Shown: one piece after another, positions 1 to 63,315 of the stretch
Layout: every line of letters starts with the position of its first letter
How positions within the stretch are numbered: the first letter of the stretch is position 1
Assembly: GCA_944325075.1 (NCBI GenBank)
Contig: CALUYU010000003.1
Span: 1 to 63,315, forward strand
Origin: Candidatus Gastranaerophilales bacterium
GTDB lineage: Bacteria > Cyanobacteriota > Vampirovibrionia > Gastranaerophilales > Gastranaerophilaceae
Direction: 5' to 3'
DNA length: 63,315 nucleotides
Notes under the pieces: model-generated
Told to the model about the DNA's origin: nothing
The model's input: only the letters and a program-made list of their open reading frames with translations
Databases searched by the model: none
Position numbers and translations under genes: made by a program

Positions 1-296
1 CAGACTGCAATACAGATAAACGGAAATCCTGTGGTGACATATTTGTAGACATAAACGGAACAGCAGCCCCAAATACAATTGGCCGTGATATATTTTATTT
101 TTGGGTATTTAAGGATCGTATATTGCCAATGGGATACGCTGAAGATAGATATAAGTTTGAAGACTTATGTTCCAGGACTAACAATGGTCAAGATGCCAAT
201 GGTTATGCTTGTACAGCCTGGGTAATCTTTAATGAAAATATGGATTACTTAAAGTGTGATGACTTAAGCTGGAGTGGTAAGCATAAATGTAAATAA
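1..296 (+). CDS. C-terminal part of a prepilin-like surface protein (5' end outside window)
   Basis: An open frame runs from base 3 to a TAA at 294-296, giving 97 visible residues; the start lies upstream of the window. The fragment contains VDINGTAAPN, then GRDIFYFWV, and near the end ACTAWVIF with several cysteines. The same kind of segment (a D-[IV]-N-x stretch followed by an F-x-F strand) occurs in the C-terminal halves of the other prepilin-like proteins of this window, so I infer a type IV pilin-like or pseudopilin-like protein. The N-terminal methylation helix that would prove this is not visible. It is followed by 104 bp of spacer before the parvulin gene. Confidence 0.55.
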   Translation, partial: DCNTDKRKSCGDIFVDINGTAAPNTIGRDIFYFWVFKDRILPMGYAEDRYKFEDLCSRTNNGQDANGYACTAWVIFNENMDYLKCDDLSWSGKHKCK

Positions 297-400
297 TCTT
301 TCTTATTAAAATATGTTTAGCGGAAATGATTTTTGTTTCCGCTAATTTTTATCTGCTTTTGTGATATAATGTGCGTGTAGAAAATTATAAGGAGTATAAT

Positions 401-682
401 ATGTCAGAAGAAATCAGAGCAAGTCATATTTTAGTTAAAACAGAGGAAGAAGCTAAAAAATTGTATGAAGAAATTAAAGCCGGAAAAGATTTTGCAGAGG
501 CTGCCGGTGAAGTTTCTCTATGTCCTTCCGGTCATGCCGGCGGAGATTTGGGCTTTTTCGGCCGGGGTATGATGGTAAAACCGTTTGAAGATGCTGCATT
601 TGCTTTAGAAAAAGGAGAATTATCTAAGCCGGTTCAGACACAGTTTGGGTGGCATTTAATACTTGTAACGGATAAAAATTAG
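401..682 (+). CDS. Parvulin-type peptidyl-prolyl cis-trans isomerase
   Basis: A 93-residue single-domain rotamase, the size of stand-alone PpiC proteins. The parvulin core is complete: ASHILVKT at residues 7-14 with the conserved His, GGDLGFFGRG around 47-56, MVKPFEDAAF after it, and FGWHLI near the end with the second conserved His. It lacks a signal peptide or anchor, so it should act in the cytoplasm on proline peptide bonds of client proteins. The start at 401 is chosen because AAGGAG at 389-394 lies just ahead of it; an upstream GTG at 371 stays in frame but overlaps that ribosome-binding site. It is followed after 12 bp by the aminopeptidase gene. Confidence 0.9.
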   Translation: MSEEIRASHILVKTEEEAKKLYEEIKAGKDFAEAAGEVSLCPSGHAGGDLGFFGRGMMVKPFEDAAFALEKGELSKPVQTQFGWHLILVTDKN

Positions 683-694
683 TCGGAATTAATT

Positions 695-2251
695 ATGATT
701 GATACGCTTAGAAACTACATAGAGCAGAACAATCTTGACGCAATGCTTGTTAACTCCACTAATGAATTTTTGGTGGAGTATAACACGCTTGAGGAAAATT
801 CAAGATATTTATTAACCGGATTTACCGGTTCTACCGGTGATGCTGTTGTGACGAAAGATGAGGTTTATCTTTTCGTTGACGGGCGTTACCATATTCAGGC
901 TGATGAAGAGGTTGACCATAGCCTTGTTACGGTTGTTAAGCTTCAATCCGGCGAGACTTTCTTGAATAAGTTAAGAGAACTTATTCCTGAGGGGGAAAGT
1001 TTGGGGGTTGTTGCTGCAAAGAATTCGCAGGAGCGTATTGAAAATTTAGGCAAATATTTTAATGTCCGGCTTCTGGTTTCAGATCCAGTACAAAATAATA
1101 TTAAATCTTCAACGGAAAAAATTGAAGATATTCCGCTAAATTTATGCGGAAAAACTTCTGAGGATAAAATTAAATCTATAACTGATAATATAGGTATAGA
1201 TGACGCAATTCTTGTTACAAATCAGGAGGATGTGTCTTATCTTTTTAATTTAAGGGATTTTTCGCAGCCTTATTCTTCAAAGATTTTCAAACGGGCGATT
1301 GTAACCCGTGCAGGTTCAATGCTTTTTGGAAAAGATGATTTTGAAAAATACAAAGAAACTCTTTTGAGCATTAAAGGAAAGGTTTATGTTGATAAGTCCA
1401 CAATTAACGGCAGAGATTTTTTGATTGTAAATGATAAAGCCGAAATTCTTGAAAAAAATCCGGTTCAGTGGATGAGAGCAATAAAAACTGATGCTGAAAT
1501 TAATCATTACATCGAGGCTTTCAGAAAAACGGATATGGCTGTAAAAGCAATCCGCAGCTTTATAGAAAATAATGATAATATTTCGGAATACGATATAGAC
1601 CGCCGTCTTGAAGAGGAATTTATCCGCTATGGAGCAAAAGGACTGAGCTTTAAATCTATTGTTGCTAAAGATGTAAATTCTGCCTCAGCACACTATTCAA
1701 AGTCTTCAAAAGGAGAAATTGTAAAAGACGGAAGTCTTGTTTTGATTGACTGTGGAGCGTATTATGAGGGCGGTTTAGCAACTGATATTACAAGAGTTTT
1801 TGTAAAAGGGGAACCTTCTGTTCTTCAAAAAAGGGTTTATACAACTGTGCTTAAAGCTTTTTTAAAGGCATTTAATACAAAAATAGTGCCCGGGATAAGC
1901 GGTTTTGATATTGATGCCGGTGTCCGGCAGTTTTTTGCGGAAAACCCGATTGATGGTTTTGTTTTTAACCATGGGCTTGGACATGGGATTGGAATAAGCG
2001 TTCATGAATACCCGCCAAACTTAAGCTGTAATGAAGCAGCAAAGGTTCCGTTGTCTGAGAATATGTGTTTTACTATTGAACCCGGGCTTTACAACAAAAA
2101 TCATTTTGGTGTTCGGCTTGAAAATTCATGTTATCTGAAAAACGGTCGTATTAATAGTTTTGTTAATATGAATTATGAAAAGAAACTGATTGATTATAAC
2201 CTTTTATCTGAAGAAGAAAAACAATGGTTAGCTGATTTTGAGGTGATTTGA
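695..2251 (+). CDS. M24B-family Xaa-Pro aminopeptidase
   Basis: A 518-residue metallopeptidase that removes N-terminal residues preceding proline. The N-terminal third is a creatinase-type domain (LTGFTGSTGD, FVDGRYH). The catalytic pita-bread domain carries the five metal ligands: Asp in DCGAYYEGG (about residue 352), Asp in ATDITR, His in HGLGHGIG (about 425), Glu in TIEPGLYN (about 462) and Glu in VRLENS. No signal peptide, so cytoplasmic. It is longer than E. coli PepP and closer to the three-domain P1-type enzymes. Its TGA overlaps the next gene's ATG by one base (TGATG), suggesting translational coupling to the methyltransferase. Confidence 0.93.
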   Translation: MIDTLRNYIEQNNLDAMLVNSTNEFLVEYNTLEENSRYLLTGFTGSTGDAVVTKDEVYLFVDGRYHIQADEEVDHSLVTVVKLQSGETFLNKLRELIPEGESLGVVAAKNSQERIENLGKYFNVRLLVSDPVQNNIKSSTEKIEDIPLNLCGKTSEDKIKSITDNIGIDDAILVTNQEDVSYLFNLRDFSQPYSSKIFKRAIVTRAGSMLFGKDDFEKYKETLLSIKGKVYVDKSTINGRDFLIVNDKAEILEKNPVQWMRAIKTDAEINHYIEAFRKTDMAVKAIRSFIENNDNISEYDIDRRLEEEFIRYGAKGLSFKSIVAKDVNSASAHYSKSSKGEIVKDGSLVLIDCGAYYEGGLATDITRVFVKGEPSVLQKRVYTTVLKAFLKAFNTKIVPGISGFDIDAGVRQFFAENPIDGFVFNHGLGHGIGISVHEYPPNLSCNEAAKVPLSENMCFTIEPGLYNKNHFGVRLENSCYLKNGRINSFVNMNYEKKLIDYNLLSEEEKQWLADFEVI

Positions 2252-3003
2252 TGGAAGAGATTACTTCAGTAAATAATTCTTTGGTTAAAGACACTGTAAA
2301 ACTCCAGCAGAAAAAATATCGGGATTCCGGTAATAAGTTTTTGCTCGAGGGTTATAAATCCGTGTTTGAAGCTGCTCAGGCTGGGATTGAAATTGAATAT
2401 ATATTTGTAGATAAAGAAAAAAAGGATAAGTATTCATTTTTTGAAGGACGGATTATTTTAACAAATGAAACTGTGTTAAGTAAGATTTCAACAACGGATT
2501 CGGCCCCGGAAGTCGTCGGGGTTGCATGTCAGAGACATTTTCAGGTCGCGGATCTGAAAAATGCAGGGAATGTAGTTCTTTTGGAAAATATTAAGGATCT
2601 GGGTAACCTTGGAACAATACTTAGAACTTGTGCAGCATTCGGAGTTGATGCGGTTGTCCTGTTCGGTGACTGCGCCGATATGTATAATCCGAAATGTGTT
2701 CGATCTTCAGTTGGTAATTTATGGAAGATTCCGGTTGTGGAAATCAAAGATTTCAATGTTCTTAAAGAGCTTTTTTTAGATTATCAACGAGTTGCAACTT
2801 TACCTCTGGCAAATAATTTATTGAAAAATTTCACACCTCAGTCAAAAGTTCTTGTTATGTTCGGTTCTGAGGCCGATGGTTTAAGCCGTGAACTTATTGA
2901 ATTTTCAAATGAGTCTGTAAAAATAGAAATGCAGGATGGTGTTGAATCTCTAAATTTAAGCGTTGCGTGCGGTGTTGTTTTGTATACTATGATGAAACCT
3001 TAG
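2251..3003 (+). CDS. TrmH/SpoU-family RNA 2'-O-ribose methyltransferase
   Basis: A 250-residue SPOUT methyltransferase. The N-terminal substrate-binding part contains KFLLEGYKSV. The catalytic knot has motif 1 in LENIKDLGNLGTILRTC with the key Asn and Arg, motif 2 in VMFGSEADGL, and motif 3 in SLNLSVACGVVLY. This is the RlmB-like set, so the substrate is probably 23S rRNA, with S-adenosylmethionine as donor; the exact nucleotide cannot be read from sequence. I use the ATG at 2251, which overlaps the aminopeptidase stop by one base; a TTG one codon upstream is less likely. About 95 bp separate it from dnaA. Confidence 0.9.
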   Translation: MEEITSVNNSLVKDTVKLQQKKYRDSGNKFLLEGYKSVFEAAQAGIEIEYIFVDKEKKDKYSFFEGRIILTNETVLSKISTTDSAPEVVGVACQRHFQVADLKNAGNVVLLENIKDLGNLGTILRTCAAFGVDAVVLFGDCADMYNPKCVRSSVGNLWKIPVVEIKDFNVLKELFLDYQRVATLPLANNLLKNFTPQSKVLVMFGSEADGLSRELIEFSNESVKIEMQDGVESLNLSVACGVVLYTMMKP

Positions 3004-3098
3004 GATGAATTGCGAGACAAATTTACGGCAAAAATTTAATTGTTAATAATTAAGCTGTTTGTATTGTTGAGTATTTATTTTTATTATAAAATATTTTT

Positions 3099-4496
3099 AT
3101 GGATATTTTGGATGCAAAAAAAATTTGGGCTGAAGTTAAAGCGGAATTAAGAACTGTTCTTCCTGACCATGCATATTATCCTTGGATTAGTGAAATGGAT
3201 GTTTCCGGGTGCGAGGATGGAAAGTTTAATTTGATTACGGTTCATGCTATGGCGCCGCAAATTATAAGACAAAATTATTATCAAAAAATCATCGAAACCT
3301 TTAAGCAGGTTACCGGTCAGGATTATGACTTTTCAATTATGTATGATGATGATTTTGCAAAGAAATACGAAAAGGCTAAGAGAAAAGAAAGCGCAAAACC
3401 TAAAACTTTAACTTCTCCGGAAGAAGAAAAAGAAAATGTGATTATGGAAAATCTTGCCCAGATGCATTCTTTTGCAAATTTGAACTTGAAATATAAGTTT
3501 GAAAATTTTGTAGTCGGCGAGAATAGTGAATTTACCTTTGCGCTTGCTCAGAACGTAGCGCATAATCCGGCAAAGAAATACAATCCTCTTTTTATTTACG
3601 GGGCGCCGGGGCTTGGAAAAACCCATCTTATGCAGGCTATAGGCCACTATATTATTTTTAATAAGCCTAAATTGCGCGTTAAGTATATAAAAACGGAAGA
3701 GTATGTTAATGAACTTATTAAATCTATTCAACGCGGTGCAGACTGTACCAGAAAAATGGAATCTTTCAGGCAAAAATATAGAAATGTTGACGTACTCTTA
3801 ATTGATGATATTCAGTTTATTGAGTCTAAAAAAAGAACTATGGATGAAATATTCCATACATTCGATTATCTTCTGAATAAAAATAAGCAGATTGTTATCA
3901 CATCTGACAGACTTCCTTCTGAAATCCCGACTCTTCCGGCAAGGCTGCAAAGCCGTTTTGAAATGGGAATTATGACAGAGATAACTCCTCCTGAATTTGA
4001 AACAAGAGTTGCAATTTTGCAGAGTTTGGCCGATCAGGAAGGAATTAGCGCTGATTTTAAGGTGTTTGAATATATTGCAAATAATTTTGTTAATAATGTT
4101 CGGGAACTTGAAGGAGCGTACAACAAAGTCAGTGCGTATGCTGCTTTTTCAAAATCTGACTTAACTCTTGATCTTGTAAAAAAAGTTCTTAAGTGTGACG
4201 AAAAGAAAAAAGAAATAACTTTTGACACTGTGGCTCAAAAAGTTGCCGATTATTACGGTGTGACCGTTGATGATTTTAAAAGTCCTTCAAGAAATCAGAA
4301 GGTTTCAAATGCACGGCATATTGCTGTTTATTTGTCACGTGAATTGACTGATAAGAGTTTTGAGCTTATTGCAAAATACTTTAATAAACGGCATCCGACA
4401 ATGCTATATTCTTACGATAAAATTAAAGAAGAAGTTAAGAATAATAAGGAGCTTGAGCGTTCTGTAAATGAATTAAAACGGGCAATCAGAGGATAA
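3099..4496 (+). CDS. dnaA: Chromosomal replication initiator DnaA with an unusual DNA-binding helix
   Basis: A 465-residue initiator. Domain I spans roughly residues 1-75, a short Lys/Glu-rich linker follows, and the AAA+ core shows Walker A GAPGLGKTH (about 167), Walker B LLIDDIQF (about 232), sensor region ITSDRLPSEIP and arginine finger LQSRFEMG. Domain IV has ARHIAVYLSRELT, then FNKRHPTMLYSYDKI at 428-442. The usual sequence here is FGG[RK]DHTTV; this protein is one residue shorter, lacks the Asp, and has Pro for the first Thr, although the trailing YS-x-DKI resembles cyanobacterial DnaA. dnaN is not adjacent; ruvA follows after 6 bp. No consensus TTATCCACA box was noticed in the 95-bp upstream spacer. 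Confidence 0.95.
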   Translation: MDILDAKKIWAEVKAELRTVLPDHAYYPWISEMDVSGCEDGKFNLITVHAMAPQIIRQNYYQKIIETFKQVTGQDYDFSIMYDDDFAKKYEKAKRKESAKPKTLTSPEEEKENVIMENLAQMHSFANLNLKYKFENFVVGENSEFTFALAQNVAHNPAKKYNPLFIYGAPGLGKTHLMQAIGHYIIFNKPKLRVKYIKTEEYVNELIKSIQRGADCTRKMESFRQKYRNVDVLLIDDIQFIESKKRTMDEIFHTFDYLLNKNKQIVITSDRLPSEIPTLPARLQSRFEMGIMTEITPPEFETRVAILQSLADQEGISADFKVFEYIANNFVNNVRELEGAYNKVSAYAAFSKSDLTLDLVKKVLKCDEKKKEITFDTVAQKVADYYGVTVDDFKSPSRNQKVSNARHIAVYLSRELTDKSFELIAKYFNKRHPTMLYSYDKIKEEVKNNKELERSVNELKRAIRG

Positions 4497-4502
4497 AAAT
4501 AT

Positions 4503-5120
4503 ATGTATGATTATATAAGAGGAATTTTTACTTGTAAATCGGGTACTTCTAAAGGTTATTTTGTAACAGTTGAGGTGGCAGGGATTGGTTATCTTGCGGA
4601 AATTACCTCAAGAGATTTCTCATTCTTAGGAAATATCGGCGACGAAATTAAACTTTATACAGTGCTTATTCACAAGGAGGATAAGATGAGTTTGTGCGCA
4701 TTTATGCACAAAGAGGCCCGGGATATATTCAATATATTAACGTCTGTTTCAGGTGTCGGAAGCAAAATGGCTCTCACTTTGTTAGACGAATTTGAGTCGT
4801 CTGAGCTGATCGGACTTGTTATTGAGGGAAATTATAAAGAACTAACCAGAGCCAAAGGTGTGGGGCCTAAGCTTGCGCAGAAGATAATTCTGGAACTTAA
4901 GGATAAGCTTATGAACTTTAGTTCTACAGAACCTATAGTTATAGAATCAGCTAAGGTTCAAAATACTCAGGCAATGGAAGATGCTCAGGCTGTTTTGTTA
5001 TCTTTGGGTTATGACCGGACAGAAATTAAGTCCGCTATGTCTAAGGCCGCAGCACTTTTAGATGAAAAGGCTTCTGCTGAAGATATCTTGAAGAATACAT
5101 TACAAATTCTTTCTATCTAA
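4503..5120 (+). CDS. ruvA: Holliday junction branch migration protein RuvA
   Basis: A 205-residue DNA-binding subunit of the RuvAB complex, which holds four-way junctions while RuvB drives branch migration. Visible parts are the N-terminal OB fold (MYDYIRGIF, VEVAGIGYLAEI), two helix-hairpin-helix motifs (SVSGVGSKMALTLL near residue 80 and AKGVGPKLAQKIILEL near 115) and a C-terminal helical domain (residues ~155-205, DAQAVLLSLGY) that contacts RuvB. Length matches the family. It begins 6 bp after dnaA and is probably co-transcribed with it; ruvB is not in the window. A repeat-rich 500-bp spacer follows. Confidence 0.96.
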   Translation: MYDYIRGIFTCKSGTSKGYFVTVEVAGIGYLAEITSRDFSFLGNIGDEIKLYTVLIHKEDKMSLCAFMHKEARDIFNILTSVSGVGSKMALTLLDEFESSELIGLVIEGNYKELTRAKGVGPKLAQKIILELKDKLMNFSSTEPIVIESAKVQNTQAMEDAQAVLLSLGYDRTEIKSAMSKAAALLDEKASAEDILKNTLQILSI

Positions 5121-5194
5121 TAAAATTTTAATCAAACAAAATTTTCTTGTTCATTTTTTCTTTTTTGAAGGCGTGCAAATAGAAAAAGTGGTTC

Positions 5195-5489
5195 CTCAGG
5201 CACCGCATTATATGCTCCGCTGGTGAAATGAAACGGGAATCAAAGTAGGTTGGGCTTTCAGCCCAACATTAGTTTTTTGAGTGCAGTTGGCTGAATATTT
5301 TTAATGGCGGCTAAATCCTGAAACGAGTTCAGGATGACAGTTGTTTGTTTTTTGAATTTCATTATTTTGTTGGGGTGGAACCCCCAACCTACATTATTTA
5401 ACAAAATCTGCTTTCTGCTAAAGTGCCTAAGACACTGCATTATAATGCTCCGCTGGTGAAATGAAACGAGAATCAAAGTAGGTTGGGCT
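5195..5489. repeat. Repeat-rich spacer: a ~63-bp direct repeat plus three short palindromes
   Basis: The 5121-5621 gap holds no convincing gene. A ~63-bp unit occurs twice in direct orientation, 5195-5256 and 5425-5489, sharing GCTCCGCTGGTGAAATGAAA and AATCAAAGTAGGTTGGGCT with few differences. Between them are three hairpin-forming units: 5249-5267 (GTTGGGCT, 3-nt loop, AGCCCAAC), 5315-5335 (ATCCTGAA, 5-nt loop, TTCAGGAT) and 5369-5388 (GTTGGGG/CCCCAAC type). The same families recur near 13.9 kb and 45.8-46.7 kb. Their nature (REP/MITE-like) is inferred from recurrence and symmetry. Confidence 0.8.
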
Positions 5490-5560
5490 AAAAGGCCGTG
5501 CTGTGTCCCATCCTTAAAATAAAGGGAATTGGCTTTTTATTGGAGTACGCGTATTCTCAA

Positions 5561-5596
5561 AAACAAAAACTCTCCGGAGATGGAGAGTTTTTGTTT
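5561..5596. terminator. Bidirectional rho-independent terminator downstream of surE
   Basis: A perfect 15-bp inverted repeat: arms 5561-5575 and 5582-5596, loop of 6 nt, with a GC-containing core (CTCTCC/GGAGAG) and A-rich/T-rich outer arms that supply U-runs in both directions. It lies 26 bp past the stop of surE on the minus strand and could also stop read-through from the ruvA side. Confidence 0.85.
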
Positions 5597-5621
5597 TTAG
5601 CATTAATATGTAAAATATACA

Positions 5622-6413
5622 TTAAAACCAATTGCAGGAATCTTCATTACATAGAATACTGTTCAAATCAGACATAGTGCTGCGTCTTGTCATCTCATAT
5701 GTTACCGGAGTTATTGAAATTTTATTGTTTCGTACCGCTGCAATATCTGTATTTGCATCTTCTGGTTCGGAAATCAGCTCTCCTGCCATCCAGTAATAGA
5801 CTTTACCACGTGGATCAATCCGTTTTTCATAATTGTCAGTAAACATTTTCCGTCCCAATTCTGTGATTGCAACTCCGGCAATATCTTCAGCCTCAAGAGC
5901 CGGAACATTTACATTTAATATCGTTTTGGGCGGGAATTGAAAATCTTTCAATTTTTTTAGCAAGGCTTTTATAAATTGACCTGTATATTTAAAGTCATCA
6001 TAATCAGTATGCATGCTGGCCAATGAAACTGCTATACTTGGGATTCCCATCATTGCACCTTCCATAGCACAGCTGACTGTACCGGAGTAGAGAATATCAG
6101 CTCCAAGGTTCGGGCCGTGATTAATCCCCGAAATTACTATATCTGGTTCCTCTTCATCTTTCAAAATAGCATTTATTCCTATTTTTACACAGTCTCCCGG
6201 AGTTCCGGTTGTAACCCAGGTACGTTTTGCCCCGCTTATTGTTTCGAGTTCTTCAACCCTTAGCGGAGTATGCAGTGTTAATGAGTGCCCTGCTGCAGAA
6301 CGTTCTCTGTCAGGAGCTATGACATATACATCATGTTCTTCTGCAAGAGCTTTTGTCAGAACTCTTATGCCATTTGCTGCTATTCCGTCGTCGTTTGAAA
6401 TTAATATCTTCAT
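5622..6413 (-). CDS. surE: 5'/3'-nucleotidase SurE
   Basis: A 263-residue metal-dependent phosphatase acting on nucleoside monophosphates. Family signatures are all present: ISNDDGI at residues 5-11 with the paired metal-binding Asp, APDRERSAAGHSLT with the conserved Ser, GTPGDCV, and SGINHGPNLG with the metal-binding Asn, followed by YSGTVSCAMEG. Length matches cytoplasmic bacterial SurE. The ATG at 6411-6413 is preceded on the minus strand by GGAAGGAG. It stands alone, ends at a strong terminator, and is divergent from the candidate sRNA at 6606-6731. Confidence 0.96.
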   Translation of the reverse strand: MKILISNDDGIAANGIRVLTKALAEEHDVYVIAPDRERSAAGHSLTLHTPLRVEELETISGAKRTWVTTGTPGDCVKIGINAILKDEEEPDIVISGINHGPNLGADILYSGTVSCAMEGAMMGIPSIAVSLASMHTDYDDFKYTGQFIKALLKKLKDFQFPPKTILNVNVPALEAEDIAGVAITELGRKMFTDNYEKRIDPRGKVYYWMAGELISEPEDANTDIAAVRNNKISITPVTYEMTRRSTMSDLNSILCNEDSCNWF

Positions 6414-6605
6414 AAATCTCCTTCCAAAAGGTTTTGCCTTAACAGACTATTTGCTTGGAAAATTATTCTCTCCATTCCCATAATAATACCTTTTTTACTA
6501 TTTTCCAACCCTTTGCCAAATAAATTATAAAGTTTTGTAACAAATATAAAAATAATAGATTAAATATAGCAATTTTATATACAAAAAATTTTTTATATTA
6601 ATGTA

Positions 6606-6731
6606 ACACGAGGAAAGCTTAAATTTGAGGAATCAAAAACAAGAATTTAAGCACACACACTACACTTCACACTATTTGAGGAATGAATTAAAAGTTTATT
6701 CCAAAGTCTCTTTCAAAGAGGCTTTTTTTTT
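6606..6731 (+). ncRNA. Candidate small RNA with three hairpins and an exposed ACACUUCACAC element
   Basis: Three consecutive stems are visible on the plus strand. Stem 1: GCTTAAATT (6617-6625) with AATTTAAGC (6644-6652), 9 bp perfect. Stem 2: GGAATGAA (6680-6687) with TTTATTCC (6695-6702), one G-U. Stem 3: 9 bp from 6704-6712 with 6716-6724, loop of three, followed by a T-run to 6731, a typical terminator. Between stems 1 and 2 lies an unpaired A/C-rich stretch containing ACACTTCACAC (6662-6672), 9 of 11 positions identical to the ACUCCUCACAC element I recall from cyanobacterial Yfr1. Loop 1 and the 5' part of stem 2 share TTTGAGGAAT (6624-6633, 6675-6684). No convincing ORF is present. The 5' end is a guess from a weak TATATT at about 6594; the Yfr1 relationship is inference. 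Confidence 0.6.
6704..6731 (+). terminator. Rho-independent terminator of the candidate sRNA
   Basis: Nine-base-pair stem with one G-U pair (arms 6704-6712 and 6716-6724), three-base loop and a run of T from 6723 to 6731. The T-run is on the plus strand, so it terminates rightward transcription although both flanking protein genes read leftward. That orientation is the main argument for a separate rightward transcript. Confidence 0.8.
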
Positions 6732-6737
6732 ATTCAT

Positions 6738-7562
6738 TTACACGATACTTTTGTTAAGGCGCGAATTGCGTTCTTCAGATAAAATATTTTTAAGCTTCAT
6801 TATTGATTGAGCGTGAAGCTGGCAAACGCGTGATTCCGACATATTTATTGTAGCCCCGATTTCTTTCAGGGTCATGTTTTCCTGATAGTAAAGAACCATT
6901 ATTATTCGTTCTCTTTCCGGAAGTTTTTGGAGTGCTTTTTCCAGTTGTTGTTTAACATTTTTTTCTTCCATTTGTTCTTGAGGGTTAAGTTTGTTGGTGT
7001 CCTGAATTGTATCAATTATTTCAACACTGTCATCACTGCTGCCTCGTTTGTCGTAAATAGAAGTCATTGTTGTATCTTCAGAAAGAATTTGATTTACTTT
7101 TTCAGTATCCATTCCTAAAAATTGAGCGACTTCAGATGTAGTCGGAATTCTACCCAAAGACTGCTTTAAATTTTCCTGCGCGGCTCTTATATCCTTAATT
7201 TTTTTCCTCACACTGCGTGGAAGGAAATCTTCTGCTCTGATCCGGTCAAGGATTGCTCCGCGGATTCTTATTAAAGCATATGTTTCAAATCTGGTATTTT
7301 TTTGAAGAGAATATCTTTCTATAGCGTTAATAAGACCTTCTACACCATAACCTGCAATATCTTCAATTGAAATTGTTGAAGGCAGTGTAACTTTTACCCT
7401 TCCTACAACATATCTGATTAAGTAAATATACTGAACAATCAGGGTATCACGAACTTGTTTGTTTGATTTATCTGCTAAATATGTATGCCAAAGTTGTTCA
7501 AGCTCTTTCTCCGAAAGCCGTTTAATATTATTATATGATGTAAAATCAAAACTTTGACTCAT
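6738..7562 (-). CDS. FliA/SigF-type alternative sigma factor
   Basis: A 274-residue sigma-70 family protein. Region 2 is visible in YLIRYVVGRV, IEDIAGYGVEGLINAIERY and FETYALIRIRGAILDRIR; the FliA/WhiG hallmark LPRSVRKKIKDI and region 3 (SLGRIPTTSEVAQFLGM) follow; region 4 is LPERERIIMVLYYQENMTLKEIG with helix-turn-helix MSESRVCQLH. In Cyanobacteria the related SigF serves type IV pili and surface genes, so a link to the prepilins here is a reasonable inference, not shown. I choose the ATG at 7562, preceded by GGGTGG; in-frame ATGs at 7586 and 7604 have no clear ribosome-binding site. No anti-sigma gene is adjacent. Confidence 0.88.
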   Translation of the reverse strand: MSQSFDFTSYNNIKRLSEKELEQLWHTYLADKSNKQVRDTLIVQYIYLIRYVVGRVKVTLPSTISIEDIAGYGVEGLINAIERYSLQKNTRFETYALIRIRGAILDRIRAEDFLPRSVRKKIKDIRAAQENLKQSLGRIPTTSEVAQFLGMDTEKVNQILSEDTTMTSIYDKRGSSDDSVEIIDTIQDTNKLNPQEQMEEKNVKQQLEKALQKLPERERIIMVLYYQENMTLKEIGATINMSESRVCQLHAQSIMKLKNILSEERNSRLNKSIV

Positions 7563-7703
7563 TAATCCACCCAAGATTTCTCTGTACATATTTATTCTAT
7601 ACAATCCTGGAAGATAGTCATCATTTAAAAAGAGGAAAAAAAAATCTGAACTAATTTATTATAATGACAAATACGGTACGTCCTACATTTCCGGCTGCTT
7701 AGT

Positions 7704-9092
7704 CTAAGAATACAATTTTTTATTCCGCAAAAAATCTGAAATTTTATATAAGCCGGTTGAATGCGATGATTTAATTATTATATGGTCATTGTCTGATAAT
7801 TCTGTTTCCAGTGTTGGGAGAAGTTCTTTTACATTTTCATAGTATTTGCATGTAATCTTATTTATTATTGAGTCGTATAATACTTTTATTTCTTCCCCGC
7901 ATAGCAGAACCTTTTGCGGAGATATATTTTCAATAATTTCAGCCAAATCCTTATGGAATTGTTTTGAGTTTTCTCCGCATTCCGCCATGTCACCAAGTAT
8001 TAGAACTTTGTTATAATTTTGGTACTTTTTCCCAAATGCAGTGATTGCGTATTTCATTGACAGCGGGTTTGCATTATAGGCTTCATCAATAACCACAACT
8101 TTTTTACCATCGGTTAAGCGGCTTTCAAAAACTTCTCCCCTGCCGCTGAGACATTTAAATTTACGTAAAATTTCAAGGGTATTTTCCGGCTCTAGCCCTT
8201 CAATCTTTGCAACAGCAATAGCCGCTGCCATATCAAGTAATATATGTATTCCTATAGGTTCACTATTAAGAACAAATGTTTTTCCATCTATAATAAATTT
8301 ATTTTCTTTATCCGCAATTACACGAATATCTGCCTCCGAGCTTTCTCCAAATGTTATAATGTTTAAACCTTTAAATTTAGCTGCTTTTTCAATAATATCA
8401 TAGTACGCCGTTTCTTTGTAAATTATAGCTGTAGAATTCTCTTTCATAGAGTTAAATATATGACTTTTTTCTTCTGCAATATCGCTTAATTCCATATTTT
8501 TTGTCAGGTGAACCGGGGCAACGTTCATTATAATTGCATAATCCGGTTTAGTTATGGCCGAATTTCTGGACATACCGCCGCCAAGCGATGTTTCAATAAT
8601 CCAATAGTCATCATTAATTCCAAAACGTGTCATATTCCAGGCAATTCCCCAGGTCGTATTGGCTTTACTTGCAATATTTGAATTTACTTTAAAATTTGTT
8701 GAAAAAATATCTACCAGCATTTGTGTGGTGGTTGATTTTCCGGAACTGCCGGTAACTCCGATAACTTTTCCGTTAAAAAATTTTCTTATATATCTGGCCA
8801 TTAAAATAAGAGCGTCAGAACTTTTGCATCCTAATTCAATGATTGGCTTGTTATATTTAAAATATTCAATTGGTTTAACAGCCGCAATTGCAGCACAATC
8901 CGGGATTAAATCTGTATGTTTCTCTATTGATATTCCGCGGGTATCATCTTTCCCTCTGGCTAAAATCATATTCCCTGGTTTAAAATTATCCTGCCAGATT
9001 ACCAACCCTGAAGATGTCCAATCTTCAGGAAAATTGTATGTTTTAGCCCCTGTAAGAGCTTCTTTTATGTTTGTCTCATTCCAAAAATTCAT
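7704..9092 (-). CDS. murF: UDP-N-acetylmuramoyl-tripeptide--D-alanyl-D-alanine ligase (MurF-type)
   Basis: A 462-residue Mur ligase that adds D-Ala-D-Ala to the UDP-MurNAc tripeptide in the cytoplasm. The N-terminal domain (about 1-95) binds the nucleotide sugar; the central ATPase has GVTGSSGKSTT at 112-122 and ETSLGGGMS; the C-terminal domain carries DEAYNANPLSM, the MurF marker, and ILGDMAECG. Length fits MurF rather than MurC, D or E. It is transcribed leftward and lies between the sensor kinase and sigma-factor genes; no other mur gene is adjacent, so it is outside a dcw cluster. Confidence 0.92.
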   Translation of the reverse strand: MNFWNETNIKEALTGAKTYNFPEDWTSSGLVIWQDNFKPGNMILARGKDDTRGISIEKHTDLIPDCAAIAAVKPIEYFKYNKPIIELGCKSSDALILMARYIRKFFNGKVIGVTGSSGKSTTTQMLVDIFSTNFKVNSNIASKANTTWGIAWNMTRFGINDDYWIIETSLGGGMSRNSAITKPDYAIIMNVAPVHLTKNMELSDIAEEKSHIFNSMKENSTAIIYKETAYYDIIEKAAKFKGLNIITFGESSEADIRVIADKENKFIIDGKTFVLNSEPIGIHILLDMAAAIAVAKIEGLEPENTLEILRKFKCLSGRGEVFESRLTDGKKVVVIDEAYNANPLSMKYAITAFGKKYQNYNKVLILGDMAECGENSKQFHKDLAEIIENISPQKVLLCGEEIKVLYDSIINKITCKYYENVKELLPTLETELSDNDHIIIKSSHSTGLYKISDFLRNKKLYS

Positions 9093-9156
9093 ATATTTAC
9101 AATAACATAGTTTCTGCTATCCCGCAATAAAAATCAGATTTGGGAAGTATAAGATT

Positions 9157-10431
9157 TTATAACGGGAGTTTTACGCAAAATTCTGTCCTTACGTTTTCTT
9201 CACTTTTCACAACGATCTCTCCTCCGTGTGAAATGATTATTTGTTGGGATAGATAAAGCCCAAGGCCTGTTCCGATTTTTCTGAACTTTTTGGAGGCTGA
9301 ATAGTATTTGTTGAATATCAGACCTATCTCTTTCGGGGAAATTCCCTGGCCGTAATCTATTACCGAAATTGTGATAAAATTTGGTATTTCACCTATTTCT
9401 ATGTCAATGTCTTTCTTGCTGTTGCTGTGATATATGGCGTTATTTATAAGATTTTTAATTACTCTTTCAAGCTGCATTGGATCTGCTGTTACTTTTATAT
9501 TGCGGCCGACTTTGAAGTTTACATGCAGTCCTGCATCTTCCGCTATAGGTGTTACATCTTCAATAATCTTTTCAATAAATTCGTTCAGTTTAATGTTTTC
9601 TTTAGAAAGCTTTATACCGCCGTCTTTTATTTTATATGTTTCCAAAACTATTTGTACAAGATTTAAGAGTTCTTTGTTTGAAATTTTCATATTTTTTAAA
9701 GCGACTTTTTGCTTATCATTTATGTCTCCGAATTTCCCCTCCAGCAGAAATCCAAGAATGTTCGCTTCTGCAACAATCGGTACTTTCAGGTCATGTGTAA
9801 GAGTTGCGACAAAATCTTCCTTTAATGTTTCTATTTCTCGTTCATTTGTAACGTCTTTTATAATCATGACATAGCGTTTTTTATTATCTTCAATCGAAAG
9901 CCTTATTGAGCTGACCGTAAAGTTTCTTGTTGAGCTGTGTTTTATAAATACATCTTTAGCATTCATCCGGTTAAGGTTGATATTTTCATCGCTGAACTGC
10001 ATAAAATCAAGAATACTTTTCCCAATTATATTGGTTCCTTTTACCCCGAACCAGCTGGTTATTTTGGGAGTTGCTCTGAGGATATGCATTTGTTCGTTAA
10101 TGATTAAAATCCCGTCGGAAAGAGAGTTGATTACAGATTCAAGAAGTTTGTTCTGCCTCATCAATTCTCCCTGATATTCAATAATCATTTTTTCGCGGTC
10201 GTTCAGCGTTTCAACCATTCGGTTAATACTATCGGTTACATTTTGGTAAGTCGGATGCTCAAGCTTTTCGATTTTTGTGGAAAGATCACCATATCTTATT
10301 GAATTTACTGTATTTGTAACTGTTCCCAGGTAATCGTTAATTTTTGACCAGCGTTTGTTCGTTTGGCGTGTAATCAAAAATAACATTATAAATACGATTA
10401 TTATTCCGAAATTAATTATGTACCAAAGCAT
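9157..10431 (-). CDS. Membrane-bound PAS sensor histidine kinase, orphan
   Basis: A 424-residue kinase with one N-terminal membrane helix (about residues 4-22), a HAMP-like stretch, a PAS domain (about 95-195), a HisKA dimerisation helix with the phospho-accepting His in LTHDLKVP (about 212), and an ATPase domain with N box NLINNAIYHS, G1 box DYGQGIS and G2 box GTGLGLYLS. With no sizeable extracytoplasmic loop it probably senses a cytoplasmic or membrane signal through PAS. No response regulator lies nearby, so its partner is unknown. It is divergently transcribed from the KdsC-like gene across 112 bp. Confidence 0.92.
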   Translation of the reverse strand: MLWYIINFGIIIVFIMLFLITRQTNKRWSKINDYLGTVTNTVNSIRYGDLSTKIEKLEHPTYQNVTDSINRMVETLNDREKMIIEYQGELMRQNKLLESVINSLSDGILIINEQMHILRATPKITSWFGVKGTNIIGKSILDFMQFSDENINLNRMNAKDVFIKHSSTRNFTVSSIRLSIEDNKKRYVMIIKDVTNEREIETLKEDFVATLTHDLKVPIVAEANILGFLLEGKFGDINDKQKVALKNMKISNKELLNLVQIVLETYKIKDGGIKLSKENIKLNEFIEKIIEDVTPIAEDAGLHVNFKVGRNIKVTADPMQLERVIKNLINNAIYHSNSKKDIDIEIGEIPNFITISVIDYGQGISPKEIGLIFNKYYSASKKFRKIGTGLGLYLSQQIIISHGGEIVVKSEENVRTEFCVKLPL

Positions 10432-10543
10432 TTTTAATTTTCTTAACCCAAATTTTTTTATTTAACTTATTTGAACTATTTATGATATAATTATACCAGA
10501 TAGCGGGGAAGTTGTTAATACTTTAAGAAAGCTCTATAAATAA

Positions 10544-11020
10544 ATGTTAAAATTTCCTAAGACAATTAAATGGGTTATAACAGACTTTGACGGGATAGTG
10601 ACTGACAATTTCGTTTATATTAACGATGATTACACTATGACAAGAAGAGTTAATTTTAAAGATATCATAGGTTTTTACAATCTTCACATAAATGATTTTG
10701 AGATTGCAATCATATCAGGGGAAACTAATCCGGCAATAGATCTTTTAACTAAAAAATTTTCTCTTAAAGAGGTTCATTGCCGTATACATAAAAAAATTGA
10801 TGTGTTGAAGTCTATTTTGGAAAAATACGGACTTAGCCAGGAAGAGTATATATATATCGGTGATGATATAAATGATTTGGAATGTTTGAATTTTGCGAAG
10901 TATAAAGTTACGGTACCGCATGCCGTCGAAAGCGTAAAAATGCTGGATGGTATTCAAGTAACTGAAAATAATGCCGGTTATGGCGCGTTCAGGGAGGTTG
11001 CCGATTGTTTGATAAATTAA
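10544..11020 (+). CDS. HAD-family phosphatase of the KdsC type
   Basis: A 158-residue HAD hydrolase without a cap domain. Motif I is TDFDGIVTD with nucleophile and acid Asp at about 14 and 16, motif II is IISGE, and motif IV is IGDDINDLECL. The C-terminal [12 protein letters not shown] resembles the tail of KdsC, which dephosphorylates KDO-8-phosphate, but related proteins act on other sugar phosphates. No KDO pathway gene is visible here, so the substrate is open. Its stop overlaps the TPR gene start by 16 bases, suggesting coupled translation. Confidence 0.82.
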   Translation: MLKFPKTIKWVITDFDGIVTDNFVYINDDYTMTRRVNFKDIIGFYNLHINDFEIAIISGETNPAIDLLTKKFSLKEVHCRIHKKIDVLKSILEKYGLSQEEYIYIGDDINDLECLNFAKYKVTVPHAVESVKMLDGIQVTENNAGYGAFREVADCLIN

Positions 11021-12498
11021 AAAAGATTATAAATTCTGTAATCCACTTGAGCAACAAGCTTGAAAGGTATGAAAAAGAATCGGTAATTCAGGCATTGCCG
11101 TCGGTAGCGTATGTTAATCGTGCTAAAAAGTGTATAGAGCGGGGAGATTATTCTGAAGCAGAAAGAATTTTAGAAGAAGCAATGGAGCTGCCTCAGGAAG
11201 ACGCCCTTGTTTATAAGTATTTGGGGCTTGTATGTGAAAAAACTAACAGGTTAACAGAGGCAATTATTGCATATAAAAAGTCTGCAGGGCTTGATCCGCA
11301 TGATAAAGAAATCTGGAGACTTTTGGGTTTTGCACTTGTCAATACAAATTTGTGCGATGAGGCTGTTGATGCTTTTGAGAACGCTGATAAAATTACCCCT
11401 AATAATACGGATGTTTTTGCCGGCTGGGGTATGGCTCTTATGAAGCAAAAAAAATATGATGAGGCTCATGAAAAATTCCTTGAGGCTGTTCAGATTAATA
11501 AATATAATTTTATGGCATTACTGCTCGCTAGTGTAATGGAAGTCAGAACCGGCCGTTACGGGCAGGCTGAAGCAAAACTCAACTTTCTTGCAAATGTCTG
11601 CCCTAATGAAACAAACACTTATGAGTATGCTAACTTAAAATATATAAAAAAGGATTACGATAGCGCAATTCACTATGCGCAGAAGTCAATAGAACTAAAC
11701 TCCAATATTTTGCCTGCTTATCTTCTTTTAGGAAAGCTTTATGCGATAAAGGGCATGAAAAAGGAAAGCCTTGAGGCTTACCATAAAGCATATGAGCAGA
11801 ATTTACATTCCCCCAACTTATTCTTTGATTGGGCTGTTACGCAGCAGATGTTTGGTGAATATGAAGGCGCAAAAATTAATTTTTTAAAAGCTCATGGGTA
11901 TTCTCCGGCGGAAGAAGAACTTACGGCGGGCATTGTTCTTATAAATGCGCTTTTGGGTGATAATGAGTCAGCTGAACTTTTTCTTTCGGACATAAAAAAA
12001 CTTGATCCTGCCAATTATATATATGCAAAAGCTCTTGCTGTTATTGATTTCAATAATGGGGAATATGCCAAAGCATTGGAGCGTTTCAGGTCTTTGGAAG
12101 ATCAAATGTTTTTTGATAATTCTTTAAATTTATTTATCGCGTTATGTTATGAGAATATTAATGATTTCACCAATGCAAAGGCATATTACGATAAAGCGTT
12201 GCTTAGAGGCGCTGATAATGTTAAAATTTATTTAGCATATTCACGTTTTCTTATAAAAACAGAAGATTTTGCTGATGCCCAGAGAAAGCTTTCAAGAGCG
12301 ATCAATCTGGCTCCTGACAATTTGGAATTGTTAAATCTGATTTTTTATGTAAATTACATACTTGTCAAAGAAAAAAATTGCGAATATAATATTAAGGAAG
12401 CACTTTCTGCTGTAAGCAAGATTAAATCACTTGACGATACGGCTTTTAAGTACGCGGATGAACTATTAGACTTAGAGAATATAGCTAAGAACAGGTAA
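11005..12498 (+). CDS. Tetratricopeptide-repeat protein, function unknown
   Basis: A 497-residue protein built almost entirely of TPR units; clear ones include [76 protein letters not shown] and [16 protein letters not shown]. It has no signal peptide or obvious membrane helix and should be a cytoplasmic scaffold. I accept a TTG start at 11005 because AGGGAGG (10991-10997) sits 7 bases upstream inside the preceding gene; the two genes overlap by 16 bases. Aspartate kinase follows after 5 bp. Partner proteins cannot be deduced. Confidence 0.85.
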
Positions 12499-12503
12499 TA
12501 AAA

Positions 12504-13769
12504 TTGAGAAAAGTTATTGTTCAAAAATTTGGCGGAACGTCAGTAGCAGACACAGATAAAATAAAAAATGTAGCCCGTACTGTTGTTAAGGAAAAAGAAA
12601 AAGGGAATGATGTTGTAGTAGTTGTTTCCGCTATGGGGCATACCACTGATTATCTTGTAAAGATGGCTAAAGAGATTTCTCCGGCTCCGTCAGGTCGTGA
12701 ACTTGATATGCTTTTATCTACTGGGGAAGGTGTTTCTATTGCGCTTTTGGCAATGGCTATTCAGTCACTTGGTTATGAGGCTGTTAGTTTTAATGCAATG
12801 CAAGTTGGAATTTTAACTGAAAATGTTCACTCTAAGGCCAGAATTGTAAAGATTGAAACGGACAAACTTAAAAAGAATTTGAATGAAGGTAAAATAATTG
12901 TAATAGCGGGATTTCAGGGCGTAACAAGCGATGGAGAAATCACTACACTTGGACGCGGGGGCTCGGATACATCGGCTGTTGCACTTGCGGCAGCTTTAAA
13001 TGCGGAAAGGTGTGATATTTATACAGATGTTGAGGGAGTTTATACTACAGATCCTCGTGTCGTTCCAAACGCCTCAAAGCTGAAAGAAGTTTCTTATGAA
13101 GAAATGCTTGAGCTGGCTCATGCAGGTGCAAATGTTCTTCATCCGCGAAGTGTTGAAACCGCTAAACTTAATCATGTTCCTCTGCGTGTGAGAAGTAGTT
13201 TTAAAACAGATGATTTAGGTACATTAATTGTAGGAGTCAATAATATGGAAATAGATAAACCGGTTACCGGAGTCGCAGCTGATCTGTCTCAGGCAAGAAT
13301 TGTCGTATGTGATGTGCCGGACATTCCGGGGCAGGCAGCTAAGATTTTTTCTAAATTAGCTCATGAAAATATATCGGTTGATATGATTATCCAGTCCTAT
13401 GCCAGGAAAGTTTCAAATACAAATGACATTGCTTTTACAATTGAAGCGGCAGATACTGATAAGGCTCTTGAAACACTAAATCAAATTAAAACTTCTATCA
13501 ACTGCGGAGATATCCTTGTTAATTCTGAAATTGCCAAGGTTTCAATTATCGGAGCAGGCATGATTGATAGACCGGGTATTGCTTCTGCAATGTTTGAAAC
13601 GCTTGCTAAATTAGGTATTAATATAAAAATGATTTCAACTAGTGAAATTAAGATTAGTTGTCTTGTGGATAAGGCGGATGCAGAAAAGGCTGTTCGTGCT
13701 CTTCATGAAGAATTCGGGCTTTCGGCAAATACAATTGCGGATGTTAAAGGTGATTTGCCAAATTTATAA
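12504..13769 (+). CDS. lysC: Aspartate kinase with two C-terminal ACT domains
   Basis: A 421-residue enzyme phosphorylating L-aspartate, the first step towards lysine, threonine and methionine. The kinase domain opens with [11 protein letters not shown], contains [25 protein letters not shown] and the [13 protein letters not shown] segment, and is followed by [11 protein letters not shown]. Two ACT domains (about 270-335 and 350-415; motifs [12 protein letters not shown] and [13 protein letters not shown]) imply feedback control by end products. The size matches the two-ACT form rather than the four-ACT enzymes common in photosynthetic cyanobacteria. It begins at TTG 12504, closely spaced after the TPR gene, likely in the same operon. 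Confidence 0.94.
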
Positions 13770-13912
13770 TACTTAACACGAATTTTATGCAAGTTTAATT
13801 TCCCATAAAAAAGGTTAATGTTTTTCAGAAATCAAATAATTGTCATCCAGAAATCGTTTCAGGCTCTGGGTGTCGTCAAAAATGTTTGTACATCTGCACA
13901 CAAAAGTTTAAT

Positions 13913-14040
13913 GTTGGGCTGAAAGCCCACCCTACTTTGATTTCCGTTTTACCCCGCCGGCGGAGTATCATGGAAAAAAGTATTAGTTTCAGCCCAACAA
14001 TGAAATTATGTTGGGGTAGAAACCCCAACATACAAAAAGC
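13913..14040. repeat. Cluster of palindromic repeats at the 5' end of a prepilin-like gene
   Basis: Three symmetric units lie in a row: 13913-13931 (GTTGGGCT ... AGCCCACC, imperfect), the half-unit TTCAGCCCAAC at 13988-13998, and 14011-14029 (GTTGGGGT-type stem with ACCCCAAC-type arm). The stretch 13988-14040 is identical in all but one position to 46621-46673 in another prepilin-like gene 32 kb away. Further upstream, 13842-13871 is a degenerate copy of the ATCCTGAA/TTCAGGAT unit. The units lie inside the reading frame and are translated if the start at 13970 is used. Confidence 0.75.
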
Positions 14041-14848
14041 TATTTTTTCTACATCTTGGAAAGCGACGCGTCATGTAGGAGGGGACTTAGTCCCCGCGTT
14101 TACTCTTGCAGAGGTCTTTTTACCATACTACCACTCGCCTCGTAAAGTCGCGTTCACCCTCGCTGAGGTCTTTTCACCATACTATTTATCGCCTCGTCGA
14201 ATTGCATTTACTCTGGCGGAAGTTCTTATAACCCTGTGCATAATCGGCGTTGTTGCTGCAATGACTTTGCCAACCTTGATAGCAAATTACAATAAACATG
14301 TTATTGCTGCAAAGTTAAAAAAATTTTATACAATAATGAATCAGGCCGTTGAGTTATCCGAGGCTCAATATGGTGAATTTAAGTATTGGGATAATTCTTT
14401 TCCAGGGAATAATTTAGATGAAATGCAAAACTGGTGGGATAAATATTTTGCCCCTCATATTAAAACAATGAAGACTGAAAGAGTTAATAACAGATTGTAT
14501 GTTTATTTAGCAGATGGTACAAAACTATATATTTTCAATTTCGTCTCGTCGAATGCTGATTCAACGGTTCCAACCTCCGCAATTCATTTGGCCTTTTTCC
14601 CATTTGCAAACCCCAAAGAAGAAATTTTGGGTAAAACTATGTTTTCCTTTTTTATAAATTCTGATATCAATAAGAAGTGGGCAATGGTAGAGCCATATAA
14701 ATACGGTTGGGATGGTACGATGGATGGTCTTATAAATGGGACTTACGGCTGTAGAAATAGTGATACACCTATCAATCGTTATTATTGTACGGCTTTAATA
14801 CAGATGAATAATTGGGAGATACCTGACAATTATCCGTTTAAATTCTAA
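13970..14848 (+). CDS. Type IV prepilin-like protein with a triplicated AFTLAEV motif in its leader
   Basis: A 292-residue protein if it starts at ATG 13970, preceded by GGCGGAG (an upstream TTG at 13886 is also in frame). The prepilin signature AFTLAEVLITL with a hydrophobic helix (GVVAAMTLPTLI) begins at residue 79; mature length is about 213 residues. The motif's first eight residues also occur at 43-50 and 61-68 in tandem 18-residue units, each followed by a non-hydrophobic PYYxSPR tract instead of a helix. The leader additionally encodes the repeat-derived KLCWGRNPN. The mature part (GEFKYWDNS, aromatic-rich tail with cysteines) is paralogous to the protein at 46320-47391. It should be cleaved by a prepilin peptidase and built into a pilus or secretion pseudopilus. 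Confidence 0.8.
   Translation: MEKSISFSPTMKLCWGRNPNIQKAIFSTSWKATRHVGGDLVPAFTLAEVFLPYYHSPRKVAFTLAEVFSPYYLSPRRIAFTLAEVLITLCIIGVVAAMTLPTLIANYNKHVIAAKLKKFYTIMNQAVELSEAQYGEFKYWDNSFPGNNLDEMQNWWDKYFAPHIKTMKTERVNNRLYVYLADGTKLYIFNFVSSNADSTVPTSAIHLAFFPFANPKEEILGKTMFSFFINSDINKKWAMVEPYKYGWDGTMDGLINGTYGCRNSDTPINRYYCTALIQMNNWEIPDNYPFKF
14096..14203 (+). repeat. Two tandem 54-bp coding repeats plus a partial third
   Basis: Units 14096-14149 and 14150-14203 each encode 18 residues beginning AFTLAEVF and ending SPR plus two residues; a third, partial copy begins at 14204 and runs into the true pilin helix. Units 1 and 2 differ at four third-codon positions inside AFTLAEV, all silent. Unit 2 and the third copy differ in all seven codons of AFTLAEV, again all silent. 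A palindrome GGGGACTTAGTCCCC (14081-14095) immediately precedes unit 1. Confidence 0.9.
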
Positions 14849-14990
14849 TTAATGGTATTTGTTGTTAATTTTATCCTTTTATTTTACAGAGTGTGGCTAT
14901 TAGGTTAAAATTTTTCGTTTATAAAATAAACAAAATTTATTAAATTTTTTTATTTGCTATATAATGAAGATGAAAAGTAAGGGATGAATT

Positions 14991-16688
14991 ATGAGAAGCG
15001 ACAATGTAAAGACCGGGCTAGCAAGAACTCCGCATAGAGGATTACTGATGGCGTCCGGCGTCAGCAAAAAGAATATGAATGCACCTTTTATAGGAATAGC
15101 AAGTTCTTTTACAGATTTGGTTCCGGGCCATATTGGAATGCGTGATTTAGAAAGGCAAATTGAAAAAGGTATTCATAGTGCTGGCGGCCAGGCTTTTATA
15201 TTTGGAGTTCCGGCTGTGTGTGACGGAATTGCAATGGGGCACAGCGGAATGAGATATTCGCTCCCATCCCGTGACCTAATCGCAGACTGTATAGAGACAA
15301 TGGCAGAGGCTCATCAGCTTGACGGCTTGGTTTTGCTATCTAATTGCGACAAGGTTACTCCGGGAATGCTTATTGGGGCTTTACGTGTTAATATTCCTGC
15401 AATAATTGTTACTGCGGGCCCGATGCTTGACGGAATGTGCCGTGACGAAAAAAAATTAACAATGGTTACCGGTTCTTTTGAGGCGGTCGGGAGGTTCCGT
15501 AAAGGTGAGATAACAAGCGAACATCTGCTTGCGCTTGAAGAAAATTCCTGCCCTTCAGCGGGTTCTTGCCAGGGAATGTATACGGCTAATACTATGGCTT
15601 GTCTTACAGAAGTTTTGGGGATGAGCTTGCCTTATTGCGCTTCAGCCTCGGCAGTTTCATCACAAAAGCGCCGAATAGCTTTTGAAAGCGGCCTTCAAAT
15701 TTTAGAGCTTGTAAAGCAAAATATAAAACCATCTGATATAATTACAAAACAAAGTATGCTTAATATGATAAAGTGTGATCTTGCACTTGGCGGTTCAACG
15801 AATACTTTTTTGCACACTTTGGCTGTTGCAAATGCCGGTAATATTGATATAACATTGGATGATTTTGATCGTCTCAGCAGAAAAATTCATCAGATAGTAA
15901 AGATTAACCCTTCATCGACGCTTACAATGACGGATTTTCATTTAGCAGGCGGGGTCCCTGCAGTGTTGAAGTCTATGGGGGTTAAATCAGGTTTTACAGA
16001 AAATTCTGTAAATTTAGAGCAAGAAAATTCCCCGGCGTTGTTAGAAGATATTATGACTGTTTCAGGTTTGAGGCTATCGGAAATAGCGGACGCTGCGTAC
16101 GCTGATGAATCCGTAATTCCTTCTTATGCGATGTCCTCATATACAGAAGCGGGTTTGGGGGTTTTATATGGAAATTTAGCAAAAGACGGCTGCGTTATAA
16201 AGATTTCGGGAGTTGCTCCGGAATGTTATAAGTTTGAGGGACTCGCAAGAACTTTTAACAGTGAAGAAGCTGCAATGAAGGCTTTAGAAGATGACTTAAT
16301 TAAACCGGGAGATGTGATAGTCATCCGCTATGAAGGCCCGAAAGGCGGTCCCGGAATGAGAGAAATGCTTGCACCTACATCTCTATTGGTAGGAAAAGGG
16401 CTTGGTAAAAGTTGTGCACTGATTACTGACGGTCGTTTTTCAGGGGCGACCCGTGGAATTTGTGTTGGGCATATATGTCCGGAAGCCGCTGAAGGCGGAG
16501 TAATAGCATTGGTTAAAGACGGTGACAGGATAAGGATAGATATTCCAAACCGATCAATAAAGCTTATGGTGTCGGACGAGGAACTTAGTATCCGGCGTAA
16601 TTCTCTTCCTGAATATCATGCAAAAGTTACCGGTGGTTACCTGGCAAGATATGCTAAAAACGCAAAAGACGCAAGCCATGGTGCATGA
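14991..16688 (+). CDS. ilvD: Dihydroxy-acid dehydratase
   Basis: A 565-residue Fe-S enzyme that dehydrates 2,3-dihydroxy acids to the 2-keto precursors of valine, isoleucine and leucine. Signatures include [16 protein letters not shown] near the N terminus, cluster-ligand cysteines in SNCDKVTPG and [17 protein letters not shown], and the C-terminal [19 protein letters not shown] and GHICPEA segments. Length equals the family norm. The start has AAGGGATG upstream and a TATAAT about 35 bases before it. It stands alone; no other ilv or leu gene is in the window. Confidence 0.97.
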
Positions 16689-16765
16689 TTTTTTTACAGA
16701 ATTTTGCAACAAAATTCCGATACAGCTAAGATAGTTTATCCCGGCTGATCTTGGGCTTGAGCTTT

Positions 16766-17734
16766 TTATACCCCTGCAAGAAGTTTGTCATTGACCGTAT
16801 TGAGTATAAAACTTGTAATTTCTTTTTCAAGATGGCAGCCGAAATGGTTGTTAATTTCTTTTATGAAATAACATGGGCTGGTCACATTAATTTCGATAAT
16901 TTTACCGTCAATTACGTCTAAACCTGCAGTGACGATACCTAAAGAGTTAAGTTCGCGTGCAACCGGGATGAAATCTTTTTTTTCCTGATCAGTCAATTCT
17001 GCTTTAATAATATTTTTATCACAGTGTTCGTTAAACTTGAAGTCGTCGTTGCTTGGAAGCTTTTGTACGCAATAAGGAAGAACTTCATCACCGAGGAATA
17101 GAACTCTTTTATCTCCGAAAATTGCTTTTGGAATATATTTTTGAACCATACACAGTGTAGAACCGTTGTTGGTCATTGTATTAATGATAACAGCGGTATT
17201 TTTATCTCCTTTTTTTAACGTCATAACTCCGGCGCCGAAACATTTATTTAGCGGTTTAAGTACGATTTCGCCGTGTTCGTTCAGGAATTTAATAATATCA
17301 GATTTAGAGGCGGAAACGATATTTGGCGGCATAAGATGTGCGAACTTAAGAGTATGAAGTTTTTCATTAAAGTCCCTGATAGCTGAAGGTTTGTTAATAA
17401 CACAAGTTTTTGTCTGGTCAACAAAGTCGAATATATAAGTTGAATTAATATAATCTAGGTCAACCGGAGGGTCTTGGCGGAACATTACGAGCCGGAAATC
17501 TTCAATTTGTCTTAAGCAGTCATTTTTATCGTAAACAATATTATCCTGAACAACAGAAACTTTATGGCAATGAACCCGGGCCTTTTGGTTAGCCAGCGAT
17601 AATTTATCAATCGTAGTAATAAAAACATCATTATTGTTCCGTATAAGCTCTCTAATAAGCCAAAAGTTTGTAACTAAATTGTTAAATTCAAAATATTTTA
17701 ACTCAATTCTGTCAATAATAAATAAGATATCCAT
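16766..17734 (-). CDS. gshB: Glutathione synthetase (GshB-type ATP-grasp ligase)
   Basis: A 322-residue ATP-grasp protein, the length of bacterial and cyanobacterial GshB. Family features are the N-terminal substrate domain with FRQDPPVDLDYI, the ATP-grasp part with VLKPLNKCFGAGVMTL and VQKYIPKA, and the C-terminal GLDVIDGKIIEINVTSPC. It should join glycine to gamma-glutamylcysteine in the cytoplasm. I start at ATG 17734 because AAAGGA precedes it and the homologous region begins MDILFIID; 47 further in-frame codons upstream look non-coding. gshA is not visible. It is tail-to-tail with ilvD. Confidence 0.9.
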   Translation of the reverse strand: MDILFIIDRIELKYFEFNNLVTNFWLIRELIRNNNDVFITTIDKLSLANQKARVHCHKVSVVQDNIVYDKNDCLRQIEDFRLVMFRQDPPVDLDYINSTYIFDFVDQTKTCVINKPSAIRDFNEKLHTLKFAHLMPPNIVSASKSDIIKFLNEHGEIVLKPLNKCFGAGVMTLKKGDKNTAVIINTMTNNGSTLCMVQKYIPKAIFGDKRVLFLGDEVLPYCVQKLPSNDDFKFNEHCDKNIIKAELTDQEKKDFIPVARELNSLGIVTAGLDVIDGKIIEINVTSPCYFIKEINNHFGCHLEKEITSFILNTVNDKLLAGV

Positions 17735-17909
17735 ATCCAATCCTTTGTTAATCAAAAGAATAATATCACCAAGAATAATAATATACAATAGCCGAAATGA
17801 AGTGATTTGGCTAATTGCTCCACTTGAAAGATCTAAAAGAAATGTAAAGATTTGGTAATTTTTACTGTAATTCAAGTATAGAGGGCCTTTTCAGTGGGCA
17901 ACATAACGT

Positions 17910-17931
17910 TTTGTAACAAAGTAGTTACAAA
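17910..17931. promoter_or_regulatory. Candidate operator: perfect 8-bp inverted repeat upstream of the prepilin operon
   Basis: TTTGTAAC (17910-17917), six bases, GTTACAAA (17924-17931), about 75 bp before the first gene of the four-gene prepilin operon. A TATAAT at 17952-17957 follows, but the position 17 bp ahead of it is not a good -35, so the repeat lies where an activator site would. The half site TTTTGTAAC also appears near 6533. The binding protein is unknown. Confidence 0.4.
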
Positions 17932-18004
17932 TATATAAAAACATGGTAAAATATAATTAGTTAAAAAGTATTAAAAAACAGGATATGAGTTGGAGATTGG
18001 ATAT

Positions 18005-20161
18005 ATGTTAAAAATTTGTAAAAAGAAACAAAACCGTGATGGGTTTTCTGTCGCAGAAATGCTTATGGTTTTATTGATAATATCCTTTCTCATTCTGGCG
18101 ATTCCTCCGCTTGTGCATAAAAAGGTTGAAAAGCGTGTGAACCGTGGTGAACATGGACGCTATGAGTGCTGGGTTACAACAAATGGTGAAGTCAGAGAAT
18201 ATTATGCAACAGAAAAAAATGGGATAGAAGATCCTGATTATATTAATGCTGCGGAAGGCGGTACTGAAAAAGAGCCGCTTGGTAAAGTCATTGGTACAGT
18301 TGCCGGGGGGGCCAGATGTAAGTTTGACCCTGCAACTAAGGCGCCAAATGCTGCTTACTTTACATTTCAGGCGATAGGCGGCGGTGGCGGTGGCAGCTAC
18401 CCGATTTATGATCAGACCCTCCTGGAACACAGAAATCCGGCCTACGAGACCGGAGCAGATATTCAACTAGACACGGGGACGAGTTCTAGCACATATTCTT
18501 ATAGTTATACCAGCTCAATTAATGAAGCTATGCAGTTTACAGAAACTCAGTGGATTAAAGAATATTTCCCGCCGGTAAAAATGTTAAGAAATATATCGTA
18601 TTGTTCTGCTTGGGGAGATAATGGGACTTCTAATATTGGGTTTGATCCAATATATGATTCCGAAGAATCCGGTAAACAGATTGGGTGGAAGCCTAATATA
18701 GTTCTTGGTGGTCTTGGAGGGCCCGGGGTATGTATAACAATTCCTGCCGGTAATCTGCAAATTTCAGCAGATCATGGGGTTTCTGCAACTAAGTGTAATT
18801 CCTCTGCCAAATATCCTTGGAAGCGTAAATATGGCTGGAAGAAAGATTATTCAAGTGCTTGTACTTATATTACAGACTATGATTTAAATATTATCGAAGG
18901 AGCACTTGATGTACAAATAGAAACTGATAGATCTCCAATGGAGTGTGGCTCAACGAAGTATAGTACCAGCGGAGCTACAACATATAGGGTATCAGGAGAA
19001 GATTTTAGTTGCTCGGTTCCACAAGGATATTCAGGAATATCAAGAGTTGCCGGCGATACCGGTATAGTTCCGGCGAGAGGCTCATTGTCGTATTCTGATA
19101 TTTATGCCTCATGTCCTGCAGCTGCGTCTGGTTTAGCCCTTATTACTAGTGATAACTACAGCGAAGTAGGAAGCTGTGATGTTTCAATGGACGGTGTTTT
19201 CCCAGAAACTATATCAATGAAACAATCTATCGGGTACGATACACCAACATACGGTTATGCCGGCAGGCCTGGAGATAGTGTTTCTATGATGCTTCCTAAG
19301 CTTGTTTCTAATCTTGAATTAGAAATAGGTATGTCAGGTTTGGCTGGTGTAAGAAATTTTGAAAACGGAAAAGGCGGCAACGGTGAAGACACTGTTATCT
19401 GGACGAAAGAAGAAGATAATGCTACAAAATGTACTGATTCAAATTCTAATTGTAAAAGAGTTTTTACTGCTAAAGGCGGTCTAGGTTTGAGAGGTGGTGT
19501 TGCAGCATCAAAAATATTTATGCGAGGTGATATAACAGCCATAGGCGGTGAAGTTTGCGAGTTGAAAACTCTTGATAACGGAGTATCGACATATATTGAT
19601 GGTTGTCTTGATAACGGAGTAGCACGTATTGATGAAGCTAAGAAAAGATTTTCAACAAGTTCTGGTTTTTATACAATCCCGGAAATGGATGAAAATTCAA
19701 AAACCCCTTCGGCAATAGATGCATACTACAAAAAGTATCATACACTTAAAATAGAAGGTATTGATACTACATATAGTCCAGGAACCGGTGGTGACGGCGG
19801 ATATTCATTCCTGACTTATACAAATGGTACAGAATTAGTTGTTGCAAAAAATCATAATAACTTTAATAAAAACTCCCTTGCCTCAATAGGTAAAGATGAT
19901 CCACGCTGGTATAATACTGTTAATGCTGAAGGAGCACCGGCTGTTGGTTTAAATTATGGTAATACTATTACTTATGAAATGAGAAATAATTACAGATGTT
20001 ATCGTGCTACAGACGAATTCGGAAATCCTAGCGGCGGCGGATTAGATTCAACAGATCCGAATACTGGTGATAAAAATGGATTTGAGGCTATTGATACCAA
20101 TAAAGTTTATGCCTGCGTTCCAACACGCGGATACCCGGGAGCAGTTGTAATTGTATGGTAA
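18005..20161 (+). CDS. Large glycine-rich prepilin-like protein
   Basis: A 718-residue protein starting at ATG 18005 (GGAG at 17992-17995). The short basic leader ends at a G-F junction in DGFSVAEMLM, with Glu at mature position 5, followed by a hydrophobic helix to about residue 35, which is a class III-like prepilin signature. After the helix come HGRYECW, then P-x-x-A-x-Y leading into QAIGGGGGG, several Gly-rich tracts, many cysteines, and a C-terminal GYPGAVVIVW. That ending resembles glycine-rich receptor-binding tips of phage tail fibres, so an adhesive pilus-tip role is inferred. Thirteen bases separate it from the next gene; the two following proteins share the same architecture. Confidence 0.85.
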   Translation: MLKICKKKQNRDGFSVAEMLMVLLIISFLILAIPPLVHKKVEKRVNRGEHGRYECWVTTNGEVREYYATEKNGIEDPDYINAAEGGTEKEPLGKVIGTVAGGARCKFDPATKAPNAAYFTFQAIGGGGGGSYPIYDQTLLEHRNPAYETGADIQLDTGTSSSTYSYSYTSSINEAMQFTETQWIKEYFPPVKMLRNISYCSAWGDNGTSNIGFDPIYDSEESGKQIGWKPNIVLGGLGGPGVCITIPAGNLQISADHGVSATKCNSSAKYPWKRKYGWKKDYSSACTYITDYDLNIIEGALDVQIETDRSPMECGSTKYSTSGATTYRVSGEDFSCSVPQGYSGISRVAGDTGIVPARGSLSYSDIYASCPAAASGLALITSDNYSEVGSCDVSMDGVFPETISMKQSIGYDTPTYGYAGRPGDSVSMMLPKLVSNLELEIGMSGLAGVRNFENGKGGNGEDTVIWTKEEDNATKCTDSNSNCKRVFTAKGGLGLRGGVAASKIFMRGDITAIGGEVCELKTLDNGVSTYIDGCLDNGVARIDEAKKRFSTSSGFYTIPEMDENSKTPSAIDAYYKKYHTLKIEGIDTTYSPGTGGDGGYSFLTYTNGTELVVAKNHNNFNKNSLASIGKDDPRWYNTVNAEGAPAVGLNYGNTITYEMRNNYRCYRATDEFGNPSGGGLDSTDPNTGDKNGFEAIDTNKVYACVPTRGYPGAVVIVW

Positions 20162-20174
20162 AGGATAGAAGACT

Positions 20175-21203
20175 ATGTTAAAAAAAATAAAAACTAAAAG
20201 TGCTTTTTCACTGTTTGAAGTCGTTGTTACAATGGCTATTGTTGCTATATTCGTTGCCGCTTGTTCTAATATTTTTACGCAAAAGCATAAAACTCGTATA
20301 TCATTACCGGCCCATGGCAGATTCGCATGCTATTATGATGACAGCGGAAATTTAAAGCAGGAAATGTACAGCGAAAATGTTGAAATTGAAAGTCGAACTG
20401 TTTCTGATAAATGTTCATTTTCACCGCCAAGAACAGCTTCTTATCTGATAATTGCAGCAGTTGGAGGTGGTGGTTACGGTGGTTCAATATATGGTGGGTC
20501 TGCCGGAAGTTATACCACTGTATTTTTGTCAAGCACAACACACCAGCTTAATTTATATCCAGGAAAAGCAGCTCAAAGTGTTGCAACTCTCCGTGGAGAG
20601 CCAACTCGTATAGATGATCTTGGAGAGACCGGAAATGACCCTGCTAAGACTATAATTAACTTAGAAGGTGGGCGTTCAGATTCTAGTTCTAATTTATTGT
20701 TTAAAGATTGTGTAATTTCATATTCGGAATTTTCATGCAGATTAGAAGCTGCATGTCACACTGATGAAAATAGCAGAGTTGTATCAGTAAGCTATTGCAG
20801 CGAAAATGACCCAACTTTTACAAAAACTGAAGTTGAAAAAGCTATAGAAGTTCCGTTTGATGATTCAGTGTCCAGAACTGATGAAGATGGTGTTGCAATT
20901 CCAAGTATACGTTCTATATACAGTAGTATGACCCCTGCTCAGATTGCAGAAGGCTCTCTCTCATATACTTATTCAAGAATGATAGATGTTCCGGGATATG
21001 CAGATCCTCAAGAGCAAATATATTTTACTTTCGCTGTTGATGTTGAAGGTAATTATACGCCTGATGAGGAAATTTCACCTATCAATGGTTATATTAATGC
21101 GCTTGGTATTGAAACAGGGATAGGAGCACTTTCTGTCAGCCCGGGAAATGGCGGTGCAAAAAACAAAAAAGGTGGTACTGGGGCTGTACTTATAGTTTGG
21201 TAA
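20175..21203 (+). CDS. Glycine-rich prepilin-like protein, shorter paralogue
   Basis: A 342-residue protein with a 10-residue basic leader and A-F junction in SAFSLFEVVV (Glu at mature position 5), followed by a hydrophobic helix. It then repeats the pattern of its neighbours: HGRFACYY, a CSFSPPRTASY segment leading into AVGGGGYGG, several cysteines and the terminal GGTGAVLIVW. Likely processed by a prepilin peptidase and placed as a minor pilin. It is the second gene of the 18005-24564 operon, 13 bp after the first. The substrate or receptor cannot be deduced. Confidence 0.82.
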   Translation: MLKKIKTKSAFSLFEVVVTMAIVAIFVAACSNIFTQKHKTRISLPAHGRFACYYDDSGNLKQEMYSENVEIESRTVSDKCSFSPPRTASYLIIAAVGGGGYGGSIYGGSAGSYTTVFLSSTTHQLNLYPGKAAQSVATLRGEPTRIDDLGETGNDPAKTIINLEGGRSDSSSNLLFKDCVISYSEFSCRLEAACHTDENSRVVSVSYCSENDPTFTKTEVEKAIEVPFDDSVSRTDEDGVAIPSIRSIYSSMTPAQIAEGSLSYTYSRMIDVPGYADPQEQIYFTFAVDVEGNYTPDEEISPINGYINALGIETGIGALSVSPGNGGAKNKKGGTGAVLIVW

Positions 21204-21224
21204 TATAATGGAGGTTTTATTTTA

Positions 21225-23849
21225 ATGAACAATACAGGTATATACAAAAATAAAAAAGAAGCATTTACAATTGTAGAATTGATGCTTTTACTTGTTGTTC
21301 TATCGTTGATAGTTGCAAGTTCCATCTCTATTGTTACCAGAAAACATAAATTGGTTGCCAGAAAAACCGTTCACGGTCAGTATTTTTGTTTCAGACATCC
21401 TCAGGATGGAAGTGCCGATGCAGGGAAATTACATGAAATCATGTTTTCAGGTAAAAGTAAACTGAGAGACAGAATAGAGGGTGTTGATCCCGGTTTTACC
21501 AAATGTACTTTTGAAGCACCGCGAAACGCTTCTTATTTATATATACAAATTCTAGGTGGAGGGGGAGCCGGCGGTAATGCCGACTATTTCCCGCAACAGT
21601 TAGAAGAGACAGAAAGCAATTATAGGAATATTCCTTTATTTTCTAATTATGATAATCCTGGTATAGAGTTGTCAAATGGTGCTAGAGATTATCCTGCTAC
21701 TGGTTTCTACAAGCATGTGCCGGGAGCTTATGATGCGTCTCCTAATGATGGTGTAATTAGAGGAGGAACACCTTCGTCTGTTGAAAATAGCTTCAGGGTA
21801 AAAAGCGATGGCTCAATAAATGCCTATAATTCTGATTATTATGGCGACAGTGCAAGTGAAGGGGATCCTCTTTTTACAAAAGAATTATTTCTTTATTTAA
21901 TGAGAAACAAGCTTAGACTAAAAGTTTTTGCCTTTGATGTAGCAGGCGGTGGTGAAACTGGCGCTGCATACAAACTTCAGTTTTTTAAAGGATCGGCAGC
22001 TGATAGAACGGATTTATGTATTTGTAAAACTGATACAACAGGCAATTACCCGGTATACACTCCAAGTACATGCAGGGCTGACTGTCTTGCCGCCGGTAAA
22101 ATTTCGGATGATTCTGAAACTTGTTTGAATGTAGGCGAAGATGATGAAACTATTGAAAAAGAATGCCCTGCTGTTAAACGTTTTGCCAGTCCATGGCTTG
22201 ATGGAACTCCTCATGAAATTCAAGCTGGTTTTGGAGGAATTGGCACTGCATTTTCAACAAATCTTTACGATTATGATTTTTATATGTATCCAATTCTTGG
22301 GCAGGTATACTCTGGAGAAACTATAGATCCTTATAATGTTAATTTTGTCGCTCACGCTACTAGTGATTTTAGACCGAGCCTCGGCTGGTGCAGCTCACCT
22401 AATTTGATAGAATTTTCAGAATGTGTAATACACGCAGAGCAGGATAATTCATACGCTCCTACTTATGAACTTGGTTCTGTTACTCCTGGAACATTTATTA
22501 CTCCTTGTACAAGCGGGGACTGTATTACAAGAAATGAAATAACATACAATGCCCAAGCTAATATAAACGGATCAAAAGTAAGAGTATTTGACGTTTATCC
22601 TGTCTATACAGAAGGTACCGTTACTCTCCCAACGAATGTGACAGATTTAGGAACAGGAAGAGATGGAGGGTTCCCTTTCTTTGATAATGACATTTCTCAT
22701 CAGGGCGTAAAACTTCACACAGGACAAAATTCTGTTTCAGGTCTGCAAAAATGTTTTAGATCTGGTCAAACATCTCCAAATATCTGGCAATCTGGAGCTA
22801 CAGATCCTCGTGGAAAAGGCGGAAAAAATATAGATAGTACATCCGTTCAAAACTTTTATAATGAGAACGGAACATCGAAAAGTTTTTCAACTGATGCACT
22901 TGCTGGTGAAAGCGGGGATTCCAGGTTTATAGAAAGTGACAGACTTACTTGTTTTAATCGTATTGGGGTATATATTAATTCCAGTGTTTTCCCTGCAAGT
23001 AAGGTAGCAAAAGCGCTTAATGGTTTGGATTGTAACAGTGAAACAGCTAATAATTATTATACTGCGCGTCTTTTGGCAAATTTTCATTATGGTGACTTAG
23101 TTCTATCTTATGGAGAACAGGGTGGCGCTGGCGGTTACCAGGCTTTATTTGCCAGATCATTCAACTCATCTACTATTGAAATGGAGCCTGGCAGTGGCGG
23201 GGCTCCGGCTGCGATTACCCATGATGAAGATGGGGATACCAAAAAAGGTGATGATGGCGGATCAACTGTCCTCAAGTTTAACTGTTCAGGTGCTGGTGCT
23301 TGTACCGGTCGTATAGAAGTTAATGGTGGTTTTGGCGGCAGAAGTCGTATTTGGGATCCGGCTGTTCACATTATAAGACCTCCTAGAGACTTAAAGACAA
23401 TTGTTGATCGTATAACAGGCACATCTCTGGCAATTAGTCGAGAACGTCTCTCTACCCAGGAACCAGGTGAACCGTCTAAGTTCCAGGAAGTATCTAACTT
23501 ACTTGATATCCCGGATGTAACCGGTGTTGATCTTACATTACTTGGCCAAGGTGGTAAAGGCGGCTATGTTAAGCACAAATGTGCAATTTTACCGCAATAC
23601 TTTACAATTAGTGATTGGCCAACAACAGATCATATCTTAGGCAATGAAACTTCTATCGGAGCAAATGGATATACTCGTTTGGATCCGGCAATGATCACAA
23701 GATACTGTCAAGCTGTTAATACAGGTTCAAGACCGGCCGATGAAGGTAACCCGGTTGCTAATGCATACAGTACACTTGATTATTTGGAACACTATGAAGA
23801 AGTTAAAGGTGGTTTGGGGCAACCTGGTGCGGTTATCATTACTTGGTAA
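21225..23849 (+). CDS. Very large glycine-rich prepilin-like protein
   Basis: At 874 residues this is the largest prepilin-like protein here. The leader ends at EAFTIVELMLL (A-F junction, Glu at position 5) with a hydrophobic helix to about residue 38. The HGQYFCF and CTFEAPRNASY motifs and QILGGGGAGG follow, then ~650 residues rich in Gly, Ser, Asn and Cys, with GGAGGYQALF, GGFGGRSR and a final GQPGAVIITW. Typical major pilins are 130-200 residues, so a bulky C-terminal domain displayed on a pilus-like scaffold is likely. Third gene of the operon, with GGAGG 13 bases before the ATG. Confidence 0.85.
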   Translation: MNNTGIYKNKKEAFTIVELMLLLVVLSLIVASSISIVTRKHKLVARKTVHGQYFCFRHPQDGSADAGKLHEIMFSGKSKLRDRIEGVDPGFTKCTFEAPRNASYLYIQILGGGGAGGNADYFPQQLEETESNYRNIPLFSNYDNPGIELSNGARDYPATGFYKHVPGAYDASPNDGVIRGGTPSSVENSFRVKSDGSINAYNSDYYGDSASEGDPLFTKELFLYLMRNKLRLKVFAFDVAGGGETGAAYKLQFFKGSAADRTDLCICKTDTTGNYPVYTPSTCRADCLAAGKISDDSETCLNVGEDDETIEKECPAVKRFASPWLDGTPHEIQAGFGGIGTAFSTNLYDYDFYMYPILGQVYSGETIDPYNVNFVAHATSDFRPSLGWCSSPNLIEFSECVIHAEQDNSYAPTYELGSVTPGTFITPCTSGDCITRNEITYNAQANINGSKVRVFDVYPVYTEGTVTLPTNVTDLGTGRDGGFPFFDNDISHQGVKLHTGQNSVSGLQKCFRSGQTSPNIWQSGATDPRGKGGKNIDSTSVQNFYNENGTSKSFSTDALAGESGDSRFIESDRLTCFNRIGVYINSSVFPASKVAKALNGLDCNSETANNYYTARLLANFHYGDLVLSYGEQGGAGGYQALFARSFNSSTIEMEPGSGGAPAAITHDEDGDTKKGDDGGSTVLKFNCSGAGACTGRIEVNGGFGGRSRIWDPAVHIIRPPRDLKTIVDRITGTSLAISRERLSTQEPGEPSKFQEVSNLLDIPDVTGVDLTLLGQGGKGGYVKHKCAILPQYFTISDWPTTDHILGNETSIGANGYTRLDPAMITRYCQAVNTGSRPADEGNPVANAYSTLDYLEHYEEVKGGLGQPGAVIITW

Positions 23850-23871
23850 TAATTTGAAAGGATAATATATA

Positions 23872-24564
23872 ATGAAATACCTAAATAAAATAATATCGTT
23901 TTGTAATATTAATTCTGTTTCAGTGTATGAAAAAACTTTGTCGGTTAGGAAAGCGAAGTCAGGGTTTACTTTGGCTGAGTTGATGGTCTGTTTAACTATT
24001 ATTGCGGTTATTTCAACAATTTTGATCCCAACTTTGGGGAGAGTAAGACCTAATAAAAGTAAGGCAATGTTTAAGAAAGCTTACAATATATCTGAGCGTG
24101 TTGTGTATGAACTTGTAAATGATCAGGAACTTTATCCTACAACTGATGAAAATGTTGGTATTGATAATGTTTCTGAGGTTAGTTACAATGGAGAACTATA
24201 CAGTGGTAATACTAAATTTTGTGAGTTATTTGCCGAGAAGCTGAATACTCTTTCAAATACACCTAATTGTAGTGCTTCAGCCGGATTTGTTTCGGATGGC
24301 AAGACTCCTACATTTATAACTACAGATGGCGTAGAGTGGATAATTCAACTCTCTACATTTGATGATACCACTCAATATGATGCCGGAATTGTTCCAACAA
24401 TTCAAATTGATGTTAATGGAACAGATCAACCAAATTGTCTTGATGGAGCTTCTGGTTGTGTTGGTCCGGATAGGTTTAACTTGTTTGTTCGTAATGATGG
24501 AAAGATGAAAGTAGTTGGGCCTACTGCTGTTGAATACATGCAGGAGCTCAATATGGTGAAATAA
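23872..24564 (+). CDS. Type IV prepilin-like protein, last gene of the operon
   Basis: A 230-residue protein with an unusually long leader (about 32 residues) before the cleavage site in KSGFTLAELMVCL (G-F junction, Glu at position 5). A hydrophobic helix (TIIAVISTILIPTL) follows. The mature part has paired cysteines and a late IQIDVNG and RFNLFVRNDGK, typical of pseudopilin-like domains in this window. Unlike the three preceding genes it has no glycine-rich domain, so it may be a structural or priming pilin for them. AAGGATAAT precedes the ATG, and a strong terminator follows. Confidence 0.83.
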   Translation: MKYLNKIISFCNINSVSVYEKTLSVRKAKSGFTLAELMVCLTIIAVISTILIPTLGRVRPNKSKAMFKKAYNISERVVYELVNDQELYPTTDENVGIDNVSEVSYNGELYSGNTKFCELFAEKLNTLSNTPNCSASAGFVSDGKTPTFITTDGVEWIIQLSTFDDTTQYDAGIVPTIQIDVNGTDQPNCLDGASGCVGPDRFNLFVRNDGKMKVVGPTAVEYMQELNMVK

Positions 24565-24577
24565 AATAGATAAATTT

Positions 24578-24622
24578 CTACAAAAACCTGGTTGAATTAT
24601 CATTTCAACCAGGTTTTTGTAG
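24578..24622. terminator. Strong bidirectional terminator after the prepilin operon
   Basis: A perfect 19-bp inverted repeat (24578-24596 and 24604-24622) with a 7-base loop. The stem has CCTGG/CCAGG and contains A5 and T5 runs that can serve as U-tracts in either direction. It sits between the convergent prepilin operon and the ferritin-like gene. Confidence 0.9.
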
Positions 24623-24651
24623 TTTAAAGATACTCAGAAAATATTTTTATA

Positions 24652-25947
24652 TTACATCTCGAATACTTCTTTACTCATTTTTTCGTAATCTTCAACGGAA
24701 ACTGTGTCTGGGGCTTGAGATCTTTTTTCAAGCCCTTTTTTCAGAAGTTTAGGTGCCTCTTTTTTCAGTTTTTCGTCTGCAAGGATTATATCTCTTTTCT
24801 TGCATTCACTGATTAATCTTATTGTCATTTCAGTTGGCGAACCATCTTTATTTGCTTTTTCCTGAATGTCATAGCTGGCCCAATCTTCAGGAAGTTTTTC
24901 AATTTTGGCATAGTCCTTATTACCCCCTATTCTTTTGTCAATTTCTGATTCCAAAATTTTTGTAACATATTCTTTTTGGCATTCAAAATGACAAGGGATG
25001 ACTATTTCAGTGCCAATAACCTCTTCAGGATCTCTGTTCTCACGTTTTTTAAAGAGATCGGCCGCAATTTTTAAGTGGCCTAATTCCATTGCCAGAAACT
25101 CTTCCCATATAAGTTTAATTTTTTCGTCTTTTTCATCCCGGAGACAAGTATAATAATTACATACCTCCATAAATTCATGAATCAGCAATTTTTCATAAAC
25201 AGATTCGGTTGGATCTATTAGTGATTCGTACATCGAAACATGTTCTTCTTCAACATCTTTAATTTCTGCAAATGTTTCTCTTAGAGTCTCATTGCCATAT
25301 TGCATCCCATGTTCTGCATAATAATTGTGTGTTTGTTGTTCGCCGGCTACGAGTGTTAATATATTAACTTTTGTAATAGGTGATGCAGTTTCTTTTGAAT
25401 ATGAATTTCTCAGTCGTAGTATATTACAATTATGATGGTTTTGTGTAGGACGTCCAAGCATAATATCAGTTTGCCCTTGAACAATCTCGTTCGGGTTAAT
25501 TCCATGAATCATATACGCCCATTGACTATATCTGTATAGATGATCAAAATCTTCAAGCAATCCAAAATTAAATGTTTCACGGACATAATCATCCGGTTCG
25601 TTTTGCGCAAGCCATGCGGTCAAATCTACAGCAACCTGCTCATATCCAAGTGTTGTTTCTAATACAGACTGATCTGCAGGTGTTAGCCAATTTATTGTTG
25701 TTTGCTGAGCATCTTCAAGCCTTTTTGTTACTGCAAAAAATTCTTTCAATTCATTATCTTCTGTGCATCTGGCAGCTTGATGCTTAAAATTCCATCCTTC
25801 AATTTCAATCCCGTTCATTAATATCTGGCGGGTTCTTGTGTAACAATCAACCTCATTTTTATTAAAATGTCTGTGAGCTATGTCATGCCAGGTTCTTAGC
25901 TGTTGATCAATATTCATTCCTTTTTCTTTTAAAGCATTAAAACTCAT
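24652..25947 (-). CDS. Large ferritin-like (diiron-type) protein, function unknown
   Basis: A 431-residue soluble protein. Helices with spaced acidic and His residues suggest a ferritin-like fold: EQVAVDLTAWL and LLEDFDHLYRYS around 105-150, LVAGEQQTHNYY near 205, VEEEHVSMYESL near 235 and MELGHLKIAADLF near 290. These resemble the E...ExxH ligand pairs of rubrerythrin-like proteins, but the length is much greater and no rubredoxin Cys motif is seen. The start at 25947 is supported by AAAGGAG; an in-frame ATG at 25992 has no site. It could handle iron or peroxide; I cannot assign a reaction. It is flanked on both sides by prepilin genes. Confidence 0.6.
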   Translation of the reverse strand: MSFNALKEKGMNIDQQLRTWHDIAHRHFNKNEVDCYTRTRQILMNGIEIEGWNFKHQAARCTEDNELKEFFAVTKRLEDAQQTTINWLTPADQSVLETTLGYEQVAVDLTAWLAQNEPDDYVRETFNFGLLEDFDHLYRYSQWAYMIHGINPNEIVQGQTDIMLGRPTQNHHNCNILRLRNSYSKETASPITKVNILTLVAGEQQTHNYYAEHGMQYGNETLRETFAEIKDVEEEHVSMYESLIDPTESVYEKLLIHEFMEVCNYYTCLRDEKDEKIKLIWEEFLAMELGHLKIAADLFKKRENRDPEEVIGTEIVIPCHFECQKEYVTKILESEIDKRIGGNKDYAKIEKLPEDWASYDIQEKANKDGSPTEMTIRLISECKKRDIILADEKLKKEAPKLLKKGLEKRSQAPDTVSVEDYEKMSKEVFEM

Positions 25948-26105
25948 TTTGTAAAACTCCTTTCTTTCCTCAAAGAGGAATTTATTTCCCAAAAGTTTAC
26001 AATAATTTGTAAAAATTTTTATCAGTATATGTGCTAATTATTAAGTAGTGTTTTTTGAATAGAAATTAAAACGTAAATTAAAATGAGCGTAAAAACCTTA
26101 TTACC

Positions 26106-26135
26106 TTGACATAGAGGTGTTTAATATGTTATAAT
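26106..26135 (+). promoter_or_regulatory. Sigma-70-type promoter for the prepilin gene at 26163
   Basis: TTGACA (26106-26111), 18-base spacer, TATAAT (26130-26135), then about 27 bases to the ATG with GGAG in between. Both hexamers are consensus, so this prepilin is expected to be expressed by the housekeeping sigma factor. Confidence 0.8.
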
Positions 26136-26162
26136 TTATATATAATACTTGGAGTTGAGTAT

Positions 26163-27260
26163 ATGTTCAAAATTTCGCAAAAAAACTTTAACAGGGCAAT
26201 GACTCTTGCTGAATTACTCGTAGTTTTTGTTATTATGGGGATTGTGGCATCAATGATTCTTGTTACGTCAAAGCCGAGCGAATCCAGCTTAAAATATCTA
26301 TATTTACGAATATATAATGTTTTAGGTGTAGCATTTTATAATTCTTCGGTAAATATTCCGGATTGTTTCCGCCAAGGCAATGCTCGAGCTAACGAATTAG
26401 TTGGCGGATATCCAAAAACATCTGAAGCTTTCTGTATAATGCTGCTGGACTATATAAATGACAAATCCGGCGGCTATAATTCTGCAACTGATTTAGCCGC
26501 AAACTGTTCAGCAGATGCTGTAAATATTAATATGAGCGGTGCCGCATTTGATACGTATCTAAATCAGAAAGATAGTGACGGTAAATTGATTCATCCGCCT
26601 CATTTTGTAGCAAGCAATGGTAGCAGGTTTTGGATAGCATATTCTAAAACTCCAAATACTTATTCCACATTTAAATTTCATGCCTCAAACGAGATGAATG
26701 CTTCTGTTGATACTGAATTACGCGGATACATTGTGATTGTTGATTTAAATGGTGAAGCTGTTCCTAATACAACTCAGTGGAAGAAAAATAAGACTGCTGA
26801 TATTGTAGCCTTTATTGTAATGGAAGACTTTACCGTTATCCCTATTGGTTATCCTGAGGTTGACCGGCGGTATCTTTCTGCAAGTATCGCTTACAATACA
26901 TCTTCAGGAACGGGTGTTGAGGATGTAAATACATCTGTTTTTATTCCTTATTATCTGGCTAAACGACTTGCTTGGGGAACTGCTGTCGGTGCTTCAAATG
27001 CTTATGTAACAGCAGATGATTCTATGTCAATTAATTATTATGCTGCAAAAAACAATTTTGGAGACAAGAATAATAATATCACAAGTAAAAGTGTATTTTA
27101 TATAGATTACTCTACAAATCCGGAGTTTACTCCGTATAATAATATGTATTTTGCTCAGGAGCATGATGATTATAATTATCATAAAAATTGCGCCAAAGAG
27201 AGTGATCCAACGCAAATACAGCCCGATGCATGTTATTTAACAATTAAGGATTATTATTAG
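26163..27260 (+). CDS. Type IV prepilin-like protein with an A-M processing junction
   Basis: A 365-residue protein with an N-terminal RAMTLAELLVVFVIMGIV: a prepilin motif in which Met rather than Phe would be the first mature residue, with Glu kept at position 5. The helix ends near residue 36. The body is Asn/Ser/Tyr-rich, with VIVDLNGEAVPN and FIVMEDFTVIPIG matching the C-terminal pattern of the other prepilins, and four cysteines. It has its own consensus promoter and terminator, so it is monocistronic. Role inferred: minor pilin or pseudopilin. Confidence 0.82.
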   Translation: MFKISQKNFNRAMTLAELLVVFVIMGIVASMILVTSKPSESSLKYLYLRIYNVLGVAFYNSSVNIPDCFRQGNARANELVGGYPKTSEAFCIMLLDYINDKSGGYNSATDLAANCSADAVNINMSGAAFDTYLNQKDSDGKLIHPPHFVASNGSRFWIAYSKTPNTYSTFKFHASNEMNASVDTELRGYIVIVDLNGEAVPNTTQWKKNKTADIVAFIVMEDFTVIPIGYPEVDRRYLSASIAYNTSSGTGVEDVNTSVFIPYYLAKRLAWGTAVGASNAYVTADDSMSINYYAAKNNFGDKNNNITSKSVFYIDYSTNPEFTPYNNMYFAQEHDDYNYHKNCAKESDPTQIQPDACYLTIKDYY

Positions 27261-27291
27261 TTTTAATAAAAAAAATTAAATATTAATTAAA

Positions 27292-27322
27292 AGAGCGGAA
27301 GTATACTTTCGCTTTTTTTTTT
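27292..27322 (+). terminator. Rho-independent terminator
   Basis: GCGGAAGT (27295-27302) pairs with ACTTTCGC (27305-27312) with one G-U, extended by weak outer pairs, followed by a run of ten T. It lies 31 bp after the prepilin stop codon. Confidence 0.85.
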
Positions 27323-27456
27323 ATTCTCTAATATCCATTATAAACATTATTTCTGTAAATTTATATTGTTTCACATAAATTTGTTTTTTTTAATCGTTTA
27401 TGCTATTCTTCTGTTATGATAGATACTGTTTAAAGGATAGTATGAGGTTATAAATT

Positions 27457-28233
27457 ATGCATGTAAAAAAAGTATTGTTAGCATTTTTATGTTTAATAAT
27501 AATTGCATTATTTTCAGGAATGGTATATTTTAATCATAAACAACCCACAGATATTGAAACTCTAAATGCACGCATTGTGTCTGAATCAATTCAGGTGCTT
27601 TCAAATAATTCCGGTAAAATTAAAAATATAAAGGTAAAACAATCCGATAAAGTTACCAAGGGGCAGGTTTTGGCAGAAATATCTATTCCGGCTGCACCGG
27701 TAAAAAAGGTATCTCAATCTAAAAATGTTTTGGCAAAAGCAGAGAAGGATTATGAAAATGCGGCTATAATGTATAAAGACGGTGTTATATCTCAAGAAGA
27801 ATATGATAAGCAGCTTAATGCCTATACAAAAGTAAAAAATAATACTCCTAACAACGGTAAAATATCTGAAATTTCTCAGCCTTCAGAACAAATTGTAAAA
27901 ATATATTCTCCAATTGATGGAATTATTACATTAAATAATATTAAAAATGGGGATAAAATAAATAAAGAAGTTTTAATTGCAAAAATAAATTCTTTACATA
28001 AAGAAATTATTGCATATTTTTCTCCAACCCATTCTGATAGAGTTATTGCCGGCGAAGTTGTGGATATTTTTATTATAAAATATCCGGAGCGTCACTATAG
28101 CGGTGTAATCAGTTCAGTAGAGCCAGTTGAAAAAAATGGTATTCCTGTAAAAATAGAATTTAGTGAAAATGCAGATTCTCTTGATTTACAGAATGGGGAT
28201 TCTGTAATTGTAAAGATTAAGCAAAAAAAATAA
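27457..28233 (+). CDS. HlyD/EmrA-type membrane-fusion protein (periplasmic adaptor)
   Basis: A 258-residue protein with one N-terminal membrane helix (about 6-26) and a small adaptor architecture: a first lipoyl half (GKIKNIKVKQSDKVTKGQVL), a short coiled coil (about 88-130), a second lipoyl half (IYSPIDGIITLNNIKNGDKI) and a beta-barrel C-terminal part. Such proteins link an inner-membrane exporter to an outer-membrane channel. No ABC or MFS transporter gene is adjacent, so the partner pump is elsewhere or absent. It stands between a terminator and the next, unrelated gene. Confidence 0.8.
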   Translation: MHVKKVLLAFLCLIIIALFSGMVYFNHKQPTDIETLNARIVSESIQVLSNNSGKIKNIKVKQSDKVTKGQVLAEISIPAAPVKKVSQSKNVLAKAEKDYENAAIMYKDGVISQEEYDKQLNAYTKVKNNTPNNGKISEISQPSEQIVKIYSPIDGIITLNNIKNGDKINKEVLIAKINSLHKEIIAYFSPTHSDRVIAGEVVDIFIIKYPERHYSGVISSVEPVEKNGIPVKIEFSENADSLDLQNGDSVIVKIKQKK

Positions 28234-28299
28234 TTTTTGTATTTTTATGTAATATAATCTAGTTGTAAAGAGAAATTACATAAATAAGTATACATAGCA

Positions 28300-28992
28300 A
28301 TGATTAGATCAGTTAATAATAATGATAATACAGTTTATACAGCCTTCAAAAACCATGGAGATGTAAAACGCGGCTATATCGCGTACAGATATCATACCTC
28401 AGAAAATGTAGATATCTCCACAAAGTTGAAATCAACGGCTGGAGCAGTTTTGGGGACTGCAATTCCGGTTTTATATTTTGCGAAAAAACAATCCGGGAAA
28501 GCTCCGACTTTAAAATCCGTATTACATTTAAATTATGGTTTAAAAGAAATGTTAGTGACCGGTATTAGCGCAATAGTCAGCGGGGCTGCATTCGGCATGA
28601 TTGGCGAAACTCGGAAAAAAAGGGATAGAAAACGTAAAGAAGCCGTATTTCAGATAATGAATACCTGCATGCCATTGCTGTTGGTTGAAGGATTTTTACG
28701 GCTTAGCAATAATGTTAAAGTATTAAATAACCGGGCCGCAAAACTTGGAGGAACTATTGGCGGTGTTGTACTGGGAATGATTGGCGGTGCTCATCTGTCC
28801 AATAAGATCAATGACCCGAAGGATCTTGAACCTGATAGAAAGCTTAATGTTAAAGATGCAATAGCAAATGTTGACGATGTTGTTGGCGCACTTATATTGG
28901 CCAAGTTCCCATTTATTGAAAAATTACATGCTCAAAAATTTCTCCCGGTAATATACGCATGGTGCGGTTATAGAGCAGGGCAAAGTAATTAA
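28300..28992 (+). CDS. Unknown membrane protein, lineage-type
   Basis: A 230-residue protein I do not recognise. It has a polar N terminus (VNNNDNTVYTAF), then four hydrophobic stretches at about 46-60, 85-105, 120-140 and 148-165, the last two Gly-rich (GGTIGGVVLGMIGGAHL), separated by a very basic RKKRDRKRKE loop. The C-terminal third has another hydrophobic stretch (VVGALILAKFPF). The N terminus resembles those of several other unknown proteins in this window (36397, 37436, 59873). It is convergent with uvrB, 19 bp apart. No function can be assigned. Confidence 0.7.
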   Translation: MIRSVNNNDNTVYTAFKNHGDVKRGYIAYRYHTSENVDISTKLKSTAGAVLGTAIPVLYFAKKQSGKAPTLKSVLHLNYGLKEMLVTGISAIVSGAAFGMIGETRKKRDRKRKEAVFQIMNTCMPLLLVEGFLRLSNNVKVLNNRAAKLGGTIGGVVLGMIGGAHLSNKINDPKDLEPDRKLNVKDAIANVDDVVGALILAKFPFIEKLHAQKFLPVIYAWCGYRAGQSN

Positions 28993-29011
28993 GTTGAATA
29001 GTTTCCTACAG

Positions 29012-31000
29012 TTAATTGTCCTTCATTTCACGTAATTTTTTTAATTTATCCCGAATTTCAGCAGCCCGCTCAAAGTCGAGAATTTTTGCGGCTTTATGCA
29101 TGTCTTTTTCAAGTTTATCAATAAGTTTAGGTAAATCTTTTTTATCAATGCCAAGATCAACCATTTCCTCAGCAACAATATCCTCAAAATCACGGTAACT
29201 TGCAACAAGCGCCAAAAGATTGTTTTCAATAGGTTTTTTAATCGTTTTAGGAATAATTCCGTATTTTTTGTTATAAGCAATTTGGATTTCCCGTCGTCTT
29301 TCAGTTTCATCAATTGCCTTCTGCATAGACTCAGTAATTCTGTCGGCATACATAATAACTTCACCACAAGCGTTTCTTGCCGCTCTGCCTATTGTTTGGA
29401 TTAAACTTGTTTCGGAACGTAAAAATCCTTCTTTGTCAGCATCCATAATTGCGACAAGTGAAACTTCCGGAATATCTAACCCTTCCCTGAGAAGATTAAC
29501 TCCGACAAGCACATCAAATTCTCCAAGACGTAAATCCCGGAGTATTTCAACTCTCTCAAGCGACTGTATTCCGCTATGAAGATATCTAACCCTTATGCCT
29601 TCCTGTATGAAAAAGTCGGTTAAATCCTCGGCCATTCTCTTTGTTAGCGTTGTAATCAAAACTCTTTCATTCTTATCACAGCGTTTTTTGATTTCAAGTT
29701 TCAAATCATTAATTTGAGTTGCAATTGGTCTTACAGATATTTTTGGATCAACCAAACCGGTTGGTCTGATAATTTGTTCTACAATCTGTGATGAGGTATC
29801 TCGTTCAAATTCTCCGGGAGTTGCCGATATATATATCTTCTGGTGCACCTTATTAAAAAACTCTTTATTTTTAAGCGGTCTGTTGTCTTTAGCGCAAGGC
29901 AGCCTGAAACCGTATTTAATCAAAGTATCTTTTCTTGCGGAATCCCCATGGTACATTCCTTTTAATTGTGGAAGTGTTACATGGGATTCATCTATTACTG
30001 TCAGGAAGTCTCCACGGAAATAATCAAGCAGAGTTGCAGGGGCAGAACCCGGCGGACGTCTTTCAATAATTCGTGAATAATTTTCAATACCTGAGCAGTA
30101 ACCCATTTCTTTTATCATTTCAATATCATATTTAACGCGTTGCTCAAGTCTTTGCGCCTCAACAAGTTTGTTTTCATTATTTAATTCCACAAGTCTATGT
30201 TGAAGTTCTTCTCTAATTAAAGAAATTGTCTCGTCAACATTTTCATCATATGAAAGATAGTGAACTGCCGGGTAAATAACTACTTTATCCGGTGTTTCGA
30301 GAATTTCTCCCGTAACATTATCAATTCTTATAATTTTTTCGATTTCGTCGCCGAAAAAACATATTCTTGTCACAACTTTTTCATACGCAGGCATAATTTC
30401 TACAACATCGCCTTTTGCTCTGAAAGTGGAGCGTTCAAGTATAAGGTCGTTACGTGAGTATTGAACATGTACAAGGTGATTGAGTAGGTTATCCCTATCA
30501 ATCTCGTCTCCGACTTTTAGTTCAATTGAGCCTTTAAAGTAATTTTCAGGTAATCCTAAACCGTATATACAGCTTACGGAGGCTACTATTATGACATCAT
30601 TTCTTTCATACAAACTTCTGGTTGTGTTATGTCTCAGTCTGTCAATTTCTTCATTAATAGATGCAGATTTTTCAATATAAGTATCTGTTCTTGGAATATA
30701 AGCCTCCGGCTGATAATAGTCATAATAGCTTATAAAATATTCGACTGCATTATCCGGAAAAAGTTCTTTAAATTCGTTATAAAGCTGAGCTGCAAGTGTT
30801 TTGTTGTGAGCAATAATCAGGGTCGGTTTTTGCACCTTCTCAATAACATTTGCAATGGTAAATGTTTTCCCGGATCCGGTAATTCCAAGTAATGTTTGCG
30901 CGTCATCCCCGTTGTTTAACCCTTCAACAAGTTCTGTAATCGCTTTTGGCTGATCTCCGGCCGGTGAATATTTTGAACTAATTTTAAAACGTTTTTCCAT
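29012..31000 (-). CDS. uvrB: Excinuclease ABC subunit B
   Basis: A 662-residue DNA-damage recognition helicase of the UvrABC nucleotide-excision repair complex. It shows Walker [11 protein letters not shown] (about 39-48), the damage-probing beta-hairpin [18 protein letters not shown], the DEAD-like [11 protein letters not shown], the SATPGEFE and QTIGRAARN helicase motifs, and a C-terminal UVR motif ([18 protein letters not shown]) that contacts UvrC. Length equals the family norm. No other uvr gene is in the window. A consensus promoter for the opposite strand lies 70 bp beyond its start. Confidence 0.98.
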
Positions 31001-31071
31001 AACAAAATTTTAGCACATAAAGATTTTTTTAAGTATGAAAATTATTATTTAATATTTTTAGCTAATGTCTA

Positions 31072-31100
31072 TTGACAAATAAAAATTTGCGTGTTATAAA
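31072..31100 (+). promoter_or_regulatory. Consensus sigma-70 promoter ahead of the attenuator-like leader
   Basis: TTGACA at 31072-31077, a 17-base spacer, and TATAAA at 31095-31100. The expected transcription start (about 31106-31108) coincides with the ATG of the leader peptide at 31107, so the leader mRNA may be leaderless or nearly so. Confidence 0.85.
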
Positions 31101-31106
31101 ATCACT

Positions 31107-31157
31107 ATGATTACTTTATTTTCTGAAAACCTAAAACATTCTTGGTGGCGCCTGTAG
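31107..31157 (+). CDS. Leader peptide with tandem Trp codons
   Basis: A 16-codon ORF, ATG 31107 to TAG 31155-31157, encoding MITLFSENLKHSWWRL. Two adjacent TGG codons (31143-31148) stand three and four codons before the stop, as in trp-type leader peptides that end in WWR. The stop region forms the first arm of the downstream hairpins. There is no ribosome-binding site, consistent with translation from the mRNA 5' end if transcription starts at 31107. That it is translated and senses charged tRNA-Trp is inference. Confidence 0.6.
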   Translation: MITLFSENLKHSWWRL

Positions 31158-31234
31158 TTTAAGTACAGGTCTTATAAGCATAGAAATTTTACTTTTTGCC
31201 TGTACTAATTTGAGTGCAGGTTATTTAGTTTATA
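31150..31234 (+). promoter_or_regulatory. Attenuator-like set of mutually exclusive hairpins
   Basis: Four segments alternate. Segment 1 CCTGTA (31151-31156, overlapping the leader-peptide stop) pairs with segment 2 TACAGG (31164-31169). Extended segment 2 AGTACAGG (31162-31169) is perfectly complementary to segment 3 CCTGTACT (31199-31206). Segment 3 also pairs with segment 4 AGTGCAGG (31213-31220; one G-U). The 3:4 hairpin is followed by a T-rich stretch (TTATTTAGTTT). A ribosome stalled at the Trp codons would cover segment 1 and favour 2:3, which would prevent 3:4. Whether 3:4 ends transcription or only affects translation (ribosome-binding site at 31234-31240) cannot be told. Confidence 0.6.
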
Positions 31235-31248
31235 AGAGGAAAATTTTT

Positions 31249-32505
31249 ATGCAAATATCATTAATTAACACATTATCCCAACCGCTTAAAGCAGCAGCAA
31301 AATTTATAAATTCACAAGAGCAAGCTTCAGGTCTTTCTACTTCCAGATTTATTCAGGATACATCAACATGTTTGCTTCCTAAAGCGGTTTTTGCAAGAAG
31401 TAAAGCCGATTTGGCTGAAAATGCGTTTCTTGAATTATCTGAAAGCGCCTTGGTTTATTTTGTTCCGGCCGTTATCGGTGAAAAAATTTCACGTAAACTT
31501 TTTTCAAAGAAGCTTCCGCAAGCAACAAAACAGCTTGTTGCTATACCGGCCCGGGAACTTCTAGAAATGAAAAATAAAGCAGCAGTAAAACAGGTACTTC
31601 CGATAAAAGCAGCTATTGCTTTAACAACAATGCTTATTCCACTGACTGAATTTACTCTGAATTATTTTAAGAATTTGTTTACTCTTAAAATATTTAAAAA
31701 AGGTGATTTCAACAGTATAGCAAATCTTGATAAACATGCTGAGAATAAAGAAAACGCAGAGCGGGTGGAAAAAAGTGCTAAAAAAAATATAAAACTTGCC
31801 GCAGGAATTTATTGCGCCTGCCTTACACTTGCGGGGCTTCTTGCGGTCAGTGGAGCAAAGTCTAAAACGCTGCAAAACATTTCAGAGTTAATACTTGCCC
31901 CTGGAACAAAATTGTTTAAAAATAATTCTAAAATAAAGAACTTTTTAAATAAATATGCAAGCATTGATTTTGCCTCTCAGGACGGAAAGCTGGTTTTAAG
32001 CAAGGGGCAGCTCACATCTTGTGTTGTCATTGGAGGGGCAGGATATTTCGGCGCTGCAAAAGACCGTGGCAAACAAAATTTTTTAGAAACGCTTTATCGA
32101 TTTCCGCTTGTTGGATTTTATATAATAACCGGCAGTGAACTTTTTGAAAAAGGTTTTAAAAAGCTTCTTTTAAAATCAGGCAAATGTAAAGATACTATTG
32201 ATAATAAACTTAACACTCCATCCTTTGATGAACTTGGCAAATATGCGACAAGTCTTGCTAAGCAGCGAGGAACTACTGTTGAACATGAATTTTCAAGACT
32301 GGCTAAGCAAAAGGTTCTTATCTCAGGTGTTCCTTTTATCTTCAGCATAGGATTTATGGGTTGTTTTGTTACCGCTGTATCAAATATGTTTACGAAATAC
32401 AGATATAACCATGATAAGAAAAATTTAACAAATAACTCTAGTGGCGTTTCCCGGAGCTGTTTGGATCAAAACGGTCTGCAAGAAAAGTTGAAATTAAAGG
32501 TATAA
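31249..32505 (+). CDS. Unknown multi-helix membrane protein behind an attenuator-like leader
   Basis: A 418-residue protein I do not recognise, starting at ATG 31249 (AAGAGGA at 31234-31240). Hydrophobic stretches occur at about 74-90 (ALVYFVPAVIG), 120-140 (ALTTMLIPLTEF), 185-205 (AAGIYCACLTLAGLLAV), 255-275 (SCVVIGGAGYFGAA), 290-305 and 365-385, separated by Lys-rich loops. There is no signal peptide or catalytic motif I can name. The general build (alternating hydrophobic blocks and basic loops) is like the opposite-strand protein at 32438-33412, whose 3' end overlaps this gene by 68 bases. Expression may be tied to tryptophan supply through the leader. Confidence 0.7.
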   Translation: MQISLINTLSQPLKAAAKFINSQEQASGLSTSRFIQDTSTCLLPKAVFARSKADLAENAFLELSESALVYFVPAVIGEKISRKLFSKKLPQATKQLVAIPARELLEMKNKAAVKQVLPIKAAIALTTMLIPLTEFTLNYFKNLFTLKIFKKGDFNSIANLDKHAENKENAERVEKSAKKNIKLAAGIYCACLTLAGLLAVSGAKSKTLQNISELILAPGTKLFKNNSKIKNFLNKYASIDFASQDGKLVLSKGQLTSCVVIGGAGYFGAAKDRGKQNFLETLYRFPLVGFYIITGSELFEKGFKKLLLKSGKCKDTIDNKLNTPSFDELGKYATSLAKQRGTTVEHEFSRLAKQKVLISGVPFIFSIGFMGCFVTAVSNMFTKYRYNHDKKNLTNNSSGVSRSCLDQNGLQEKLKLKV

Positions 32506-33412
32506 TGATGTAATAAATTCCGCCCATAATTAGAGCCGGCTTTGCGATTCTTATACCTTCTATATAAGTCGCAAGTTTCGGATCATTAATGTTAGCTTCT
32601 GTAAATTTCTTGATAAATTTTTCGGTAGAGTTTTTCGACAGATTGTTCAACGCATAACTTCCGCCGATACAAAGTGCTGTGGATATGCCGGCATTATACA
32701 TAAGCGCTTTTTTTCTTTCCTCCTTAATTTTTTTTGATTTTGATGTTTGGTTTATAAATGTGCCGGTTGCTAAAATGTCTGTAAGTGAAATGATGTGCAT
32801 TTCGTAATGTTTATCGTGAAATTTATCTGCCAGATTCTGGACGGCCTTGGTGTTTATTATTTTACCAAAAAATTTGGCAAGTTTATCTGTTCCGCTTTTG
32901 TATGACCCTGCGAAAGAAATATTTTTATTGTCTGATAATTTTTCTTTCTTTTTCCTATCAGGAAAAACTTTTGTCATCAAAGGAGGTATGAGTGCGCAAG
33001 TCAGAGTGGATTTTGGAACAGCCATAAAAAATCCCAGGCCAAGCGTAAATAGTTGTGTTGCAAACGTATATTTCCCCGAATTTTTTAAAGTAGTGTTTGG
33101 AGCTTTTAAATTATCAATAGTTCGTTTTTTTAAATATTTTAAAGGCTCCTTATCAATATTTTTTACTGCTCGCGAAACCGGATTTGAAGCCGCAAGCATT
33201 AATAAAAATCCTGTAAAACTGGAGGCAATTGATTTTACGCAAGCATATTTTTTGTTTTCGCGATCAGTATCAGGGGCTGCTAAAATCGCAAGCGGTCTGG
33301 CTGCAGTAGAAAGCACAAGAGATGCAGTAGTCGTGAATAATGCTCCTTTCCCGGCTGCAAACTCTAATCCTTTTTTCAAGAATTTATTGGTATATATCGG
33401 CTGTACTTTCAT
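32438..33412 (-). CDS. Unknown multi-helix membrane protein, convergent with 31249-32505
   Basis: A 324-residue protein without a recognisable family. Hydrophobic blocks are visible at about 24-45 (ALFTTTASLVLSTAARPLAIL), 62-76, 118-135, 240-260 and 288-312 (ALIMGGIYYIIIPLISTFLA). A central polar part contains NKNISFAGSYKSG. Its last 68 bases overlap the end of the opposite-strand gene, so the C-terminal residues of both proteins are encoded by the same DNA. It is divergent from pnuC with only 16 bp between the start codons. Topology by eye only. Confidence 0.7.
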   Translation of the reverse strand: MKVQPIYTNKFLKKGLEFAAGKGALFTTTASLVLSTAARPLAILAAPDTDRENKKYACVKSIASSFTGFLLMLAASNPVSRAVKNIDKEPLKYLKKRTIDNLKAPNTTLKNSGKYTFATQLFTLGLGFFMAVPKSTLTCALIPPLMTKVFPDRKKKEKLSDNKNISFAGSYKSGTDKLAKFFGKIINTKAVQNLADKFHDKHYEMHIISLTDILATGTFINQTSKSKKIKEERKKALMYNAGISTALCIGGSYALNNLSKNSTEKFIKKFTEANINDPKLATYIEGIRIAKPALIMGGIYYIIIPLISTFLADRFDPNSSGKRH

Positions 33413-33428
33413 TTCAATTCATTATACA

Positions 33429-34121
33429 ATGCTAATAATGAAAATAGTAGAATTTGTAAAAAAAGAATTAACAGGATGGAAAAAAGCTGAAGTTATCGGA
33501 CTTTTAGCAATTGTATTTTTTATACTGATAAATTCTGTACATTCAAAGGACAGTCCTATCGCCGTAATTTCTGCAATATGCGGAATTATGTACACAATTA
33601 TTGCTGGTAAAGGAAAACGTTCTTGTTATTTATTTGGCCTTGCAGGTTCAGGCTGCTACAGCTATCTTGCTTACAGCAATGCTTTATACGGAAATCTTGC
33701 ATTATACCTTTTTTACTATATTCCTATGGAGATAACGGGATTTTTCAGTTGGGGTAAAAAACTAAAAAAAGATAAATCTGAAATAATAAAAACAAAACTT
33801 TCAGCCAAAGATAGAATAATTTTATCAGTAATTTCACTGTTAGGAAGTTTTGCAGCTATTGCATTACTTTTTTTTATGAAGGATAAAGCTCCTGTACCTG
33901 ACGGGATTACAACCTTTTTATCAATTGTAGGAATGTATCTGACAGTAAAACGTTGTATTGAGCAGTGGGTAATCTGGATGATTGTTAATGCTGTTTCACT
34001 TTTTATGTGGTTTAACCTGGTAATAAACGGTGCAAGAACTTTTTCTACAGTAATCATGTGGGCTGTTTACCTGTTTCTGGCTTTTTACTTTTACAAAGAG
34101 TGGAAAAAAGAAGTTCTTTAA
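33429..34121 (+). CDS. pnuC: PnuC-family nicotinamide riboside transporter
   Basis: A 230-residue membrane protein with about seven hydrophobic segments. The PnuC pattern is recognisable in YLFGLAGSGCYSYLAY, then YGNLALYLFYYIPMEITGFFSW, and in the C-terminal half VKRCIEQWVIWMIVNA with the conserved QW. It should import nicotinamide riboside or another vitamin precursor by facilitated diffusion. The start could also be the ATG at 33438; no clear ribosome-binding site helps. The frame stays open far upstream, but that part is antisense to the neighbouring gene and is not coding. An NrtR-like regulator gene lies 10 kb away. Confidence 0.85.
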   Translation: MLIMKIVEFVKKELTGWKKAEVIGLLAIVFFILINSVHSKDSPIAVISAICGIMYTIIAGKGKRSCYLFGLAGSGCYSYLAYSNALYGNLALYLFYYIPMEITGFFSWGKKLKKDKSEIIKTKLSAKDRIILSVISLLGSFAAIALLFFMKDKAPVPDGITTFLSIVGMYLTVKRCIEQWVIWMIVNAVSLFMWFNLVINGARTFSTVIMWAVYLFLAFYFYKEWKKEVL

Positions 34122-34163
34122 TCCACTCGTATCAAATGTCTTGAACAATATAATTGTAAAAAT

Positions 34164-34631
34164 TTATACAACGCTCTCTTGCTTTTTTTCTTCCAAATAT
34201 TGTTCAAATATTTTGGCAGCATCTCCTACAAGGTCAACACACGGTCTTTTTTTATAGTATTTCTCAGTTCTTTCTGAAGGTGTCGGGGATGAAGATGTTT
34301 CAATCCCCTCAAGAAGTTCTCTGCATATTATACTTCCGTTTTTTTCTTTAAATCTTTTGGCAAGTTCCTGAATCCTTGCATAATGAGCACCTTTTGCATT
34401 CGGATCAGAAGGATTTGACGGCCCGAATTGCAGTCCGGCAGCCATGAACATAGCACTTACTGTTCCACAGACTTCTCTCATCCTTCCCATGCCACCGCCA
34501 AAAGAAGACGATATTTTCATTGCTGTTTCAAAATCCATCCCAAGCTCTTCACAAAATGCCCCTATAACGGCCTGAGCACAATTGTAACCTTGTTTAAATA
34601 ATTCTTTTGCTTTATCCGCATGATTTGTCAT
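34164..34631 (-). CDS. C_GCAxxG_C_C family protein (putative redox protein)
   Basis: A 155-residue protein with the family's cysteine layout: GYNCAQAVIGAFC near the N terminus, FGGGMGRMREVCGTVSAM in the middle, IICRELL, and KRPCVDLVGDAA near the C terminus. Members are small cysteine-rich cytoplasmic proteins often annotated as redox-active; the biochemical role is not established. A GGGAG precedes the ATG. It is convergent with pnuC and followed upstream on the same strand by a small unknown gene, with 26 bp between them. Confidence 0.88.
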   Translation of the reverse strand: MTNHADKAKELFKQGYNCAQAVIGAFCEELGMDFETAMKISSSFGGGMGRMREVCGTVSAMFMAAGLQFGPSNPSDPNAKGAHYARIQELAKRFKEKNGSIICRELLEGIETSSSPTPSERTEKYYKKRPCVDLVGDAAKIFEQYLEEKKQESVV

Positions 34632-34657
34632 TTTCAGTTTCTCCCTTCATAAGAAAA

Positions 34658-34942
34658 TTATAAAACAAATTCCAGGTTTCTTGTACTTGTTTGGGAAATT
34701 ACATTTTTAATAATTGCTGACTGTGTTTTGCATTTAAGTTTTCCGTCCGGATACTTTTTATTGTGAATTATTGAACTCATAACGGCAACTTTTGCAGCCT
34801 CAAGAATATTCAAATCCTTTAAATCAATAGTAAGTTCCGGACATTCGTATCGCCTTATATAATCCTTAACATCCGCTATAATTTCCAGTGGATTGTTGTT
34901 TTCAAAGCTACAGTATTTACTTTTAATCTGTTTTGCTCTCAT
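34658..34942 (-). CDS. Small unknown protein
   Basis: A 94-residue protein with a plausible alpha/beta pattern: ELTIDLKDLNILEAAKVAVMSSII in the middle and a basic, Lys-rich second half. No motif, signal peptide or membrane segment identifies it. The ribosome-binding site is weak. It lies 26 bp upstream of the C_GCAxxG_C_C gene on the same strand and may be co-transcribed. The middle segment resembles STAS-like folds, but this is only an impression. Confidence 0.55.
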   Translation of the reverse strand: MRAKQIKSKYCSFENNNPLEIIADVKDYIRRYECPELTIDLKDLNILEAAKVAVMSSIIHNKKYPDGKLKCKTQSAIIKNVISQTSTRNLEFVL

Positions 34943-35078
34943 ATTATATTATTTCGGTTTAACTTTCTGGATAATTTAAATTTTCTTTGCGAATTAGTCT
35001 GTTTGTATGAGTTTATAGTATAATTATAATGAAATTCAGGAAATGTTAACCGATAAGTAAATTTATAAGGAGATAACT

Positions 35079-35444
35079 ATGTATGAAATAAAAGCTCAGG
35101 CATTTTTTGCGGCCGCACATCATCTCTTAAACTATGACGGTGAATGCGAAAATCAGCATGGTCATAACTGGATGGTTGAAGCTTATGTGAAAGGGGAAAC
35201 TCTGGATAAAAGTAATATTTTAATAGATTATAAGGTTTTAAAAAGAGAATTAAAATTAGTCTTGGATTTACTTGATCATAAAGATATCAACGAACTTCCG
35301 GAATTTAAAGGAGAAAGCCCAAGCAGTGAAATGATTGCTGCATTTATTTACTCAAGGCTGAAAGAAAAAATTGTTCAATTGAGTAAAATTTCTGTTTGGG
35401 AAACGCAGACATCATGCGCAAGTTATTATGAAGAAGAAGTTTAA
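35079..35444 (+). CDS. queD: 6-carboxytetrahydropterin synthase QueD
   Basis: A 121-residue enzyme of the queuosine/7-deazaguanine pathway, converting dihydroneopterin triphosphate to 6-carboxytetrahydropterin. Zinc ligands are the His in FFAAAHHL (residue ~14) and the pair in NQHGHNW; the catalytic Cys lies in GECENQ. A later DHKDINE and the Glu in VWETQTSC complete the active site. An AAGGAG precedes the ATG. queC is present 13.6 kb away on the other strand; queE and queF are not in the window. uppP follows after 21 bp. Confidence 0.93.
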   Translation: MYEIKAQAFFAAAHHLLNYDGECENQHGHNWMVEAYVKGETLDKSNILIDYKVLKRELKLVLDLLDHKDINELPEFKGESPSSEMIAAFIYSRLKEKIVQLSKISVWETQTSCASYYEEEV

Positions 35445-35465
35445 GGGACGGGAGTAAAATTTATA

Positions 35466-36308
35466 ATGAATTTTGTACAAGCAATTTTGATGGGGATAGT
35501 TCAGGGGTTGAGTGAGTTTTTGCCAATTTCAAGTTCGGCACATTTGGTATTTACTTCAAATTTTTATAAAGTATTTGCCAATCTTCCGGTGCATGAACAA
35601 TCTACTCAGGAAATATTTTTTGACATAATGGTTCATCTTGGAACACTTGTTGCGGTTTTGATATTTTTCAGAAAAGATATCATCCAAATTCTTAAGGCAG
35701 TGTGGAACGCAATCAAAACAAAAAACTGGTCTGATAATGAGGCTAAACTTGGATTATACATAGTTCTTGGAACCATTATAACAATAGTTTTGGCTTATCC
35801 TATTAATGAATATGCAGCATTTTTGGTGTTCAGGCCTGAATTGGTTGGAATTTTGTTATTTTTAACCGGAATTGTCCTTTTATTAAGCGAATACTTTTCC
35901 AAACATGTTTCAGCCAAGAAAGTTCAGGTTGATCTCAAAACTTCTGTTTTAATAGGTCTGGCTCAGGGGCTTGCGGCACTTCCGGGATTTTCCCGCTCTG
36001 GCTGGACAATAGCGACCGGACTTTTTAGCGGTCTTGATCGTGTAACTGCTGCCAGATATTCTTTTCTCCTAAGTATTCCGATTATTCTCGGGGCTTCTAT
36101 GGTATATCCGTTAGTAAAAATCGATTTGCATGAGGCGTTGGCATTTAATTGGCATGCTATAATAGCTGGAACGCTGGTTTCAGGTGTGGTTGGATATCTG
36201 TGTATAAAATATTTTATGAAATTTTTATCAAAGTTTTCACTTGCTATATTTGGCTACTATTGCATAATAGCGGGTATTATAACCGCTGTATTCTTTTCAC
36301 TGAACTAA
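35466..36308 (+). CDS. uppP: Undecaprenyl-diphosphatase UppP/BacA
   Basis: A 280-residue integral membrane phosphatase recycling undecaprenyl pyrophosphate, the lipid carrier for peptidoglycan and surface polysaccharides. Both signature motifs are present: QGLSEFLPISSSAH (about 13-26) with the catalytic Glu, and PGFSRSGWTIATGL (about 171-184) with the conserved Arg. Around eight hydrophobic segments are visible. Length matches the family. Loss or change of this protein affects bacitracin sensitivity in other bacteria. It closely follows queD but is functionally unrelated. Confidence 0.96.
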   Translation: MNFVQAILMGIVQGLSEFLPISSSAHLVFTSNFYKVFANLPVHEQSTQEIFFDIMVHLGTLVAVLIFFRKDIIQILKAVWNAIKTKNWSDNEAKLGLYIVLGTIITIVLAYPINEYAAFLVFRPELVGILLFLTGIVLLLSEYFSKHVSAKKVQVDLKTSVLIGLAQGLAALPGFSRSGWTIATGLFSGLDRVTAARYSFLLSIPIILGASMVYPLVKIDLHEALAFNWHAIIAGTLVSGVVGYLCIKYFMKFLSKFSLAIFGYYCIIAGIITAVFFSLN

Positions 36309-36396
36309 TGTAAAAAAATGTAACAATATGATTAATGCTGGCAAAAAAAAATCTTGAGCGGCCTTATACTAACAGACATATATGTGTGGAGTTAAA

Positions 36397-37434
36397 ATGA
36401 TTTTACCTGTAAACAATTTTAGCAGTAATAATACTAATTTCACGGCCCGTAAACTCGATAAAGAAGAACTTAAGCATCATCCGGTTGTATTATTGGAAAA
36501 TAATTTTTCAACAAAGATGATGATCTGGTGGGACAAGTTTACGAATGCAACGACTATGTATCCGGCAAGAGGTTTAAAAGGTAGTAAAAATTCTAATTTT
36601 TATGAATTTTTAACCATGAGTATGATCCCAAATCTAACCGGTAGTTTAATGTTTATGGCTGTATTTAATTCTGCCAATAAGTTCTTCTCTCCGCCTGAAA
36701 AGATGACTGCCTCGAAATTTGGCAGCAAGATGGCTCTCGGGGTAATATTTTATGCATTGGCAAAAAATATTTCTAAAAGTTTTGTTACTAAACCGGTAAA
36801 ATGGGCTACCGGCGTTGATACTGAAGAGCCTTACGCGGAACTGAAATTTAAACTTCCAGAAAGTAAAAATGACACAGATATAACAAGTCTTGAATATCAT
36901 AAAGTTTTAGAAAGTCTTGAGTTCCCTCGTTGGGAAGTTAAATATGGAGATACGGAAAAAGGTGAACCGCGAAATATTTGGTTCGATAAAATCGCTAAAA
37001 AAATCGGTCTTGGTACTAATCTTAACGATTCAGACCAGGATGTGAAGCCTAGGGTTAAGGAAATTGCGGTAAAAACAAATCTTGCAAAAACATTCTCATC
37101 TTATTTATGGGCAGCTGCAGGTGTAGCCCTTGCACTTCAAAAACCTTGGGATGAATTTTTCAAGGTCGCAACCTGGAAAGTATGGAAAAAAGATCAATTC
37201 CTGAAAACAATAAAAACATTCTTTAGAAGTTTGGGAAATAGTGCGCTTGAAATGTTTAAAGGCCCTGCGGATGCAAAAGGTATTTTTGCAAAACATTGCG
37301 GAAAATCAGTGATAGGTCTTGCGGCCTTTTCTACTTTGGCCGGATTGGCAAATGTACTTATTAGCAGAGATAAGCCTTCAAAACTTGATTCTGCTGATGT
37401 AATTGAAAAGAATAGAAAGTATGTGGTGAATTAG
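36397..37434 (+). CDS. Unknown protein with paired membrane segments, first of a three-gene operon
   Basis: A 345-residue protein of no family I recognise. I start at ATG 36397 because GTGGAG (36386-36391) precedes it; an ATG at 36382 is in frame. The N terminus reads ILPVNNF then NNTNFTARK, a short motif shared with other unknown proteins in the window. Hydrophobic segments: about 75-95 (LTGSLMFMAVF), 105-122 (MALGVIFYALA), 225-240 (SSYLWAAAGVALAL) and 308-325 (VIGLAAFSTLAGLANVL), with a long hydrophilic middle. One base separates its stop from the next gene, and a GH13-type enzyme gene completes the operon. Confidence 0.72.
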   Translation: MILPVNNFSSNNTNFTARKLDKEELKHHPVVLLENNFSTKMMIWWDKFTNATTMYPARGLKGSKNSNFYEFLTMSMIPNLTGSLMFMAVFNSANKFFSPPEKMTASKFGSKMALGVIFYALAKNISKSFVTKPVKWATGVDTEEPYAELKFKLPESKNDTDITSLEYHKVLESLEFPRWEVKYGDTEKGEPRNIWFDKIAKKIGLGTNLNDSDQDVKPRVKEIAVKTNLAKTFSSYLWAAAGVALALQKPWDEFFKVATWKVWKKDQFLKTIKTFFRSLGNSALEMFKGPADAKGIFAKHCGKSVIGLAAFSTLAGLANVLISRDKPSKLDSADVIEKNRKYVVN

Positions 37435-37435
37435 T

Positions 37436-40063
37436 ATGCGGACAAATATGATTAATAACTTCGTACTTAATAAAAGGCCTTCATTTTCATCAGAAGAATC
37501 TGTAAAACCTGATGAAATAGAAATTGTTACGCGCCGCAAGGTCAAACCTGATTTTGATATTCATCGGGAGCTTGCAAATCGTACATTTATCCAGCCGCTG
37601 CCACCTAAAGGCCATATAATAAAAAACAGTATAACCTCAGCTCCTCAGTACTTTGTTGATGATATTGTTACTGATTTTAAAGCTCTGAAGTCTGCCTGGA
37701 AAGGTGATGCCAATGACCATCAGTTAGGAAAATTAAATGATCTTGGTATGAAACTTGGCGGATTAGCTATTGCTACATACCTGTTTTCGATGAAAAAAAG
37801 CCCGGTAACAAAAGCAATGGAATTTGTGGGCTTGGGCTCATTTTTTGCCTCAATGGCATTGTGGCCTAAAATTGCGCTGGATATCCCTGCCAGAATAATA
37901 CATGGTTTTAGTCCGTTTATGATGTATCAGGACAGCCAGGGCCGTAAAAAACGTTTCTTTAGCGACAATCAGTTTATTGCGTACGATATGCTGAGTGATA
38001 AAGATATAAACAGAATTGGCAACCACATGCGCATACCGAAAAATATGCCTAACAGAAGAGACGCTGTTCAGGAAAAAATGCGCCAGATTGCTTTACAGAA
38101 TAATACGATGTGGATGTTAACGGCAGGTTTTGCTACTCCGGTTATGAGTTCCCTTATCTGTAACAGACTCGAACCTTATGTTGAGAAATTGCAAAATTAC
38201 TATATGAACAAGAAAATTGACAACATTCTTGTTAATTTCTCAACAGTAAGCAAAAACTTTAGGACTGATGATATTATTAATAATGTAAACAGAGTTATCG
38301 AATTAAATAGCGGAAAACCTGTAACAGAAGATTTAATAGAAGAACTCTCCGATGCTCTTGTAACAAGACTTGATCCGAATGTAAAAATCGGTGTTAAGAA
38401 AGACCTGGAAAGACTATTCCCGAGCGGACAATACAAGATTACCGAAACTCAGACAAAATCTATAGCGGATTCGGTTCGTGGAATTTTACAGCGAACCGCT
38501 ATAGATAAAATACTTCCGCAAAATTTGAATGTAATAATTCCGTCCCAGGAACAAATTCATTCTCTTTTAACTACTGAAAAATATTATGGACGTCCTCTTG
38601 GAATCAGAGATATTCGCTCAATTATTTCAGAAATAACGCTTATTGTTGAAGACAATATTGAACATCTTGAAACAAGCGGGGCATCAGTTTCAAATAATTT
38701 GAAACGCCGGTTAGTTGGAGCGTTGCTTGAGGGGCCGTCGGATAATAACCTTAAATCTCTTGAAGAGGTTTTGACTTCAAGATCTGCTAATATATTAGAC
38801 GAAAATTCTATTAAACTTATAAAAAGTTTTGCAAATGAAATGACTGCTTTTTGTTCGGAAAATACAGCACTAAATGTATATTCCTACAGAAAACTTGCCC
38901 AAGCACCAAATACAGCTAAAGCAAAATATTGGAATGATGTTGTTAACTCGCTGCTTGATATTTTAAAAATTACACCGCAGGAAATTGAAGATACAAGATT
39001 TGACCGAACCATGGTCGGCGATTTGTTCAATAAAAAAGTTTGGGAGTTTGCGACTTCATCTCCGGAAGAATATAAAAAATTTGTCGGAAACCTGGCTGCA
39101 AAACTTTCCCAAATTGAGAAACATGTTAAGCCTGATGATATGACAGGGAAGTTTATTAAGCAGGTTGAAACTTCTTTAAATGCTGCTGCTACCCGTTTCA
39201 GAACATTTGATCCATCGTTCAAATTTGAATATACTGCAAGAAAACTTGTCGGTTATAAAGGTAAGGAAAACGGCAGTTTAATGGGAATTACAAAAGCTTT
39301 TGTTAATGATAATTTGTCAAACCTGAAAAATACATTTGCGGCTGTATTAAATAAAGTTAATACATATAGAACTATATACAAGAATCCGGACTTTAAATTC
39401 CTTGGAAAAGACCAAATTCCGAGAGAAATAAAGGAAGAAATTACCGGATTTATAGAATACCTCACTACAGAAGGCAGAATATCAGATTACTCCGTAAAAT
39501 TTGAAGTTCTAAGAAACCTCAGACCAAATAAAGATGATAAAGATGCTATTGCATTCAATAAGGATGGATCTGTAAACTATAAATATTACAATAAAGAAAA
39601 ACTTTCAAAACATGGAGTATTTATTCCTAGTGATATAAGCTTTTTCAAGCGTGTAATGAATACATTGTTTGGTATTCCGTTAAATTCCGAAACAACAGCT
39701 GCTCTGGCAGATCATTCTTCTGTAAAACGTATCCTTGAAGATTATCGAAATAACATGTCCTCGGCAGTTGGAAATATGTATAACTTTATGTTCCCGGATC
39801 ATGTTGTAAATGATCAATGGGATTACAAGCCTGATGGTTCTAAACAAAGAATTTATTCAAGCTCAACTCCGAAATATAGAAGTAATGCCGTTGGGGCAGC
39901 GTTGGATGAAGTGTTGGCTAACAGCTGTAAACAAAGTTATAATACCAGAAAATGGCTGAAAATGTTTGGCGGGTTTGGGGCAGGACTTTTAGGCTTTACG
40001 GTTCTTTCTCAGTTCTTCTTTGGCCGCGGTAATAATAAACATTTAAAAAAAGGCAAGGTGTAG
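37436..40063 (+). CDS. Large unknown protein (875 aa) with terminal membrane segments
   Basis: The N terminus (MINNFVLNKRPSFSSEES) carries the same N-N-x...[PN]-x-F-[ST] pattern as its neighbours. Residues ~100-150 hold two hydrophobic stretches (LGGLAIATYLF; FVGLGSFFASMAL), another lies near 225 (AGFATPVMSSLI), and one closes the protein (GFGAGLLGFTVLSQFFF, about 848-865). The intervening ~600 residues are hydrophilic and helical in character, rich in Lys/Asp/Asn, without a motif I recognise. It starts 1 bp after 36397-37434 and stops 3 bp before the GH13-type gene, so the three are almost certainly one transcript. Confidence 0.72.
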   Translation: MRTNMINNFVLNKRPSFSSEESVKPDEIEIVTRRKVKPDFDIHRELANRTFIQPLPPKGHIIKNSITSAPQYFVDDIVTDFKALKSAWKGDANDHQLGKLNDLGMKLGGLAIATYLFSMKKSPVTKAMEFVGLGSFFASMALWPKIALDIPARIIHGFSPFMMYQDSQGRKKRFFSDNQFIAYDMLSDKDINRIGNHMRIPKNMPNRRDAVQEKMRQIALQNNTMWMLTAGFATPVMSSLICNRLEPYVEKLQNYYMNKKIDNILVNFSTVSKNFRTDDIINNVNRVIELNSGKPVTEDLIEELSDALVTRLDPNVKIGVKKDLERLFPSGQYKITETQTKSIADSVRGILQRTAIDKILPQNLNVIIPSQEQIHSLLTTEKYYGRPLGIRDIRSIISEITLIVEDNIEHLETSGASVSNNLKRRLVGALLEGPSDNNLKSLEEVLTSRSANILDENSIKLIKSFANEMTAFCSENTALNVYSYRKLAQAPNTAKAKYWNDVVNSLLDILKITPQEIEDTRFDRTMVGDLFNKKVWEFATSSPEEYKKFVGNLAAKLSQIEKHVKPDDMTGKFIKQVETSLNAAATRFRTFDPSFKFEYTARKLVGYKGKENGSLMGITKAFVNDNLSNLKNTFAAVLNKVNTYRTIYKNPDFKFLGKDQIPREIKEEITGFIEYLTTEGRISDYSVKFEVLRNLRPNKDDKDAIAFNKDGSVNYKYYNKEKLSKHGVFIPSDISFFKRVMNTLFGIPLNSETTAALADHSSVKRILEDYRNNMSSAVGNMYNFMFPDHVVNDQWDYKPDGSKQRIYSSSTPKYRSNAVGAALDEVLANSCKQSYNTRKWLKMFGGFGAGLLGFTVLSQFFFGRGNNKHLKKGKV

Positions 40064-40066
40064 ATT

Positions 40067-41827
40067 ATGTTGAATACAAATCTTCTAAGTATAAAATTAA
40101 ATAATATTCAACAAACCACAGGTAACACTCCGGTTAAAAATGACAAAAACTTTACAGAAACTTCAAATAGTAAAGTACAAAATTCAGATCTGCTGAGTAA
40201 ATACCTGAACAGCATCTCTGCGCAAAATGCGCCTGTCGTTAAAAAATTTGATAGTCTTGAAAAGATTGAGAATAGAAAAAATCTTAAAAAGATGCTCTAT
40301 ACAAATGATTTAAAAACATTGTTTAAAAATTGTGATGCAAAGATTTTGGCAATAATTCCAAGAATATTTAACGCTAAAGATGCTAACGGGAATGATTATA
40401 TTGATGGAAATGAAGAACATGGTACATTCAAAAATGCTATAGAGAGACTTGATGAAGTAAAAGAAGACGGTTTCAATTGTCTGCATGTACTGCCGGTAAA
40501 TACGCCTGGTAAAAAGAAAGCAATGGGAACTGCCGGTTCAATTTATTCTCCTTTGGATATGCTTGAAATAGATCCTATGCTTGCAGATCCAAGTGATCCG
40601 AGAAGTCCTAAAGAACAATTCAAAAACTTTATAAACGAATGTCATAAGCGGGATATAAAAGTTATGCTTGATATGCCTAGTTGCGCTTCAACACAAATGT
40701 TTGAAGCGCATCCTGAGTGGATGGCTATAGAAAAAGACGGGATGGCAAAGACTCCTCAGGGATGGAATGATATCAGAATGTTCCAGCCTTGGGAAGATGA
40801 AGGTAAAAGAACTTTAAATCCAAAACTTCTTGAATTGCATAAACAATTCATTGATATGTGTATAGACTTAGGTGTAGATGGAATAAGAGCCGATGTTTCA
40901 AGAGCAAAACCTGTTGAGTTTTGGGATATATTGATTAAATATTCAAGACAACGTGATCCGGAGTTTGCGTGGCTTGCAGAAACATATACTCATGAAGATG
41001 CCTCTCCAATGATAAATATGCCGGCTGATAGACCTGACGATGCATTGCGTGCGGGATTTGATTCTTTCTATGGGCAGTATCACTTGTTTAGTGAGTGGAA
41101 AACCGCAACTGATTTTATAAATTATTTAAAAGAAAATCTTGATTTGTCATATAAGGTTGAGCAGGGAAAATCCTTAATAGCTTCATTTGCTTCACATGAT
41201 GATTTATCTCCGATGTTTCATGGCGGAGCTGATTTTTGTAAATTAATTATGGGGCTTCAAGCAACTATCCCTATGACAAATATGTATGAAGTTGATGGCT
41301 TCCAGACCGGAGATAATTATTTAAGAAAATATGCAAACAAGCACTCTGAACAAACACAGACAGATAATCATGAAATGGAAGTTCATTACGGTAAATTGGA
41401 TTTGTTTAATCTTTCCCGTAAACCGGGCGGTGATGATGAAACTATCAGAGCTTTTGTTCGGGACGCTCATGCTTTAAGAGATAAATATTCTGACATTGTT
41501 GGGCCTAAAGGAACATTTATAGAACTGGATAAGGTAGGCGACAAGAATGATCAGATTATCTCATATGCAAGGCATTATGAAGGAAAGACTCTTCTTGTTG
41601 TTGCGAATAAAAATGTCAACAGAGCTGTTGCTTGTAAAATAAAAATTCCAACCTTACGGGCTGACCAGAAATTGGAAAATCTTCTTCCTTCTTATGGAAA
41701 AGAAAGTATATTCCAGGCTGCACCAAATGAGTTAAGAGTCGATGTTGGTCCGGCAAGAATACATGTATTTGAGATTGATACTCCGTTTATTGAAAATTAT
41801 ACTAATAAAGTTTATCGTCAACGCTAG
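40067..41827 (+). CDS. GH13 (alpha-amylase) family enzyme with a disordered N-terminal extension
   Basis: A 586-residue protein with a GH13-type TIM barrel from about residue 90: LHVLPVNTPG, then VMLDMP, the nucleophile Asp276 in DGIRADVSRA, the acid/base Glu305 in WLAETYT and the stabiliser Asp378 in SFASHDDLSP. All three catalytic carboxylates are present. A C-terminal beta domain (about 500-575) follows. Residues 1-70 are polar and Asn/Ser-rich, with no signal peptide, so it is probably intracellular. Specificity (hydrolase, transferase or phosphorylase) cannot be read. It is the third gene of an operon with two unknown membrane-type proteins, which may localise it. Confidence 0.88.
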   Translation: MLNTNLLSIKLNNIQQTTGNTPVKNDKNFTETSNSKVQNSDLLSKYLNSISAQNAPVVKKFDSLEKIENRKNLKKMLYTNDLKTLFKNCDAKILAIIPRIFNAKDANGNDYIDGNEEHGTFKNAIERLDEVKEDGFNCLHVLPVNTPGKKKAMGTAGSIYSPLDMLEIDPMLADPSDPRSPKEQFKNFINECHKRDIKVMLDMPSCASTQMFEAHPEWMAIEKDGMAKTPQGWNDIRMFQPWEDEGKRTLNPKLLELHKQFIDMCIDLGVDGIRADVSRAKPVEFWDILIKYSRQRDPEFAWLAETYTHEDASPMINMPADRPDDALRAGFDSFYGQYHLFSEWKTATDFINYLKENLDLSYKVEQGKSLIASFASHDDLSPMFHGGADFCKLIMGLQATIPMTNMYEVDGFQTGDNYLRKYANKHSEQTQTDNHEMEVHYGKLDLFNLSRKPGGDDETIRAFVRDAHALRDKYSDIVGPKGTFIELDKVGDKNDQIISYARHYEGKTLLVVANKNVNRAVACKIKIPTLRADQKLENLLPSYGKESIFQAAPNELRVDVGPARIHVFEIDTPFIENYTNKVYRQR

Positions 41828-41851
41828 TTATAGGCACACATTAAATAAACA

Positions 41852-41881
41852 AAAAAGTATAGCCGCATGGTTATACTTTTT
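41852..41881. terminator. Terminator of the GH13 operon
   Basis: An inverted repeat with A5GTATA on the left and TATACT5 on the right, closed by GCC/GGT pairs (one G-U) and a 4-base loop. It lies 25 bp after the GH13-type stop codon. The T-run is part of the stem, as in other terminators of this window. Confidence 0.75.
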
Positions 41882-41979
41882 CGGATGAGAGATATTGATA
41901 TTATTTGTGAAGATGCTAAATATTTAATTACTTTTTTTATTTTTATAAAAAGTATATAATAATTGTAGAGGAAATTTTC

Positions 41980-42894
41980 ATGAATAAAAACATTCTGTCA
42001 AATATTGCATTGTTTTTAACTGCCTTAATATGGGGGCTGGCGTTTGTGGCGCAACGTGCCGGAATGGATTATATCGGTCCTTATACGTTTAATACAATAA
42101 GAAGTTTTCTTGGCGGATTGAGCCTGCTTCCTTTAATTGGTTTGATAAAATTAATTAAAGGAAATAATTATAGATTGGAAAAAATAAAAGAACTTCAGCA
42201 TGTAATTTTATTTAAAGGCGGGATTATATGCGGGGCTGCACTTTTTTGCGCGATTACACTTCAGCAATATTGTATGCAGTTTGTAAATGCGGGTAAAGCG
42301 GGATTTATATCTGCACTTTATATAATTTATGTGCCATTAATTGGCGCTATTCTCGGTAAAAAACTTAATTTTAATGTGAAATTGAGTGTTTTGATTGCTG
42401 TGATAGGTTTATATCTTTTGTGTTTTAATGCTGATTTATCACAATTTAATATATATGACGGAATTTTGTTGATCAGTGCATTTTTCTATGGGGTTCATAT
42501 TCTTGTTGTTAATTATTATTCTCAAAGAACCGATGCTGTAAAACTTTCATGTTTGCAATTTTTTACTGTGGCAATATTTTCGTTACCGTTGATGTTGTTG
42601 TTTGAAGCTCCGGATCTAAGTTCTATTTATGAATGCAGGATACCGCTTCTGTTTGCAGGAATTGTAACTTGTGGTATTGCATATACTCTTCAGATTTTCG
42701 GACAAAAATACACTCCTCCTGTATTAGCCTCTTTAATTCTTTGTCTTGAATCAGTGTTTGCTGTTGTTGGCGGGACATTAATTTTACATGAAGTAATGAA
42801 TGTGAGAGAAATTCTTGGCTGTGTATTTATGATTGCCGCGGTATTACTTTCAAAGTTATCACTTAAAAAAATCGATTCTGCCAGAAAGTTTTAA
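41980..42894 (+). CDS. EamA-type (DMT superfamily) transporter
   Basis: A 304-residue protein with ten hydrophobic segments arranged as two EamA halves (about 5-145 and 158-295). Typical features are ALIWGLAFVAQRAG in the first helix, GKAGFISALYIIYVPLIGA closing the first half, and SLILCLESVFAVVGGTLILHE in the second. Such proteins export metabolites or amino acids, but the substrate is not predictable. The ATG has GAGGAAA upstream. It is monocistronic and convergent with the SDR gene. Confidence 0.92.
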   Translation: MNKNILSNIALFLTALIWGLAFVAQRAGMDYIGPYTFNTIRSFLGGLSLLPLIGLIKLIKGNNYRLEKIKELQHVILFKGGIICGAALFCAITLQQYCMQFVNAGKAGFISALYIIYVPLIGAILGKKLNFNVKLSVLIAVIGLYLLCFNADLSQFNIYDGILLISAFFYGVHILVVNYYSQRTDAVKLSCLQFFTVAIFSLPLMLLFEAPDLSSIYECRIPLLFAGIVTCGIAYTLQIFGQKYTPPVLASLILCLESVFAVVGGTLILHEVMNVREILGCVFMIAAVLLSKLSLKKIDSARKF

Positions 42895-42942
42895 CTTCCC
42901 CATTTAATGATAATTTAACCGGATTTCGCGATATCCGCAATC

Positions 42943-43650
42943 TTAGATACCGACACTTAATCCTGCGCAAATATTTATGCCCTGACCGGTAATTCCTTTA
43001 GCAGCATCACTTATTAGATATTTTACCAACCCAGCAATTTCTTTAGGTTCGACAAACCTTTTTTGCGGAATGCAATCAAGAATTTCTTCTTTAGAAAAGT
43101 CACTTTCTTCAATAGAATTAGTACCCAAGTCTGTTTCAACCCATCCCGGGTTAATTGTATTTACCGTAATATTATATTCTGCAAGCTCAAGAGCCAGGGC
43201 TTTTGATAAGCCAATCAATCCGGCTTTAGAGGCCGAGTAAATAGACGCGTTAGCCTCTCCCATAACACCGGATATTGATCCTATATTTATTATTCTTCCC
43301 CATTTTTTTGATTTCATATGAGGTATTGCTTTTGCTATAAGCGAGCAGGGCGTCAGAAGATTTGTGGTAAATATTCTTTTTATATCTTCTTCTTTCATCT
43401 TATCCAGAGGGCTGTAAATGTATTCTCCGGCATTATTAATCAATACATCAATATTGTTTTTTTCTATAAATTCAAAAAGTTTTTCAGGATCTTTATTCAA
43501 GTCACAAGTACAATAGGATGTCGCACTTAAAGATTGAAGCTGCTGTTCATTTCTTCCGGTGACAAAGATATTTCCATATTCTGCAGCAATAAGTTCCAAT
43601 GCAATTACCCGCCCAATGCCTTTTGACGCTCCGGTAATTAATATATTCAT
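42943..43650 (-). CDS. Short-chain dehydrogenase/reductase
   Basis: A 235-residue classical SDR. The NAD(P) site is ITGASKGIGRVIAL at the N terminus, LINNAGEY follows, and the catalytic residues are Ser in NIGSISGVMG and the YSASK Tyr/Lys pair; INPGWVETDL closes the cofactor pocket. It resembles FabG-type 3-oxoacyl-ACP reductases, but short members have broad substrates and no fatty-acid gene is next to it. It is the last gene of a leftward set with secG and the NrtR-like regulator, 20 bp from secG. Confidence 0.92.
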   Translation of the reverse strand: MNILITGASKGIGRVIALELIAAEYGNIFVTGRNEQQLQSLSATSYCTCDLNKDPEKLFEFIEKNNIDVLINNAGEYIYSPLDKMKEEDIKRIFTTNLLTPCSLIAKAIPHMKSKKWGRIINIGSISGVMGEANASIYSASKAGLIGLSKALALELAEYNITVNTINPGWVETDLGTNSIEESDFSKEEILDCIPQKRFVEPKEIAGLVKYLISDAAKGITGQGINICAGLSVGI

Positions 43651-43670
43651 AAAAATTTATCCCGTATCGT

Positions 43671-43895
43671 TTATTTAACCAGACCGAACCCTAGTAGAAA
43701 CGTACAAATCAGGAATATCCCAGCGATTATACCGGTAAGTTTATTTAATCCTTTTTCTGCACTTTTCTGTGAAGAAAAAAGCTGTGAAGCTCCGCCTATT
43801 CCTGCAATTCCATCACCTTTCGGGGAATGTAGAAGGATTAATATAATTAATAAGACTGATGAAATTATTTGTATAGTCCAGATAAATGTTAACAT
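43671..43895 (-). CDS. secG: Preprotein translocase subunit SecG
   Basis: A 74-residue membrane protein with two helices (about 3-22 and 52-72) joined by the SecG loop HSPKGDGIAGIGGASQLFSS. It assists SecYE in protein export. Length equals the family norm. Its ATG overlaps the TAA of the upstream regulator gene by one base (TAATG on the minus strand), so the two are translationally coupled. Confidence 0.94.
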   Translation of the reverse strand: MLTFIWTIQIISSVLLIILILLHSPKGDGIAGIGGASQLFSSQKSAEKGLNKLTGIIAGIFLICTFLLGFGLVK

Positions 43896-44581
43896 TATGA
43901 TTTTTTCTCCTTTTTCTTAGAAATGAAATGAGCACGTTTTGAATTTAGTTTAATATTTTCAAATGTATATAATCTTGCCGGGCGTTTGGAAGATGACTTT
44001 GTGTATTCATCAAGCTCAATGAGTCCTTCTGTCGCAAGCGCTTTTTTCCTGAAATTACGTTTATCTAATTTTTTACCCATAATTAGCTCATAAGATTTTT
44101 GCATTTCAGTAAGCGTAAATTTTTCATTCAAAAGCTGATAAGCTACCGGGCAAATTTCTAATCTTTCACGTGTTCTTTTGAGCGAATATTGAATAATTTC
44201 TTTATGATCAAACGCAAGAGGAGGCAGGTCAGAAACTTTATGCCAGCCCAATTCCGGGGTAGAAACTATTTTTAAGTCTTCCGCGCGAACCAACGCAAAG
44301 TAAGCGCAGGTAATGACTCTTGCATTCGGGTGCCTTAGCGGGTCACCAAAAGTATACAACTGTTCAAGATAAATGCTGTCTACATTTGTTCTCTCTTTCA
44401 AAACTCTTAATGCGGCCTGATCAAGGTTTTCACTCAGTCGCACATAACCGCCGGGAATAGCCCACTTATCTTTGAAAGGTTCGTTTAATCTCTTAACCAG
44501 CAATACTTGTATTGCATTATTGATTATTGTTAAGATTACAACGTCGACAGTAATTTCGTGTGTTTTTGTTTCATTAAACAT
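43895..44581 (-). CDS. NrtR-like regulator: degenerate Nudix domain plus winged helix
   Basis: A 228-residue protein with an N-terminal Nudix fold (about 1-140) and a C-terminal winged-helix part (about 150-228), the layout of NrtR, which represses NAD biosynthesis or salvage genes and responds to ADP-ribose. The Nudix box starts normally (GGYVRLSENLDQAALR), but the catalytic REUXEE core reads RVLKER, so hydrolase activity is unlikely. A likely target in the window is pnuC at 33.4 kb, by inference. I start at ATG 44581; an upstream in-frame ATG at 44611 has a weaker context. secG overlaps its stop. Confidence 0.8.
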   Translation of the reverse strand: MFNETKTHEITVDVVILTIINNAIQVLLVKRLNEPFKDKWAIPGGYVRLSENLDQAALRVLKERTNVDSIYLEQLYTFGDPLRHPNARVITCAYFALVRAEDLKIVSTPELGWHKVSDLPPLAFDHKEIIQYSLKRTRERLEICPVAYQLLNEKFTLTEMQKSYELIMGKKLDKRNFRKKALATEGLIELDEYTKSSSKRPARLYTFENIKLNSKRAHFISKKKEKKS

Positions 44582-44743
44582 AATTATCTCTACCCTGATT
44601 TTATAATACAATAAAAAATAATTTTACATAAGTTAATAATATAATTTGTTAATATTTTTTTACATCAACCTTTTTCTGGTGGCAATTTTAATAATTAAAA
44701 TGACTTTATATATTTAAGGGGAATAAATCGGGGAAAAATCAAA

Positions 44744-45769
44744 ATGTTTTTTGGTTATTGGAATTATTACAATTATTTAAACACACGCTTATATTTGGGA
44801 TTTAACCTCATTAATTCTTTTTGGAAAGGACTTTTAAATGGCAATTCCTTTTCTCCGTTTATGAATTTTTATTATTCTCCGCCTTCTGTATATTATTATT
44901 CAAATCCCCAATCAATTAATTTTTATCCCCGCATATCAGATTCTGTAGGCGGGCTTTTGTCAAATTTGAACAGCGGGGCAGATACAGATATCAATAACGA
45001 CCCCAAAATAAATATAACCTCCCAATCTTCCCCGGAGAAAGTAGGTAATCTGCTTTCAAATCTTTTAAAAAGTTCTCCTGTTAGTAATTTATCAGAGGAG
45101 CGTTTGGCCTCTGTAAATTTAGGTTTGGCTACGAATACCTTAAAATCTTCGAATTCCGACACAGGAAAATCTGTCTTATCTCCTTCTACGATTAAAAGTT
45201 CAAATAAGTCTGAAGAGTTGGTCATAAATTCTGAGTATACTGCCGATATCCAATTTTCTGGCTCAAAGGTTATTTTAGGAGAGGCCATAAAGAAAAGAAT
45301 TAAAAAAATTGCTGAAAAAGTTAACTGTGATTATAAGGATTTGTTAGGCTTAATATACTGTGAGTCGTCATTCCGTACAATCCCTAGAAATTGGAATGGC
45401 AGGTCTGCTATTGGATTAATTCAGTTTACGGATATAAATATAAAAGATTTGAATTCCATATACGGAGCAAATCTTACTAAAGAAAAAATTGCACAAATGT
45501 CCCCGCTTGAACAGCTTGATTGGGCTGAAAAATCTCTTTTAAGGGCAAAACAGATAGCGGGATTTCCAATCGGTCACAAATTAAATGCCGGAGAACTATA
45601 CGCTATAAACTTTGCTCCTGCAAATGCAAAACGACAGTCTTATATAAGCAAAAAGGGCGACGGATTGTATGAGGGAAATTCCGGATTGGATCTCAATAAG
45701 GATGGTAAAATTACTAGGGAAGAACTTGCACAAAAAATTAAAAAAGGAAGTATTAATGTTGTTGCTTAA
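44744..45769 (+). CDS. Lytic-transglycosylase-like (SLT) protein with a C-terminal EF-hand
   Basis: A 341-residue protein. The N terminus is very aromatic (FFGYWNYYNYLN, then YYSPPSVYYYS) with no cleavable signal peptide I can place; a Ser/Asn-rich linker runs to about residue 180. The C-terminal 160 residues resemble a soluble lytic transglycosylase: LLGLIYCESSFR with catalytic Glu near 207, SAIGLIQFTD, and LYAINFAPANA. An EF-hand loop DLNKDGKITREEL (about 315-327) suggests calcium binding. It may cleave peptidoglycan, for instance for pilus passage. Divergent from the NrtR-like gene. Confidence 0.75.
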   Translation: MFFGYWNYYNYLNTRLYLGFNLINSFWKGLLNGNSFSPFMNFYYSPPSVYYYSNPQSINFYPRISDSVGGLLSNLNSGADTDINNDPKINITSQSSPEKVGNLLSNLLKSSPVSNLSEERLASVNLGLATNTLKSSNSDTGKSVLSPSTIKSSNKSEELVINSEYTADIQFSGSKVILGEAIKKRIKKIAEKVNCDYKDLLGLIYCESSFRTIPRNWNGRSAIGLIQFTDINIKDLNSIYGANLTKEKIAQMSPLEQLDWAEKSLLRAKQIAGFPIGHKLNAGELYAINFAPANAKRQSYISKKGDGLYEGNSGLDLNKDGKITREELAQKIKKGSINVVA

Positions 45770-45915
45770 ATTTCGAAATGTTCGAGAATTTCAAGATATG
45801 TATGCTGCTTATGCATTATAATGCTGTGCTTTGTCCAGGATGGACATCCCATAACGCTCCGTTGTGTGGGACGCATTGGAAAAGGTCAATAAAAAATTTT
45901 CCATGTCATCCTTCA

Positions 45916-46246
45916 CTTACTTTTTTCTTTAGCCGAAAGAAAAAAGTAAGCAAAAAAGAAAGCGCTATGAGTCGTGAGATTTGATTTATCCTTTAATGAC
46001 TTAAAACGAATTTTCTTTAGCGGGAAGCGGATTTTCTGGAAATAATGTAGGTTGGGGTTTCTACCCCAACAAAAATAAAGAAATTCAAAAAACAACCAAC
46101 TGTCATCCTGAACTTGTTTCAGGATCTAGCCGCCGTTAAAAATATTCAGCCAACTGCACACAAAAACAAATATTGGTCTGAAAGCCAACTTCTTTTTTCT
46201 TTAGCCGAAAGAAAAAGGAAGCAAAAAGAAAGCATTATGAGTCGTG
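45916..46246. repeat. Repeat-rich spacer between the SLT gene and a prepilin gene
   Basis: The 550-bp gap (45770-46319) has no convincing gene. It contains a perfect 15-bp palindrome at 45916-45950 (CTTACTTTTTTCTTT, loop AGCCG), a second imperfect copy at about 46188-46220, each followed by a similar flank (AAAGAAAG...TATGAGTCGTG), one GTTGGGGT/ACCCCAAC unit at 46051-46070 and one ATCCTGAA/TTCAGGAT unit at 46105-46125. These are the same families as at 5.2, 13.9 and 63.2 kb. They may act as transcription terminators or be REP-like mobile units. Confidence 0.8.
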
Positions 46247-46319
46247 GAATTTAAATTTCAGAACGGGACTTGAAAAATATAAGAAATAGTATATAATAAA
46301 AGAAAAAGGAGGTAGATAT

Positions 46320-47391
46320 ATGGAAAAGTCAATAATAGTAAGTAATACGGGGGGGGGGGGGTAAAGAACCTCAAGGGGGACAAGGGTTTTTGTCAAAAAT
46401 ACCTTTCTTCAAAAATTTCTCCAAATCAAAGTTTTCTGTATCAGATAAAAATAATTTTAAGATTAATGTAGGTTGGGGTTTCCACCCCAACAAAAATAAT
46501 GAATTTCAAGAATTAACCAACTGTCATCCTGAACTCGTTTCAGGATCTAGCCACCATCAAAAATGTGTGACAATCTGTACTGTATCAGGGAAAGAGGTAT
46601 TAGATAAAGTAGGTTGGGCTTTCAGCCCAACAATGAAATTATGTTGGGGTAGAAACCCCAACCTACAAAAAGCTGACTCCACACCTAGTAAAGCTGCTTT
46701 TACCCTGGCAGAGGTTTTAATTACCCTTGGCATAATCGGTGTTGTTGCCGCTATGACGCTGCCAACCCTGATTGCACAGTATGAGAAGAATGTTGTTGCA
46801 ACAAGAGTTAAACAGACCTATTCAATGATAACCCAGGCTATTAAGCTTTCTGAAGTCCAAAACGGTGAATTAAAATATTGGGACAATAGTTTAGAAATGG
46901 ATGATTTTTTAGAAAAGTATATATTTCCTTACTTAAAAGGTGTTAAACTGTGCGGAGAGGGAAATAGTGCTGATGTTACGGCAAAATGTGGTTCGGCTGT
47001 TAGTGTAAGTGGAAAATCATATACGTTGCCAAATGGGGTTAATATTTCTGTAATTTCCCCTAACGCATTGGGAGGCGCTGCTCAGTCTTTGAATAAATAT
47101 TTTTTAGCTGTGTTGATTGATGTCAATTCTAATAAACGCCCAAATTTTTTAGGCTACGATACTTTTTACTTTCAGTTAAATTCAGACGGCTTTTTCCCAT
47201 ATGGCTATAGTAAAGGTGTAACAAGAGACGATATTTTTAATGGTTTTTTAGTTGAGTCTGCCAATGGGAATAACCAGGAAGTTTCGTGTAAAAAATCAAA
47301 ATCTGATGATAATGATGCTTTATATCGTCACGGTTGCACAATGTTATTGATGATAGATGGTTGGGAAATCAAGGACGATTATCCGTGGTAG
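46320..47391 (+). CDS. Prepilin-like protein with poly-G tract after the start; frame off as sequenced
   Basis: An ideal start exists at ATG 46320 (AAGGAGGT at 46306-46313), encoding MEKSIIVSNT and then 13 consecutive G. As written, this frame runs into a TAG near 46470. Removing one G (or adding two) joins it to the long frame continuing to 47391: ...NTGGGGKEPQGGQGFLS. The result is a 356-residue prepilin whose signature AAFTLAEVLITLG begins near residue 126; the long leader contains three repeat-derived stretches (VGWGFHPNKN, CHPELVSGSS, KLCWGRNPN). A paralogue at 13970 also begins MEKSI. If translated from the TTG at 46390 instead, the protein has 333 residues. The mature part has GELKYWDNS, LIDVNSN and a Cys-rich end. 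Confidence 0.75.
46349..46361 (+). repeat. Homopolymer tract of 13 G
   Basis: Thirteen uninterrupted G in a genome of roughly one-third GC, located 29 bases downstream of a well-supported ATG. Tracts of this length are prone to slipped-strand changes in replication. It sets the reading frame of the prepilin-like gene, which is in frame only with 12 or 15 G. Confidence 0.95.
46472..46663. repeat. Palindromic repeats inside a prepilin leader region
   Basis: Four units lie within the coding frame: 46472-46491 (GTTGGGGT/ACCCCAAC), 46526-46546 (ATCCTGAA/TTCAGGAT), 46613-46631 (GTTGGGCT/AGCCCAAC) and 46643-46662 (GTTGGGGT/ACCCCAAC). They are translated without stop codons. The stretch 46621-46673 is nearly identical to 13988-14040. 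Confidence 0.85.
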
Positions 47392-47444
47392 AAAAGGCTT
47401 AGAGTTTCCCCCAATAGAAATGCATTCTTATATCATACATATAT

Positions 47445-47479
47445 CAAGAGTTGCAATTGTTACTCAATTACAACTCTTG
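47445..47479. terminator. Long hairpin at the 3' end of the SPOR gene
   Basis: CAAGAGTTG (47445-47453) pairs perfectly with CAACTCTTG (47471-47479), with an inner AATTG/CAATT stem and one mismatch. It overlaps the last codons of the minus-strand SPOR gene and separates it from the convergent prepilin gene. There is no strong U-run on either side, so terminator function is only probable. Confidence 0.45.
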
Positions 47480-48179
47480 CAGGATAATTATTCATCAAAA
47501 GCTTGTTTGAAAGATTATTAGCAGAATCTTTTGAGCTGTATGCTCCTACTTGTAAGGTATATCCGTTACCCATTTGTCTTACGTGAGGTGTAACTCCAAG
47601 CCCTGCATCCTGCAAAATCCCACGAGCAACATCTGCTTGTGCCGGTGTATTGTACATCCCGACAACAACTCTGTATGTAACAGTGTTTTGAACAGTTGTT
47701 TCGGAAGCTGCAGTTTGTGTTGAAGATGGAATCGCAGCGGCCGGCGTTGGAGCTTGGGTTGATGAAGTTTGGGGCGGTTTTTCTAGAGTTATTGAATCTT
47801 CCACTTTTTCTTCCGGTTGTTCTTCCGCTTGATTTTCCTCTTTTTTAGGAATTTTAACAACTCCTGCATCTTCTGCAACAACTTCTTCTGAAGCAAGGCC
47901 AACTCCATCATCTTCTTCTTGAAGTTTTTTAAGACGATGGTCAACTCCACCTTGGTAGCTGTCATCCTCTTCTTCATATTGCGTCTGCGTACTTTCGTCG
48001 CCAATCGCTATGTCTACATCCGGAGACATTATTTTCGCAAATCCCAAAAATACTAACAGTAAAACCATAAATATTGATATAAACATCAATATCGTTTGTT
48101 TTTGGTTCTTTTCATTTTTCTTTTTATAGTCTTTATATGTTATCTGATCAGTTTTTTTATTTTCACTTTCAATTCTCAT
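47460..48179 (-). CDS. SPOR-domain membrane protein
   Basis: A 239-residue protein: a basic cytoplasmic N terminus, one membrane helix (about 31-50, ILMFISIFMVLLLVFLGF), a long acidic then Pro/Thr/Ala-rich periplasmic linker, and a C-terminal SPOR domain (about 168-239) with YRVVVGMYNTPAQADVA and YTLQVGAYSSKDSANNL. SPOR domains bind denuded peptidoglycan at division sites, so a role in cytokinesis is likely, fitting the min cluster 2.4 kb upstream on the same strand. Its ATG is one base from the stop of the DUF366 gene. Confidence 0.88.
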   Translation of the reverse strand: MRIESENKKTDQITYKDYKKKNEKNQKQTILMFISIFMVLLLVFLGFAKIMSPDVDIAIGDESTQTQYEEEDDSYQGGVDHRLKKLQEEDDGVGLASEEVVAEDAGVVKIPKKEENQAEEQPEEKVEDSITLEKPPQTSSTQAPTPAAAIPSSTQTAASETTVQNTVTYRVVVGMYNTPAQADVARGILQDAGLGVTPHVRQMGNGYTLQVGAYSSKDSANNLSNKLLMNNYPARVVIE

Positions 48180-48180
48180 G

Positions 48181-48735
48181 TTATACTCCTCTGACCTTTG
48201 TACTTGCTTGTATTATATCATGAATTTCTTCAGAATAACTTTTCAGAACTTCCAGTGCAAATTCTTCTATATTTTCAATACCAATATCTTCTTTCAATCC
48301 TGAAGCCTTAACCGGGGCGCCGCTTGAGATTATGTTTATGCCGGTGTGAATTAGAACAGAAGTTGTTGATTTTGTTGCAATTGATACGGTTAGTTTTTTA
48401 CCGTTAAAGAAAAGATCATCTCCGTTTCTGATAATTTTTATCCCTCTTTTTTCAAGCGCCTCTTTTATCACGCAAATAAGAAGACGTTGACGAAATACAC
48501 CTTCTACAAGTCCAATGTTAAACTGTTCCGATATAAAACTCAACATGAGTTTACTGTATATTGGTTCATTGTTTATTACATCTTCAATATCAACCATTTC
48601 ATTAAGTTTTACATCGCATTCTCCGATAAAAGCGACAATTGCATCACCTTGAATTTTAAAATTTTTATAGATCCAGTGTGGAGCCAGCTGGAAACCCTCA
48701 TATTTTATTTCTTTATCAATAAGTAATGTTTTCAT
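48181..48735 (-). CDS. DUF366 family protein
   Basis: A 184-residue protein that fits my recollection of DUF366: YEGFQLAPHWIYKNF, GDAIVAFIGECDV, MVDIEDVINN, LMLSFISEQF and a C-terminal VSIATKSTTSVLIHTGINI. The function is not established. It lies directly downstream of queC, consistent with a link to 7-deazaguanine or another nucleoside pathway, but this is context only. I use ATG 48735; a TTG at 48747 has AAAGGTG ahead of it and would overlap queC by 11 bases. Confidence 0.8.
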   Translation of the reverse strand: MKTLLIDKEIKYEGFQLAPHWIYKNFKIQGDAIVAFIGECDVKLNEMVDIEDVINNEPIYSKLMLSFISEQFNIGLVEGVFRQRLLICVIKEALEKRGIKIIRNGDDLFFNGKKLTVSIATKSTTSVLIHTGINIISSGAPVKASGLKEDIGIENIEEFALEVLKSYSEEIHDIIQASTKVRGV

Positions 48736-48736
48736 A

Positions 48737-49405
48737 TTAATTTTCAAATAACACCTTTATATAATGTGTATCACCATTGTTTATTAAAGCATTTTTTAGT
48801 CTGGTGCAGGATTCGCATATTCCGCAATGTTTTTCCCCCTCACTGTAGCAGCTTTGAACCAGCTCTAACGGCATAGAATATTTTAATGCTAAATTAACTA
48901 TATCATTTTTATCATAATTTATCAAGGGGACGAGAACATGCGGTTTATTCAATGTTGAATACTCAAATAGTGCTTCTGCTCTTTGGGCAAATTCCTTTGT
49001 GTTATCCGGAAATGTTTCCCCCTCTTCTTTGTTTGCTCCTAAAATTATATGTGTAAAATTTTCACTGTCAGCATATGAGCCTGCTATGTTCAAAAAAAGT
49101 GCATTTCTGTTAGGAACCCATACCGCCTTTGCGGATTCTTCAGGGTTATCTATACCATGCGGCAATTCTTTGTCAGAAACAAGTGCTGTATTTGTTATTT
49201 CCTTTAACCAGTCAAGTTTAATAACTTTATGGCTGACATTGTAGTATTCTGAAATTTTTTTTGAGGCTTCAATTTCTTTTCCCGCTGATTTTTGTCCATA
49301 ATCGAATGTTAATGCAAGTTCAACATTATATTCATCTTTACACAGGCCGAGACAAATCAGAGAATCCAAACCTCCTGATAATAAAATTATCGATTTATAT
49401 GTCAT
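48737..49405 (-). CDS. queC: 7-cyano-7-deazaguanine synthase QueC
   Basis: A 222-residue ATP-dependent enzyme converting 7-carboxy-7-deazaguanine to preQ0 in queuosine synthesis. It begins with the PP-loop ILLSGGLDSLICL, has ALTFDYGQKS and VWVPNRNALFLNIAGSYA, and ends with the zinc-binding cysteine set CYSEGEKHCGICESC. Start at ATG 49405, with GAGGAAA upstream; the first 11 bases overlap the HEAT-repeat gene. queD is 13.6 kb away on the opposite strand. Confidence 0.95.
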   Translation of the reverse strand: MTYKSIILLSGGLDSLICLGLCKDEYNVELALTFDYGQKSAGKEIEASKKISEYYNVSHKVIKLDWLKEITNTALVSDKELPHGIDNPEESAKAVWVPNRNALFLNIAGSYADSENFTHIILGANKEEGETFPDNTKEFAQRAEALFEYSTLNKPHVLVPLINYDKNDIVNLALKYSMPLELVQSCYSEGEKHCGICESCTRLKNALINNGDTHYIKVLFEN

Positions 49406-50360
49406 TTTTATTTTCCTCTTCTTCTGTTTCATATTCATCAATTATTGAAACGGCCTCTATTTTTAGGGCGTCACTATAATCTTTAGAATTGATTACCTCA
49501 TCAAGAATACTTCTGCCAAGAAGATTGTATAATGCGATTAGTGCATTTTTTTGAACTTCCTGGTCTGTATCAAAAAGACATGGTTTTATTATATCCGCAG
49601 CTTCAGGATTTTCCGATTCCATAATTGCTTCTATTGCGTTAATTCTTATTTGTGCTGACTCATCCATTAGCGAGTTTTTTAATGCATTAAAGACTCTTTC
49701 GTTCCCGTTAAGTCTCAATTTTCCTAAAGCCTCAATAACCCGTTCTTTGAGAAAAGTGAATTTATCAACAATCCCTTTTTTCGTTTCGAGTATGCTAACT
49801 AAAGGATCAACCGCCCTAAGATCCCCAAGCATACCAAGCGCAGAAGCCGCTGATTCCCTTAAGTACACGGACCTTTCGTCTTCATCTTTAACAACATCTA
49901 TAAGCGGAGCTACAGCGTAACGATCTCCGATTTTCCCAAGCGCATCAGCGCATGCAAATCTGACTTTATAGTTTTCCTTTTTATTATTCAGGCAGTACAA
50001 CAGTGAATTAACAGCTGAAGTGTCTTTTAAATTCGCTATTGCCTTTGCGCACATCACACGGACATTTATAAATTCGTCCTTATTAATTTCTTCAGTCCCG
50101 CTTTTTAAAAGCAGTATATCCACAAGCGGTGCAAGTGATGTTTTATCCCTGAAACGATCTTCACATCTTATAAGTTCTGATAAGACTGTCGGGTTTTTAC
50201 ACTCAGTTAAAAAATAATTATAAATTTTTACAAGATTATCATTTTCATAAATTTCATCAAGTGAACGAATTTTACTGATAATTTTATCAGTATTATTTTC
50301 ATCATATAAATTGCATTCTTTTGCTATAGCTTCTAAATCCAATTTACTGTTATCTTTCAC
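49395..50360 (-). CDS. HEAT-repeat (PBS-lyase-type) protein
   Basis: A 321-residue helical-repeat protein. Repeats are visible in VRVMCAKAIANLKD, VRFACADALGKIGDRYAVAPLI, LRESAASALGMLGDLRAVDPLV, LKERVIEALGKLRLNGNERVFNAL, IRINAIEAIMES and VQKNALIALYNLLG. In Cyanobacteria relatives often serve as phycobilin lyases or scaffolds; no pigment gene is here, so a scaffold or regulator is more likely. It overlaps queC by 11 bases and lies downstream of minCDE. An acidic C-terminal tail (YETEEEENKND) follows the repeats. Confidence 0.85.
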   Translation of the reverse strand: MKDNSKLDLEAIAKECNLYDENNTDKIISKIRSLDEIYENDNLVKIYNYFLTECKNPTVLSELIRCEDRFRDKTSLAPLVDILLLKSGTEEINKDEFINVRVMCAKAIANLKDTSAVNSLLYCLNNKKENYKVRFACADALGKIGDRYAVAPLIDVVKDEDERSVYLRESAASALGMLGDLRAVDPLVSILETKKGIVDKFTFLKERVIEALGKLRLNGNERVFNALKNSLMDESAQIRINAIEAIMESENPEAADIIKPCLFDTDQEVQKNALIALYNLLGRSILDEVINSKDYSDALKIEAVSIIDEYETEEEENKNDI

Positions 50361-50484
50361 TTATACCCCTGCTGGTTGGAAATATACTACAAATATGTTT
50401 TTTTTACAAGCGATTTATTCGCTGCATTGAATATTCCGGGAGAAAAATTTGTTCTATATCTTAAGTGAATATTCTTTATAATTT

Positions 50485-50512
50485 AAAGCAGCCCTTAACT
50501 TTGAGCTGCTTT
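50485..50512. terminator. Hairpin between the min operon and the HEAT-repeat gene
   Basis: AAAGCAGC (50485-50492) and GCTGCTTT (50505-50512) form an 8-bp perfect stem with a 12-base loop, 34 bp beyond the minE stop. U-runs on both sides are short and mixed with A, so it may be a weak terminator that lets some transcripts continue into the HEAT-repeat and queC genes. Confidence 0.6.
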
Positions 50513-50545
50513 ATAAAAGTATATTTAAATTTATTTATTTTTCTA

Positions 50546-51106
50546 TTATTTAGAAGTTTTTGAGGCTTTATTTTTCTTTTTTTCTTTTGGTTCTGCGCTT
50601 TCTTCTTCTTCCGGAATGATTTCTATCTCAACTTCTTCAACAATAATATCATCTGATATTGTTTCCGGATTCTCATCTGAATCAGAAGTTTCATCCGCAT
50701 CTGAGTCGTCTACATTATTTTCGTCAGTATCATCTTTGGGTTCAGTTGTATTCTCTTCTTCCTTTTTTGCCTTTTCTTCATCTTCTTTTTCGAGGATTGC
50801 TTCTATTTCAGCTTCATCCTTTGCGCGCAAAACCGGAATTGAAAGCATTAACGCCATTTGATTTCCTTCCTGCTCGAACCCTAATTCAAGTGCTTCTTTG
50901 TCCATTTCAACATATTTTGAAAGAAGTTCGATTAATTCTTTGCGCATTCTATCCATCAATTCAGGAGTAAGATTTGTTCTATCCTGCATAAGTACAAATT
51001 TTAATCTGTTGCAGGCAACAGCTTTTGCACTTTCTTCTTCTTTTTTTTCTGTCTGGCGGAAGAAGCCTAGAACTTTGTTATATAAATCAGTGAATATATC
51101 TTTCAT
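50546..51106 (-). CDS. minE: Cell-division topological factor MinE with a long acidic tail
   Basis: Residues 1-92 form a standard MinE: membrane-binding and anti-MinCD part MKDIFTDLYNKVLGFF, then ACNRLKFVLMQDRTNLTPELM (MinD-contact helix) and the dimerisation domain with LSKYVEMDKEALELGF and MALMLSIPVLRA. The protein then continues for about 94 residues made almost only of Glu, Asp, Lys, Ser and Thr, ending in a basic KEKKKNKASKTSK. Normal MinE is 80-105 residues, here 186. It starts 1 bp after minD and should drive MinCD oscillation; the tail's role is unknown. Confidence 0.92.
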   Translation of the reverse strand: MKDIFTDLYNKVLGFFRQTEKKEEESAKAVACNRLKFVLMQDRTNLTPELMDRMRKELIELLSKYVEMDKEALELGFEQEGNQMALMLSIPVLRAKDEAEIEAILEKEDEEKAKKEEENTTEPKDDTDENNVDDSDADETSDSDENPETISDDIIVEEVEIEIIPEEEESAEPKEKKKNKASKTSK

Positions 51107-51107
51107 C

Positions 51108-51923
51108 TTACTTCTCCTTCCCCATTAACCCTGTAAAAAATTTTTTAACTTTAGACATGATACTTGTGTCTTCTTCAAGGTTCAGGAAAGGCACATCTTC
51201 TCCTATAATTCTTCTTGCAACATTTCTGTAAGCTTGTCCTGCAAGAGATTTTTCATCATTAACAATAGGTTCGCCTTTGTTTGTTGAAGTGATAATTCCG
51301 GTATCTTCCGGTATAATTCCGACAAGCGGGGCAGAGAGAATTTCTACAACATCTTCTACACTCATCATATCATTTGATTTAATCATACTTGGTCTAACAC
51401 GGTTAATGAGCAGTTTATATGATTTGATTTCTTCTTTTGCCTCTAGGAGACCTATAATTCTATCGGCATCGCGTACAGCCGACATTTCCGGTGTTGTAAC
51501 AACAATTGCTTCAGATGCCCCTGCAACTGCATTTTGAAATCCTTGCTCAATTCCGGCTGGGCAATCAACAAGAATGAAATCAAAATCTTTCTTTAACTCT
51601 TCACAGATATCTTTGAGCTGTTCTTCGGTTACCGCTGTTTTATCCCTTGTCTGAGCTGCTGCAAGAAGACAAAGATTAGGATTTTTCTTATCTTTTACCA
51701 GTGCTTGTTTAAGTTTGCAGCGTTCTTCTACAACATCAACAATTGTATAAACAATTCTGTTTTCTAAGCCAAGAAGAAGGTCTAAATTTCTCAAACCCAA
51801 ATCTGTATCTATCATAACGACTTTTTTGCCGGCTCTTGCTAATGCAGTGCCTATATTTGCGTTAGTGGTAGTTTTTCCTACCCCGCCTTTCCCGGATGTA
51901 ATAACTATTACTCGACCGCTCAT
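51108..51923 (-). CDS. minD: Septum site-determining ATPase MinD
   Basis: A 271-residue ParA/MinD ATPase: deviant Walker A SGKGGVGKTTTNAN (about 9-22), LGLRNLDLLLGLENR, DCPAGIEQGF, and VTTPEMSAVRDADR. The C-terminal SIMSKVKKFFTGLM is the amphipathic membrane-targeting helix. Start at ATG 51923, with AAGGAG five bases upstream; 17 additional in-frame codons beyond it are unlikely. It recruits MinC to the membrane and is cleared by MinE. Order minC-minD-minE on the minus strand. Confidence 0.97.
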   Translation of the reverse strand: MSGRVIVITSGKGGVGKTTTNANIGTALARAGKKVVMIDTDLGLRNLDLLLGLENRIVYTIVDVVEERCKLKQALVKDKKNPNLCLLAAAQTRDKTAVTEEQLKDICEELKKDFDFILVDCPAGIEQGFQNAVAGASEAIVVTTPEMSAVRDADRIIGLLEAKEEIKSYKLLINRVRPSMIKSNDMMSVEDVVEILSAPLVGIIPEDTGIITSTNKGEPIVNDEKSLAGQAYRNVARRIIGEDVPFLNLEEDTSIMSKVKKFFTGLMGKEK

Positions 51924-51990
51924 TATATCTCCTTTTTTATTAACTGTTTTTTCTTCTTCAACTAATGCTGTCATAATTCTTTATCTCCAA

Positions 51991-52878
51991 TTAGGCTTCA
52001 TGAAGTTTGTAAATCATAATGTGATTTTTGTTCACGCGTGCTTCTTCCGGAACATAAGAATCCGTACGGTGAATATATGGTGTATTTACCGTATCTGGCC
52101 GGCGGGCAAAAATATTGCCTATTCTTATTTGAATTGCATTTAATTTAAGTGCACGTATTTTTGAGTACGTATTTCCGTCAGAACCAGCGTGTGCAATCCC
52201 TCCAAGAATACCCCATACGGTAATATCACCTTTGGCAATAATTTCTGCTCCGGGATTTACATCACCAATTATTACAATATTTCCCTCTGATGATATACTT
52301 TGTCCTGAACGTATAGTTCTGTGAATATAAAGGGTTGGAAGTTTTTCTGTTTCCCGGTCTTTCTTTCTCAATGTTTCAAGATCTTCCGGTTCTTCAAATG
52401 TCACCAGCTGAACTTCTTTTCCTTCATCAGAGGAATTTTCCTTATTGGTTGTATCTTCTTCTGCTGCTTTATGGTCAGGATCTTGTTCGTCAAAATCTAC
52501 ATCCCCGAATATTTTATCTAATGCTGTTTCCAATTCTGCATTTACCGATTCATTTTTTTCTTCACTTGCTTTTATATCAAGTGCCGGCAATACTGTGCCG
52601 ATATTGGAAATCTCAATCCCAAGTTCTTTAGCTGATGCTGCTGTTATCTCAGAAGAAGTACTGATAAATTCTATATTAGAGTGCATTGTTTCTATCAGTG
52701 CTTTTATGCTGACAAGTTCCGGTTCTGTTAAATTCATTTCTCCAAGTTTGAGGCAAATATTCTTATTTTTAGCCTCAGGCATATCGAGAACCTTACTTAA
52801 TTCATAAAGAACTTCCGATGTTTTTTTAGCGTGTGCCAAATCAACGATAAAACCGTTTTCGACGTATCCCTTTTCCAT
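51991..52878 (-). CDS. minC: Septum site-determining protein MinC
   Basis: A 295-residue inhibitor of FtsZ assembly. The C-terminal MinC domain (about 180-275) is clear: LYIHRTIRSGQSISSEG, IVIIGDVNPGAEIIAKGDI, VWGILGGIAHAGSDGN and IRALKLNAIQIRIG. The N-terminal FtsZ-binding part (about 1-105) is weakly conserved, as usual, and an acidic linker (EKNESVN...EEDTTNKENSSDEG) joins them. It is the first gene of the leftward minCDE operon. Confidence 0.94.
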   Translation of the reverse strand: MEKGYVENGFIVDLAHAKKTSEVLYELSKVLDMPEAKNKNICLKLGEMNLTEPELVSIKALIETMHSNIEFISTSSEITAASAKELGIEISNIGTVLPALDIKASEEKNESVNAELETALDKIFGDVDFDEQDPDHKAAEEDTTNKENSSDEGKEVQLVTFEEPEDLETLRKKDRETEKLPTLYIHRTIRSGQSISSEGNIVIIGDVNPGAEIIAKGDITVWGILGGIAHAGSDGNTYSKIRALKLNAIQIRIGNIFARRPDTVNTPYIHRTDSYVPEEARVNKNHIMIYKLHEA

Positions 52879-53104
52879 TAATTTCCCTTCCTGAACATAT
52901 CTATCTCAATAAAACAATACATAAAAAAAAAATCCTTGGCAACGGATTATTGAGAATTGTTGCGACCGGAAATCTTTTAAATCCTTTATATTTTACATGT
53001 TTTGTCTGGCTTTACATGTAAAGATTGTTTTTTGTTTGCATAAGTTTTTTTTTTCTGCTAAACTCACTTTATAAAATAAATAGGATATAAATAAGGAGAA
53101 ATAT

Positions 53105-53908
53105 ATGACAGATAAAAAATTAGCCACAATCGGTGTATTTGGCGGAACCGGTTTTTATAAGTTTTTGGAAAACATAGAAGAGGTTCGTGTTGAAACACCT
53201 TACGGTATGCCTAGTGACAATCTTTTTATAGGGACAGTCGGTCCTCATAAGGTTGCCTTCATGCCGCGTCATGGCAGAAATCATACTTTGCTTCCTCATA
53301 TGATTAATTACCGTGCTAATGTTTGGGCAATGAAGTCTATTGGTGTTGAAAGAGTTATTTCTCCTTGTGCTTCGGGTAGTTTACAGAAAAATGTCAAACC
53401 TGGCGATTTTGTAATTTGCGACCAGTTTGTTGACTGGACTGACGGAAGAAAGTCTACATTTTTTGAAGGGCCTATTGTTACCCATCCTTCTGCGGCCGAA
53501 ACATATTGTCCTGAATTAAGAAAGCTTGCTATTGAAACAGCTAAAGAAATCGGAATAAATGTTCATGAATCCGGAACTATTGTTGTAATTAACGGCCCAA
53601 GGTTCTCTACTAAGGCCGAATCTCAGTTCTTTACAAACCAGGGCTGGACAGTTATTAATATGTCTGCTTTCCCTGAAAATTATCTTGTTAAAGAAATGGA
53701 TATGTGTCCTCTAAATATCACGTTGGTTACGGATTATGATGCAGGATTGGTTAGTGACGTTCCTCCGGTATCGCATCAGGAAGTTACTCAGGTCTTTAAT
53801 TCTAATTTGGCTAATCTTAAATCATTATTATTTAAGTTAATTGAGAAAATTCCTGCGGAAAGAAATAACTGTCAATGTGCTATGACTAAAGCTCATTCTC
53901 AGCTTTAA
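53105..53908 (+). CDS. mtnP: S-methyl-5'-thioadenosine phosphorylase (PNP/MTAP family)
   Basis: A 267-residue phosphorylase cleaving methylthioadenosine to adenine and methylthioribose-1-phosphate in purine and methionine salvage. It shows the phosphate-binding FGGTGFYKFL, PRHGRNHTLLPHMINYRAN, SPCASGSLQ, NGPRFSTKAES, NMSAFPENYLVKEM and the base-contact TDYDAGL. The NMS variant replaces the NMT of many MTAPs. Start with AAGGAG upstream. The yggT gene follows after 17 bp, and trkA and trkH after it. Confidence 0.9.
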   Translation: MTDKKLATIGVFGGTGFYKFLENIEEVRVETPYGMPSDNLFIGTVGPHKVAFMPRHGRNHTLLPHMINYRANVWAMKSIGVERVISPCASGSLQKNVKPGDFVICDQFVDWTDGRKSTFFEGPIVTHPSAAETYCPELRKLAIETAKEIGINVHESGTIVVINGPRFSTKAESQFFTNQGWTVINMSAFPENYLVKEMDMCPLNITLVTDYDAGLVSDVPPVSHQEVTQVFNSNLANLKSLLFKLIEKIPAERNNCQCAMTKAHSQL

Positions 53909-53925
53909 AGAAAGGATTAAACTTT

Positions 53926-54198
53926 ATGGTTAAAGCATTAATAAGCGGTATAAACAGTGTTTTTTCCCTGTTTTATATTATAATTTTAATAAGATGTTTG
54001 TTAAGTTTTTTCCCAAACATTGATTGGTATAAGCAGCCTTATTTTACTATAAGACAGGTTACGGATGCTTATTTGAATATTTTCAGAAAAATTATACCGC
54101 CTATTGGTATGATTGATATTTCACCTATTATTGCGATTATTGCGCTTGGTGTAATCCAAAATATCATAATCTATTTAATTGCAATTTTTTTAACGTAA
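53926..54198 (+). CDS. YggT-family membrane protein
   Basis: A 90-residue protein with two hydrophobic helices (about 8-30 and 65-88) around the conserved loop FTIRQVTDAYLNIFRKIIPPIG, the YggT signature (also CCB3/YlmG in phototrophs). Members are implicated in membrane protein assembly or osmotic tolerance. It is followed by the trkA and trkH potassium genes, which fits an osmotic or ion theme, but this is weak context. Confidence 0.88.
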   Translation: MVKALISGINSVFSLFYIIILIRCLLSFFPNIDWYKQPYFTIRQVTDAYLNIFRKIIPPIGMIDISPIIAIIALGVIQNIIIYLIAIFLT

Positions 54199-54231
54199 CA
54201 AGTATGATGGAATGAGAAAATAAAAAATATT

Positions 54232-55572
54232 ATGAAAATAGTAATTTTTGGCGCAACTGAAGTTGGATGTCTTCTCGCAACGGAATTTTTTGAAGATCAC
54301 GATATTACAATTATAGATAGAGACGAAAACAGAAATGAAGAATTTTCAAAACTTGATATAAGTTTTGTTGAAGGAAATGCTTGTGATTTAAAAGTTTTAA
54401 ATCAAGCCGACATTATAAATTCTGATGTTTTTATTGCATGTACACCTTTGGATGAGGCAAATATTGTTGCCTGTTTATCAGCAAAGAAGCTTGGCGGGAT
54501 AAGAACTATCTGTTTTGTCTCAAGGGAAGAATATAAAAATACTCTTTATTTTGAAAAAAATAACGGACTGTGCGGAGACTTTTTTATTGACTATATTATT
54601 TGGCCTGAAGAACTTCTTACCCAGGAAATTTTTAGAATCGTTACTGTTGCAAGGGCGCTTGATGTAGAAAATTTTGCTGACGGCCGGGCTAGACTTCTGG
54701 AGTATAAAGTTCATGCAAATCTTCCTATTGTTGATAAGAAGGTTATGGAATGTAAGTTTACCCAAGATACATTAATTGTCGGTATAACTCGAGATGGGGA
54801 ACTTTTTATTCCTAATGGCGAGACTGTTTTGAAAGTAGATGACAAGTTGATTTTTATGGGAACATCTCATTCTTTGGACATACTTGCAGGAACTTTTTTC
54901 CATGAAAAAGAATATGTAAAAAGTGTCGCAATTATTGGCGGCGGAACTGTTGGTATGATGCTTGCCAAAAATCTTGAGAGTCTTAAAATAAAAACTAAAG
55001 TTATCGAGACTAACTACTCTCGCTGCGAATGTTTATCTGAAGAATTGCGTCATTCTCTGGTTATTCACGGTGATGGTACAGATCTGAAACTTTTAGATGA
55101 AGAGTCAATTGGTATGAGCGATGTTGTCATTAGTGTTACGAACAATGACGAAAAAAATCTCCTTTGTTCTTTGCTTGCAAAACAGCTTGGGGTGAAGAGA
55201 GTTATTTCCCGTGTTTCCAAGGTGTTAAATATTCCGTTATTTGAAAAGGTTGGAATTGATGTTGCAATATCCCCTAAAAATTCTGCTATAAATGAAGTCA
55301 AAAATGATTTGGCGGAAAATGATGTTGATATTCTTGCTACTGTTGAACAGGGCAAGGGGGAAGTTCTTGAGATTTCCGTAAAGCAGGATTTTGACCGCAA
55401 AAAGGTTATGGATCTTTCTTTTCCGGCTCCTTCTATTATTGGGATTATACAGCGCCAAGGGAAAGTTATTATTCCTAAAGGGGATACAGAGCTTAGACTT
55501 AACGATGTTCTGATTATTTTTACAAAAGCAGAAAATGCTGCAATTGTTAAAGAATTTTTTAAGGTGAAGTAG
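54232..55572 (+). CDS. trkA: Trk potassium uptake regulatory subunit TrkA
   Basis: A 446-residue cytoplasmic NAD-binding regulator of the TrkH channel, with the full two-domain layout: RCK/TrkA-N 1 (IVIFGATEVGCLLA at the N terminus), TrkA-C 1, second Rossmann domain (VAIIGGGTVGMMLAKNL, about 228 onward) with LVIHGDGTDLKLL, and TrkA-C 2 at the end. The first nucleotide loop reads GATEVG and the second GGGTVG. The stop TAG is immediately followed by the trkH ATG, so the two subunits are translationally coupled. Confidence 0.95.
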   Translation: MKIVIFGATEVGCLLATEFFEDHDITIIDRDENRNEEFSKLDISFVEGNACDLKVLNQADIINSDVFIACTPLDEANIVACLSAKKLGGIRTICFVSREEYKNTLYFEKNNGLCGDFFIDYIIWPEELLTQEIFRIVTVARALDVENFADGRARLLEYKVHANLPIVDKKVMECKFTQDTLIVGITRDGELFIPNGETVLKVDDKLIFMGTSHSLDILAGTFFHEKEYVKSVAIIGGGTVGMMLAKNLESLKIKTKVIETNYSRCECLSEELRHSLVIHGDGTDLKLLDEESIGMSDVVISVTNNDEKNLLCSLLAKQLGVKRVISRVSKVLNIPLFEKVGIDVAISPKNSAINEVKNDLAENDVDILATVEQGKGEVLEISVKQDFDRKKVMDLSFPAPSIIGIIQRQGKVIIPKGDTELRLNDVLIIFTKAENAAIVKEFFKVK

Positions 55573-57039
55573 ATGAGACTCAGTTATATTGTTAATGCAA
55601 TTAGTTTAATTATGCTATATATAAGTTTAGTACTTTTATTGCCAATTATTGTTGCATTAATTTCAAAGGATTTTAATTCTGTTTTGCCATTTATTAGTGC
55701 GGCTATTTTAGCGGCAGGATTTGGATATTTGATGAGAAAGCTTGTTCCAAAATCTTGCGAACTTGAAAACCTTAATGACATAAAAAAATCTGAAGCTTTA
55801 TTTATAGTTGCTGCCTCATGGATTATTTTTGCGTTATTATCGGCTGTGCCGTATTTATTTTATAACTTGTCAATAGTTGATTCACTGTTTGAGGCAACTT
55901 CGGGAATTACAACAACCGGTGCAACCATACTGTCACATTATAATTACCCTCAGGCATTCTTTTTTTGGAGAAGTTTAAGCCAGTGGTTAGGCGGTTTAGG
56001 AATTATAGTACTTTTTGTTGCTGTTCTTCCTCAATTTGCAGTGGCGGGGCGCCAAATGTTTTTTGCGGAAACCCCGGGGCCGACTGAGGACAAATTTACT
56101 CCACGCGTCAGAAATACGGCTTCTATTTTGTGGAAATTATATTTTATGCTGACACTTGTTCTAATTCTATTGCTTATAATAGCCGGAATGCCGGTGTTTG
56201 ACGCAATCTGTAATTCTTTCTCTACTATTTCGGCTGGTGGATTTTCTCCAAATTCTGAAAGTATTATGGGATATAGATCCTCTTTACAGACTTGGTTAAT
56301 AATAATTTTTATGTTTTTCGCCGGCGCAAGTTTTAATTTAGAATATAAAGTTTTTGAGAAACGAAATCCACTTTTGTTTTTTAAAAGTGATGAATTTAAT
56401 TTATATCTGGGAGTCGTACTTGCAACCTCTGTATTGATAGCTTTAATTTTGTGCTTTGAGAATAATTATAATATTGCGGACGCTGTAAGACATTCATTAT
56501 TTCAGGTTATAAGCCTTATGACATCAACCGGTTCGGGCAGTGCCGATTACACTAAGTGGTCTTATTCTGCTCAAGTTATGTTGTTTATTGTAATGTTTTT
56601 CGGATCTTGTGCCAGTTCTGCCGGCGGCGGTATTAAAATGACACGTTGGCTGCTCGTCATTAAGTCTATGAAAAACGAAATTGTGAGAATTTTGCACCCG
56701 AATGCGGTTGTTACTGTTAAAATTGATAATAATGTTGTTGCGCCGGAAGTATTAAGACAAGTTGTTGTGTTTGTGTTTTATTATTTCTTTACTTTTGCCG
56801 TTGGAGCAATATTGATTACACTTATCGAGCAGAGTCATACTGTTGGCCTGGCTGCATCTATAACTGCATTGGGAAATATCGGCCCGGGGTTTGGTGTTAA
56901 TGGTCCGATGGGGTCTTTTGAGAATGTCCATGTTTGTTCCAAGATAATTATGATTGTTAATATGCTGGTTGGCCGTTTAGAGTTAATTCCTTTTTTGATT
57001 ATGTTTCAAAAGGACTTTTGGAATATTAAAGCTGAATAA
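55573..57039 (+). CDS. trkH: Trk potassium transporter membrane subunit TrkH
   Basis: A 488-residue membrane protein with four membrane-pore-membrane repeats. The four pore loops are recognisable: TSGITTTGATIL, STISAGGFSPN, MTSTGSGSADY and TALGNIGPGFGVNG, each contributing a Gly to the selectivity filter. NAD-bound TrkA gates potassium flow. The ATG directly follows the trkA stop. The transcript ends before a terminator that serves the opposite strand. Confidence 0.96.
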   Translation: MRLSYIVNAISLIMLYISLVLLLPIIVALISKDFNSVLPFISAAILAAGFGYLMRKLVPKSCELENLNDIKKSEALFIVAASWIIFALLSAVPYLFYNLSIVDSLFEATSGITTTGATILSHYNYPQAFFFWRSLSQWLGGLGIIVLFVAVLPQFAVAGRQMFFAETPGPTEDKFTPRVRNTASILWKLYFMLTLVLILLLIIAGMPVFDAICNSFSTISAGGFSPNSESIMGYRSSLQTWLIIIFMFFAGASFNLEYKVFEKRNPLLFFKSDEFNLYLGVVLATSVLIALILCFENNYNIADAVRHSLFQVISLMTSTGSGSADYTKWSYSAQVMLFIVMFFGSCASSAGGGIKMTRWLLVIKSMKNEIVRILHPNAVVTVKIDNNVVAPEVLRQVVVFVFYYFFTFAVGAILITLIEQSHTVGLAASITALGNIGPGFGVNGPMGSFENVHVCSKIIMIVNMLVGRLELIPFLIMFQKDFWNIKAE

Positions 57040-57111
57040 GCGTACTTAATGATATTAGTTTTTTGATATAATAAGTTGTACGGAATTCCTCATATAAGAA
57101 ATTTTTATGCA

Positions 57112-57151
57112 AAAATTGAGATACAGAGCGTTTACTCCGTACCTCAATTTT
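57112..57151 (-). terminator. Minus-strand terminator after the SIMPL/secreted protein pair
   Basis: Arms 57112-57128 and 57135-57151 (AAAATTGAG... with ...CTCAATTTT). On the minus-strand RNA all 17 pairs form, two being G-U, followed by a U-rich stretch; on the plus strand the same positions are A-C mismatches. It therefore serves the leftward genes at 57166-58233. Confidence 0.8.
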
Positions 57152-57165
57152 ATACCATATAGAGT

Positions 57166-57495
57166 TTATTCAACACTTTTAATTTTTATTTGGCCGTTAT
57201 CATTTACAAAATCTACATTTTGACTTGGAATTACAGAAGGTTTAGTTTGTTCTTCTAATTTCTTTTCGTATTCAAGCTTTTTATTTCGTTCTTCTTTTAC
57301 CTGTTTCATGTCTTTAAATTCATTGTACTCTTCTCTTCTGAAATTTTGTTGTTCCAGAAGTTTCAGCTGAGAGTTTGTATTTTGCATGCCACCGACATCA
57401 TTAAGCATAGTGCCAACCGGCATTGGTACATCAATTGCTGAAACCGGAAGATTAAAACAAAAAGTTAAAAGCAATAAAATTGAAATCTTTTTCAT
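57166..57495 (-). CDS. Small secreted protein, function unknown
   Basis: A 109-residue protein with a clear signal peptide (KKISILLLLTFCFNLPVSA, cleavage after VSA near residue 20). The mature part is short, Gln/Lys/Glu-rich and probably a single charged helix (KQVKEERNKKLEYEKKLEEQ), ending in FVNDNGQIKIKSVE. No family is recognised. It lies 12 bp downstream of the SIMPL gene and shares its terminator, so the two envelope proteins are likely co-expressed. Confidence 0.72.
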   Translation of the reverse strand: MKKISILLLLTFCFNLPVSAIDVPMPVGTMLNDVGGMQNTNSQLKLLEQQNFRREEYNEFKDMKQVKEERNKKLEYEKKLEEQTKPSVIPSQNVDFVNDNGQIKIKSVE

Positions 57496-57507
57496 GCTAA
57501 ATTCTCC

Positions 57508-58233
57508 TTATTTAATGCTGAATGTTACATTTGCGACTGACGTAATTTTCTTTTCAATTGTTGTTGTGTCGCTTATGCCCATATCAGAAACATTTGTTGA
57601 ATCCGGAGGCGTAATCTGGAAGACCCCCATTTTTACAGACTGTATTTTCCCAACGTGGTTGTTTGTCGCTTTAAGCATTGCTGAAGCGCGTTGCTTTGCA
57701 TCTTTTGTTGCCTCTTCAAGCATTTGTACCTTCATATCTGAAAGCTTAGAGTAAAAGTATGATGGAGGGTACACATTTATATCAATCCCTTGTGAAATCA
57801 AATTTGTTATGTCTGTCGATGTTTCCTTAATTTTATTCACATCGTTAGAACTTACTGATATTTGCTGTGAAATGTTATAATACGCAATTTCATTGGTTGT
57901 ATTTCCGTTTGGGGTAACTTTATAAGTGTTATATCCGCTTGGTGCTCGTAATTCTATCTCGTTTTCTGAAAATCCTTTACTTTTCAAATATTCTATTACA
58001 ACCGGTAATTGTTTGTTAATTGTTGCATATGCTCCGGCCTTCGTCGACTGCCTTGATGCAATTGAAAATTCAAATCGGCCGCTGTCAGAAGTTACATTCT
58101 GTGAGTACGAACCGGTAACAGATATATTATCCTTACTGATTGAGCCGGTAATCACATTTGCTGTAATAACTAACGCAATGCCGATAACTATTGCCAATAA
58201 CAATAACTGGAATTTTTCTAATTTCTCTAACAT
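57508..58233 (-). CDS. SIMPL-domain (DUF541) envelope protein
   Basis: A 241-residue protein with an N-terminal membrane anchor (about 8-28, FQLLLLAIVIGIALVITANVI) and an extracytoplasmic SIMPL domain. Features typical of the family are ISVTGSYSQNVTSDSGRFEFSI, ending VANVTFSI, and the helical DAKQRASAMLKA. Members occur in cell envelopes and have been linked to oxidative or other stress, without a defined reaction. First gene of a two-gene leftward operon. Confidence 0.88.
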   Translation of the reverse strand: MLEKLEKFQLLLLAIVIGIALVITANVITGSISKDNISVTGSYSQNVTSDSGRFEFSIASRQSTKAGAYATINKQLPVVIEYLKSKGFSENEIELRAPSGYNTYKVTPNGNTTNEIAYYNISQQISVSSNDVNKIKETSTDITNLISQGIDINVYPPSYFYSKLSDMKVQMLEEATKDAKQRASAMLKATNNHVGKIQSVKMGVFQITPPDSTNVSDMGISDTTTIEKKITSVANVTFSIK

Positions 58234-58471
58234 TTTACACTCCTAACATAAATTATACTCTTACATGATAAATTATAAATAATAATTTTGGAATAATTGT
58301 ATACCAATTGTTACATTTCATATTTATTACTTTTTGTATATTCACTTTATTAAACTTTTTGCATTCTATCTTAAAAAATTCTTGTATGTGTTTCTTTTTG
58401 TTTTATAATATTTATGAACTTGGTTCAATATTTTATTCTTGAAGATTACTTATGTATAATAAAGTTTATAT

Positions 58472-58527
<56 letters not shown>

Positions 58528-58544
<17 letters not shown>

Positions 58545-58685
58545 TAGGTTTTATTTTTTGAATAGATAATCAGGAGCCTCTCCCTCGCAAGTTTTTGGTT
58601 CAAAAACTTGCGGAGTTCAACCCGAATGTGTAGTTGTATACTTATCCGTAAGTTCGCGTTCCATACGCTCACTAACGGCTAAGCA
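58528..58685 (+). repeat. 158-bp repeat, copy 1 (begins inside tRNA-Thr)
   Basis: Starts with the last 17 bases of tRNA-Thr (GAGTCTCCCCATCGGCA) and continues for 158 bp. It contains a perfect 12-bp hairpin CGCAAGTTTTTG/CAAAAACTTGCG (58587-58613) and a second imperfect inverted repeat CTTATCCGT/ACGGCTAAG. It is non-coding on inspection. Copy 2 follows head to tail with a single apparent substitution. Confidence 0.95.
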
Positions 58686-58843
58686 GAGTCTCCCCATCGG
58701 CATAGGTTTTATTTTTTGAATAGATAATCAGGAGCCTCTCCCTCGCAAGTTTTTGGTTCAAAAACTTGCGGAGTTCAACCCGAATGTGTAGTTGTATACT
58801 TATCCGTAAGTTCGCGTTCCATACGCTCATTAACGGCTAAGCA
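58686..58843 (+). repeat. 158-bp repeat, copy 2
   Basis: Tandem copy of 58528-58685, including the tRNA-Thr 3' end; one difference noted (CTCACTAACGG becomes CTCATTAACGG). A truncated third start (GAGTCTCCCCATAGCC) follows at 58844, after which the sequence is unrelated. Confidence 0.95.
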
Positions 58844-58885
58844 GAGTCTCCCCATAGCCTCCATTTTTAAAAATTGCTTTGAAAA

Positions 58886-58895
58886 GGGGGGGGGG
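58886..58895 (+). repeat. Homopolymer tract of 10 G
   Basis: Ten G between A4 and CT6 in non-coding DNA downstream of repeat copy 2. No start codon with a ribosome-binding site upstream leads through it, so unlike the tract at 46349 it does not obviously switch a gene. Confidence 0.85.
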
Positions 58896-59194
58896 CTTTT
58901 TTGTTGCTATATCTACATTCTAGCAGTTCGAACAAAATTCCAAAATTTAAAATGTAAATTACCTTCTAAACCTTAACCCTTGTGTACTTTCTTCAGGCTC
59001 TTTATAGATTTATTCTTTTAAAATTTCTAATAATAAGTACAATTTTTCGGATTTACTTGTCGTATCCTCTATTCTTATTTCGACGTAAACTCCACCAATT
59101 ACTATTTGTTTAATATACTTCATATTTGATTTATAATTATACTTATGAATAAATCAAATGAACTTTGAAAAATTTAAACGCAGGGTAAAAGGAA

Positions 59195-59263
59195 CTCTTT
59201 TCTATAGGAAACTAACCGACAAAATTATCATAGACCTCGGGTTAGCCCCCGACTAGAAAGGAG
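59195..59263 (+). promoter_or_regulatory. Predicted ribosome-binding-site occlusion in the peptide mRNA
   Basis: CTCTTTTCT (59195-59203) is complementary to AGAAAGGAG (59255-59263, which includes the Shine-Dalgarno sequence) over 9 pairs, one U-G. Between them a small hairpin TCGGG/CCCGA can form. Such pairing would hold the site closed in the full-length transcript, a common property of type I toxin mRNAs. The TATAAT at 59132-59137 is a possible -10 for this transcript, but its -35 is poor. Confidence 0.5.
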
Positions 59264-59269
59264 GACAAT

Positions 59270-59359
59270 ATGAGCGATTTCAATTTAAGTTTATTTTTAA
59301 TCTTTTTGATTTTGTGCATATTAAAAACGGCTCTTACTCGAAAGAATAAGAACCGTTAG
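59270..59359 (+). CDS. 29-residue hydrophobic peptide, type I toxin-like
   Basis: ATG 59270 to TAG 59357-59359, with AAAGGAGG (59257-59264) five bases before it. The peptide starts MSDFN, continues as one hydrophobic helix of about 15 residues (LSLFLIFLILCIL), and ends with a basic tail (KTALTRKNKNR). This size and build match membrane-acting toxins of type I toxin-antitoxin modules and other small membrane proteins. A terminator follows at 59366-59408, and a convergent minus-strand RNA is predicted to overlap the last third of the ORF. It lies inside the tRNA-Thr repeat island. Toxicity is inference; no homologue was searched. Confidence 0.65.
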   Translation: MSDFNLSLFLIFLILCILKTALTRKNKNR

Positions 59360-59402
59360 ACCTCTACAGGGTTCCCGATAGTCTGACAAACTATCACCCT
59401 GT
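59320..59402 (-). ncRNA. Predicted antisense RNA, type I antitoxin-like
   Basis: On the minus strand a TTGAAA-17-TATAAT promoter (59437-59409) would start RNA near 59402, running leftward into the 3' part of the peptide gene. The RNA would form two hairpins: ACAGGGT/ACCCTGT with inner GATAGT/ACTATC, and AACGGTTCTTA/TAAGAGCCGTT (59357-59347 with 59336-59326; 11 pairs with one G-U on this strand, but an A-C mismatch on the other strand), followed by UUUUUAAU. The second hairpin is a terminator oriented for this RNA. Ends are approximate. Confidence 0.55.
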
Positions 59403-59408
59403 GTTTTT
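59366..59408 (+). terminator. Terminator of the hydrophobic-peptide transcript
   Basis: ACAGGGT (59366-59372) pairs with ACCCTGT (59396-59402) and GATAGT (59377-59382) with ACTATC (59390-59395), leaving a 4-base bulge and 7-base loop, followed by T5 at 59404-59408. It is 6 bp past the peptide stop codon. Confidence 0.8.
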
Positions 59409-59437
59409 ATTATAAATTATTGCATTTCAATTTTCAA
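59409..59437 (-). promoter_or_regulatory. Minus-strand promoter for the predicted antisense RNA
   Basis: Reading the minus strand: TTGAAA (59437-59432), exactly 17 bases, TATAAT (59414-59409). The -10 is consensus and the -35 differs at one position. No minus-strand protein gene lies downstream for it to serve. Confidence 0.65.
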
Positions 59438-59530
59438 GCCCATTAAGATAATTTTCTATTTCTAAATAAAGAATAATCATTTGGGAATATGATAAAACGG
59501 GTTGTAAAGTTTTATTAAAGAGTTTGAGCA

Positions 59531-59705
59531 GAGTCCCACTTCGGCATTGATTTGATTTTTTGAATGACTAATTAGGTGCCTCTCACTCGCAAGTTTTTGG
59601 CTCAAAAACTTGCTGAGTTCAACCCGAATGTGTAGTTGTATACTTATCCGTAAGTTTGCGTTCCATACGCTCACTAACTGCTAAGCAGAGTCTCCCCATC
59701 GGCAT
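59531..59705 (+). repeat. Diverged third copy of the tRNA-associated repeat with a closing tRNA 3' end
   Basis: A 157-bp version of the repeat (59531-59687) with roughly 15 differences from copies 1 and 2, followed by an intact GAGTCTCCCCATCGGCAT (59688-59705) identical to the tRNA-Thr 3' end. Together with copies 1 and 2 it brackets the 58844-59530 segment that holds the peptide/antisense pair. Confidence 0.9.
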
Positions 59706-59872
59706 TTGGTTTGATTTTGGAACGATAAAACCGTCGACTATTCCAAACTATTTAAAGAAATGATAATTTTTTTGTTCACATATAATTCTATTGGCAAAAA
59801 AAATTTTGTTGAGTATTTTTATTAGTATTATAATAAATTTAACTAATTTAACTCTTGATGAAAGGAATAAAA

Positions 59873-60259
59873 ATGCTGCTGAGTTTAAACAATTCTTCTC
59901 CCAATTTTGGTATGGCGATTCATTCAAGTCCCAAGGTTAATAATCTCTTAAAATCCAGAATAACAAAAACTTCTGATGTTTATAAACTGAATAAAATTAT
60001 TGATGCGCAAAAAAATAACAGAAAAGTTGACATTACTCTTTTTGCTCAGCCGGATGGATCTTTGTCTGCTAATGTTTATTCAAGAGTAAATGTTGGTAAT
60101 AAATTTTTCTTCAAAAATTACAAAGAAAATGCTTTATCCAGGGTCTTTTGCGGGCCGGTCGGGTTTATAAATAAGCTTGGCAGGGCTGCTGACAAAATGG
60201 CTGATTCAATAGCAAAAAGTAATCTCGATATTGATAAAGTTCTTCATAAAATGCTTTAA
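59873..60259 (+). CDS. Small unknown protein with the N-N-x-[SP]-x-F N-terminal motif
   Basis: A 128-residue protein starting at ATG 59873 (AAAGGA upstream). The N terminus is LLSLNNSSPNFGMAI, a pattern shared with other unknown proteins of this window. The rest is basic, with a short beta-like segment (VDITLFAQPDGSLSANVYSRVNVG) and a helical end; a hydrophobic stretch is absent. No family is recognised. It lies just beyond the tRNA-Thr island and is convergent with the 60285-60806 gene. Confidence 0.65.
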   Translation: MLLSLNNSSPNFGMAIHSSPKVNNLLKSRITKTSDVYKLNKIIDAQKNNRKVDITLFAQPDGSLSANVYSRVNVGNKFFFKNYKENALSRVFCGPVGFINKLGRAADKMADSIAKSNLDIDKVLHKML

Positions 60260-60284
60260 TCAGTTTTTAGTAAGTTTGTTGAAT

Positions 60285-60806
60285 TTATTTTTTTATTGCA
60301 CTCCAAGCTCGTATTGTCCCTCGTTCATATTTTACAAGATAGTATGATCCCTTGGGATTGTATTCAATAGAGGCTTCCATATAAACTTTTTCTTCATCAG
60401 GCGGCATTCCCGCTTTTGCACGTTTTTCATTAACTTCTTTGCGTTCTTTTGCCTCCTTTTTTAACTGTTTTTTGTATTTTTTATTGTTAAGTCGATTAGG
60501 TTCATTAGCGTCTTCCTCAAGCTTAAAGACCGGTAAAATTGCAACAGCTTCTTTACTCTGTATAAGGATAAGAAAGTCTTTTTCGTCTGAGAGTGCAAGT
60601 TCATAGAACCCTGGCTGTATTACTCCTCCGGCGTTGTCATAAATTGGATCAACTATTGTTAATGTGGGGTAATCGGATTCCCGGAGTGAATATCTGTAAA
60701 ATGCCTCCGAACCAAGCGAAACTCCGGATGTTTCCTGCGGCATTATTGGATATGCACGTACATTCTCATGCATTAATACGTTATCAACAAATACCCCTTC
60801 AAACAT
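60285..60806 (-). CDS. Unknown protein downstream of rnpA
   Basis: A 173-residue protein: a beta-rich first half (YPTLTIVDPIYDNAGGVIQPGFYELALS, DFLILIQSKEAVAILPVF), a strongly basic helix (KYKKQLKKEAKERKEVNEKRAK) and a beta-like end (GSYYLVKYERGTIRAWSAI). No signal peptide or recognised domain. It begins 1 bp after rnpA, in the place where yidD or yidC often stands in other genomes, so it is probably co-transcribed with rpmH and rnpA. Function unknown. Confidence 0.7.
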   Translation of the reverse strand: MFEGVFVDNVLMHENVRAYPIMPQETSGVSLGSEAFYRYSLRESDYPTLTIVDPIYDNAGGVIQPGFYELALSDEKDFLILIQSKEAVAILPVFKLEEDANEPNRLNNKKYKKQLKKEAKERKEVNEKRAKAGMPPDEEKVYMEASIEYNPKGSYYLVKYERGTIRAWSAIKK

Positions 60807-60807
60807 A

Positions 60808-61161
60808 TTAATTAATTCCTTCTATAAGTTTTGTTATAGTAAACTTAACCTCTCTAAAGCTTTTTCCTATAGCTTTTTCGTGTCCTACAAATATTATAGA
60901 CATATATTTTTCAGCATTTCCGGTTTTATTTTCTTTAAGCAGCAGACGATAGCTTTCTCTCATCAATCGTTTTAAACGGTTACGTTTCACTGCCCGCTTA
61001 TGAGTTTTTTTACTTACCACAAAACCAACTCTGGTAGGGCCGCTTGCGTTTTTAGCCAGCCCCAAAAACATTGCAATCCCGCCCTTATATGCCGAATTTT
61101 TTACTCTGTATGTTGCAGCAAAAGCCGATTTTTTTTTAAGTCGCAAATTTTTAGGAAGCAT
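60808..61161 (-). CDS. rnpA: Ribonuclease P protein component
   Basis: A 117-residue basic protein that assists RNase P RNA in tRNA 5' maturation. The family signature is intact: RVGFVVSKKTHKRAVKRNRLKRLMRESYRLL, with the RNR motif, and FVGHEKA near the C terminus. Length is normal. It follows rpmH by 75 bp in the same direction, the universal bacterial arrangement, although dnaA is about 58 kb away rather than adjacent. Confidence 0.95.
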   Translation of the reverse strand: MLPKNLRLKKKSAFAATYRVKNSAYKGGIAMFLGLAKNASGPTRVGFVVSKKTHKRAVKRNRLKRLMRESYRLLLKENKTGNAEKYMSIIFVGHEKAIGKSFREVKFTITKLIEGIN

Positions 61162-61236
61162 TTATACAGTCTCATATAAACAAACGGTCTTTCTAAAATT
61201 AGAAACACCGTTTATTATTAACTTTAAATTTTTATA

Positions 61237-61389
61237 CTAAGCACGTTTTTTTGCAACGATAGCCAGTGTATGACGGCCTTTAGCTCTACGTCTGTTTAGA
61301 ACTTCTCTTCCGCCGGGAGTAGACATTCTGGCTCTGAAACCACTAACGTGTTGTCTTTTAATCTTTGTTCCTTCTAGTGTACGTCTCAT
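61237..61389 (-). CDS. rpmH: 50S ribosomal protein L34
   Basis: A 50-residue ribosomal protein. The minus strand from ATG 61389 encodes [18 protein letters not shown], then [19 protein letters not shown] and [13 protein letters not shown] before TAG. The STxGGRxVLxRRRxKGR pattern is diagnostic of L34. It is slightly longer than the common 44-46 residues. It heads the rpmH-rnpA-unknown operon. Confidence 0.97.
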
Positions 61390-61486
61390 TTTTCCAATTC
61401 CCTTTTTATTTCATTTGTCGTATAATCTTTATGTTAAATGAAAAAAAATAATTAGTCAACACTTTAGGTAGGAGAGGTTAAAATAT

Positions 61487-62293
61487 ATGAACAAAAAAAT
61501 TGGTTTTATTGGATGCGGCAAAATGGCCGGTGCTATTATCAAGGGAATTTTAAGCTCATGCTATAAATCAGAGTTTGAAATTAAGGGTTCTGAGGTGAAT
61601 TGTGAAATTGCCGAACTTGCTCAAAATAAACTTGGAATATCGGTTTTGTCTGATAACCGGGCTCTTGTTATTGACAGTGATGTGATTTTTATTGCAACTA
61701 AACCAAATTATGTTGGAAATGTGCTTGAAGAAATAAAAGATGAAATTACTGATGAAAAGCTGATTGTATCAATTGCGGCCGGGGTCAGCACTAGTAAAAT
61801 AGAAAAAATTATTGGTATGCATAGAGTTATAAGAGTTATGCCAAATACTCCGGCTCTTGTAAAGGAGGGGATGAGCGGCGTCTGTAAAGGTGAATTTGCA
61901 CTGGATGAAGATGTTGATTTTGTTATGAGACTTCTTTCTGGTATTGGTAAGTGCATTCAGGTTGATGAAAGTCAAATTGATATTGTAACTGCTATTTCCG
62001 GTTCAGGGCCTGCATTTTTTTATAAGGTAATAGAAGATATGGCTCGTGCCGGAGAAAAATTGGGCCTTGAATATGAAAAATCTCTTCAACTTGCAGTACA
62101 AACGGCTGCAGGTTCGGCTAAAATGGTCGAGAATAGAGGTGAACTTTCAGTTCAAACCTTAATTGATAATGTAGCAACAAAGGGAGGTTGTACTTTTGTT
62201 GGGATTAATGTTATGAATGAGGAGAACTCTGAGGGTATGTTTTTTGATGTTATTCAAAAAACTGCACAAAAAGCACACGAACTTGGAAAATAA
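61487..62293 (+). CDS. proC: Pyrroline-5-carboxylate reductase
   Basis: A 268-residue enzyme making proline from pyrroline-5-carboxylate with NAD(P)H. The Rossmann start is IGFIGCGKMAGAIIKGIL, followed by VIFIATKPN, ISIAAGVS, RVMPNTPALVKEGMSG and the dimer/active-site helix AISGSGPAFFYKVIEDMA with TAAGSAKMV. GGAG precedes the ATG. It is monocistronic with a strong terminator. proA and proB are not in the window. Confidence 0.96.
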   Translation: MNKKIGFIGCGKMAGAIIKGILSSCYKSEFEIKGSEVNCEIAELAQNKLGISVLSDNRALVIDSDVIFIATKPNYVGNVLEEIKDEITDEKLIVSIAAGVSTSKIEKIIGMHRVIRVMPNTPALVKEGMSGVCKGEFALDEDVDFVMRLLSGIGKCIQVDESQIDIVTAISGSGPAFFYKVIEDMARAGEKLGLEYEKSLQLAVQTAAGSAKMVENRGELSVQTLIDNVATKGGCTFVGINVMNEENSEGMFFDVIQKTAQKAHELGK

Positions 62294-62309
62294 ATTCATT
62301 TCTTTACTT

Positions 62310-62340
62310 AAAAAGCGAGTGCCTGCTGCACCCGCTTTTT
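62310..62340. terminator. Terminator of proC
   Basis: AAAAAGCG on the left and CGCTTTTT on the right with inner GTGC/GCAC and a 5-base loop; one unpaired base on each side. It is 17 bp past the proC stop. T5 within the right arm plus following T-rich DNA give a U-tract, and A5 does the same for the opposite strand. Confidence 0.85.
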
Positions 62341-62379
62341 ATTATTTTTATAAGTTGTAATTCTATTTATATATTCAAT

Positions 62380-62760
62380 TTAATTTTGTTGAACTTCGGA
62401 CGGGGTCATTGTCCATACACTTATATTATAAAGTTTCGCAACTTCATTAACTCTGTTTAGATATTTTTCATCTTTAACTCCGTTTTCAAGTATAAGAACA
62501 ATTCCGGCCTGCTTTTTTAAAACCGCTGCGTAATAAAGTGCCTGCCCAATACTTTCTCCCCATTTTTTTGCAAAATCAAATTCTATTGCATGAGTGTTCG
62601 TCACACAATCTACCCGAGCTTTATCAGGAAGAACAACTTCCATAGAACCATTATGACCGCTGCACCATACTTTTTGGTAATCTTTTTCGTAATACATGGT
62701 TGCTGCATATCCTGCAACCCCGCTAAACAAAGCAACTAATAATGTAAAAATCCTTTTCAT
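62380..62760 (-). CDS. Small exported protein with a nuclease-like core pattern
   Basis: A 126-residue protein with a signal peptide (RIFTLLVALFSGVAGYAA, cleavage near residue 20). The mature domain contains WCSGHNGSMEVVLPDK, ARVDCVTNTHAIEFDFAKKWGESIGQALYYA and GIVLILENG. The D...E-x-D...Q-x-x-Y spacing is reminiscent of PD-(D/E)XK-type folds, but in an exported protein this is only a structural guess. Two cysteines may form a disulfide. It is convergent with proC and monocistronic. Confidence 0.7.
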   Translation of the reverse strand: MKRIFTLLVALFSGVAGYAATMYYEKDYQKVWCSGHNGSMEVVLPDKARVDCVTNTHAIEFDFAKKWGESIGQALYYAAVLKKQAGIVLILENGVKDEKYLNRVNEVAKLYNISVWTMTPSEVQQN

Positions 62761-62949
62761 CCTTATGATTATTGCATATTTTATGAATTTTTACTATAGG
62801 CCAAACGGCTATATTTTTTCAAGGATTTTTTCTATGTAATTGCTTATTGTACGGTTATTTTCGGCAATACACTTTTAAAATTTTTGAATGATTTTGAATA
62901 TTGCATTATGGGGTTAATAAAAATAATATAGAAAAAAATAACAAAGTGG

Positions 62950-62978
62950 TTGACAATAAATTTTGTTTAACATAGAAT
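62950..62978 (+). promoter_or_regulatory. Consensus promoter of tRNA-Glu
   Basis: TTGACA (62950-62955), 17-base spacer, TAGAAT (62973-62978), about 30 bases before the mature tRNA 5' end. The 190 bp between it and the preceding gene show nothing else I can support. Confidence 0.85.
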
Positions 62979-63008
62979 AAAAAACGTGGACAAAATAAAT
63001 AGCAACAG

Positions 63009-63084
63009 GCTCCCATCGTCTAGAGGCCTAGGACAACACCCTTTCACGGTGTAGACGGGGATTCGAATTCCCCTGGGAGTACCA
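63009..63084 (+). tRNA. tRNA-Glu (anticodon TTC)
   Basis: Cloverleaf with acceptor GCTCCCA/TGGGAGT (terminal G-U), the glutamate D loop CGTCTAGAGGCCTAGGACA, anticodon stem ACACC/GGTGT with loop CTTTCAC and anticodon TTC, and T arm GGGGATTCGAATTCCCC. Discriminator A at 63081 is followed by an encoded CCA (63082-63084), unlike tRNA-Thr in this window. A consensus promoter and terminator flank it. Confidence 0.97.
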
Positions 63085-63096
63085 TATTATAAGAAG

Positions 63097-63118
63097 GCAC
63101 TTTTAAGTGCTTTTTTTT
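63097..63118 (+). terminator. Terminator of tRNA-Glu
   Basis: GCACTT (63097-63102) and AAGTGC (63105-63110) form a 6-bp stem with a 2-base gap, followed by eight T. It is 12 bases after the encoded CCA. Confidence 0.85.
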
Positions 63119-63220
63119 ATGCTGTTTAGCAGATTTTTTTTTTCATTTTGTTGAGGGCGTCCCTCCCCCACCTACATCAACTGAAAATTAAATTTTGTGA
63201 TTCATAGTGTTTTTATTGTT

Positions 63221-63258
63221 CACTTTTTCTTTTTGTCCGCTCTCAAAAAGAAAAAGTG
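63221..63258. repeat. 15-bp perfect palindrome of the poly-T/poly-A repeat family
   Basis: CACTTTTTCTTTTTG (63221-63235), 8-base loop, CAAAAAGAAAAAGTG (63244-63258). It is related in design to the 45916-45950 palindrome. The flank 63259-63280 (GTGCCAGAGGCAC) resembles the flank near 5190. The last ~190 bp of the window hold no gene I can support. Confidence 0.8.
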
Positions 63259-63315
63259 GTGCCAGAGGCACTTCATAATTACGCTACGCTTCCTACGTGT
63301 TTCAGACAGCGCAGC

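Follow-up and report, generated by a model that had tools for sequence, protein, structure and literature searches.

Which signal does the RNA in front of an uncharacterised gene of Gastranaerophilales read, and what does that gene contribute to the cell? The window, that is, the whole stretch of 63,315 nucleotides analysed here, carries at positions 31072–31248 a promoter, a short leader open reading frame (ORF) with two adjacent Trp codons and a set of alternative RNA pairings, directly upstream of the gene. This region is very probably a ribosome-mediated, Trp-sensing attenuator that is on in Trp starvation, and the product most likely aids the acquisition of Trp.

Layout of the locus and start of the leader

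All features are located on the forward strand. The promoter (31072–31100) comprises a -35 hexamer TTGACA (31072–31077), a 17-nt spacer and a -10 hexamer TATAAA (31095–31100), and six bases separate the latter from the ATG at 31107. There the putative leader ORF MITLFSENLKHSWWRL begins (31107–31157), with codons extending to 31154 and the stop TAG at 31155–31157. The tandem Trp codons TGG TGG, the proposed stalling site, occupy 31143–31148. Segment 1, GCCTGTA (31150–31156; core CCTGTA, 31151–31156), overlaps the leader stop and pairs with segment 2, AGTACAGGT (31162–31170; core AGTACAGG, 31162–31169). The other partner of segment 2 is segment 3, GCCTGTACT (31198–31206; core CCTGTACT, 31199–31206), in what would be the antiterminator, and segment 3 may instead pair with segment 4, AGTGCAGG (31213–31220), to give a terminator-like hairpin followed by the weak T-rich tail TTATTTAGT, which ends at 31229. 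The Shine–Dalgarno (SD) sequence AGAGG (31235–31239) precedes the structural gene (31249–32505), which encodes a basic, helical, probably membrane-located protein of 418 residues. Promoter, leader ORF, Trp codons, the four segments and the gene start had all been described in the earlier note and were found again at the same positions.

The position of the promoter relative to the leader is itself conserved. The distance from the start of TTGAC to the leader ATG is exactly 35 nt in 38 loci, and 3 others have 36 nt. The loci with the 35-nt distance supply 32 distinct promoters, from relatives chosen for TTGAC at -35; in these the A at -11 is invariant, and T occupies -7 in 31 and -1 in all 32. 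From this spacing, the canonical start would therefore be the A of the leader ATG. An SD-like tetramer precedes the leader in 0 of the 32 members of this TTGAC-selected set, compared with 31 of 48 among the others. Translation of a leaderless leader, as proposed earlier, thus receives strong comparative support from promoter spacing and from the lack of an SD in 32 distinct relatives, and a leader peptide whose predicted +1 falls on the A of the ATG at 31107 is supported at the level of sequence. The consensus promoter scan missed the window promoter because it demands a -10 hexamer that ends in T.

Conservation of the leader and its pairings

Relatives of the structural gene were drawn from Gastranaerophilales MAGs, and within the phylum sample the family was found solely in this order. 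Three loci (L060, L087 and L099) are labelled Clostridia or Fusobacterium yet fall inside the Gastranaerophilales tree, and look mislabelled. In 92 of the 93 loci having upstream DNA, the gene is preceded by a short ORF containing two Trp codons side by side in frame (WW); six of these loci were fetched twice, leaving about 86 distinct ones. The N-terminal residues of the leaders vary while WW is constant. In 86 of 92 loci, segments 2 and 3 are more complementary than expected from shuffling the downstream region (p<=0.05), and 65 distinct helices are represented. The earlier note would have been contradicted by relatives that keep the gene and lose the Trp codons or the pairing; nearly all relatives retain both, and the pairing covaries. 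Judged by comparison of sequences, such conservation puts the observation in the window far beyond chance. As side observations, locus L011 has a single leader Trp codon (SWRSLT) on a long protein branch, possibly a decaying or re-tuned switch, and in every class LN is frequent at two to three residues ahead of WW (leader peptides L001–L122). The latter conservation is not accounted for by codon stalling alone and could point to an effect of the nascent peptide.

The loci fall into four RNA classes. Class A leaders end in WWRL before the stop, as in the window, and T-run terminators are present in many of these relatives. Class A' shares the 1:2 and 2:3 pairings of class A and has a weak 3:4. 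In class B, leaders end in WWRGLV and variants, segment 2 is TAACTACCC and segment 3 is GGGTAGTTA, followed by about 100 nt of additional conserved RNA. Class C has long leaders (e.g., WWHLSKETGNLSWQ, then the stop) and a strong T-run terminator. No clear T-run terminator follows 3:4 in classes A' and B, so the output stage may differ there.

Covariation was absent within class A, whose nearly invariant core makes it too uniform for such a test, and the evidence comes from classes B and C. In class C, both partners have changed in seven of nine 2:3 pairs (score 0.419 versus 0.202 for shuffled data, 0/500), and slid versions of the helix are 29–40% paired, compared with 89% for the real register. 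Five of 12 pairs are compensatory in class B (0.313 versus 0.178, 0/500), a score that also exceeds those of slid partners. For the 1:2 helix, compensatory changes occur in class C but hardly at all in class B. The ordered 1:2, 2:3, 3:4 logic of trp-type attenuation claimed for the window is borne out to this extent: 1:2 and 2:3 persist with compensatory changes, and 3:4 is followed by a T-run terminator in many relatives.

Searches for known regulatory RNAs gave no match in Rfam for the window and 12 relatives. Of 57 genomes, 11 contain the class A/C WW-hairpin pattern, each as a single copy, and those hits that were compared sit before the structural gene. Two features peculiar to class B were also seen. 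The conserved RNA of about 100 nt between segment 3 and the SD, GGTTTTGTCTGC ... TTGTAAACAAAACC ... CACAAGTTTTAGGA (L069:2380-2470 and equivalents; alignment A5, columns 100–205), has no Rfam match. A perfect palindrome, TTGTATCGATATATCGATACAA, lies directly upstream of the leader ATG in 18 loci (L069, L076, L090, L096, L105, L114 and others) and is probably the operator of a DNA-binding protein.

Tryptophan supply, the structural protein and its sister clade

The genome containing the window is 99.99% complete, and neither a trpB above the family cut-off nor indole-3-glycerol-phosphate synthase (IGPS) was detected in it. IGPS is absent from 15 of 16 tested genomes carrying the structural gene, the present one included, and the control was positive in 14 of 14. 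Some relatives retain trpB alone, perhaps for the use of indole. A simple anticorrelation of the structural gene with trpB was considered and not seen, although those 15 of 16 lack IGPS, the pathway marker. Among relatives that do have trp genes, no Trp-run leader was found before trpE in three genomes or before trpB in four. For a cell unable to make Trp, classical trp attenuation would be useless, and regulation of its acquisition is the natural alternative.

The structural protein contains 62 K+R against 32 D+E, and its AlphaFold2 model is helical and confident (pLDDT 90.6). Its earlier description as a multi-helix membrane protein is likely to be right, with only moderate backing from hydropathy: four peaks exceed 1.3 (59–77, 112–130, 183–201 and 356–374), two of them clear. 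No Pfam or NCBIfam match and no convincing PDB sequence match was obtained, in agreement with the previous statement that this is not a trp biosynthetic gene, and Foldseek with the model returned no match at E<=0.001. VIA-align showed at best a weak ABC-exporter-like arrangement: its top rows are transmembrane parts of such exporters at Z 5.8, too low to carry meaning for helical bundles. A transport role would be assigned from context and composition, the protein having no fold or family match, and the surface function suggested before is not supported over amino-acid acquisition. Several neighbouring proteins (window 28300–28992, 32438–33412, 36382–37434 and 37436–40063) likewise have no confident Pfam or NCBIfam match and are seemingly lineage-specific; paralogy of the structural protein with neighbouring uncharacterised proteins was rejected, as BLAST detected no similarity.

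Composition of the protein offers an independent witness. The window protein contains zero Trp, and 90 distinct proteins of its clade have 4 Trp in 36,224 residues, versus 98 in 15,960 for a sister clade of paralogs (Fisher p 3e-45, a value that ignores relatedness and should not be read literally, the weight of the composition evidence lying in the split between clades and not in p-values). In 16 diverse members of the Trp clade there are 4 Trp in 6,545 residues, where about 46 are expected at the window rate. Three of the four Trp residues in the Trp clade share one site (NW), which is Trp in the sister clade, and belong to deep-branching members. The content of F and Y does not differ between the two clades.

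The sister clade consists of paralogs at 41–50% identity and is separated by one clean tree split with support of 100/100. A Met-rich leader (e.g., MRKNNTMMMQMMMCGLNKGGHCCANRMC, then the stop) followed by a strong terminator was found at all 30 of its loci fetched order-wide, and this leader is probably a methionine-sensing leader-peptide attenuator. Loci of this clade are L016–L024, L026–L030 and L142–L171. Trp is normal in the sister clade (0.61%), whereas Met (0.61%) and Cys (0.48%) fall below the values of the Trp clade (1.38% and 1.16%). Each paralog thus looks built for synthesis under shortage of the amino acid that its leader senses, and its role is probably to acquire that amino acid. 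Taken together, leader and protein composition link each clade to an amino acid, and the leader indicates the purpose of an otherwise unrecognisable family, Trp for one clade and Met/Cys for the other. Whether Gastranaerophilales possess in these two clades a new family of proteins for amino-acid acquisition, each clade switched on by a leader-peptide attenuator that reads its own amino acid and each purged of it, is regarded here as an evenly balanced proposition. Reading leader codons together with composition would offer a general route to predicting the roles of uncharacterised genes.

Mode of action and comparison with described attenuators

In the proposed mechanism, transcription would begin at the leader ATG, as judged from promoter spacing, and translation of the leader would need no ribosome-binding site. 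A shortage of charged tRNA-Trp would make the ribosome stall at TGG TGG and cover segment 1; 2:3 could then form, excluding 3:4 and the helix behind it, and RNA polymerase would read through while the SD of the gene remains free. With ample Trp, the ribosome would reach the stop within segment 1, blocking 2:3, so that 3:4 would form and transcription would end, the SD would be masked, or both. Trp starvation would in this way switch the gene on in a Trp auxotroph, and the nearly Trp-free product, most likely a transporter or uptake component, would help to acquire Trp.

Folding of the window RNA is consistent with such a switch. The region 31107–31260 is more stable than its shuffles (z -3.0; 2/200 shuffles equally good), with energies of -8.1 kcal/mol for the 1:2 hairpin, -13.7 for the 2:3 duplex and -12.4 for 3:4, and the 2:3 helix outdoes a shuffled downstream region (p 0.007). 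The 3:4 hairpin was flagged as terminator-like by the scan. Its tail is only TTATTTAGTTT (TTATTTAG), a weak terminator tail, and termination in the window copy should therefore be partial. In the closest relatives the tail is TTTTTTAG or stronger. The trp-type transcription terminator of the earlier note is hence convincing in relatives and weak in the window copy, where 3:4 may act as a weak terminator and perhaps also mask the downstream ribosome site.

These properties lend some weight to a mainly translational attenuation, in which the 2:3/3:4 switch would set the masking of the SD and start codon (31235–31251) by 31178–31195, with little termination at this locus. An anti-SD arm, GCATAGAAATTTTACTTT (31178–31195), pairs with 31234–31252 in both the minimum-free-energy (MFE) and centroid structures of the whole region, hiding the SD and ATG of the gene; similar arms are present in the closest relatives (GCATAAAATTTT / AAATTTTTATGC), and such an output would also fit the A' and B relatives without a T-run terminator. 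Nevertheless, the masking helix is AT-rich and was observed only among close relatives, GTACAGGTTTTTTAG in those relatives is a fair terminator, and the terminators of class C are strong. Masking as the main output is a tentative reading, less likely than not. At equilibrium, 3:4 together with the SD-masking structure (-28 kcal/mol) is favoured even with segment 1 masked, so the choice between the two states must be made while the RNA is being transcribed.

A different signal is conceivable, namely a TnaC-like arrangement in which excess free Trp makes the leader peptide stall its ribosome and the gene is turned on for Trp export or breakdown. The LNxxWW context, partly conserved beyond the Trp codons, resembles that of an arrest peptide, but adjacent Trp codons directly before segment 1 and a stop inside it follow the logic of codon starvation. 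A Trp-purged product fits synthesis in scarcity and not in excess, and the genomes have no Trp pathway, all of which makes this arrangement very unlikely. It is highly improbable, too, that the RNA or peptide is mainly trans-acting like rnTrpL/peTrpL of Sinorhizobium meliloti, with its position before the gene being secondary: the leaderless start and Trp codons recall peTrpL (PMC7298713), but there is one WW-hairpin copy per genome, lying before the structural gene in the genomes checked, and the 2:3 pairing covaries in cis. A chance short ORF with palindromes, such as a repressor operator pair, as the short hairpins and the GTACT-AGTGC-like arms might suggest by eye, is refuted by the in-frame WW, ORF and stop kept in 92 of 93 loci and by covarying pairing that outlasts sequence change.

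The preferred reading, Trp starvation sensed by a stalled ribosome, belongs to a known kind, trp attenuation; what is new is the gene family that it precedes. Like the E. coli trp attenuator (trpL; RF00513 Trp_leader), the locus has a short leader, adjacent Trp codons with the stop directly after them, and ordered 1:2, 2:3 and 3:4 pairings. It differs in that the target is an uncharacterised protein, not a trp enzyme, in Trp auxotrophs, that the class A leader is predicted to be leaderless, and that the window terminator is weak and SD masking possible. The RF00513 covariance model gave no match in the window and none above its cut-off (gathering score) in 16 genomes. In S. meliloti, the 5' end of the trpLE(G) leader RNA is the ATG itself, and consecutive Trp codons lie in a leaderless peTrpL (PMC7298713), as predicted here. 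That attenuator, however, controls the biosynthetic trpE(G) and also acts in trans, and it is unrelated in lineage and sequence.

Leader peptides that sense codon runs are also described in other phyla, for instance the hisS/hisZ attenuators of bacilli (PMC2965389) and a Leu-rich leader peptide in Staphylococcus aureus (PMC5794164), which differ in amino acid, target gene and phylum. According to the 2010 paper (PMC2965389), none was known beyond Proteobacteria and Actinobacteria except its own case in bacilli and an atypical ermC leader. With the present locus, ribosome-mediated amino-acid attenuation would extend to a gut lineage of non-photosynthetic Cyanobacteriota, for which no report was found in the open-access literature, and to a non-biosynthetic gene in Trp auxotrophs. 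Avoidance of a sensed amino acid has a precedent in the low cognate bias of biosynthetic enzymes, which are needed in starvation and avoid their own amino acid, strongly so for Trp (PMC4209129). The present proteins would share this avoidance of the amino acid in short supply, but theirs is a non-biosynthetic family, the avoidance is reciprocal between two paralog clades reading different amino acids, and it is stronger, with mostly zero Trp.
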